Source: Enterococcus viikkiensis (GTDB lineage Bacteria > Bacillota > Bacilli > Lactobacillales > Enterococcaceae). Taken from it: a DNA stretch of 33,316 nucleotides. Positions 1-33,316 of this stretch are shown piece after piece. The DNA lies in NCBI RefSeq assembly GCF_005405345.1, contig NZ_BJDW01000026.1, positions 1 through 33,316 of the forward strand, read 5' to 3'. A program made the translations under genes and the position numbers. A model generated the notes under the pieces. It made no database searches and had not been told where the DNA came from. It was given only the letters and a program-made list of their open reading frames with translations. Numbering within the stretch: position 1 is the stretch's first letter; each line of letters starts with the position of its first letter.

Positions 1-4
1 ACAA

Positions 5-40
5 AAAAACCGCTATATATCAAGCGTTACAGCGGTTTTT
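5..40 (-). terminator. Intrinsic terminator after tag-like gene
   Basis: A perfect 10-bp stem (AAAAACCGCT at 5-14 with AGCGGTTTTT at 31-40) is followed on the minus strand by a run of seven T. It lies just past the stop codon of the glycosylase-like gene that ends at 97. Confidence 0.85.
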
Positions 41-96
41 CGAGTGATTATCGTTACACAATTCGGGAATGCAGGTTCTATCTCCTTAGCAGTTTC

Positions 97-603
97 TTAT
101 TCCATCACCTGATCTTGAATAATCCCAGCGGCCTTCAAAAACATACAAGTCACTACCGGACCGACGAAGATAAAGCCACGTTTCTTCATATCCTTAGCGA
201 TCACCGTGGCTTCCGGTAATTGATTCGGCACTTCATCCCTAGTTTCATACTGGTGCAACACAGGTACCCCACCAAAGAAATCCCATAGATAGTCCGCGAA
301 ACTATGGTAATCATCCAGCAAGTTCACGATTGCCCGAGCATTCTGAATGACTGCTTTAATCTTTCGAGGATTGCGGATCATCTCGGGATCATTCATAATT
401 TTTTCGACATCGTCAGGAAAAAAAGCGGCGACCTTACGAAAATCCATTTCACAGAAATTTCGTATGAACGCTTCACGCTTACTAGCAGACGCTTGCCAGC
501 TTAATCCTGCTTGAAAAACGCCAACCGTCAGCAATAAAAACAATAACCGATCATCTTTCGTTGGCTTTCCCCATTGGTCACTATACCACTGATAGCTGTT
601 CAT
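97..603 (-). CDS. DNA-3-methyladenine glycosylase I (Tag) family protein, likely degenerate
   Basis: The 168-residue protein belongs to the Tag family, base-excision enzymes that remove 3-methyladenine from DNA. The family blocks are visible: FQAGLSW near residues 30-36, KREAFIRNF after it, the IRNPRKIKAVIQNA block at about 76-89, and KKRGFIFVGP near 140-149. Compared with E. coli Tag (187 aa, recalled from memory) it is shorter at both ends. It lacks the N-terminal Cys and His and the C-terminal His and Cys of the zinc snap. The catalytic Glu, two residues before the QAGLSW block in E. coli, aligns with Gly or Val here. The fold is confident, glycosylase activity is doubtful. It is a single-gene unit with its own terminator. 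Confidence 0.8.
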   Translation of the reverse strand: MNSYQWYSDQWGKPTKDDRLLFLLLTVGVFQAGLSWQASASKREAFIRNFCEMDFRKVAAFFPDDVEKIMNDPEMIRNPRKIKAVIQNARAIVNLLDDYHSFADYLWDFFGGVPVLHQYETRDEVPNQLPEATVIAKDMKKRGFIFVGPVVTCMFLKAAGIIQDQVME

Positions 604-753
604 TTCCCATCGCCTTCTGTCTGAATTTTATTGTATCCTTCTCTAGTCAGTTGTCTGATCCATTCCCAACTACACGATTCAAGAAACAGACAACTCTTAT
701 TATCTAATCCCTTCTTTACACGTCAATACCCTCTTTATTAAATTAAACAAAAA

Positions 754-782
754 ACGTTGGAAACCTCGAGCGGTTCCAACGT
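754..782 (-). terminator. Intrinsic terminator after DUF975 gene
   Basis: The stem ACGTTGGAAACC/GGTTCCAACGT (one bulged A) is followed on the minus strand by a T-rich tract, immediately downstream of the stop codon at 790. Confidence 0.85.
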
Positions 783-789
783 CTTTTGT

Positions 790-1488
790 TTAAGCTTTTG
801 ATAGATCTTTGTAAAATGCTGCTTTAGTCGCTGTAATGTAAGGTGTTAGCCATAAATAGCCAATCCCAAATGTAATGAGCGCCAGAATATGCCACCCAAT
901 GAAAGTGACATCCAACCAGAACAAGCGACCTTTATGTCCGCTCATTAAACGGCGACTAGCTGTAATTGTTTCCAACACTTTAGGCTTCTCACCCGTTTGC
1001 TTGATTTGATCGTAATAAAGGAAATAGCTTTGTGAATAAGAATATGTTTTAACTATTCCAGGAATAATCAGTAGCAAGGCCCACAACGTAGAAAAGATAT
1101 TCGTCAATAGTGCAAGTAAAATGACACCTGCGATGAAGACCCCTTGGAACCCGCGAAAAGCATCCTTGAATGGTTCAATTTCAGTCTTTTCACCTCGTAA
1201 TAAATCTAAATAAGTCCAAGAAATCCCACTCATAAATAAGGCGCTGACAATCGAGGAAACAAGGTTTGCTCCCACTCCATTACTATAATTTTGCTGATAG
1301 TCTGAAACAGATGAAATCATCCCGTCACCAGATCCATGAAGTACATAGACAATCATCCCCGATAATAAAACAAAGAACAGCACGGCAAGGCCTAATAATG
1401 TGGGAATTAAGTTTAACAGCACAGCCTGCCCCCATCTTCCTTTTAAAGCTTGTTTCGCTTCTGCTTTTAATTCGGCAGTCGTTTTCAT
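790..1488 (-). CDS. DUF975 family integral membrane protein
   Basis: The 232-residue protein opens with the motif MKTTAELKAEAKQAL-KGRW, characteristic of the Firmicutes DUF975 family. Several hydrophobic segments follow: about 21-48, 75-95, 115-145 and 190-220. The middle of the protein carries a conserved-looking stretch with YSYSQSYFLYYDQ around residues 148-160. The function of the family is not established; members are polytopic membrane proteins. A strong SD (AGGGGGG, about 10 nt upstream) supports the ATG at 1488. The gene lies downstream of the LysR gene on the same strand, separated by a hairpin at 1520-1559, and ends in its own terminator. Confidence 0.85.
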   Translation of the reverse strand: MKTTAELKAEAKQALKGRWGQAVLLNLIPTLLGLAVLFFVLLSGMIVYVLHGSGDGMISSVSDYQQNYSNGVGANLVSSIVSALFMSGISWTYLDLLRGEKTEIEPFKDAFRGFQGVFIAGVILLALLTNIFSTLWALLLIIPGIVKTYSYSQSYFLYYDQIKQTGEKPKVLETITASRRLMSGHKGRLFWLDVTFIGWHILALITFGIGYLWLTPYITATKAAFYKDLSKA

Positions 1489-1519
1489 AATTAATACCCC
1501 CCTTTTGTTTTCTAATTAT

Positions 1520-1559
1520 ATAGGAATTGATTATAAATGTCTTATAAATCAATTCCTAT
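1520..1559. repeat. Inverted repeat between lysR and DUF975 gene
   Basis: ATAGGAATTGATTATAA (1520-1536) pairs with TTATAAATCAATTCCTAT (1542-1559) with one bulged base. It sits between the lysR stop and the DUF975 start. There is no strong U tract after it on the minus strand, so it may be a weak terminator, a processing hairpin or an operator. Confidence 0.6.
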
Positions 1560-1582
1560 TTCGATTGAATACAGCCTGCACA

Positions 1583-2461
1583 TTATATTTCATCTAACAG
1601 TTGCCAAAAAGCGCCTAACAAATGCGACTGATAGCGACTTTTTCGCAGCAAAGCAGTGATATCATTGGTTAATGACCATTCTTTGATTTTTATTTCCTTC
1701 AAACGGCCGCTTAACAGTTCTTCCTCCACTAAAATCTTTGGAAGCACCGAGATGCCTAATCCCGCCTTCACTGCCGCAATCAACGCTTGAGAATCTACGC
1801 TTTCCCAAATCGGAAATACTTTTTCTCCTTGTAAAACCGCTGATGATTCAAACGTTTCCCGTACCGCACTGCCCCGCTCGCGCAATAATAAAGGCTGCTC
1901 TAGTAATTCGCCAAAGGACAACTCAGCCATCGGGTGTGCCGCTTCTGCTACAACACACAGAGGGTATTCAGCGATTTTTTTTGCTTCAACTGATTGTTGA
2001 AAAATTTGACCTTCGATAAAGGCTAAATCGACTTTTCCTTCTTCCAACCGTGCAAGTGATTCTGCCGCCGGAAAAACTTGAACTTCGAAACTTGCCGCTG
2101 GCTGAAGCACTTGAAACCTTTGTAACCGCTGAGGGAGTTGTGTTTGGGCAAAGGTAATGCAAGAAGCAATCTTTAAGGGCGATTGTTTTTCTAAATGAGG
2201 CAGCCGAGCCTCCACCGTTTCAAATTCTTCGATCATCGGCTGGATTTCTTTTAAGAATAATTCTCCGGCTGGTGTCAGTTTGACGCTGCGATGAAGCCGT
2301 TCGAACAGTTGCGTCTCCGCTTCGTTTTCTAAATCCTTGATGGCATGTGAGACAGCCGACTGTGTCAGATATAAATTATGTGCTGCTTTCGTAAAATTTT
2401 TTGTACGAGCGATTTCGCGAAAAATCAAACACTGCTTGAAGTTCAAAGCCTTCACTCCCAT
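1583..2461 (-). CDS. LysR family transcriptional regulator
   Basis: This is a typical 290-residue LTTR. The winged HTH occupies about residues 6-65 (FTKAAHNLYLTQSAVSHAIKDLE) and the periplasmic-binding-like effector domain about 90-290. It diverges from the chromate-transporter pair with a 93-bp gap and is probably its regulator, by analogy with other divergent LTTR loci. The ATG at 2461 has no good ribosome site. A TTG at 2446 has GGGAG at an ideal 8-nt spacing and would give an N-terminus (MNFKQCLIF) typical of LTTRs, so the real gene may be 1583-2446. The effector is unknown. Confidence 0.9.
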   Translation of the reverse strand: MGVKALNFKQCLIFREIARTKNFTKAAHNLYLTQSAVSHAIKDLENEAETQLFERLHRSVKLTPAGELFLKEIQPMIEEFETVEARLPHLEKQSPLKIASCITFAQTQLPQRLQRFQVLQPAASFEVQVFPAAESLARLEEGKVDLAFIEGQIFQQSVEAKKIAEYPLCVVAEAAHPMAELSFGELLEQPLLLRERGSAVRETFESSAVLQGEKVFPIWESVDSQALIAAVKAGLGISVLPKILVEEELLSGRLKEIKIKEWSLTNDITALLRKSRYQSHLLGAFWQLLDEI

Positions 2462-2474
2462 GAATTGAATTCAT
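2460..2474. promoter_or_regulatory. Palindrome, candidate LysR box (T-N11-A)
   Basis: ATGAATTGAATTCAT is a perfect 15-bp palindrome around a central G and contains the T-N11-A spacing of LTTR sites. It overlaps the annotated ATG of the LysR gene but lies just upstream if the TTG at 2446 is used, which would fit autoregulation of the divergent region. Confidence 0.45.
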
Positions 2475-2554
2475 ACTAATGAGATCATAATATCATTTCA
2501 CACATGAAAAACAAACCCTTACACTAAAACTAATCTGTTTGGAAAGGAGCAATC

Positions 2555-3118
2555 ATGAAATCCCTTAAGTTCTATTTATGGCTTTGTTCAGTCAATTTAT
2601 TTATCAGCGCGTTTACTTTTGGTGGCGGCTATGTTGTCGTGCCAATGATACGTAAATATTACGTTGAGCAGAAGCACGTCTTCTCCAACGAAAAATTAAT
2701 GGAAATGGCGGCGGTTGCTCAATCCTCCCCTGGAGCAATCGCCATCAATCTCAGTGTTCTAGCCGGAAAAAAAGCGGGCGGCTCTCTTGGTGCCGTCCTC
2801 AGTGTCATTTGTTCGATCTTGCCGCCGTTGGTCATTTTGGGCTTTGTCTCTAGCTGGTATGAAGCTTTCGCCGCGAACCAAATGATTATGGCGATTCTAA
2901 AAGGAATGCAAGCCTGTGTTACGGCCTTAATCGTCGATGTCGTGATCGATATGTATCAATTGTTACGAAAAGAAAAATCTAAACTGCTTAATCTATTAGT
3001 CCCAACCGCTTTTATTGCCAATGTTTTCTTCAACGTAAACGTCATTTTTATTTTGGTGTTCGGCGCAATGATGTGTTTACTTCAAGTTCGCTATCAACAA
3101 ACAAAGGAGGCGAGATAA
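2555..3118 (+). CDS. Chromate transporter, short-chain (N-terminal-type) subunit
   Basis: The 187-residue membrane protein is a single-domain member of the CHR family. It carries the motif FTFGGGYVVVPMI near residues 21-33 and the signature AAVAQSSPGAIAINLSVLAG near 52-71. Short-chain CHR proteins act as pairs encoded side by side, exporting chromate by analogy with characterised homologues; the natural substrate here is not certain. GGAAAGGAG lies 5-13 nt before the ATG. Its stop codon overlaps the next start by one base (TAATG), so the two are translationally coupled. Confidence 0.9.
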   Translation: MKSLKFYLWLCSVNLFISAFTFGGGYVVVPMIRKYYVEQKHVFSNEKLMEMAAVAQSSPGAIAINLSVLAGKKAGGSLGAVLSVICSILPPLVILGFVSSWYEAFAANQMIMAILKGMQACVTALIVDVVIDMYQLLRKEKSKLLNLLVPTAFIANVFFNVNVIFILVFGAMMCLLQVRYQQTKEAR

Positions 3119-3666
3119 TGCAATTATTCTGGACGTTTCTAAAAATTGGGTTGTTTAGCGTTGGTGGCGGTTACGCGATCATTCCTTTAATCCAAGAACA
3201 AGTCGTGAATCAACAAGGTTGGCTGACGGATAACGTATTTACGGATATCATTACAATCTCTCAAATGACGCCGGGACCGATCGCAGTAAATACTTCCACC
3301 TTCGTCGGCATGCAAATAAACGGGCTTGTCGGAGCGATTGTCGCAACCATCGGCTGTATTTTAGGCGGCTGTGTCATTTCTATCGCACTGTACGACTTTT
3401 TCCAAAAACATCAAGAATCCTCTTATGTCTCACAGGTATTAAAAAGCTTGAGGGCCTCTTCGATTGGTCTGATTATGTCCGCCGGCTTTACCATTTTGCT
3501 GTTGACCTTCTTTGATTCCTCCGAATTATCAACTATACTCAGTGCTCACCTTGATGGGATCGCTGTGCTTCTTTTTGTTGTATTCTTATTTATCCTGCGC
3601 AAGTTCAAGTTGAATCCAATTTTCTTGATGTGTCTTGCGGGCATTGCTGGTTTCTTTTTATATTAA
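3118..3666 (+). CDS. Chromate transporter, short-chain (C-terminal-type) subunit
   Basis: The 182-residue partner of the upstream CHR protein shows the same two signatures: FSVGGGYAIIPLI near residues 13-25 and SQMTPGPIAVNTSTFVG near 54-70. About five or six hydrophobic segments are visible. The frame is open further upstream from 3073, but the ATG at 3118 has AAAGGAGG eight bases ahead and overlaps the previous stop, so that start is chosen. The two proteins are paralogues with presumed opposite topology that together make one transporter. Divergent LysR control is inferred from layout. Confidence 0.9.
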   Translation: MQLFWTFLKIGLFSVGGGYAIIPLIQEQVVNQQGWLTDNVFTDIITISQMTPGPIAVNTSTFVGMQINGLVGAIVATIGCILGGCVISIALYDFFQKHQESSYVSQVLKSLRASSIGLIMSAGFTILLLTFFDSSELSTILSAHLDGIAVLLFVVFLFILRKFKLNPIFLMCLAGIAGFFLY

Positions 3667-3700
3667 ACAACCTTCAACAACTAGTATAAACATTTCAGGT

Positions 3701-3728
3701 TTGTTCCCGCGAAAATGAATGATAGAAT
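3701..3728 (+). promoter_or_regulatory. Possible promoter of the yadGH-like operon
   Basis: TTGTTC (3701-3706) and TAGAAT (3723-3728) are 16 bp apart, 33 bp ahead of the ATG at 3762. No terminator was seen after the CHR pair, so read-through from it is also possible. Confidence 0.4.
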
Positions 3729-3761
3729 AAGGAATAAACTCTATAAGGAGAATAGAATTTC

Positions 3762-4679
3762 ATGACTTATGCACTTGAAATAAAAGATTTAACCAAAGTC
3801 TACCAAACGGGTGTCGAAGCCTTGAAGGGCATTGATTTAGCAGTAGAAGAAGGGGATTTTTATGCCCTATTAGGTCCGAACGGTGCAGGGAAATCAACAA
3901 CGATCGGAATCATTACTTCACTCGTTAACAAAACTTCTGGCAAGGTAAAGGTTTTTAATTATGACTTAGATACTAATTTGGTCAATGCTAAACAACAGAT
4001 TGGGTTAGTCCCGCAGGAATTCAATTTCAATCCCTTTGAGACCGTCCAGCAAATTGTTGTCAACCAAGCGGGCTACTACGGTGTACCTCGGAAAGAAGCC
4101 CTAAAACGCAGTGAAAAATATTTGAAACAATCCGATTTATGGGAAAAGCGCAACGTCCGGGCACGAATGCTTTCAGGTGGAATGAAGCGGCGGCTGATGA
4201 TTGCTCGGGCTTTGATGCACGAACCTCGTTTATTGATCCTAGATGAACCGACCGCCGGTGTGGATATCGAACTGCGGCGTGAAATGTGGGCTTTTTTACG
4301 TGAGTTGAATGCCAATGGTACGACCATTATTTTAACGACCCATTACCTTGAAGAAGCGGAAATGCTGTGCCGTCACATCGGGATTATTCAATCAGGAGAG
4401 TTGATCGAAAACACCAGTATGAAATCATTGCTGGCAAAATTGCAATTTGAAACCTTTATTTTAGATTTGGCTCCCTATGATAAAGAACCCGAAATCAACG
4501 GTTTTAATTATAGTTTCGAAGATGAGCAAACATTAGCGGTGGAAGTCGAACGAGATCAAGGAATCAATGAATTGTTCGACCAACTGACTACACAAGGAAT
4601 CAAAGTCTTGTCGATGCGGAATAAGTCGAACCGTCTAGAGGAACTATTCCTGAAAATTACGGAGGAAAAACATGTTTAA
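3762..4679 (+). CDS. yadG: ABC transporter ATP-binding protein, YadG-like
   Basis: The 305-residue protein has a single nucleotide-binding domain: Walker A GPNGAGKST at 38-46, LSGGM signature at 137-141, Walker B with ILDEP (catalytic Glu 162), and the H-loop in LTTHYLEEAE. A C-terminal accessory region spans roughly 215-305. The sequence resembles E. coli YadG over its whole length, including runs such as GLVPQEFNFNPFETVQQIVV, as recalled from memory. That is much closer than expected for a firmicute ABC-2 ATPase. It overlaps the permease gene by 8 nt, so they form one exporter. The substrate is unknown. Confidence 0.93.
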   Translation: MTYALEIKDLTKVYQTGVEALKGIDLAVEEGDFYALLGPNGAGKSTTIGIITSLVNKTSGKVKVFNYDLDTNLVNAKQQIGLVPQEFNFNPFETVQQIVVNQAGYYGVPRKEALKRSEKYLKQSDLWEKRNVRARMLSGGMKRRLMIARALMHEPRLLILDEPTAGVDIELRREMWAFLRELNANGTTIILTTHYLEEAEMLCRHIGIIQSGELIENTSMKSLLAKLQFETFILDLAPYDKEPEINGFNYSFEDEQTLAVEVERDQGINELFDQLTTQGIKVLSMRNKSNRLEELFLKITEEKHV

Positions 4680-5442
4680 TTTATATTTCACTGCGCTAAA
4701 AAGTCTCGCTGTAAAAGAAACCAACCGTTACTTGCGAATCTGGGTCCAAACGCTAGTCCCACCAGTCATTACGACTTCATTATATTTCGTCATTTTTGGT
4801 AATTTAATTGGTGGTCGGATCGGGGATATGGCGGGCTTTTCTTATATGGAATTTATCGTTCCCGGCTTGATCATGATGTCGGCGATCACCAGCTCGTATT
4901 CCAATGTCTCATCTTCTTTTTTCTCTCAGAAGTTTCAAAAAAATATTGAAGAAATCTTAGTCGCTCCGGTGCCGACCCATATTATTATCTGGGGCTTTGT
5001 GATTGGCGGCTTAGGCCGCAGTGTTTTAGTAGGCGCACTGGTTACGATTATTTCTTTATTTTTTGTTCCCCTCCATGTTTATTCCTGGTTCATCGTGGTT
5101 GTGACATTATTGATGACAGCAATTCTATTTTCACTAGCAGGCTTATTGAACGGGATTTTCGCCCAATCCTTTGATGATGTTTCCATCGTGCCAACTTTTG
5201 TCCTACAACCTTTAACTTATCTTGGCGGTGTCTTTTATGCCATCTCTATGTTGCCACCCTTTTGGCAAGCTGTTTCAAAAATCAATCCGATCGTCTACAT
5301 GATCTCTGGTTTCCGTTATGGCTTTCTCGGCGTGATGGACGTGTCCATCGTCGTTTCCATGACGATTTTGATTCTCTTTATTGCCGTGCTTTATAGCATC
5401 TGCTGGTACTTGATTCAAAAAGGTCGTGGATTACGGAGCTAA
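4672..5442 (+). CDS. yadH: ABC-2 type permease, YadH-like
   Basis: The 256-residue protein has six predicted membrane segments and the ABC-2 signature region (FDDVSIVPTFVLQPLTYLGG at about 174-193), followed by NPIVYMISGFRYGFLG. It resembles E. coli YadH along its full length (for example RIWVQTLVPPVIT near the N-terminus and the GRGLRS C-terminus). It would form the transmembrane dimer for the YadG-like ATPase. The ATG at 4672 has GGAGG seven bases upstream inside the ATPase gene. Confidence 0.93.
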   Translation: MFNLYFTALKSLAVKETNRYLRIWVQTLVPPVITTSLYFVIFGNLIGGRIGDMAGFSYMEFIVPGLIMMSAITSSYSNVSSSFFSQKFQKNIEEILVAPVPTHIIIWGFVIGGLGRSVLVGALVTIISLFFVPLHVYSWFIVVVTLLMTAILFSLAGLLNGIFAQSFDDVSIVPTFVLQPLTYLGGVFYAISMLPPFWQAVSKINPIVYMISGFRYGFLGVMDVSIVVSMTILILFIAVLYSICWYLIQKGRGLRS

Positions 5443-5493
5443 AAAGAAGCGAGAAGCTGGAAATATAACACTGTCCCAGCTTCTCGCTTCTTT
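5443..5493. terminator. Bidirectional terminator between yadH-like gene and truA
   Basis: A perfect 18-bp stem (5443-5460 with 5476-5493) has T-runs leaving on both strands. It serves the plus-strand exporter operon and the convergent truA. Confidence 0.95.
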
Positions 5494-5508
5494 TTTATTA
5501 TTCACCTT

Positions 5509-6246
5509 TTAGTAATAAACTTCATCAAGAAAAAGTCCTTGTGCGGGGGCGGTCTCTCCCGCGGCTTTTCTAACTTTCTCCGTCAAGACTTCATCAATAA
5601 CCTCTAGCCCCAAATCACCTGCACCGATGGCTAAGATTGTTCCCATCAAGATCCGCACCATTTTATGCAAAAAACCATCTGCAATAAACGTGAAATGCAA
5701 CATACTGCCTTCTTGCTCAATCGCAATCTCATCAATCGTTCGAGTCGTTGATTTTTTAGTTTTTTTCAGAGCCGAAAAGCCCAGAAAATCGTGCGTCCCA
5801 ATTAATTTTTCACAAGCTTCCTGCATTTTCGCAAGATCTAATTCCTGTGGTACATAAAAACTGTGATAGCGTTCAAAGGCAGTTGGAATTGGGTCATTCC
5901 AGACATAGTAGCTGTACTGTTTGCCTTTAACGTTGTAGCGCGCATGGAAACGCTCCGGCATTTCTTCGACTTTTTTTACCACGATATCACTTGGTAAATA
6001 ACGATTGAAAAAGCTTAGTATCTCAGGCCGAGAAAGCTCTGTATTGGTTTTAAAATTTGCTACTTGTCCACGTGCATGGGTCCCCGCATCCGTCCTGCCT
6101 GATCCGGTAATTTCAATTTTTTCTCCGGTCATCTGGTTGATGACACTTTCAATTTTGCCTTGGATCGTTTTATCTGAGTCCCCCAGCCGTTGCCAGCCAA
6201 GGTATCTTTTTCCATCATATTCGATCGTTAATTTTATATTTCGCAT
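5509..6246 (-). CDS. truA: tRNA pseudouridine synthase A
   Basis: The 245-residue enzyme isomerises uridines 38-40 of the tRNA anticodon arm. The catalytic motif GSGRTDAGTHARGQVA is present, with the nucleophile Asp53. IEYDGKRYLGWQ at residues 8-19 and FLHKMVRILMGT near 192-203 are standard TruA blocks. AGAGGAG lies upstream of the ATG at 6246. The gene stands alone, not beside rplQ or the ECF transporter genes where firmicute truA is often found, so it may be a second paralogue; the rest of the genome would be needed to tell. Confidence 0.95.
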   Translation of the reverse strand: MRNIKLTIEYDGKRYLGWQRLGDSDKTIQGKIESVINQMTGEKIEITGSGRTDAGTHARGQVANFKTNTELSRPEILSFFNRYLPSDIVVKKVEEMPERFHARYNVKGKQYSYYVWNDPIPTAFERYHSFYVPQELDLAKMQEACEKLIGTHDFLGFSALKKTKKSTTRTIDEIAIEQEGSMLHFTFIADGFLHKMVRILMGTILAIGAGDLGLEVIDEVLTEKVRKAAGETAPAQGLFLDEVYY

Positions 6247-6316
6247 GAATAAGGCTCCTCTTACTTTCGATTATTCTTCAGTAGTCTAACACAAAACGAA
6301 TACTTTTACTGATGAA

Positions 6317-6343
6317 AACAGAAAGTCATTGTTCCTTTCTGTT
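6317..6343. repeat. Hairpin upstream of truA
   Basis: AACAGAAAG (6317-6325) and CTTTCTGTT (6335-6343) form a 9-bp stem, with TTTTC following on the minus strand. It lies between the upstream terminator and truA and could be a leader hairpin or second terminator. Confidence 0.35.
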
Positions 6344-6405
6344 CACGGTAAATGAACCTACGAGTAAAGATTCCTGATTATTATTTTTAAACCGCAAAAC
6401 AATAA

Positions 6406-6429
6406 GACCTTAGCATTTCCGCTAAGGTC
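6406..6429 (-). terminator. Intrinsic terminator after coiled-coil gene
   Basis: GACCTTAGC/GCTAAGGTC forms a perfect 9-bp stem, followed on the minus strand by TTATTGTTTT, 20 bp past the restored stop of the coiled-coil gene. Confidence 0.75.
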
Positions 6430-6449
6430 AAAAGAATTCACTCGTTTAG

Positions 6450-7464
6450 TCAGTCACTGTTCAGTTGCTTTAATTGGTCGATCCGGCTGTGCAGATCCTC
6501 ATAGACGCCCATGATTTTTTTCTTGTTTGCGTGATTTCAATTGAAATTGCTCGTACACGAGTATGAATCTGCTGTGCCTCTTTTTCAGATGATTGCATGA
6601 TCCGTTGAGAATCATAGTGGGCTTTTCCAATCATGCGGTCCGCCTGTTTACGGGTGGAACTCAATGTTTCGGCAACCTCTTTTTGAGACCGAAATGTCTC
6701 CTGCTTCAAGCGTTCATTTTCTTTTCGCTGGCCACATGCTGGCGCAGCTCAGTCACCGTTTCTTCTTTCACCAGCGCCGGTCTACTGTTCTGCGCAAGCA
6801 GTAATTCTCTGATTCGCTGTTCTTTTTTCCAAAGAATCAGTTCCTGTTGTTCAATCTGTTCTTCCTTTTTATCCAGATCAGCAATCAATGAAGCCACTTG
6901 CTTTTCTAACTGATTGATTTTGTTATACCGCCAAAGCTCTCGGTTCTTTTGCTGCGCGATTGCTTCTTGGCATTTCTGCTGTATCGTTTGACTTTCTTTT
7001 TCAAGAGCTGACAACTGTTGTTTCGCCTGTTGCAATTTTCTATTTTCTGCTCTAGCTTGGACTAATTTTGTTCTGAGCTGCTCCAGCTCTTCTCTTTTTT
7101 GCAGTGTCTCTGTGTCCTCTTTAATTTGTTTTATTTCCATTTCCAACGTGTTCATCTGCTCACTGTTTTTAGCTTTCTCCGCGTCCCAACGTTGGATCGC
7201 CTGTTTATAATTTTCGTTTTCATTTTCAAGCCGCTGTCTTTTTACCGCCATTTCCTGCGGATACTGTTCTAGCGCTGCTTCTTTTTCAGTCAGGATCTGT
7301 TTTAATTCCGTAATTTCCTCTGATTGCTTCGAAGCGATTTTATCTGCTAATTGAGCAATCTTCGCCTCAGACCCTTTAGTAATTTTTTCATCTGGAATTG
7401 CGTTAATCTTATCTATGATGGTTCGGGTTGAAAACCATCTACTCTTTTTTTCTTGTGCGCACAT
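6450..7464 (-). pseudogene. Coiled-coil protein gene with two frameshifts
   Basis: An intact first frame (7464-6706, 252 aa) runs almost wholly as heptad-type coiled coil after about 30 residues, rich in Gln, Glu and Lys. It stops at a TGA overlapping a second open frame (from 6709) that continues the same coiled-coil style (ERLKQETFRSQKEVAETL). That frame in turn derails after QTRKK, while another frame continues as KIMGVYEDLHSRIDQLKQ to a stop at 6450-6452. Adding one A in the run at 6717-6720 and one in the run at 6515-6521 yields a single reading frame of exactly 339 codons. It has no signal peptide or TM and is probably cytoplasmic. The tail resembles DivIVA-type coiled coils only loosely; function unknown. 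Either the gene is decaying or the sequence has two homopolymer errors. Confidence 0.75.
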
Positions 7465-7790
7465 GCGAATCCCTCTTTCTTTGGTCGTATTTTCGGATCA
7501 ATGAAAATTTTCCCTACTCTTTAGGAACAACTTGGTTTACTCGCAAAAAATAGGGTCTGCATGCTTTAAAGGCATTGTTGATCTATCCTGACAAAACTTC
7601 AATCACATTGAAATATTTGTGCTTGTGTCTTTTTTCAATCCATGATTAACAGGATATTCAATCGCCGGTTTGTTCATTCTATTATAAGCGGAAGTAGCTA
7701 TCCATGACTATGAAATCCTAGAGATTTCTCGTTTTTTTCAAAAAATGGTCATTTTTTATCCAAAAATATTTTTAAACGAAAAAAGGTTAA
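7465..7790. other. Gene-free leader region of the coiled-coil gene
   Basis: About 325 AT-rich bases without a credible gene. On the minus strand a perfect TATAAT (7686-7681) may be a -10 box with a poor -35 (AGTCAT) 17 bp upstream, which would give a long leader of about 200 nt. AAGAGGG precedes the ATG at 7464. No known riboswitch motif was recognised. Confidence 0.4.
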
Positions 7791-7792
7791 AA

Positions 7793-7828
7793 CAAAACCC
7801 CCGACCATCTTTTGGATGATCAGGGGTT
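7793..7828 (-). terminator. Intrinsic terminator after enolase
   Basis: AACCCCTGATCATC pairs over 14 positions (two G-U) with GATGGTCGGGGGTT on the minus strand and is followed by TTTTGTTTT. Confidence 0.9.
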
Positions 7829-7846
7829 CGGTCTAACTATCTTTTA

Positions 7847-9118
7847 TTATGCTTTGGGGAAGCGAGCTAGTTTGGCATAACCGGCTAATTCTTCTTCGAT
7901 ACGTAGGAATTGGTTGTATTTTTCAACCCGTTCACTGCGGGCCATCGAACCAGTCTTGATTTGTCCGGCATTCATTGCTACGGCAAAATCTGCGATGAAC
8001 GTATCGCCTGTTTCACCCGAACGGTGAGAGATCATAGTTGTATACCCATTGGCACGAGCCATTTTAATTGTCTCGATGGATTCAGAAACTGTACCGATTT
8101 GGTTTAATTTGATCAAGATTGAGTTAGCCACTTTTTTCTCGATACCTTCAGCGAAGATTGCTGGGTTTGTGACGAAAATATCATCGCCGACTAGTTGAAT
8201 TTCTTTGCCCATTGTCTCCGTCATTTTCTTAAATCCGTCCCAGTCATGTTCTGAGAAACCATCTTCAATTGTGATAATTGCTGGGTATTTTTTCACTAGC
8301 TCTTGATAATAGGTCAACATTTCGTCAGAAGACATTTCTTTGCCTTCAAAGCGATATTTCTTTGTTTCATCGCTATAAAATTCACTTGATGCGGGGTCTA
8401 ATGCGATGGCAATTTCTTCACCAGGTACGTAACCGGCTTCTTTGATGGCACGATAAAGCATTTCGATCGCCGCTTCGGTGCTAGCTAATTTAGGAGCAAA
8501 GCCACCTTCATCTCCAACCGCTGTTTCATACCCTTCTTTGCCAAGCACACCTTTTAACGTGTGGTAAATGTTGGCGATTTTTTCAACACCATCACGGAAG
8601 CTTTCACGTTTCACTGGTGTAATTAAGAATTCTTGCACGTCGATACCGGAATCGGCATGAACACCGCCGTTAATTACATTGAAGAATGGTTGTGGCAATT
8701 CAAGATCGACACCACCAAGATAACGATACAATGGCACACCTTGACTTTGTGCCGCAGCCCGAGCAACAGCCATAGAAACACCTAAGATCGCATTGGCGCC
8801 AAGACGACCTTTGTTTGGTGTACCGTCTAAGTCAATCATAACTTGATCGATTTTTGCTTGATCGAAAGGTACTAAACCGTTTAATGCCTCATTGATTTCA
8901 GTATTGACGTTTTCAACAGCTTTACGAACACCTTTACCCATCAAACGATCGCCGCCATCCCGTAATTCCACTGCTTCACGATCGCCTGTTGAGGCACCAC
9001 TTGGAACTTCTGCACGACCTAATGTGCCGTCGGATAAAATCACATCTGCTTCCACCGTAGGATTTCCACGAGAATCAAAAATTTCTCTTGCTTTTACTGT
9101 TTCAATTACTACTGTCAT
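7847..9118 (-). CDS. eno: Enolase, divergent (secondary) type
   Basis: The 423-residue glycolytic enzyme converts 2-phosphoglycerate to PEP. Active-site residues are all present: Glu163, Glu204 (VGDEGGFAP), metal ligands Asp241, Glu285 and Asp312, Lys337 (SILIKLNQ) and Lys388 (GQIKTG), plus SHRSGET. It is clearly different from the usual enterococcal enolase of about 432 aa as I remember it (for example [17 protein letters not shown] and the C-terminus LARFPKA), and it does not sit in a gap-pgk-tpi cluster. It therefore looks like a second enolase, of the kind seen in some lactobacilli. Its leader has a fluoride riboswitch. GAGGAGG precedes the ATG at 9118. Confidence 0.95.
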
Positions 9119-9144
9119 GTCTATTTCCTCCTCAATCTAAATAC

Positions 9145-9230
9145 AAAAAAGCCTGTTACAAGTTGAGTACTTCTAAATACACCTTATGCCTCTCAGCCAA
9201 AGTGTTAAAAGTATTGAACTTATAACAGGC
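9145..9230 (-). terminator. Riboswitch expression platform: intrinsic terminator in eno leader
   Basis: A long imperfect hairpin begins with GCCTGTTATAAGTT (minus, from 9230) and closes with AACTTGTAACAGGC (to 9151), followed by TTTTTT (9150-9145), only 27 nt before the enolase ATG. Its 5' arm begins inside the 3' end of the riboswitch aptamer, so ligand-bound aptamer and terminator should compete. Confidence 0.88.
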
Positions 9231-9279
9231 GCCATCAGCTGAATACATCAGCAGTCAGGAGGGAGCACCATCCCTCTTA
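9222..9279 (-). promoter_or_regulatory. Fluoride riboswitch (crcB motif) upstream of enolase
   Basis: On the minus strand the leader shows the crcB-motif order: GAGGGATGG, a loop with GTGC, the closing TCCCTC, then a small stem GCTGA/TCAGC, then GCTGATGGCGCC and TGTT. Three helices are visible: GAGGGA (9276-9271) with TCCCTC (9264-9259); GCTGA/TCAGC (9252-9238); and the pseudoknot GGTGC (9269-9265) with GCGCC (9232-9228). This matches the consensus I remember (GAUGG ... UC-CC ... GCUGAUG-C-CCU). Enolase genes are a known crcB-motif regulon member because fluoride inhibits enolase. Fluoride binding should stabilise the pseudoknot and block the terminator, switching eno on. Confidence 0.9.
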
Positions 9280-9286
9280 CATTTAA

Positions 9287-9315
9287 ACGATAGCACGATG
9301 TTTTTTCCCTGACAA
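9287..9315 (-). promoter_or_regulatory. Promoter of the fluoride-riboswitch eno transcript
   Basis: TTGTCA (9315-9310) and TATCGT (9292-9287) are exactly 17 bp apart on the minus strand. The start point would be near 9280, right at the 5' edge of the aptamer. Confidence 0.65.
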
Positions 9316-9361
9316 ATAAAATGACTTTTCAATTGCTTGCATCCTAAGTAATAAATGAAAA

Positions 9362-9389
9362 CAGACCAACCTGTTTCGGGATTGGTCTG
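9362..9389 (-). terminator. Intrinsic terminator after MDR oxidoreductase
   Basis: CAGACCAA/TTGGTCTG forms an 8-bp stem with additional inner pairing; TTTTCATTT follows on the minus strand. Confidence 0.8.
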
Positions 9390-9398
9390 GCTAAGTCT

Positions 9399-10412
9399 TT
9401 ATTCGTTTAGATCCACTCGTAATAAAACTTTCCCTTGAGGGTGCCCTTTGGCGACATATTGTATCGCTTCATTGCTATCTTCAAGCTGAAACACTTTTGG
9501 ATCGATGGCAGGAATGATTTGATTTTTTTCAATGATTCGGCTGATTTCTTTTAATTGCTCGCCGTCAGAACGGACAAAAATAAAATGATACTCGACTCCT
9601 TTTTCTTTGGCCTTTTTGTCTAATTTTTTTCCAGCTAAACCAAATAAAAACTGTTTCGCCTTTGGCATGCCTTTCGTGATAGCGAACCGTTTATTGGGCC
9701 CTGCAATCAAGCTGAGCAGGCGGCCACCGGGCTTGATGATCGAAATCTCTCTATCAAATTCTTTTTCTCCTAAGGTATCTATCACAAAATCAACCGGCTC
9801 TAACAGCTCCCAATAATTTTCTGTCTTATAATTTAAATAGCGATCTGCTCCAGCTGCCAATGTCCGTTCCTTTGCTTCGGGGCTACCGGAAACGATCACT
9901 GTTAAGCCTAAATCTTTTGCTAAAGGGATTGCCATCTGACCAAAGCTGCCTGAACCGCCAGGAATAAACAGTGTTTGACCAGCTTTCGCTTCTAATTCCT
10001 CGTGTAGCGCTTGGTAAGCCGTTAGACCCGTCAAAGGCGCAGCAGCACCGGTTAAAAAGTCCAAATTTTTCGGTAGTGGACTGAGGGCCGCCGCATCGAC
10101 TGCTGCATATTCTGCGAAGGCCCCGATGTGTTCCAGTGGAAGGCGGGTGTATACCGCATCACCGACTTGATAAGTCGTCACTTTTTTCCCAACCGCTTCA
10201 ACTACACCAGTTAATTCATTTCCCAATGTTAAAGGCATCGGATAATCTTGGATTAATTTTACGGAACCGGTGATATTCAATATTTCTAAAGGATTAACCG
10301 CCGCTACTTTGACCTTGATTAGGACCTGTTCTTCCGTGATTGCAGGAATCGGAATTTCATTGATTTCAGTTTGAAGCTCTTTTGAATATTTTTTTATTTG
10401 TACAGCCTTCAT
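9399..10412 (-). CDS. NAD(P)-dependent MDR-family oxidoreductase (quinone reductase type)
   Basis: The 337-residue protein belongs to the zinc-independent medium-chain dehydrogenase/reductases. It has a GroES-like N-terminal domain (1-120) with GNELTGVVEAVG near 64-75, then a Rossmann domain with a dinucleotide motif around PGGSGSFGQMAIPLAK (about 151-166). No structural zinc Cys cluster is visible. Such enzymes reduce quinones or enones using NADPH; the substrate is not known. It follows the tetR gene on the same strand but has its own operator (10429-10444) and the tetR terminator between, so it is probably a separately started target of that regulator. Confidence 0.88.
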   Translation of the reverse strand: MKAVQIKKYSKELQTEINEIPIPAITEEQVLIKVKVAAVNPLEILNITGSVKLIQDYPMPLTLGNELTGVVEAVGKKVTTYQVGDAVYTRLPLEHIGAFAEYAAVDAAALSPLPKNLDFLTGAAAPLTGLTAYQALHEELEAKAGQTLFIPGGSGSFGQMAIPLAKDLGLTVIVSGSPEAKERTLAAGADRYLNYKTENYWELLEPVDFVIDTLGEKEFDREISIIKPGGRLLSLIAGPNKRFAITKGMPKAKQFLFGLAGKKLDKKAKEKGVEYHFIFVRSDGEQLKEISRIIEKNQIIPAIDPKVFQLEDSNEAIQYVAKGHPQGKVLLRVDLNE

Positions 10413-10428
10413 TATATTTTCTCCTTTT

Positions 10429-10444
10429 TAGAACGAACGTTCTA
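10429..10444. promoter_or_regulatory. TetR operator upstream of oxidoreductase
   Basis: TAGAACGAACGTTCTA has perfect 7-bp arms around AA. The same motif recurs at the same relative position before the tetR gene, just upstream of the SD, as expected for repression by the adjacent regulator. Confidence 0.75.
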
Positions 10445-10455
10445 GTTTATTTGTA

Positions 10456-10495
10456 AAAAAAGATTGTCTCAGTAGCCACTTCCTAACTAAGACAA
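10456..10495 (-). terminator. Intrinsic terminator overlapping the tetR stop
   Basis: On the minus strand TTGTCTTAG...CTGAGACAA is followed by TCTTTTTTT. The stem includes the TAG stop of tetR at 10487-10489. Confidence 0.8.
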
Positions 10496-11062
10496 CACTT
10501 GCAACGCTTGGTCGATCGTCTGAACTATTTCTGCAGGATCGCTACTGATCTTCGCATCGACTCGTACCCCTAGCCAGACAGTGTGAAAATAATGAGCTAA
10601 ACTTTTCAATGACACTGCTTGTGCTATCTCGCCTTTTTGCTGGCCTTGGGTCAAGACCGTCAACAAATAGTTTTCGCTTCGCTGAAAGATCGCCGCTACC
10701 CGCAGCTTAGCTTCATCATCGATCAACGCCAGTTCCGTGGCGGTGTTCACCACTAGACAGCCCGACGGTTGACCGGTTTCACGGTCTAAGGTTATCGCAA
10801 GTAACCGTCTGATTTTTTCACGCGTAGTCAGTTCAGCTGGAATTCGCTGATTGATTTTTTCTGCTAAGTTTTGTTCATAGAGGGCTAAACTTTTTAAAAA
10901 CAGTTGATGCTTGTCACCAAACGTATCATAAATACTTCGCCGGTGAATCCCCATGACATCCACTAATTCTTGCATCGAAGTTTTTTCGTAACCTTGCTGC
11001 CAAAATAATTGCATCGCTTTTGTTAACACTTCTGTTTCATCAAATTCTTTTACTCGAGCCAC
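10487..11062 (-). CDS. TetR/AcrR family transcriptional regulator
   Basis: The 191-residue protein has the TetR DNA-binding domain at residues 8-55 (ALQLFW-like helix, YEKTSMQELVDVMGIHRRSIYDTFGDK). A ligand domain follows, with the SGCLVVNTATELA segment at about 99-111 found in many AcrR-type regulators of oxidoreductases. It is likely a repressor of itself and of the downstream oxidoreductase, because near-identical palindromes stand before both genes. The inducer is unknown; electrophiles or quinones are plausible from the target. Its start has AAGAAGGTG upstream. Confidence 0.9.
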   Translation of the reverse strand: MARVKEFDETEVLTKAMQLFWQQGYEKTSMQELVDVMGIHRRSIYDTFGDKHQLFLKSLALYEQNLAEKINQRIPAELTTREKIRRLLAITLDRETGQPSGCLVVNTATELALIDDEAKLRVAAIFQRSENYLLTVLTQGQQKGEIAQAVSLKSLAHYFHTVWLGVRVDAKISSDPAEIVQTIDQALQVLS

Positions 11063-11078
11063 TTGAACACCTTCTTTT

Positions 11079-11094
11079 TAGAATGATCGTTCTA
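11079..11094. promoter_or_regulatory. TetR operator upstream of tetR gene
   Basis: TAGAATGATCGTTCTA matches the operator at 10429-10444 at 13 of 16 positions and has the same spacing to the gene start, pointing to autoregulation. One arm has a single mismatch. Confidence 0.7.
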
Positions 11095-11140
11095 ATAATA
11101 AGCGTAAATTGCATTAAAGTAAATTAATACGCTTAAAAAA

Positions 11141-11166
11141 GCAAATCTTTCAAAAGAAAGATTTGC
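11141..11166 (-). terminator. Intrinsic terminator after dinB-like gene
   Basis: GCAAATCTTTC/GAAAGATTTGC is a perfect 11-bp stem with loop AAAA; TTTTTT follows on the minus strand. Confidence 0.92.
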
Positions 11167-11177
11167 TTCTACGAACT

Positions 11178-11687
11178 TTATTTTCCAATTACTAAGCGTC
11201 TCGTGTACACAGCTTGACCAGAATGCATCGCAGCATCATCAATTGCTGAGACGATCCGGGCTTGGCGTGTAACCGGCGGTGTCCAAGTGGTATCAATCAC
11301 ATCTGCAAGGCTGTCCTCATCCAATTTATCCAAATACTCCTTGGTAAACTGTATACTGTCCGCTAGATACTTTAAAACTAATTGCCGATCCGTTACTACG
11401 ACTTTTGCCGCTTCTTCCGGCGAGTGGCGATAATCTTCGGTATCATCCGGTAAATCCAATGCAAATTTTTCTGTCCAGCCAGCACTCGTCCAAAGCGCCT
11501 CGGTCCCATTTAAAGCTGAAATCTGCAGATCCAATTCACGAGCAGTATGCCACATTAGCCACGTCACTGATTTAATCAATGGTGCCGGCATCTTGTTGGC
11601 CTCTTCTGTGGTCATTTGTTCAAAAGTCTCTTCAAAACGTTCCTGTGCGCGATCCAAAATCTCCATTGCCAATTGCATACTTTCCAT
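11178..11687 (-). CDS. DinB family protein (putative metal-dependent four-helix enzyme)
   Basis: The 169-residue helical protein belongs to the DinB/DUF664 superfamily, whose metal-binding members include thiol-dependent S-transferases. The N-terminal helix ends in WLMWHTARELDLQ (His47) and the C-terminal helix carries DDAAMHSGQAVYTRR (His155), the usual positions of two metal ligands. The third His common in the family is not evident, an Asp or Gln may replace it. It is a monocistronic gene with its own terminator. The substrate is unknown. The start has GGAGG about 7 nt upstream. Confidence 0.85.
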   Translation of the reverse strand: MESMQLAMEILDRAQERFEETFEQMTTEEANKMPAPLIKSVTWLMWHTARELDLQISALNGTEALWTSAGWTEKFALDLPDDTEDYRHSPEEAAKVVVTDRQLVLKYLADSIQFTKEYLDKLDEDSLADVIDTTWTPPVTRQARIVSAIDDAAMHSGQAVYTRRLVIGK

Positions 11688-11765
11688 CGTAAAAGCCTCC
11701 TAGTTCATTTGAATTCGTTCTTCTTCAACTGTACTACGGCACTTTAGTAAGGGCAACTATTCAAC

Positions 11766-12116
11766 TTATTCGGCGGTTGAATACAAATAAGCAAGATCGC
11801 CAGCCACTTGCTCTGCTTCTGATGAATCAGCAAATTGAAACGTCAATGTCTGATTTAAAAGAGCCACAACTAGTCGATCATTTTCTTGTTGCAACTTAAA
11901 GGCTTCTTTAGAAAAAAACGTATGCTGAAATTGATCCAAATCTAAATTAGGCTGAATCACCAGCATGCCTGCTGCATAAAACACCACCGGTACCTCATCG
12001 ATGGTTTCCAGCAGTGTAAAGTTCATTAATTCTTCTTCCGAAAGCTGCTGATCAATATACGCTTGTAAAATCAAAAATTGTTGTGACTGATTGAAAACTT
12101 GCTTGAATTCATTCAT
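11766..12116 (-). CDS. Small unknown protein downstream of CoA-disulfide reductase
   Basis: The protein has 116 residues, is acidic and has no signal peptide or membrane segment. It has a predicted alpha-beta character (MNEFKQVFNQSQQFLILQAYIDQQLSEEEL, then VPVVFYAAGMLVIQPNL). I do not recognise a family. It starts only 4 nt after the reductase stop, so the two are co-transcribed and probably translationally coupled. This suggests an accessory role in the same redox or sulfur function. Confidence 0.75.
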   Translation of the reverse strand: MNEFKQVFNQSQQFLILQAYIDQQLSEEELMNFTLLETIDEVPVVFYAAGMLVIQPNLDLDQFQHTFFSKEAFKLQQENDRLVVALLNQTLTFQFADSSEAEQVAGDLAYLYSTAE

Positions 12117-12120
12117 TTGC

Positions 12121-13734
12121 CTATTCCTCGATTAAAATTGCTGGAATCCCAAGGCCAGCTAAAATCCGTGCAGACGTATAGGTATTTAACCCTTTTCTAA
12201 AGGTGATATAAACCTTACGATCTTTTGGAACTTCATTGATTCGTTCACGTAGTTCATTCATAGGAATATTTTTTGTTGCAGGAATAGACCCAGAAGGTGC
12301 TTTGTCCGCTTCACGAATATCTAAGAAAAAGGCACTAGCTAAATCTTCAGCTGAAATATCCGTAGCTTTGATTGTTTCCACCACGTTGGTCATTTGGTTG
12401 ATTGCCACATAGCCGGCAATGTTCAATGGATCTCTCGTGGTTGAGTACGGTGGTGAATAAGGTAATTCTAAATCGGGCAGGTCAAATACGGTCAGATTAC
12501 CTGTGATGGCAACAGACAGTTCGCCCATTCGTTTATCGACACCTTGCTCTCCAACCGCTTGTCCACCTAAAATTTTGCCGCTGTCCGCATCGAAAATAAT
12601 CTTCAGATTTAGACGTGTTGCACCGGGATAAAAGTAAGCATGATCAAAAGGGGTCACAAAAACAGATTTGTAATTCGTGATACCAGACGCTTTCAAGGCA
12701 TGCTCGGTCATCCCTGTGTAGCTAGCGGTATAATCAAAAATTTTCGCTACGCCGGCCCCGATATAGCCGCGATAACTCATTGGTGTACCATTAACCATAT
12801 CTGCTAACATATGACCTTGACGATTAGCGGCACTGGATAGCATACTTGAGGTTGCTAGACCTGTCACTACGCTGGTGGTTTTAATAATATCACCAATTGC
12901 ATAGATGTCGGCAACGTTCGTTTCTAATTGATCGTTGACAATGATTTGTCCATCTTCGGATAATTCGATACCAGCCGTTTTAGCGACTTCATTATTGGGT
13001 GCTACTCCAGTCGCAAAGAGAATCAATTCTGGATTAAGACTCGTTCCATCGGATAAAAGAACTTCTTGGCCCGCTTGACGAATTTCTTCCACTCGTGTAT
13101 TTAAATGAACATGCAAATCATTTTCAAGCAACTTAGCGTAGATCAAATCCGCGATCTCTTCATCATACGGAAAAGCGACTTGCGGCAATTGATCCACAAG
13201 TGTTACGTCCATTCCGCGATGTTTAAAGTTTTCAGCTAATTCAAGCCCCATCACGCCGGCGCCTAAAACTAAAACACTCTTAGGATCGTGTTCATCAAGG
13301 TAGGTTTTGATCTCCGCAGCATCTGTCACACTCCGTAAAACAAAACCATTTTCCGCTTCTGCGGCACCTTTAATTGGCGGTAAGGTTGGACGAGCCCCTG
13401 CTGAAATAATTAATTTATCATAATTAGTCGCAGTCGTTTCGCCAGTTGCCAAATCTTTGACGACTAATTGCTTATTCGCTGGATCAATCGTCTGAACTTC
13501 ATGCTTCGTAAAGACATCGATATTGTTCTTTACCTTCAATATTTCTGGTGTCCGTTCAATCAAGGAATCTAAATCCTCAATCACACCTCCTAAATAATAA
13601 GGCAATGCGCAGCTTGCGTAAGAAATATTTTCTCCTCGTTCATAGATCACGATTTCGTGTTCTTCATTCAAGCGACGCAAGCGGGTAGCAAACGAAGGCC
13701 CGCCTGCAACCCCACCTATTACTACAAATTTCAT
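12121..13734 (-). CDS. CoA-disulfide reductase with C-terminal rhodanese-like domain
   Basis: The 537-residue flavoprotein has FAD-binding GGVAGG at 7-12, the redox Cys42 in SYASCALPYYLGG, an NAD(P)-binding GAGVMGLELAE near 158-168, and a GDI FAD motif near 285. A dimerisation domain contains DHAYFYPGA and ELPYSPPYSTTRDPLN, which carry the conserved Tyr pair of CoADR enzymes. The last 85 residues are a rhodanese fold. Family members reduce CoA disulfide or CoA persulfide with NADH or NADPH. The catalytic rhodanese Cys appears replaced by Phe512 in ITFRKGLNTY, so that domain may only bind. AGAGGAGA precedes the ATG. Confidence 0.92.
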   Translation of the reverse strand: MKFVVIGGVAGGPSFATRLRRLNEEHEIVIYERGENISYASCALPYYLGGVIEDLDSLIERTPEILKVKNNIDVFTKHEVQTIDPANKQLVVKDLATGETTATNYDKLIISAGARPTLPPIKGAAEAENGFVLRSVTDAAEIKTYLDEHDPKSVLVLGAGVMGLELAENFKHRGMDVTLVDQLPQVAFPYDEEIADLIYAKLLENDLHVHLNTRVEEIRQAGQEVLLSDGTSLNPELILFATGVAPNNEVAKTAGIELSEDGQIIVNDQLETNVADIYAIGDIIKTTSVVTGLATSSMLSSAANRQGHMLADMVNGTPMSYRGYIGAGVAKIFDYTASYTGMTEHALKASGITNYKSVFVTPFDHAYFYPGATRLNLKIIFDADSGKILGGQAVGEQGVDKRMGELSVAITGNLTVFDLPDLELPYSPPYSTTRDPLNIAGYVAINQMTNVVETIKATDISAEDLASAFFLDIREADKAPSGSIPATKNIPMNELRERINEVPKDRKVYITFRKGLNTYTSARILAGLGIPAILIEE

Positions 13735-13847
13735 GGTTCCATCTCCTCTATTTGAAAAAAATAAGTTTTAGCTTTAAGCATATGCCTGCTAAAGAGAGAA
13801 CGTTTCCTAAAATAGGTCTCCACAATAACTTGGCATTTCTAATTCCG

Positions 13848-13876
13848 ATAGTACAATGTTTTCAACGAACCGGCAA
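13848..13876 (-). promoter_or_regulatory. Possible promoter of the CoADR operon
   Basis: TTGCCG (13876-13871) and TACTAT (13853-13848) are 17 bp apart on the minus strand, about 110 bp upstream of the reductase ATG. Confidence 0.5.
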
Positions 13877-13957
13877 AGAATTGTTCTCGCAAAGAAAAAA
13901 TTAGTTTAGGAAAAATGACTCCCTACAATGAGACAGACGAATAAGCTGTTTACATGC

Positions 13958-13994
13958 AAAAAGGAGGTATGACAAAAAATTTGTCATACCTCCT
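13958..13994 (-). terminator. Strong hairpin/terminator
   Basis: AGGAGGTATGACAAA (13962-13976) and TTTGTCATACCTCCT (13980-13994) form a perfect 15-bp stem with a 3-base loop. TTTTT follows on the minus strand. It would end any transcript running from the helicase side. Confidence 0.85.
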
Positions 13995-14206
13995 GCTTCC
14001 GAAGACGGTCCACTCGTAGTGCCTTCGGAAATATGTCTAATAATCTCAAAAAATACGAGAAACTATTTTCGAATGATCCGATTGATTTCTTGAAACTGAA
14101 CACTTCTATCACAGCCTCGCCAACTGACTCTGAACAAGGGCGGTTGCCCATGCTTTCTTTGCACTAAAGAAAGCCCCGGTCTTGCTGAAAGTCTTGGTTG
14201 AGTCAA
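13995..14206 (-). other. Structured segment after the helicase, unexplained (possible ncRNA or dispersed repeat)
   Basis: This 210-bp stretch between the helicase stop and the terminator is full of inverted repeats: TTCCGAAG/CTTCGGAA (13997-14004, 14023-14030) enclosing CACT/AGTG; GGGC/GCCC (14138-14149); GCTTTCTTT/AAAGAAAGC (14152-14174). Read on the minus strand in frame with the helicase stop, 47 codons stay open to a TAG at 14063-14065, giving an Arg- and Gln-rich peptide (LSARPGLSLVQRKHGQPPLF in part) with no start codon. It may be a small structured RNA or a copy of an enterococcal intergenic repeat; I cannot decide from sequence alone. Confidence 0.45.
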
Positions 14207-16333
14207 CTATTCTTTGACTTCTTTAACTGTTAAACCGGCTTCTGCAATAAATGCTGAGGGTTCGGTTTTTTTCTCGTTGACAGCTTTTGGGAACGTCACA
14301 TATAATCTTTCCTTCGCTCGCGTGATAGCGACATACATCAGCCGTCGCTGTTCTTCCATCGTTGTCGGCGGTGCGCCCTGCTCAACGGCCGCCTGCAAAT
14401 CACAGTCTACTTTTTCAACTGTATGATGATTTGGTAAGGCGTCCTCATAAACACCCTTAATAAAAATATTCTTTTTTCCTAGTCCTTTGCTGGCATGGAT
14501 CGATAATAGATAGACGGCGTTTAGTTGCTGTTGATCGTATTCCTTTAAACGTTGCTTCATTCCTTGATTTTGTTTTTGAGCTCGCTCAAAGCTTGCCACT
14601 AAACCGGGCCAATCCTCGGCTTCCGTTAATTCCTTTGCCAGCCAGTCAGCTTCTTCCATACTTAGTTCCTTTTTAAATTTAGGAGTCGCCAGGATGGCTT
14701 CCACAAAAGGAACCAGTTGTAGCTGCTGGCTTTGATAAAAAGTATAGATTTGCTTGAAGAATTGTTTTGTCTTCGTTTGCGCTGATCGATCAAGCTGCTT
14801 TTCAGTTACTAAGAAAGTAACTAGATCATTGATTTTGAATTTATTTTGGGTGAAAAGTTTTTCCAAGAAAGCAGCGCTGGTGCCGAACTTTATGTAGTGA
14901 TAAAAAGCGTATTGTTGAATGATCGTTTTTAAAGCATCATTTTTTTCTTTACTATTTATTGCGTACGCGATTTTTTGTAATTGTTCAAATAATGTTTTAA
15001 ACAAAGGGAGTCCAAAGATTCCTAAGAGATCATCCGTTGATTGTGTGACAAAAGGAATCCTTTGTTCCGTTAATTGTTTTAATAGTGACCTTAGCTGCAC
15101 CCGTGTTGGATACAAAACAAGGGTATCGGTATAATCGGGAGTGCCGTCTTTTTTCGGCGATTGAGTCGCCAGTGTTTGAATTTCTCTGCCAATCCAAGCA
15201 GCTTCTACTTCATCATCGGGAAAGCTCAATGCGGAGATTTCGTGAACAGCTGGCTTGATGGCGGTCATGGTTTTAGCCAATCGATCATGAGCATTCTGTT
15301 GAATCAAACGATTCCCCGCCTCAACGATTGGTGCTTCCGAGCGATAATTCGTCATGAGTGTCAACGAAGTCTGGTTGTATTCTTGGTCAAAGTCTTTGAT
15401 ATAGCGTGGTTCTGCCCCTCGAAAATAATAAATACTTTGATCATCATCTCCTACGATGATTAGTTTACCGGAAGACGGGCTCTGACTCTGCTTATCTGGT
15501 GGACAGATCAAGGCGACGATTTGCTTTTGCAAAGGGTTGATGTCTTGAAACTCATCAATAAAAATGTAGCGGTATTTTTGCTGCAAGCTTGCTCGTGCAG
15601 TGCGATCATTTTCTAAAATCAATTTTAGATTATAAAGCATATCATCAAAGTTAATAAATTGATGACTTTTTTTAAGCACAGCTAGCTCTTTTAAAAATTG
15701 TTGAAAGACATGACTGAGGGTTTGGTTCGGCAAAAGATCTTTTCCATCAAAGTAAGCCGCAACAAAACCGACCATCGCTTGATCTGAATAGCCCATATTG
15801 CGCCAATAGCTGATTCGCGACAAGAGACTGCGATCCTCGTATTTATCAAAGTTATATAAACGATATTTCTTAATTAGTTGATTGACCGTTTGTCCATAAA
15901 GCTCTTCATCGATTGCCCCTTCAATTCCCCATTGCTTGAGTGCTGGATTGTGCCGGATCAATTCTTGGTATTCTCGATTGAACCAACCATGAAAGGTTTG
16001 AACTCGGATTCGGCCATAGCCTCCTAGATAATGATTGACCCGTTCCTCCATTTCCAATTTAGCTTTGCGGGAAAAGGTACACATCATGATCGTTTTGGGA
16101 TCAACCTGTTTTTCTAAGACTAAATAAGCCGCCTTTCCGCAAATCGTTTGGGTCTTGCCGCTACCAGCACCAGCGATAATCCGCAGATGAGTCTCCATCG
16201 GAAAGCGGATTGCCGCTAGTTGCTCCGAACTGAACTCCGCCCCATTATTTTGTGCCAGCAAGTGCTGCAATGTGGTTTGATCATTGAAAACCTCTGTTTC
16301 CAACCGCTCCTTATCTTTTGAAAAATTAATCAT
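14207..16333 (-). CDS. UvrD/Rep-family SF1A DNA helicase (not canonical PcrA)
   Basis: The 708-residue protein carries the SF1A helicase motifs in order: Walker A AGAGSGKT at 54-61, motif Ia TFSRKAKLEM, motif II IDEFQD (Asp260-Asp264), motif III VGDDDQSIYYFRGA, motif IV TNYRSEAPIV, motif V LLSIHASKGLGKKNIFIKG and motif VI RRLMYVAITRAKERLYV. It is an ATP-driven 3'-5' DNA translocase or helicase. It lacks a PcrA-like N-terminal start and is not next to ligA, so it is a paralogue, perhaps for repair or conflict processing. An N-terminal 35-residue extension precedes the Q motif. The gene is monocistronic. Confidence 0.93.
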   Translation of the reverse strand: MINFSKDKERLETEVFNDQTTLQHLLAQNNGAEFSSEQLAAIRFPMETHLRIIAGAGSGKTQTICGKAAYLVLEKQVDPKTIMMCTFSRKAKLEMEERVNHYLGGYGRIRVQTFHGWFNREYQELIRHNPALKQWGIEGAIDEELYGQTVNQLIKKYRLYNFDKYEDRSLLSRISYWRNMGYSDQAMVGFVAAYFDGKDLLPNQTLSHVFQQFLKELAVLKKSHQFINFDDMLYNLKLILENDRTARASLQQKYRYIFIDEFQDINPLQKQIVALICPPDKQSQSPSSGKLIIVGDDDQSIYYFRGAEPRYIKDFDQEYNQTSLTLMTNYRSEAPIVEAGNRLIQQNAHDRLAKTMTAIKPAVHEISALSFPDDEVEAAWIGREIQTLATQSPKKDGTPDYTDTLVLYPTRVQLRSLLKQLTEQRIPFVTQSTDDLLGIFGLPLFKTLFEQLQKIAYAINSKEKNDALKTIIQQYAFYHYIKFGTSAAFLEKLFTQNKFKINDLVTFLVTEKQLDRSAQTKTKQFFKQIYTFYQSQQLQLVPFVEAILATPKFKKELSMEEADWLAKELTEAEDWPGLVASFERAQKQNQGMKQRLKEYDQQQLNAVYLLSIHASKGLGKKNIFIKGVYEDALPNHHTVEKVDCDLQAAVEQGAPPTTMEEQRRLMYVAITRAKERLYVTFPKAVNEKKTEPSAFIAEAGLTVKEVKE

Positions 16334-16413
16334 GAAAAAGAATCCTCTCTATAATAAAACATCCTTGTCTATTATAGCGGAATCGTAAAATTATGATAGA
16401 CCTTGATCTCTGG

Positions 16414-16467
16414 CAAAAAGAAGCGAGTAAACAACACGCTCGTTTTATTGTCTCTTATTCGCTTCAA
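16414..16467 (-). terminator. Intrinsic terminator overlapping the end of the AraC-type gene
   Basis: On the minus strand GAAGCGAATAA ... TTTACTCGCTTC pairs over most of 16 positions, followed by TTTTT. The 5' arm includes the last codons and stop of the regulator. Confidence 0.7.
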
Positions 16468-17467
16468 TTTTATTTTTACGATAATTTAACGGCGTGGTTC
16501 CTGTAATTTTTTTAAAACTACGGACAAAATAACTTGGCTCGACAAACCCTAACTCATCACTGATCTCGGTAATTGACCAATCAGTTGTTTCTAATAATTG
16601 TTCGGCCCAATACACTTTTAGTTTTCCATAGATTTTGCTAAAAGGTTCGCCGAATTCTTCTTTTAACAACCGGCTCAAATGACTAGGGGATAGATTGGTC
16701 ACCGAAGCTAGCGTCGGCAGATCAACGTGACTGCCTTTATTTTCAAATACTAAATCGATTGCCGGCTGTAGCAGCCGATTTGTCGCCTGGTACACTCCAT
16801 TTTCTGTTTGTAGTCGATTTTCTAATAACGATTGTTGGATATCCTTTTGCACAAATGACAAATCCAAGTCTTCTTCTAGCGGCAGTTCATGTTTCGATAA
16901 GCGCAGTGTTTGTTTGTAAGCCTTAATTAAATAATCTTTTTTGATTGCTTCACTAATAATATACTCACTAAGCTTTTCTAACATCTCCGCCGATTTATTC
17001 AGATCCTCTCGATTAAATCGCGGATATTGCGCAATCAAGTCTTGATGCTCCTGCTTAAAATCAGTGACGAGTTGTTGATCTTCCAGTTGCAATACTTGCT
17101 CCAAGTCATTCTGTTCGTCCGTCATTAAAATTTCTCCTGCCATAATCGCACCCGCATAATGACCGTCGATAATAATCGGGATCGCCATGTCAACAATATC
17201 AAAATGACAGCGATAAATGAACGACTGCCCCGTTCGTACTGCTTCCAGCCCGCCTCGTGAATCACATTTTTCACAATACGCCGAAAGCTTCGGATGATTG
17301 CGGGCCAACTGACAAAAAGGCTGTACTTGGCTATGCTTTGTAATCGGCCGTCCACGATAATCCACTAAAATAATCGCTAAGTGAGTCGCGATAGCAATAC
17401 TTTCTTGCAACTTTTCCCATTTCGTTAAGTCTAGCACTTGTTCAATATCAAATTGTGTTCCCTTCAT
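16445..17467 (-). CDS. PocR-type sensor / AraC family transcriptional regulator
   Basis: The 340-residue protein has an N-terminal PocR domain (about 8-175) with a Cys-rich ligand pocket: Cys52, Cys65 and Cys68 in YCEKCDSRGG, and Cys87 in YRCHFDIVDMAIPI. The C-terminal AraC domain (about 235-335) has two HTHs (DLPTLASVTNLSPSHLSRLLKEEF and SITEISDELGFVEPSYFVRSF). PocR domains sense small diols and related metabolites. Divergence from gldA strongly suggests that it senses glycerol or dihydroxyacetone and activates gldA-dhaMKL. AGGTGAT lies upstream of the ATG. Confidence 0.92.
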   Translation of the reverse strand: MKGTQFDIEQVLDLTKWEKLQESIAIATHLAIILVDYRGRPITKHSQVQPFCQLARNHPKLSAYCEKCDSRGGLEAVRTGQSFIYRCHFDIVDMAIPIIIDGHYAGAIMAGEILMTDEQNDLEQVLQLEDQQLVTDFKQEHQDLIAQYPRFNREDLNKSAEMLEKLSEYIISEAIKKDYLIKAYKQTLRLSKHELPLEEDLDLSFVQKDIQQSLLENRLQTENGVYQATNRLLQPAIDLVFENKGSHVDLPTLASVTNLSPSHLSRLLKEEFGEPFSKIYGKLKVYWAEQLLETTDWSITEISDELGFVEPSYFVRSFKKITGTTPLNYRKNKIEANKRQ

Positions 17468-17504
17468 ACGATCACCTCATAACGACATTGTAGAACCTTA
17501 GTTA

Positions 17505-17540
17505 TAACAAAATAGTTCTATTTAGCAAAATAATTCAATT
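17505..17540. promoter_or_regulatory. 18-bp tandem direct repeat, candidate AraC/PocR site
   Basis: Units TAACAAAATAGTTCTATT (17505-17522) and TAGCAAAATAATTCAATT (17523-17540) are adjacent and identical at 15 of 18 positions. Direct repeats about two helical turns apart are the usual binding mode of AraC activators. They lie between the regulator and gldA, upstream of the likely gldA promoter. Confidence 0.55.
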
Positions 17541-17550
17541 GATTTTCATA

Positions 17551-17564
17551 AGAAAACGGTAACA
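17551..17564. promoter_or_regulatory. Candidate catabolite-responsive element (cre) 1
   Basis: AGAAAACGGTAACA differs from a TGAAANCGNTNNCA-type cre at one position. It lies 71 bp upstream of the gldA ATG and fits CcpA control of glycerol use. Confidence 0.5.
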
Positions 17565-17583
17565 TTATTCAATGATTCTTTTA

Positions 17584-17597
17584 TGATAACGCTTTAT
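17584..17597. promoter_or_regulatory. Candidate cre 2 in the gldA promoter region
   Basis: TGATAACGCTTTAT carries the TG-N2-A-N-CG core of a cre but not the terminal CA. It overlaps TATGAT hexamers (17582-17587, 17595-17600), either of which could be the gldA -10 box. Confidence 0.35.
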
Positions 17598-17634
17598 GAT
17601 AGCACTGTAAATAAAAACAAGGAGGCTTCATTTT

Positions 17635-18768
17635 ATGAGAAAAGCACTGATTTTACCAACAAAATACGTTCAAGGTGAAGATGAGTTATTAAATTTAGGG
17701 TATTTCGTTACCACCTTTGGCAAGTCCGCTTTATTGATTGCTAATCCAGATGACGTTGAGCGAGTACGTCCACAATTGGATGCGACTGCAAAGAAATTCG
17801 ATATCACGTTTTATGAAGGCGGATTCAACGGAGAAGTTACCCGTGAAGAAACAAAACGATTGCAAGCAGTAGCAGAAAAATATCAAACTGACTGCATTAT
17901 CGGACTCGGCGGCGGAAAAGCCATTGATGCATCAAAAGTGGTTGCTGAAGGTGAACACTTGATTATTGTTCCAACAATTGCTGCGCAAGATGCACCAACC
18001 TCTCACTCTGCTGTACTTTATCACGCAGATGGTTCTTTTGATGACTATGCTTATTTCAAACAAAGTCCTAGCGTTGTTTTAGTTGACACAAAGGTCGTTG
18101 CAAAAGCACCCACTCGCTTCTTAGTTGCCGGCATGGGCGATGCTTTATCCACGTACTTTGAAGCTCGTGCCACTCACAATTCTTACTCACGGGTCAATGC
18201 TAGTTTACCAATGGGGTCTCGTGAAGGATTGACTCCCCCAGCCAGTGGAACCTACGCTGCACTTGCTATGGCAAAATTATGTTGGGAAAATCTACAAGAA
18301 GATGGGCTACACGCAAAGATTGCTTGTGATGCAAACTTACCAACTGAAGCATTAAATAAGATCGTTGAAACAAATATCTTATTATCTGGTTTAGGCTTTG
18401 AAAGTGGCGGCTTAGCAGCAGCTCACGCGATCCACAATGGAATGACCGTTCTAGCCGGTACACACCACTATCTACATGGTGAAAAAGTTGCCTTCGCTAC
18501 TTTAGCACAATTGGTTTTAGAAGATGCTGAAACAGAAGAAATCAACGCAGTGATGGCTTTCATGGCTTCAATCGGATTGCCGCTTACATTGGCTGACCTT
18601 GGGGTTGAATCAATCAGCTTTGAAGAAGCACTGGAAGTTGCCAAAATTGCTTCTATTCCAGAAGAATCCATTCACTCAATGCCATTCCCAATCGTAGAAG
18701 AAGAAGTTGCCAATGCTATTATCGTCGCCGACCGCATCGGTCAAGCTTACAAAGACGCACATCAATAG
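17635..18768 (+). CDS. gldA: Glycerol dehydrogenase, NAD-dependent
   Basis: The 377-residue iron/zinc-type alcohol dehydrogenase oxidises glycerol to dihydroxyacetone with NAD+. The glycine-rich NAD motif GLGGGKAIDASK is at 90-101. The metal ligands are Asp169 (VAGMGDALSTYFEAR), His264 (AAAHAIHNG) and His281 (HYLHGEKVA), the arrangement of Bacillus GlyDH. AAGGAGG lies upstream of the ATG. It leads the dhaMKL genes in the classical enterococcal order gldA-dhaM-dhaK-dhaL, so dihydroxyacetone is passed on to phosphorylation. Expression is probably under the divergent PocR-AraC regulator and CcpA. Confidence 0.96.
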   Translation: MRKALILPTKYVQGEDELLNLGYFVTTFGKSALLIANPDDVERVRPQLDATAKKFDITFYEGGFNGEVTREETKRLQAVAEKYQTDCIIGLGGGKAIDASKVVAEGEHLIIVPTIAAQDAPTSHSAVLYHADGSFDDYAYFKQSPSVVLVDTKVVAKAPTRFLVAGMGDALSTYFEARATHNSYSRVNASLPMGSREGLTPPASGTYAALAMAKLCWENLQEDGLHAKIACDANLPTEALNKIVETNILLSGLGFESGGLAAAHAIHNGMTVLAGTHHYLHGEKVAFATLAQLVLEDAETEEINAVMAFMASIGLPLTLADLGVESISFEEALEVAKIASIPEESIHSMPFPIVEEEVANAIIVADRIGQAYKDAHQ

Positions 18769-18776
18769 TCAACAGC

Positions 18777-18827
18777 CGTGTTACTAGCTTGCCTCAGCGA
18801 GTTAGTAACACGTTATGTGTCATAACG
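18777..18827 (+). repeat. Tandem hairpins after gldA
   Basis: CGTGTTACTA (18777-18786) pairs with TAGTAACACG (18803-18812); directly after, CGTTATG/CATAACG (18811-18827) forms a second hairpin sharing bases with the first. There is no clear U tract, so this may be a partial terminator or an RNA-stability element separating gldA from dhaMKL. Confidence 0.5.
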
Positions 18828-18894
18828 ATCTTCCTATTTATCGAAAAAGGATGTCCATAAACACCCCCTCTACTCCAGTAGAATGCTACACGGC

Positions 18895-18923
18895 TTGAAA
18901 ATAAGTACATTAAATTTTAAATT
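18895..18923 (+). promoter_or_regulatory. Possible internal promoter of dhaMKL
   Basis: TTGAAA (18895-18900) and TAAATT (18918-18923) have a 17-bp spacing; however, the start site would be very close to the SD before the dhaM ATG at 18942, giving almost no leader. Confidence 0.3.
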
Positions 18924-18941
18924 GAAAAAAGGAGTATTTAC

Positions 18942-19340
18942 ATGAAAAAGGCAATTCTGTTAGTCTCACATAGTCAAAAAATCACTGACGGTATCAAAGA
19001 AATGATCGAGCAAATGGCTCAAAGTGATTCACTGGAAATTTATTCATTAGGCGGCACTTCAGATGGTGAGCTTGGCAGTGATCCAACGAAGATCGTTGAT
19101 GTTGTCAACGAAGCCGATTCCGTTGAAGCATTTCTCGTTTTTGCCGATCTCGGCAGTGCTGTTTTAAGTGCAGAATTAGCCTTTGACATGTTAGAAGAAA
19201 CACAACAGTCCAAATATATTTTAGTTGATGCACCTCTAGTTGAGGGAGCTTTCGCAGCGGGAATCACTGCTAGTGTTTCCGATGATCTTCCGCACATTAT
19301 CGCTGAAGCAAAAAATGCACCCGGAAAGGGATGGGAATAA
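18942..19340 (+). CDS. dhaM: PTS-dependent dihydroxyacetone kinase, phosphotransfer subunit DhaM
   Basis: The 132-residue protein is a single EIIA-mannose-like domain. His10 in LLVSHSQKI is the phosphorylation site that takes phosphate from HPr and passes it to the ADP on DhaL. It lacks the HPr and EI-like extensions of the E. coli DhaM, as is usual in firmicutes. AAAGGAG stands about 8 nt before the ATG. It ends one base before the dhaK start, within a tightly packed dhaMKL operon. Confidence 0.93.
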   Translation: MKKAILLVSHSQKITDGIKEMIEQMAQSDSLEIYSLGGTSDGELGSDPTKIVDVVNEADSVEAFLVFADLGSAVLSAELAFDMLEETQQSKYILVDAPLVEGAFAAGITASVSDDLPHIIAEAKNAPGKGWE

Positions 19341-19341
19341 C

Positions 19342-20325
19342 ATGAAAAAAATAATCAATGAACCAAAAGATATTATTGAAGAAATGTTGTCTGGTATCGT
19401 CGCAAGCTATCCTACGCTCGTTCATCGAGTAGCTGATTCTCGCGTTATCGCAAGGAATTCTAGCTTAACACAAGTGGGATTAGTTTCTGGTGGCGGCAGC
19501 GGACATGAACCAGCCCATGCAGGTTTTGTCGGCGACGGCATGTTGAGCGCAGCGGTTTTAGGGGATGTTTTTACTTCTCCAACCCCCGATCAAATTGAAA
19601 TAGCGATTGAAGAAGCAGATCAAGGGCAAGGCGTTCTATTGATTGTCAAAAATTACACGGGCGATATTTTAAACTTTGAAATGGCCAAGGATTTGGCAGA
19701 AATGAATGAGATTGCTACAGAGATCGTTGTCGTTGACGATGATATCGCGGTAGAAGATAGCACCTATACTGCCGGTAAACGCGGCGTGGCTGGGACGATC
19801 CTCGTTCATAAGATCTTAGGAAATGCCGCTAAACACGGTGCCAGTCTGACTGAATTAAAAGCTTTAGGTGATCGGGTCGTGGCAGCAACGAAGACAATCG
19901 GGGTTGCTTTAAAAGCTGCAACAGTTCCTGAAGTTGGTAAGCCCGGCTTTTCATTAGCCGAAGATGAAATTGAATTTGGTGTAGGTATTCATGGTGAACC
20001 TGGCTATCGTAAAGAGCACTTGCAGCCATCTAAAGCTTTAGCCCAAGAAATGGTGACTAAACTATTGGCTTCCTATGAAGAAAAACCCCAAACGATCGGC
20101 GTCTTAGTCAATGGCATGGGCGGTACACCTTTGATGGAGCAATTTGTCTTTATCAATGATGTCCTACATCTATTAGCAGAAGAAAATATTTCTGTCAGCT
20201 TCCATAAGGTCGGAAATTATATGACCTCTATTGACATGCAAGGCTTGTCTTTAACATTTATTGACTTAGCCGATCAAACTTGGCAGCACGCTTTGACTCA
20301 CCATGTTTCAACTATCTCTTGGTAA
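19342..20325 (+). CDS. dhaK: Dihydroxyacetone kinase, substrate-binding subunit DhaK
   Basis: The 327-residue subunit holds dihydroxyacetone covalently as a hemiaminal on His217 (GVGIHGEPG), with His55 in GGGSGHEPAH assisting. The presence of this His distinguishes it from the DhaQ regulator paralogues. An open frame extends upstream to 19240 inside dhaM, but the ATG at 19342 has AAAGGGATGGG before it, starts with the family N-terminus MKKIIN, and lies one base after the dhaM stop. Confidence 0.96.
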   Translation: MKKIINEPKDIIEEMLSGIVASYPTLVHRVADSRVIARNSSLTQVGLVSGGGSGHEPAHAGFVGDGMLSAAVLGDVFTSPTPDQIEIAIEEADQGQGVLLIVKNYTGDILNFEMAKDLAEMNEIATEIVVVDDDIAVEDSTYTAGKRGVAGTILVHKILGNAAKHGASLTELKALGDRVVAATKTIGVALKAATVPEVGKPGFSLAEDEIEFGVGIHGEPGYRKEHLQPSKALAQEMVTKLLASYEEKPQTIGVLVNGMGGTPLMEQFVFINDVLHLLAEENISVSFHKVGNYMTSIDMQGLSLTFIDLADQTWQHALTHHVSTISW

Positions 20326-20348
20326 TAGATCCTAAGGAGGAAAAATAA

Positions 20349-20948
20349 ATGAAGGTAACAACAAATGATATCCAAGCGTGGTTGCAGGATTTTGCAGCTG
20401 CGATTGAAAAAAATAAAGATTATCTAAGTGAATTGGATACGCCGATTGGTGACGGCGATCATGGCAACAATATGCATCGGGGAATGACCGAGTATTTAGT
20501 TGTTTCTAAAGGAAATGAGCCCAACTCTATCGCTAATAGCTTTAAAGTCTTAGCGATGGCGCTGATCTCAAAAGTTGGCGGTGCATCCGGTCCTTTGTAT
20601 GGCTCCGCTTTTATGAATATGTCGAAAGCCGCTAAAGATCTTCCTGAAATTACTACTACTGAACAATTAATTACGATACTAACTGCTGGCTTCGATGGCA
20701 TCAAAAATCGGGGAAAAGCAGAACTAGGCGACAAAACAATGTTAGACGTCTGGGGCCCTAGCCTTACTCTTTTAAAAGAAGATCGCTTCTCCAGCCAAGA
20801 AATTGAGCAACTGAAAGAACAAACCAAAGACTTACAAGCTAAAAAAGGGCGCGCCTCTTATTTAGGCGAGCGCTCCATCGGACACATTGATCCAGGGGCA
20901 GCTTCTAGTGCCTTGTTATTCCAGACGCTACTGCCTTATCTAAATTAA
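20349..20948 (+). CDS. dhaL: Dihydroxyacetone kinase, ADP-binding subunit DhaL
   Basis: The 199-residue subunit binds the Mg-ADP/ATP cofactor that shuttles phosphate from DhaM to dihydroxyacetone on DhaK. The metal-binding aspartates are in DTPIGDGDHGNNM (Asp30, Asp35, Asp37). GGSGPLYGSAF-like (GGASGPLYGSAFMNM) and SYLGERSIGHIDPGA near the C-terminus are family blocks. AAGGAGG is 9 nt ahead of the ATG. It ends the operon, followed by a strong terminator. Confidence 0.96.
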   Translation: MKVTTNDIQAWLQDFAAAIEKNKDYLSELDTPIGDGDHGNNMHRGMTEYLVVSKGNEPNSIANSFKVLAMALISKVGGASGPLYGSAFMNMSKAAKDLPEITTTEQLITILTAGFDGIKNRGKAELGDKTMLDVWGPSLTLLKEDRFSSQEIEQLKEQTKDLQAKKGRASYLGERSIGHIDPGAASSALLFQTLLPYLN

Positions 20949-20953
20949 CCAGC

Positions 20954-20997
20954 CAAGTGTTCCTCGACCGAAACTTTCGAGGGACACTTGTTTTTTT
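20954..20997 (+). terminator. Intrinsic terminator of the gld-dha operon
   Basis: CAAGTGTTCCTCGA (20954-20967) pairs with TCGAGGGACACTTG (20977-20990), one mismatch, followed by seven T. Confidence 0.93.
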
Positions 20998-21109
20998 CAT
21001 TGTTCACTCTTCTAGTCCTCTCCAGAATACGTTTTAATCGTATTTTTTGATCATCATTATTATACTAATAAAAAAAAGACTAACTCGCTTAGCCGTTGGA
21101 GTGAACCTT

Positions 21110-22525
21110 ATGGAAAAACAACGAACCCTTAGTAAATCAATCCTTGTTCTTGGGCTCTTTTCTTTTATCACCTCGCTGTCTGGTGAAAGTACCAACTTAG
21201 CGTTGCCCACGATCAGCCGAGCTTTAGCAATTACTAATAATCAAGCGACGTGGATCGTTCAAGTCGGCTTGATCACCACGACAATTTTATTGGTCGCTTT
21301 TGGTCATCTCGGCGATGTGTTGTCGAAAGAGTTAATTTTCTTAGTTGGTGGCCTGTTATTTACAGTGGGCTCTTTAGTCAATGGGCTAGCACCAACCTTT
21401 GTCCTGCTCCTATTTGGTCGAGTCATCCAAGCCATTGGATCAGCCATGATTATGGCTAATTCCATTGGTTTGACAACTGAATATTCTACTCCCGAGACCC
21501 TCGGAACAACCCTAGCAGTCATTTCGATGTTTATCTCGGTTGGATCGATTTCAGGTCCCGCTTTAGGCGGCGTGATTTTGTCGGTCTTCTCTTGGCGTTG
21601 GATTTATTTGATTAATGTTCCTTTAGGACTTATTTTTAGTTACCTTGGATTCAAGACCTTCACGATTCCTAAATTTACGAAAGCATCGTTGGAAGCTCCT
21701 TTGAAAGAAGCCAATTGGCTGGGGCAAGGTATTTTTTCTGCTGGGATTATTGTTTTATCCCTTTCTAGTCTCTTTTTCCAAGATCTGCAAGCGCGCTATC
21801 TAGTCGGCAGTCTAGCCTTTGTTGGTGGTGCAGCCTTGACGGTTTTTTCTTTTATTCAGGATGATCATAGTAAAAGCCCTTGGATTTCGCCTAGTGTCCT
21901 TCGCAACAAACGCTTCATGCTCTCGATGTTCGCTTTATTTTTAGCGATGCTGACCAATGTCGCATCAAATATCTTACTGCCTTTTTATTTGCAAAGTTTC
22001 AATGGGGTCAATCCTTTGATCAGTGGCCTCGTGATGGTTTTGCAATCAGTTGTCATGCTGGTGATTTCACCAATCGCGGGACGTTTGTCCGATAAGATTG
22101 GCTCTAGTAAATTAATTATCAGCGGTCTAATCGTCTTAATCCTCTCGCAAATCGGTTATACCTTCTATCCCTTATCAATTCATTGGCTGCTGATCCTGTT
22201 GCCAATTTTATTAAATGGGGTCGGGATGGGGCTTTTCCTATCGCCGAATAATTCATTGGCGATGTCTTTTGTAGAGAAACACTTTACCGGCGTTGCGGGA
22301 TCCTTGACTTCTTTCTTTAGAACGATCGGGATGAGTTTAGGTATTAGTATCGCTTCTGCGGTGCTCTTTGCCCAGCTTCCCGGGGTCCGTTACATTACAC
22401 CTCGGCTAGGAACAAGCTTTATTCAAGCCTTTCACAATGTTTTTTGGGTGATGGCTGCTTTGGCAGTTCTCTGCCTATTCTTATCCGTCTATGCAATTTC
22501 CAGTGATACTACTCATTCCAAATAA
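21110..22525 (+). CDS. MFS drug:H+ antiporter, DHA2 (14-TM) family
   Basis: The 471-residue membrane protein has about 14 hydrophobic segments. Motif C-like and family blocks are seen: ESTNLALPTISRALAI in TM1 (the DHA2 motif with LPTI), GHLGDVLSKELIF in loop 2-3, and SWRWIYLINVPLG near residues 154-170. Such proteins export drugs, dyes or metabolites by proton antiport; substrate unknown. The frame is open from 21047, but the ATG at 21110 has GGAG with 9-nt spacing and gives a normal N-terminus. It stands alone between two terminators with no adjacent regulator. Confidence 0.9.
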   Translation: MEKQRTLSKSILVLGLFSFITSLSGESTNLALPTISRALAITNNQATWIVQVGLITTTILLVAFGHLGDVLSKELIFLVGGLLFTVGSLVNGLAPTFVLLLFGRVIQAIGSAMIMANSIGLTTEYSTPETLGTTLAVISMFISVGSISGPALGGVILSVFSWRWIYLINVPLGLIFSYLGFKTFTIPKFTKASLEAPLKEANWLGQGIFSAGIIVLSLSSLFFQDLQARYLVGSLAFVGGAALTVFSFIQDDHSKSPWISPSVLRNKRFMLSMFALFLAMLTNVASNILLPFYLQSFNGVNPLISGLVMVLQSVVMLVISPIAGRLSDKIGSSKLIISGLIVLILSQIGYTFYPLSIHWLLILLPILLNGVGMGLFLSPNNSLAMSFVEKHFTGVAGSLTSFFRTIGMSLGISIASAVLFAQLPGVRYITPRLGTSFIQAFHNVFWVMAALAVLCLFLSVYAISSDTTHSK

Positions 22526-22581
22526 AAATAGTATCTCTACCAACAACAATCCCCTCTTTCTGAAACTTTGGTACAAAACGA

Positions 22582-22631
22582 AAATAAGTCTATTCTGATT
22601 TCAATGAAAAGGAATCAGAATAGACTTATTT
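22582..22631. terminator. Bidirectional terminator between MFS gene and ABC operon
   Basis: AAATAAGTCTATTCTGATT pairs with AATCAGAATAGACTTATTT over 19 bp around a loop of about 11 bases. T-rich sequence follows on both strands. Confidence 0.85.
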
Positions 22632-22745
22632 ATATTTATGATACTCAAACACGCAAGCTTCAACATCTCTTTAGTGCTTAGAATAAGGAGATCCCTTGAA
22701 CCAAATCCGTTTGTATTTGATTCAAAGTCGGCCTACACCCTATTC

Positions 22746-24587
22746 TTATTCAGCTAATTCTTCAAATTGTGAATTGTAAAGAGACGCATACAATCCGTTT
22801 TTAGCCAATAGCTCTTCGTGGTTCCCTTGTTCTTTGATGTCTCCACCTTGCATGTAAAGAATCTTGTCAGCGTCTTTAATCGTTGATAGACGGTGAGCGA
22901 TAACAAAGGACGTGCGGCCCTTCATTAAGTTGTTCATCGCTTCTTGGATCAAACCTTCTGTCCGGGTATCAACTGATGAAGTGGCTTCATCTAAAATCAA
23001 GATCGGCTTGTCTGCTAAGATCGCACGAGCAATCGTCAACAATTGTTTTTGACCTTGTGAGATGTTTGAAGATTCTTCATTCAATTCCATCTCATAACCA
23101 CCAGGTAAGGTCTTAATGAAGTGATCCACATGAGCAGCTTTGGCAGCGGCATAGACTTCTTCATCCGTCGCGTCTAAACGACCATAACGTAGATTGTCCA
23201 TGATCGTTCCTTTGAACAACCAAGTATCTTGTAAAACCATTCCGATATTTTTCCGTAGATCTGCACGATTAAAGTCTTTGATATTGTGACCATCGATTTT
23301 AATGGCCCCGGAATTGACATCGTAAAAACGCATCAATAATTTGACCATCGTTGTTTTCCCTGCACCCGTTGGCCCAACGATCGCTACTGTTTGGCCGGGA
23401 TCGACATGAGAAGTAAAGTCTTGGATAACGATCTTGTCTGGTGTGTAACCAAATTGTACGTGATCAAAGTCTACCATGCCTTTTGCTTTATCCAATTGCA
23501 CCGGATTTTCAGCCATTTGATCTTCTTCGTCCTCATCTAAGAATTCAAAGACCCGTTCTGCTGCGGCAGCCATTGATTGCAACATGTTTGATACTTGGGC
23601 TAATTGTGCGATTGGTTGGGTTAAGTTACGAACGTATTGGATAAAGGCTTGGATATCACCAACTGTGATTGTGCCATTATAAGCCATAAATCCACCGACG
23701 ATCGCCACACCCACGTAACCTAAGTTTCCGACAAAGTTCATAATCGGCTGCATCAAACCAGACAGAAATTGAGATTTCCAAGCAGATTTGAATAGCACTT
23801 CATTTTGTTCTTTGAATTCCTTCAACGAGTTTTCTTCATCATTGAACAAACGAACGATGGTGTACCCACCGATAGTTTCTTCAACTTTCCCGTTGATAAC
23901 CCCTAAATATTCTTGTTGGGTTTTGAAATATTTTTGCGAATTTTTCACAACGATCAAGATCAAGATCAATGAGATAGGGACGATCAAGATGGCAACACCC
24001 GTCATTTTCACCGAAATCGAAAGCATCATTACGATAACTCCGATGATCGTGAAGGTGGAAGTGATCAACTGTGTCAAGCTCTGGTTCAGTGATTGACCTA
24101 ACGTATCCACATCATTCGTGATGCGTGAAAGAACTTCCCCGGTTGTCCGGCTTTCAAAATAATTCATTGGCATCCGATTGATTTTTTCAGAAATTTCTTT
24201 CCGCATCCGATACGTGATCTTTTGGGAGATCGTTGACATGATCCAACCTTGGATGACTCCGAATAAGGAAGCCACCACATACAGGCCTAGCATGAATAAA
24301 AGAATACCCCCGATTTTATCAAAATTAATATCGCCGGTTCCTTGATATTTTTTGATTAACCCGTTAAATAATTCAGTAATTGCTTTTGATAAGATTTTTG
24401 GACCCCAAATATTGAAAATTGTTGAGGCGATCGCGAAGATCATTACAAAGAATACCGCGATTTTATACGCCCCAAGATACGAGACTAATTTTTTCAGCGT
24501 ACCTTTGAAGTCTTTGGCTTTTTCCGCTGGCGCAGACATCCGTCCAGGGCCGCCACCACGAGGGCGATTTTGTTTTTTTTCTGCCAT
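22746..24587 (-). CDS. ABC exporter half-transporter, canonical-site subunit
   Basis: The 613-residue protein has a six-TM domain (about 40-335) fused to an NBD. Walker A is GPTGAGKTT (405-413), Walker B ILILDE with catalytic Glu534, and the H-loop His565 is intact. The signature is altered to ISQGQ (509-513). This is the pattern of heterodimeric multidrug exporters such as LmrCD, TM287/288 or enterococcal EfrAB/CD, in which one ATP site is degenerate. A Gly/Pro/Arg-rich N-terminal tail of about 25 residues precedes TM1. It lies 15 nt after its partner, with AAGGAGGAG as ribosome site. Confidence 0.94.
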   Translation of the reverse strand: MAEKKQNRPRGGGPGRMSAPAEKAKDFKGTLKKLVSYLGAYKIAVFFVMIFAIASTIFNIWGPKILSKAITELFNGLIKKYQGTGDINFDKIGGILLFMLGLYVVASLFGVIQGWIMSTISQKITYRMRKEISEKINRMPMNYFESRTTGEVLSRITNDVDTLGQSLNQSLTQLITSTFTIIGVIVMMLSISVKMTGVAILIVPISLILILIVVKNSQKYFKTQQEYLGVINGKVEETIGGYTIVRLFNDEENSLKEFKEQNEVLFKSAWKSQFLSGLMQPIMNFVGNLGYVGVAIVGGFMAYNGTITVGDIQAFIQYVRNLTQPIAQLAQVSNMLQSMAAAAERVFEFLDEDEEDQMAENPVQLDKAKGMVDFDHVQFGYTPDKIVIQDFTSHVDPGQTVAIVGPTGAGKTTMVKLLMRFYDVNSGAIKIDGHNIKDFNRADLRKNIGMVLQDTWLFKGTIMDNLRYGRLDATDEEVYAAAKAAHVDHFIKTLPGGYEMELNEESSNISQGQKQLLTIARAILADKPILILDEATSSVDTRTEGLIQEAMNNLMKGRTSFVIAHRLSTIKDADKILYMQGGDIKEQGNHEELLAKNGLYASLYNSQFEELAE

Positions 24588-24602
24588 TTTATTCGCTCCT
24601 CC

Positions 24603-26984
24603 TTAATCCGCTTCTTCTATGCCTAATTCAGCATTGCTTAATTGTGACTGAGCAATTTCTTGATAGACTTCAGATGTTTCCATCAATTCTTCATGACGAC
24701 CTTGCGCCACGACCCGACCTTCTTCTAAAACAATGATATTGTCCGCATGAAGAATCGTCGAGATTTTTTGGGCTACGATGATTTGAGTCACATCTTTAAT
24801 GTTTTCAGCGAGCGCTTTTCGCAACGCCACATCTGTCTTGTTATCAAGTGCTGAGAAGGAATCATCGAAAATCAAAATCTTAGGATTTTTCGCTAACGCA
24901 CGCGCAATCGATAGGCGTTGTTTTTGTCCACCAGAGACGTTCGTTCCACCTTGAGAGATTTCACGATCAAAGCCCTTTTCATTCGAGTCGATAAACTCTT
25001 CTGCTTGTGCGATTTGAGCGGCCTTTTTCATTTGTTCATCCGTAATATCGGAATCACCAAACTTAATATTTGAAGCAATATCACCAGAGAATAAGATCCC
25101 TTTTTGGGGAACAAAGCCCATAATCTCATGTAATTTATGCATACTCATTTCACGAATATCAATCCCATCCACCGTGATTCGTCCACCAGTTACGTCGAAC
25201 AAACGTGGAATCAAATTAACGATGGTTGATTTCCCTGAACCCGTTGAACCGATCAAGGCCGTGGTTTCCCCAGGTTTCGCTGTGAAATTAATATGATGCA
25301 AGACATCTTCGTCGGCATCACCGTAGCGGAATTGGACGCCTTCAAATTTCACTTCACCCTTGAAATCATGATCATCTTTTGGTTCTTCAGGATCGACAAT
25401 CGTCGGTTTCGTGTTCAAGACTTCATCAACACGTCCTGCTGCGACATTTGAACGCGGCAAGATGATTGAAACCATTGATAACATCATGAAGGCCATAACG
25501 ATTTGCATGGTGTACGTAATGAAGGCCATCATGTCACCGACTTGTAATTGGCCCATATCCATGTTGTGGCCACCAACCCAGACAATCAAAACTGAGATCC
25601 CATTCATTAAAAGCATCATCAATGGCATCATTAATGACATCGCCCGGTTCACGAACATTTGCGTCTTCATCAAGTTCGTATTCGCTACATCAAACCGTTC
25701 TTCTTCATATTTTTCACGAGAGAAGGCACGAATAACTGGCAATCCAGTGATGATTTCACGAGAAACCAAGTTGACACGGTCAACTAAATTTTGCAATGCT
25801 TTGAATTTTGGCATCGTTGTTAATAGTAAGGTTAACACTAGAACTAAAACAGCAGCCACGGCTACACCAACGATCCAACCCATTCCTGTTCCTGTTTTAT
25901 ACACGCGATAGATCCCACCAATCCCTAAGATTGGTGCATATAAAACCATCCGCATGATCATGACGATCCCCATTTGAATCTGTTGGATGTCATTCGTATT
26001 CCGAGTGATCAGTGAAGCGGGTGAGAATTTTTCCATTTCATTGTTGGAAAAAGCTAATGTCTGTTCAAATTGACCAACGCGTAAATTTTTACCGACTGTT
26101 GCGGCAACTAATGACGCGATCAAACCAACGATAATCGCAGCAATCGCTGAGACGAAGGTCAAACCGATCATTTTGGCACCTGTTTTCATCATGTAAGCAT
26201 TTTGGATTTTTTGGGTATTGACATTCAATGCCTTGTATTCAGCTAAAGTTAATTGAATCCCGACTGTTTTTAACGAATCTTCACCCACATCGCCTAAGTT
26301 TTTCTTCGTTGCTTTACGAGCAGCCTCAACTTTTGCTGGCATTGCATCGTTTTGTGTTTTGACTTCAGCACCAATTTTTTGTGCTTCTGCACCTTTGGCT
26401 TGTGCTTCAGCCGCTAATTTTTGCGCCTCCGCACCTTTGGCAGCTGCTGTTGCACCATCTGTTGCACTTGCTGCTGCTTTACCAGCCGCTTGCGCTTGTT
26501 CGCCTAATGCCTTCGCTTCTTGACCTAAAGCTTGAGCTTTCGCTCCGTTTTTAGCGATGGCTTGGTAATCATCCAGAACTTCTTTGGCTTCTTTCCCATT
26601 GGTTGAATCTTTTGATTGGGCGGAAGCAATCATCATCATAGGTAGATTGAAGATTTTTGCTAGCTCATCTTTTGTTGTTCCTTTTTGCAAGTCTAATTTG
26701 TAGATATCGACCTTTTTCCCATCAACCGTTTGAGTCGCTTCTTTATAGTTGTCTTTGATTGTTTGCTTCTCTTTATCGGTCATGAAAATCTCAAGCCCTT
26801 GAAGCGTTGATTTTCTGATTTTTTCTGGCGTCGACTGTTCAAGTCCTCCTTGTTGAATACCAACGTCTACGATATCTGACGTTAAACTAGGCAAACTTAA
26901 ATCACTGGATGCTTGCACAATTAATAGCAAGAATACAGCGATGATCGCGTACCAGTATTTTCCAAGATATTTAAAAATCTTCAC
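24603..26984 (-). CDS. ABC exporter half-transporter with large extracellular insertion, degenerate-site subunit
   Basis: The 793-residue partner is about 200 residues longer than usual. The excess lies between TM1 (about 10-28) and TM2 (about 270-297), so it should be extracellular. It includes an Ala-rich helical stretch (145-225) with imperfect repeats of the type KGAEAQKLAAEAQ. The NBD has Walker A GSTGSGKST (579-587) and a good VSGGQ signature (683-687), but Asp708 replaces the catalytic Glu and Gln739 the H-loop His, making its own ATP site degenerate. The start is GTG at 26984, sharing one base with the marR stop. Confidence 0.94.
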   Translation of the reverse strand: MKIFKYLGKYWYAIIAVFLLLIVQASSDLSLPSLTSDIVDVGIQQGGLEQSTPEKIRKSTLQGLEIFMTDKEKQTIKDNYKEATQTVDGKKVDIYKLDLQKGTTKDELAKIFNLPMMMIASAQSKDSTNGKEAKEVLDDYQAIAKNGAKAQALGQEAKALGEQAQAAGKAAASATDGATAAAKGAEAQKLAAEAQAKGAEAQKIGAEVKTQNDAMPAKVEAARKATKKNLGDVGEDSLKTVGIQLTLAEYKALNVNTQKIQNAYMMKTGAKMIGLTFVSAIAAIIVGLIASLVAATVGKNLRVGQFEQTLAFSNNEMEKFSPASLITRNTNDIQQIQMGIVMIMRMVLYAPILGIGGIYRVYKTGTGMGWIVGVAVAAVLVLVLTLLLTTMPKFKALQNLVDRVNLVSREIITGLPVIRAFSREKYEEERFDVANTNLMKTQMFVNRAMSLMMPLMMLLMNGISVLIVWVGGHNMDMGQLQVGDMMAFITYTMQIVMAFMMLSMVSIILPRSNVAAGRVDEVLNTKPTIVDPEEPKDDHDFKGEVKFEGVQFRYGDADEDVLHHINFTAKPGETTALIGSTGSGKSTIVNLIPRLFDVTGGRITVDGIDIREMSMHKLHEIMGFVPQKGILFSGDIASNIKFGDSDITDEQMKKAAQIAQAEEFIDSNEKGFDREISQGGTNVSGGQKQRLSIARALAKNPKILIFDDSFSALDNKTDVALRKALAENIKDVTQIIVAQKISTILHADNIIVLEEGRVVAQGRHEELMETSEVYQEIAQSQLSNAELGIEEAD

Positions 26985-27430
26985 TATTGATCACTTTCCC
27001 CTTCCATGGATATTTTTTTTGAGTAGTCGACAAACTTAGCAGTCAATTCGAGATATTTTTTAGTATCTGCTTCTCCCATTAACTCAAATACTCGAATGAT
27101 TTTCGTCCGCATTTCCTGTTTTTCAGCTTTCGCTACTTTTTTTCCAGCTTCCGTCAAGCTGACATTGATCTTACGACGATCGTCAGGGTCCATCGTGCGA
27201 CTAATTAACCCGCGCTTTTCTAAGTTTCCCAACACAGCTGCGATTCGTGCCGTAGATAAATTGAGTGTGTCTGCTAAAAATTTGGGGTTGGCAGGTTCAC
27301 CTAATATATCTAATGCTTTAATGACGATATTCGCACCTTTACTACTCTTTTCGATCTTACTGAATGCGCCATGGCGATTTTGTACCATTAGATCCATCAG
27401 TTCACGTTCAGCTTCTTCTGCGAATGTCAT
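26984..27430 (-). CDS. MarR family transcriptional regulator
   Basis: The 148-residue winged-helix protein has the MarR core at about 35-105 (NPKFLADTLNLSTARIAAVLGNLEKRGLISRTMDPDDRRKINVSLTE, with the DDRR wing). It leads the exporter operon and overlaps the first transporter gene, so it is probably its own and the operon's repressor. A 31-bp interrupted palindrome at the transcription start supports this. GGAGG lies 7-8 nt before the ATG. The ligand is unknown, possibly a transported compound. Confidence 0.92.
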   Translation of the reverse strand: MTFAEEAERELMDLMVQNRHGAFSKIEKSSKGANIVIKALDILGEPANPKFLADTLNLSTARIAAVLGNLEKRGLISRTMDPDDRRKINVSLTEAGKKVAKAEKQEMRTKIIRVFELMGEADTKKYLELTAKFVDYSKKISMEGESDQ

Positions 27431-27463
27431 ACGACTCCTCCTTCTTAAAAAAATCTAGTTTCT

Positions 27464-27494
27464 CATTAATGCCTAATAGCGTTAGTTATTAATG
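27464..27494. promoter_or_regulatory. Interrupted palindrome, candidate MarR operator
   Basis: CATTAAT-GC-CTAA-TAGCG-TTAG-TT-ATTAATG is symmetric about 27479, with 11 of 15 base pairs matched. It lies just downstream of the -10 box of the marR operon, where a bound repressor would block initiation. Confidence 0.65.
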
Positions 27495-27501
27495 CTGTTT
27501 G

Positions 27502-27530
27502 ATATTACCTCTTATAAAATGTAAATGCAA
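27502..27530 (-). promoter_or_regulatory. Promoter of the marR-ABC operon
   Basis: TTGCAT (27530-27525) and TAATAT (27507-27502) are 17 bp apart on the minus strand. The start would fall near 27495, at the edge of the palindrome. Confidence 0.7.
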
Positions 27531-27692
27531 GTGTTTTATTCAGAAAATTAAAGAATCCGTTTTCCTTTAAAAAAAATTTTGAAATTTATTCCCTTGACAC
27601 TTTCAGACAAGCTAAAAAGCCTTCAAGCTGTTACGGTTAACAGACATGAAGACGATGGAATATCTTTCCATTTCTAGTCTATATTCAAAAAA

Positions 27693-27715
27693 AGCCGCCG
27701 AATCAATCGGCGACT
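27693..27715 (-). terminator. Intrinsic terminator after the CHAP-hydrolase gene
   Basis: AGTCGCCGA/TCGGCGGCT stem on the minus strand (one G-U pair), followed by seven T. Confidence 0.9.
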
Positions 27716-27728
27716 TTTCATTTTTTGA

Positions 27729-29096
27729 TTATGGGTGAATATATTGTAACCCTGCTGCACTTAATGTTGCAGTGTTTGGTCCTGTTGGAGTTGGGAAGCC
27801 CATTCCACCTTGCGTGATTGTAATCGTATTGTTTGATGCGTTGTACGATTGAACATACGCTACGTGTCCATAAACTGGATCAGCGTTCCATGTTCCAACT
27901 GATTGTCCTTGTCCGAAGACAACGATTGAACCCGGTGCCGGTGACCCGTCTACTTGGAAACCATCAGCTGCTGCTGAGGCACCCCATTGACAGCCGTTGC
28001 CCCAATAAGTTCCAGCCCATGGTGCCACAGTTTTCACGTACCATGTACATTGACCAACCGCATACATATTACCTGAACCTGTATGATCGACTTTTGAACC
28101 CCCACCGGTTGACGGCGCTGGTGCTGGCGATGGCGTAGGTGTTGGCGTACTAGAGTTGTCAGTAGAACTTGTATCTGTCGCTTCAGTTGAAGAAGTTGTT
28201 GTGCTTTCTTCACTGGTGCTAGATGAAGCAGTGGTCGTGCTGCTTTCTGTTGTTTCCGTTGTTTCTTTTGCTTGTTCTTGCGCTTTCGCTGCTTCTTCAG
28301 CTGCTTTAGCTTGCTCTGCTTCAAAAGCTTTTTGTGCTTTGGCCGCTTCTTTTGCTTGACGTTCTTGCTCAGCTTTTTTCGCTTTGGCTGCCGCTTCTTG
28401 TTCTTTCAAGATACGCGCTTGTTCTGCTTTCGCTGCTTCTTGATCTTTTTTCAACTTAGCTTTATCTTGCTCAGCAGTTGCTTGTTCTGCTGCGTAATTT
28501 GCTTTTACAACATTCAATTCTGCTTGCTTATTCGCAATTGAATTTTTTTGTGTTTCTAATTCTTTTTGGTTTGCAGCGATTTCTGCAACTTTTGCTTCAT
28601 TATCTTTAACTTTTGCTTCAACAGCTTTTTCGTCAGCTTTTTGTTGTTCCATTAAAGATTTGTTCGCTTTAACCATTGTCGTCATCGCTTGAACACGACC
28701 AACAACATCAGATAATGAATCTGCTTCTAATACAGCGGAAACATAATTCGTTGCTTGCCCTTTTACTTGTGTATCACGAGCTTGATTTTTGATAACTTCA
28801 TTCCGTTTTGCGATACGTACTTTTAAAACAGCAATTTTATCTTGCAATTTTAGTGTATCTTGATTTAATTTTTCTTGTTTCACTTCTAATTCGTTAACTT
28901 TTCCGCTAACTGTCGCAATTTCAGCAGTTAATCCATCGATTTGTGTTTGAACGTCGGATTGTTTACCTTGTAAATCACTGATTTTTTGATCTTTTTCTTG
29001 AATTTGCTGATCATAATTATCGGCAAAAGCAATATTGGGAACCGCTGATACGGCGATTGAACATACCAACAATGCTGATAATAAACTCTTCTTCAC
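27729..29096 (-). CDS. Secreted coiled-coil CHAP peptidoglycan hydrolase (SalB/PcsB/SagA-like)
   Basis: The 455-residue exported protein has a signal peptide (1-25, cut after AFA), a long coiled coil (about 27-260), an Ala/Lys/Gln-rich then Ser/Thr/Pro-rich linker (about 260-335), and a C-terminal CHAP domain. The catalytic Cys350 is in GQCTWYV and His411 in YGHVAYVQ. The architecture matches enterococcal SalB/SagA-type and streptococcal PcsB proteins, which cleave cross-links during division, often with coiled-coil autoinhibition and FtsEX partnership. E. faecium SagA has an NlpC/P60 rather than CHAP domain, so the SalB type is the better match. GGAGG precedes the start. Confidence 0.93.
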   Translation of the reverse strand: MKKSLLSALLVCSIAVSAVPNIAFADNYDQQIQEKDQKISDLQGKQSDVQTQIDGLTAEIATVSGKVNELEVKQEKLNQDTLKLQDKIAVLKVRIAKRNEVIKNQARDTQVKGQATNYVSAVLEADSLSDVVGRVQAMTTMVKANKSLMEQQKADEKAVEAKVKDNEAKVAEIAANQKELETQKNSIANKQAELNVVKANYAAEQATAEQDKAKLKKDQEAAKAEQARILKEQEAAAKAKKAEQERQAKEAAKAQKAFEAEQAKAAEEAAKAQEQAKETTETTESSTTTASSSTSEESTTTSSTEATDTSSTDNSSTPTPTPSPAPAPSTGGGSKVDHTGSGNMYAVGQCTWYVKTVAPWAGTYWGNGCQWGASAAADGFQVDGSPAPGSIVVFGQGQSVGTWNADPVYGHVAYVQSYNASNNTITITQGGMGFPTPTGPNTATLSAAGLQYIHP

Positions 29097-29424
29097 TAAT
29101 TATTCCTCCGGCTGTTACTTTAATTTAAAATCTAATCGATCTCATTAAGACAAAAGTAATTCTAACATAGTGATATATCATACAGATAAAAAAAATGTTA
29201 CAAATATATTTCAATATCAATTTTATTTTATTTTTCAAAAAAATTGTTTTATCGGTAATCAATTCTCTATATTTCAATAAATTAAACATTGATTGTAAGT
29301 TATTTTAACGATTGTATCTGCTTTTTATAAATCCGCTCATTTCAAATAGAGGTGCTTAATTCTTCTATTTTTCATAAAAGCTAGCTGTTCGATTCCGATG
29401 AAAAAATGGGCTAGGTGCTTTTCT
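29097..29424. other. AT-rich divergent intergenic region
   Basis: About 330 bp of very AT-rich DNA (many A/T runs) between the divergent CHAP-hydrolase and metallopeptidase genes. No gene is visible. Minus-strand promoter elements of the hydrolase are probable here (TTGTAA near 29205 with TATGAT about 15 bp later) but not well spaced. Confidence 0.4.
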
Positions 29425-29453
29425 TTGGCTCTATCCCCTTTTTCCTCTAAAAT
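29425..29453 (+). promoter_or_regulatory. Promoter of the zinc metallopeptidase gene
   Basis: TTGGCT (29425-29430) and TAAAAT (29448-29453) are 17 bp apart, 29 bp before the ATG at 29483, with AAAGGAGG between. Confidence 0.55.
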
Positions 29454-29482
29454 TAAAGTAAAATCAAAAAGGAGGAAATCGT

Positions 29483-30376
29483 ATGCGTTGGCGAGGAGAT
29501 CGACAAAGTTCGAATGTTGAGGACCGTTCAGGTAGCAGCCGACCCGTGGGCAAAATTGCTACCGGAGGCGGTCTTGGCGTATTTCTAATTGCTATTATCG
29601 TTTTCTTTATTTCCGGTGGTGATTTAAGTACCGTGACCGATACCTTAGGCGGGGGCGTCACACCAGCTCCCTATGAAACCGAAAATGTGTCCACAAAGGA
29701 ATACACTGACCAAAAAGAATTTGCAGCGGTGGTTTTTGCTCATTTAGAAGATTATTGGGAGGGTGAATTCGCTGAACGAAATGAAGCGTATCAAAATCCG
29801 AAGCTGGTGCTCTTCACTGATAGTGTGAATTCCGCCTGTGGCCAAGCTAGTTCGCAAGTCGGCCCCTTCTATTGTCCTGCCGATCAAAATGTCTATTTAG
29901 ATTTAAGCTTCGCGGATGAATTATCAACTAAATATGGGGCAACGGGCGACTACGCGATGGCGTACGTGATCGCCCATGAAGTCGGGCACCATATCCAAAA
30001 CGAACTAGGAATTTCTAAACAATTAGATAAAATACGGCAACGAGTTTCGGAGACGGAATACAATAAATACAGTGTTCGCTTAGAATTACAGGCTGATTAT
30101 TTAGCCGGCTGCTTTTCTAACTATTTAGCCGACCAAACCTATCAAGGCCAACCGATCTTAGAAGAAGGCGATATCGACGAGGCGATCACCGCTGCCAATG
30201 CAATCGGTGACGATACGTTGCAAAAGGAATACCAAGGCTATGTTGTTCCCGACAGCTTTACACACGGAACGAGCCAACAACGAATCAATTGGTTTAAACG
30301 AGGATACAAATACGGTGATCTCGAACACGGAGATACCTTCAATGAGAAAAATTTGGACTTAGCCAGTGCGGCGTAA
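29483..30376 (+). CDS. YpfJ-family neutral zinc metallopeptidase, membrane anchored
   Basis: The 297-residue protein starts with the family motif MRWRGDRQSSNVEDRSG, followed by one TM segment (about 29-45), so the enzyme domain faces outside. The zinc site is HEVGHH (His165, Glu166, His169), with a downstream Glu in LELQADYLAGC as probable third ligand. CGQASSQVGPFYCPADQNVYLDLSF and the C-terminal SFTHGTSQQRINWFKRGY are typical of PF04228. The physiological substrate is unknown. It diverges from the CHAP hydrolase and has its own promoter and terminator. Confidence 0.93.
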   Translation: MRWRGDRQSSNVEDRSGSSRPVGKIATGGGLGVFLIAIIVFFISGGDLSTVTDTLGGGVTPAPYETENVSTKEYTDQKEFAAVVFAHLEDYWEGEFAERNEAYQNPKLVLFTDSVNSACGQASSQVGPFYCPADQNVYLDLSFADELSTKYGATGDYAMAYVIAHEVGHHIQNELGISKQLDKIRQRVSETEYNKYSVRLELQADYLAGCFSNYLADQTYQGQPILEEGDIDEAITAANAIGDDTLQKEYQGYVVPDSFTHGTSQQRINWFKRGYKYGDLEHGDTFNEKNLDLASAA

Positions 30377-30410
30377 AAAAAGTGTCGGTCAGTGTTGACC
30401 GGCACTTTTT
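30377..30410 (+). terminator. Intrinsic terminator after metallopeptidase gene
   Basis: AAAAAGTGTCGGTCA (30377-30391) pairs with TGACCGGCACTTTTT (30396-30410), loop GTGT. It can work on both strands. Confidence 0.92.
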
Positions 30411-30416
30411 GATTGC

Positions 30417-30800
30417 CTAACAGATCCATTCGGAAGGCTCTGTTTCACTCTCATTTTCTCACTCAGTTCGCTACATCTGCATTATCAACTATAAACTTGA
30501 TGAAGGACAGATTTTTGCACTTCATACCCCTTCCCCCATGCGATTCAACCATTTGTCCTTCAATGCCTTGTTCAAGCAAGCTTACTTTTTATTTCACTAT
30601 GTAGATAACTGAGACCTACTGGAATTACTCGACGGCTTGTTTCTTTGAACAACACAAGGTGCTCTAATTTCTTTCAAACACTTTGAATAGCAACAGAATT
30701 CGAAAATCCTTCCCATTTAAATTTATTTTTTCGTTAACAGATCATTTGACTTCCGTAAACTTTACCTACGCAGAAACACCAATGTCTCTATTTCAATACT
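30417..30800. other. Gene-free region, possibly decayed
   Basis: Around 380 bp with no supported gene. Short open stretches exist on both strands (for example on the minus strand around 30555 and 30440-30475) but lack start codons and ribosome sites. They could be remnants of decayed genes or of a repeat. Confidence 0.4.
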
Positions 30801-30813
30801 CGTTCTACAAAAA

Positions 30814-30848
30814 AAGACGCGTCCATTTTTATTGGGCCCGTCTTTTTT
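30814..30848. terminator. Terminator of the pilus locus
   Basis: An A-rich arm with GACGCGTCCA pairs with TGGGCCCGTC and a T-rich arm. There is one mismatch, and T-runs follow on both strands. It lies about 50 bp past the sortase stop. Confidence 0.8.
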
Positions 30849-30896
30849 GTGAGGTTTCATTACTACTTTTCTCGCTGTTTATTGCTTATTACTTCA

Positions 30897-32117
30897 TTAT
30901 TCATTCCTATTGAATTGAAATAGATTATTATTTTGACCCATCACTGAAAAATTTGAATGCTTCAATGGCGCCAAATAAAATTGTTCATCGTTTATTTTCT
31001 TTATCAAAGCCTTGATTTCGTTTCCGTCTTCGGTCTTTAGTCGATAGCGGCCACCCTTCACGGCTTCAAATTCCACTGTTCCTGACTCGTCACTGATTCC
31101 AGTCAAGGGCTTGCCCTCACGATATACTTCGCGACGACCATTACGTGAATACAACGTGAATGAGTGATTAGCGATTGGCTGATGATCTTCGTCAATAATT
31201 GTCAGCCGCAGTAAATAGCGCCGGTTCGCAATCCGAACCGATTTGAGCCAACGATAAAACCCATATAGCAACAGCAAGGCTACTAATAAGGCCCCGCCAA
31301 GAATCCCAATTAATTTCAGCCAGCGATCTCGATTGCCTTGATTCAATTTTTTATCGTCTGTAGCTGGCACATAAGGGACGCGATGTCCACGGACTAACAA
31401 TCGGTGACTGTTAATCATATACGGCGTACAAGTCAACAAAGTGACTAAATCTTGCCCCTGCTCAATGTGTAGATAATCGGTATTGGTAGGCTCGACTACT
31501 TTGATCTGATCTACCTGATAGGCATGAATTTGTTTATTAATATGAATGTAAAATTTATTCCCCATTTTTAACTCGGGCAAATCGGTAAACAACTTGGCTT
31601 CCGGCAATCCACGGTGGCCTGAGATTACCGCGTGGGTATTCGCTCCACCGGTGGGATAAGATGTACCTTCAAGTAAGGACGTGCCTTTCGATAAAAACAG
31701 ATCATTCGTTTCATTAAAGATTGGCAACTTCACTTTGAGTTTTGGAATATCAATGATACCAATCGTATGTTGCTCAAAATAATTCTGGGTTGGTTTTTCT
31801 GGTACTTTTTTGCCCTTTATTTTTTTTGACCACGGATCAGCACCAGGGTTACTACCTTTAGCTGCTAATTCTTTATTTTTTTGTTCCATTTTCTCTTGGG
31901 CCTGTTTCATCGTAGCTTCATTTTCTGAGTTGGCTTTGTGCTGATAATAATTGATGATCTGCTGGTCTAGCATATTATTCAGACTATCGCTGACAAACGG
32001 GTACAACAATGCTCCTACCCCAATCAGTAATACCATCATCATTACAATATCAAGGAACAGCCGTTTCTTTTTTTGTTTCTGTTTCACGGAAAAATTCCTT
32101 TCCCTCATTATGTACAA
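30897..32117 (-). CDS. Class C (pilus-assembly) sortase with extra C-terminal domain
   Basis: The protein has an N-terminal TM (about 21-40), then a lid with DPW (94-96), typical of class C sortases. The catalytic residues are His168 (SGHRG), Cys230 (TLLTCTPY) and Arg239. A second TM lies at about 268-287. A further 115 residues follow, resembling a SpaA/prealbumin-like beta domain (IIDEDHQPIANHSFTLYS, then GISDESGTVEFEAVKGGRYRL). Most class C sortases end shortly after TM2. It polymerises pilins such as the adjacent LPSTG protein. The ATG at 32117 lacks an SD; a GTG at 32087 has AAAGGA at 8 nt and may be the true start (396 aa). Confidence 0.92.
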   Translation of the reverse strand: MYIMRERNFSVKQKQKKKRLFLDIVMMMVLLIGVGALLYPFVSDSLNNMLDQQIINYYQHKANSENEATMKQAQEKMEQKNKELAAKGSNPGADPWSKKIKGKKVPEKPTQNYFEQHTIGIIDIPKLKVKLPIFNETNDLFLSKGTSLLEGTSYPTGGANTHAVISGHRGLPEAKLFTDLPELKMGNKFYIHINKQIHAYQVDQIKVVEPTNTDYLHIEQGQDLVTLLTCTPYMINSHRLLVRGHRVPYVPATDDKKLNQGNRDRWLKLIGILGGALLVALLLLYGFYRWLKSVRIANRRYLLRLTIIDEDHQPIANHSFTLYSRNGRREVYREGKPLTGISDESGTVEFEAVKGGRYRLKTEDGNEIKALIKKINDEQFYLAPLKHSNFSVMGQNNNLFQFNRNE

Positions 32118-32118
32118 A

Positions 32119-32144
32119 GATAGACTACGAATTCGCAGTCTATC
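32119..32144. repeat. 26-bp palindrome between pilin and sortase genes
   Basis: GATAGACTACGAA (32119-32131) and TTCGCAGTCTATC (32132-32144) are complementary except at one base pair. In the pilin-sortase transcript it would form a stem without a T-run, placed just before the sortase start. Confidence 0.65.
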
Positions 32145-32167
32145 TAAATTAGATGCTCTTTAATTTT

Positions 32168-33222
32168 TTATGCTTCTAAATGTTTTCTACCACGAGTAAA
32201 GTATACCACTGCGATAATAAGTGCAATCACCCCGACTGCGATGAACGCGTAGATCCCTTTACCACCGGTAGAAGGAAGGGTTCCTTTAGACTTATTATTA
32301 ACTTGTAACTCAGTTTTACCATTATCTGCGTTAAAACTTATTGGTTTTCTAGCTAAAACATATCCTGTTGGTGCCTTTGTTTCGATTAATTCATATGAAA
32401 TATCTTCCTTATCACTATCAGATTTTGTTTTGGCTAAACCAGACACACTAAAATGACCATTTTCATCTGAAGATATTTTTGTAGCATTTTTTCTTCTTTT
32501 ATCCATGTGATTTTACTTGAAGCCAATGTGTTATGAGATCCATTGCCGATATTGGCAAATTGGGCAAATTCTTTTTCATCATTTACCGTTTTTCTTGCAA
32601 TAACAAATTCTGCACCTTGAAGCGGCTTACCAGAATCTAAATCTTTCTTGATAAATGAATGCCCATAAGTCTTAACAGTATCTTGATTATGTTTAGGCTT
32701 AAAGTTATTGTTAAAATTTATCTTATTGGCAATACCAGTATCTAAAGCAGTTCCTGGCTTCAATCTCATATCGACCGTAAAAGTGACATCTTTATTAATG
32801 TAAGGAGTCAATTGCTTAGGATTGTTAAACTTCACAGTAAATTTAGTTTCGCTATTTTTCACAGTTGTTGTCTCAACATTTTTTTGGGCATTACCATTAA
32901 TATTAACCGTAGCATTTATATCATCCATAGAAGATATAAGTTCTAACTTAGAATCATACTCATCTTCTAATTCAAATTTGGTATATTGTGCTACATCATT
33001 AGGAATATTTAGTTTAATAGTAAAAGTTACTTTTTGTCCAATTTCTAGATCGTGATCATCAGCATTTTTAGTTGGTTCCGGCACTATGTAATTATAAGCA
33101 TTAGCACCCGTTTCGTTACTTCCTGTATAAACATATGTTACATCGCCTTGTTCATTATACATCGGTGTCGCTGTGACTGTTTGATCGTTCTCTATTTGAT
33201 CAGTATCTTTTTGAACACTCAT
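32168..33222 (-). pseudogene. LPXTG pilin (SpaA-type) gene, frameshifted and 5'-truncated
   Basis: The first frame (33222 to about 32490) encodes a pilin N-terminal domain (TYVYTGSNETGANAYNY, VAQYTKFELEDEYDSKLEL), then a SpaA-like domain start (FIKKDLDSGKPLQGAEFVI). It then derails. The second frame continues the same domain (ATKISSDENGHFSVSGLA, YELIETKAPTGYVLA) and the cell-wall sorting signal LPSTG, a TM and RGRKHLEA. Adding one A in the run at 32487-32492 restores one frame of exactly 352 codons. No signal peptide precedes the N-terminal domain, and the in-frame upstream region has a TAA at 33256-33258, so the 5' end seems lost. It is the substrate gene for the sortase downstream. Confidence 0.85.
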
Positions 33223-33243
33223 TGCTTGTCCTTTAAAATCCTG

Positions 33244-33256
33244 AATTCCCGGAATT
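33244..33256. repeat. Short palindrome at the pilin 5' junction
   Basis: AATTCC-C-GGAATT is a perfect 13-bp palindrome around 33250, between the foreign-looking open frame end and the pilin frame. It might belong to the end of an inserted element. Confidence 0.35.
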
Positions 33257-33316
33257 TATAACGAGGGAGGGGCAACCCCTAACGCCTCATATAATTCCTT
33301 CTGCTTCGTCGTAACC
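33256..33316 (-). other. 3' end of an unknown gene, possibly a transposase (partial)
   Basis: At the window edge, 19 minus-strand codons are open to the TAA at 33256-33258, ending TKQKELYEALGVAPPSL. This does not look like pilin and loosely recalls the C-termini of some IS4-type transposases. An insertion here would explain the missing pilin signal peptide. It is too short to assign. Confidence 0.3.

Follow-up and report, generated by a model that had tools for sequence, protein, structure and literature searches.

The eno2 locus

The window, a 33,316-nt stretch of contig C26 of Enterococcus viikkiensis, carries on its minus strand a second-type enolase gene, here called eno2, behind a leader with a fluoride riboswitch aptamer and an overlapping intrinsic terminator (Table 1). 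The gene starts with an ATG at 9118, and its product was assigned to the enolases by its TIGR01060 score (630.5 bits, cut-off 300) and its catalytic residues. A scan of the whole window against Rfam at gathering thresholds yielded a single match, to RF01734 (E value 9e-07), which was also the only RF01734 match in the whole genome. The earlier note had recognized a crcB-motif aptamer with a GGTGC/GCGCC pseudoknot here, and both the family and the two pseudoknot strands were confirmed. The score exceeds the cut-off by 2.6 bits; with R1, a covariance model built from 37 eno2-leader aptamers, the aptamer scored 66.8 bits, the window sequence being part of the training set. The aptamer lies 66 to 166 nt 5' of the enolase. 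The covariance score, the pseudoknot, the position in the leader of a fluoride-response gene and the overlapping terminator all place the aptamer in RF01734, and because it belongs to this family, its ligand is presumably fluoride.

Table 1. Features of eno2, its leader and its flanks in the window
Feature	Position	Strand	Basis
Putative -35 hexamer TTGTCA	9310..9315	-	not above chance alone; same hexamer in relatives
Putative -10 hexamer TATCGT, TG ahead	9287..9292	-	promoter scan and relatives
Fluoride riboswitch aptamer (RF01734)	9219..9284	-	36.6 bits against a gathering cut-off of 34
Pseudoknot 5' strand GGTGC	9265..9269	-	covariation and coordinates
Pseudoknot 3' strand GCGCC, last three bases doubling as the start of the terminator stem	9228..9232	-	covariation and coordinates
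Terminator outer stem, 5' arm	9217..9230	-	fold, covariation and coordinates
Terminator outer stem, 3' arm	9151..9164	-	fold, covariation and coordinates
Terminator T-tract	9145..9150	-	coordinates
Shine-Dalgarno GGAGG, 8 nt before the ATG	9127..9131	-	coordinates
eno2, 423-aa enolase from a clade apart from the glycolytic-operon type	7847..9118	-	TIGR01060, trees
Terminator-like hairpin after eno2	7795..7829	-	2 found, 1.5 expected in the region
Terminator-like hairpin after the gene upstream of eno2	9389-9362	-	same scan

The promoter is the weakest element of the leader. Promoter-like sites in the region were not above chance (2 found against 3.6 expected), and the candidate TTGTCA-17-TATCGT (9315-9287) gains weight only because similar hexamers precede the eno2 copies of E. 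devriesei and E. malodoratus. The order promoter, aptamer, terminator, Shine-Dalgarno sequence and eno, as read earlier, thus held from the aptamer onward, with the promoter remaining a candidate backed by two relatives; the span of 9145-9315 assigned to the leader is the exact extent from the -35 hexamer to the T-tract. Since terminator-like hairpins flank eno2, we took the gene to be monocistronic.

No fluoride exporter is adjacent, in agreement with the earlier note. CrcB was found only on contig C14 and CLC proteins only on C2, C9 and C19, with none on C26. The crcB pair on C14 (16983-17680) has no aptamer, and none of the three CLC genes of this genome belongs to the 219-233-bit class that is switched in relatives. 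Elsewhere in the window, a dihydroxyacetone kinase set (Fe-ADH, EIIA, Dak1 and Dak2; 17635-20948) lies beside a PocR/AraC-type regulator. At 32168-33222, two overlapping minus-strand frames adjoin a sortase gene; one has a SpaA-like fold with an LPXTG anchor, the other is 262 aa long and has no Pfam match, and together they may be a single surface-protein gene interrupted by a frame break.

Pairing in the leader and the proposed switch

Covariation was evaluated on 37 aptamers from eno2 leaders, which gave 36 distinct rows. The pseudoknot pairs were standard in 180 of 180 cells and showed 24 double changes (GC to AU and UA to CG), neither value being matched by any of 500 shuffles, and with the partner strand shifted the pairing did not exceed 73%. 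Of the five pairs, two are invariant and one changes on a single side. The terminator has a 14-bp outer stem in an 80-nt hairpin. Across seven close relatives, 98.0% of the 98 outer-stem cells are paired and 4 are double changes, and 0 of 500 shuffles paired as well. The predicted folding energy of the leader is -55.4 kcal/mol (z -4.2), and 1 of 200 shuffles folded equally well. The terminator shares with the aptamer three pseudoknot bases (9230-9228) and the next U (9227), so the overlap with the 3' end of the aptamer that had been noted before is borne out, in a stem that covaries among relatives.

An overlapping hairpin with a T-rich tail was found by script in 41 of 43 eno2 leaders, the 43 being those of 39 named loci, three further genomes and the window; the script required a 5' arm starting in the 3' end of the aptamer and a T-rich tail after the hairpin. 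At L092 the script found no overlapping terminator, and an overlapping stem is visible by eye in the leader. The 83-nt leader of L069 has an aptamer and no terminator. At this locus (L069 2915-2998, Vagococcus vulneris) a Shine-Dalgarno sequence lies near the aptamer, and control is possibly translational.

The arrangement suggests the following switch. Without fluoride, the nascent leader would fold into the long hairpin, with its 14-bp outer stem, at the T-tract, and transcription would halt before eno2. Fluoride binding would lock the pseudoknot GGUGC/GCGCC and withhold the three G-C bases at the foot of the terminator stem. The next U (9227) would probably be withheld as well. This base is invariant in the alignment and lies eight bases past an invariant A, and by this A-to-U spacing it may be the equivalent of U48 in the Bacillus cereus aptamer, whose A40-U48 linchpin locks the fluoride-bound state (PMC8752731, accessible portion). 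When both pseudoknot strands were held free in folding, 11 bp of the outer stem still formed (10 when the U was withheld too), and the remaining stem base sat away from the T-tract. Read-through would be expected because the stem base then no longer adjoins the T-tract; the polymerase would continue into eno2, and the enzyme made would be a separate enolase isozyme, added to the glycolytic enolase that fluoride inhibits. An ON-type transcriptional fluoride riboswitch controlling a second, distinct enolase is our main reading of the locus, with a probability of roughly 85%; the ON direction and the benefit to the cell are its presumptive parts.

That the leader has decayed in the window strain, leaving an aptamer that has lost its switching function and an eno2 gene either silent or constitutively expressed, is highly improbable. 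The aptamer score is close to the cut-off, and the frames of two other eno2 copies (G006 and L081) appear broken. The window aptamer nevertheless retains the columns that are invariant in the alignment, both pseudoknot strands pair, the pairing of the terminator is kept among close relatives, and the window's eno2 reading frame is unbroken.

Weinberg et al. 2010 described the crcB motif as often overlapped by terminators and predicted that the ligand raises expression (PMC2864571, as far as its text was available). The B. cereus crcB riboswitch belongs to the same aptamer family and has a terminator that fluoride disrupts, and its pseudoknot and, if 9227 is the equivalent base, its A-U linchpin spacing appear conserved in the window (PMC8752731, same portion). 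The window differs in its enolase output and in the long 80-nt hairpin that overlaps three pseudoknot bases and one U.

A separate enolase clade and its switch

Among 20 genomes of the genus, 19 have an operon-type enolase (455-462 bits to PF00113) and 8, including that of the window, have the second type (371-385 bits to PF00113). RF01734 matches lie upstream of all eight second-type genes, and thus the same leader is present in other enterococci, where a survey had been suggested. The genus search gave 13 matches in 12 genomes; the other five precede CLC genes (G003, G007, G008, G021 and G022), and none of the 13 precedes an operon-type eno. These CLC leaders resemble the eno2 leaders in aptamer family and overlapping terminators. 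They differ in their output, a CLC protein that is probably of the fluoride type, as judged from the switch, and in the 5' arm of the terminator, which in the predicted folds extends further into the aptamer.

In a tree of 110 enolases (44 eno2, 29 operon-type Lactobacillales and 37 loci from other bacteria), all 44 eno2 rows formed one clade with an SH-aLRT support of 100; E. larvae, one of the 37 other loci, grouped with the operon type. The clade was recovered with a support of 100 in a second tree, which added 16 eno2-type rows, kept 10 of the 37 others and left out the remaining 27 and 14 of the 30 loci L207-L236. It was recovered again, with 100/100 including bootstrap, in a third tree of 59 rows that omitted most of these other loci and most of L207-L236. 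L081 (broken frame) was left out of the trees, and L177 (truncated frame) was left out of the operon-type rows. The window enolase fell outside the operon-type group in all three trees. Operon-type enolases of Lactobacillales (gapA-pgk-tpiA-eno) share with eno2 the enzyme family and catalytic residues, whereas they form a separate clade, show 56% identity (E. devriesei operon-type enolase against window eno2) and lack a fluoride aptamer in 51 loci. The earlier note had left it at more, or a different, enolase. Because eno2 branches apart from the enolases of the glycolytic operon, what the cell makes is most likely a different enolase and not merely more of the same.

The switch follows this clade. 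The named eno2 loci, L055-L097, were the 43 nearest among the best 80 loci. RF01734 scored above the cut-off directly upstream of 35 of them, and four more had in-place matches below it (32.0, 31.1, 24.5 and 24.3 bits). R1 found matches in place at L076, L078 and L091, none of which had been used to build it. By the Rfam, sub-cut-off and R1 matches together, an aptamer precedes 40 of the 43 genes, the three without being the Ligilactobacillus loci L071-L073. No R1 match was found at 51 operon-type loci, several of them from the same genomes as eno2 loci, and the 37 other enolase loci had no fluoride aptamer at Rfam cut-offs. In the order, 37 of 395 Lactobacillales genomes hold at least 40 eno2-type matches (62% identity or more), and among the best 30 of 40 such loci (L207-L236), R1 detected an aptamer upstream of 23 and none at 7. 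RF01734 itself was found in 155 of the 395 genomes with stricter filters that lose weak matches; the 35-bit match at L234, for example, is absent from that survey. The fluoride switch is a marker of this distinct enolase family, which occurs in many lactic-acid bacteria.

The pairing of riboswitch and enolase is already known, as the earlier note had stated; what the survey adds is the setting of the eno2 clade in Lactobacillales. Enolase is among the reported targets in the text available of PMC5533749, PMC11139923 and PMC8752731, the last of which names it among genes under fluoride riboswitch control. The accessible part of PMC9495176 lists fluoride riboswitches in E. faecalis and E. faecium and does not mention enolase there. 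Among the open-access papers retrieved, judged by titles and the beginnings of abstracts, none describes a Lactobacillales eno2 clade.

Some eno2 copies show signs of mobility or loss. The genes and leaders of L087, L088 and L089, on contigs of 4-7 kb, come from Pediococcus damnosus, Levilactobacillus paucivorans and Secundilactobacillus paracollinoides; they were likely transferred recently, since they are nearly identical across these hosts. The frames in G006 (L017/L041) and L081 seem broken, as expected of a dispensable gene, with sequencing error as another possible cause.

Spare or sole enzyme, fluoride islands and possible roles of eno2

Most switched genes are second copies, with 37 of the 39 genomes holding a switched named eno2 also containing an operon-type enolase (above 429 bits). 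The exceptions are S. paracollinoides (G432), with the operon-type gene in two pieces and two switched eno2 copies, and L. iwatensis (G444), with a second, unswitched eno2-type gene (L205). Conversely, eno2 is the only enolase match and has no switch in the genomes of L071-L073, and the genomes of L230-L233 have one enolase match each, an unswitched eno2. In a table of 59 rows, which excludes the window, was labeled by hand and contains identical proteins across the named and unnamed sets (4 sets of identical rows), 45 eno2 genes were switched in genomes with an operon-type enolase, 9 were unswitched without one, 3 switched without one and 2 unswitched with one. Nine of 11 unswitched eno2 genes are thus in genomes without an operon-type enolase. 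One of the two unswitched genes from genomes with an operon-type enolase, L225, has zero tree distance to a plasmid eno2 of Listeria innocua. Reduced to four independent pairs, a mean of 2.7 agreed with loss of the switch in sole enolases, 0 disagreed and 1.3 showed no difference (sign test p 0.25). The distribution is suggestive, and only suggestive, of a spare eno2 having been adopted as the housekeeping enzyme, with loss of the switch, at least twice.

The assembly of the window strain (G000; 45 contigs, listed as 99.99% complete) gave no match for an operon-type eno, PGK (pgk) or TIM (tpiA). The 16-kb glycolytic region of E. devriesei had no close match in it, the hits being a 69% stretch over gapA, eno2 at 64% and two stretches of less than 200 bases. 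Because pgk and tpiA are missing too, the lack of an operon-type eno is most likely an assembly gap over the glycolytic block. We considered eno2 as the sole enolase of the strain, which would put glycolysis under fluoride control, and rejected this on the same grounds.

Other fluoride loci show enolases in similar company. Extra fluoride aptamers near some eno2 loci precede genes for CLC (L060), CrcB (L224), a universal stress protein (L064) and a metallophosphoesterase (L082). At L082 (1203-1772, minus strand), a 189-aa protein without a Pfam match at 1e-5 also lies behind a fluoride aptamer, and the same protein start is seen in L227. A Lactococcus petauri plasmid carries eno2 with the switch (37 bits). 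On the L. innocua plasmid (L244 1775-4281), eno2 lacks its first residues, an IS3 transposase abuts its 5' side, and no fluoride aptamer was found at the locus; downstream, a Na+ riboswitch match (40.9 bits, cut-off 40.5) precedes a cation:proton antiporter gene.

Two fluoride aptamers, at 47.8 and 43.1 bits, were found on a Klebsiella plasmid; the gene row DHHA2-usp-eno-phosphoglycerate mutase-crcB follows one of them and a CLC-type gene the other. The plasmid enolase shares 54% identity with the E. coli K-12 enzyme and likewise 54% with the window enzyme, and it grouped with the enolase of an Acidithiobacillus plasmid in the third tree. In Enterobacter cloacae FRM, eno lies in the riboswitch operon ppaC-uspA-eno-gpmA-crcB and is induced 176-fold by fluoride (PMC5533749, from the text available). 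Like the window, this operon and the Klebsiella plasmid have a switched enolase atypical of the host group; the FRM operon comprises six genes including the exporter, whereas the window has a single gene and no exporter. The sampled enterobacterial island enolases have another origin than eno2, near the Acidithiobacillus plasmid enolase. One origin for all fluoride-island enolases was accordingly not supported, since three Enterobacteriaceae plasmid enolases grouped there. In Rhodococcus sp. YL-1, the eno on plasmid pYLL2 (L250 1683-4766) has two CrcB genes and a universal stress gene as neighbors, and this is likely another fluoride island with its own enolase; that enolase sits on a very long branch and was not placed in the third tree.

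Fluoride inhibits enolase, blocking glycolysis at this step. The residues that we take to be catalytic are invariant in all 44 eno2 proteins. The G before the DD pair and the T after the last catalytic K vary within eno2 and are fixed or nearly fixed in 66 other enolases; the window protein keeps the usual letters at both. Differences fixed within the clade include E179 and N183 (R184 and E188 in E. coli numbering) as well as V344, T361 and M362. A fluoride signature shared between islands was also considered. The Klebsiella island enolase carried 9 of 38 eno2-diagnostic residues against 1 in E. coli and looked convergent; the idea was rejected when held-out ordinary enolases reached up to 10 of 37, with Klebsiella at 8 of 37.

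These data can be read as an effect of dosage only, with eno2 as sensitive to fluoride as the glycolytic enolase, fluoride just triggering more enzyme, and the distinct gene an accident of horizontal transfer. We give this an even chance. The unchanged catalytic residues (44 of 44), the occurrence of eno2 on plasmids and the lack in the Klebsiella enolase of a signature beyond that of ordinary enolases fit it. A switched copy of the host's own enolase would suffice for dosage, however, yet none of the 51 operon-type loci is switched; the Klebsiella island enolase that was sampled likewise has only 54% identity to its E. coli counterpart, and many residues are clade-fixed in eno2. It is quite possible, with the chances a little against it, that eno2 is instead kept because it works better under fluoride, through lower fluoride affinity or by not forming mixed oligomers. 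An old clade of its own, almost always linked to the switch, points this way, as do the clade-fixed residues near the catalytic motifs and two sampled fluoride-island lineages whose enolases are unlike the typical one of their relatives. Against it stand the same catalytic residues and the several eno2 genes that are their genome's only enolase and have no switch, so that ordinary work is possible for this enzyme.

In summary, an ON-type fluoride riboswitch probably controls eno2, a distinct enolase. Its broadest interpretation, tentative and on present sequence comparisons rather unlikely to hold in full, would be a dedicated fluoride-stress enolase of the Lactobacillales that is old, partly plasmid-borne, more resistant to fluoride or able to avoid mixed oligomers, controlled by the switch and switch-free where it is the sole enolase. 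A clade that is nearly always fluoride-switched offers a testable case in which fluoride would be answered by a different enzyme, beyond export or more enolase, and eno2 and operon-type enzymes provide natural pairs with which to study the determinants of fluoride sensitivity in enolase.
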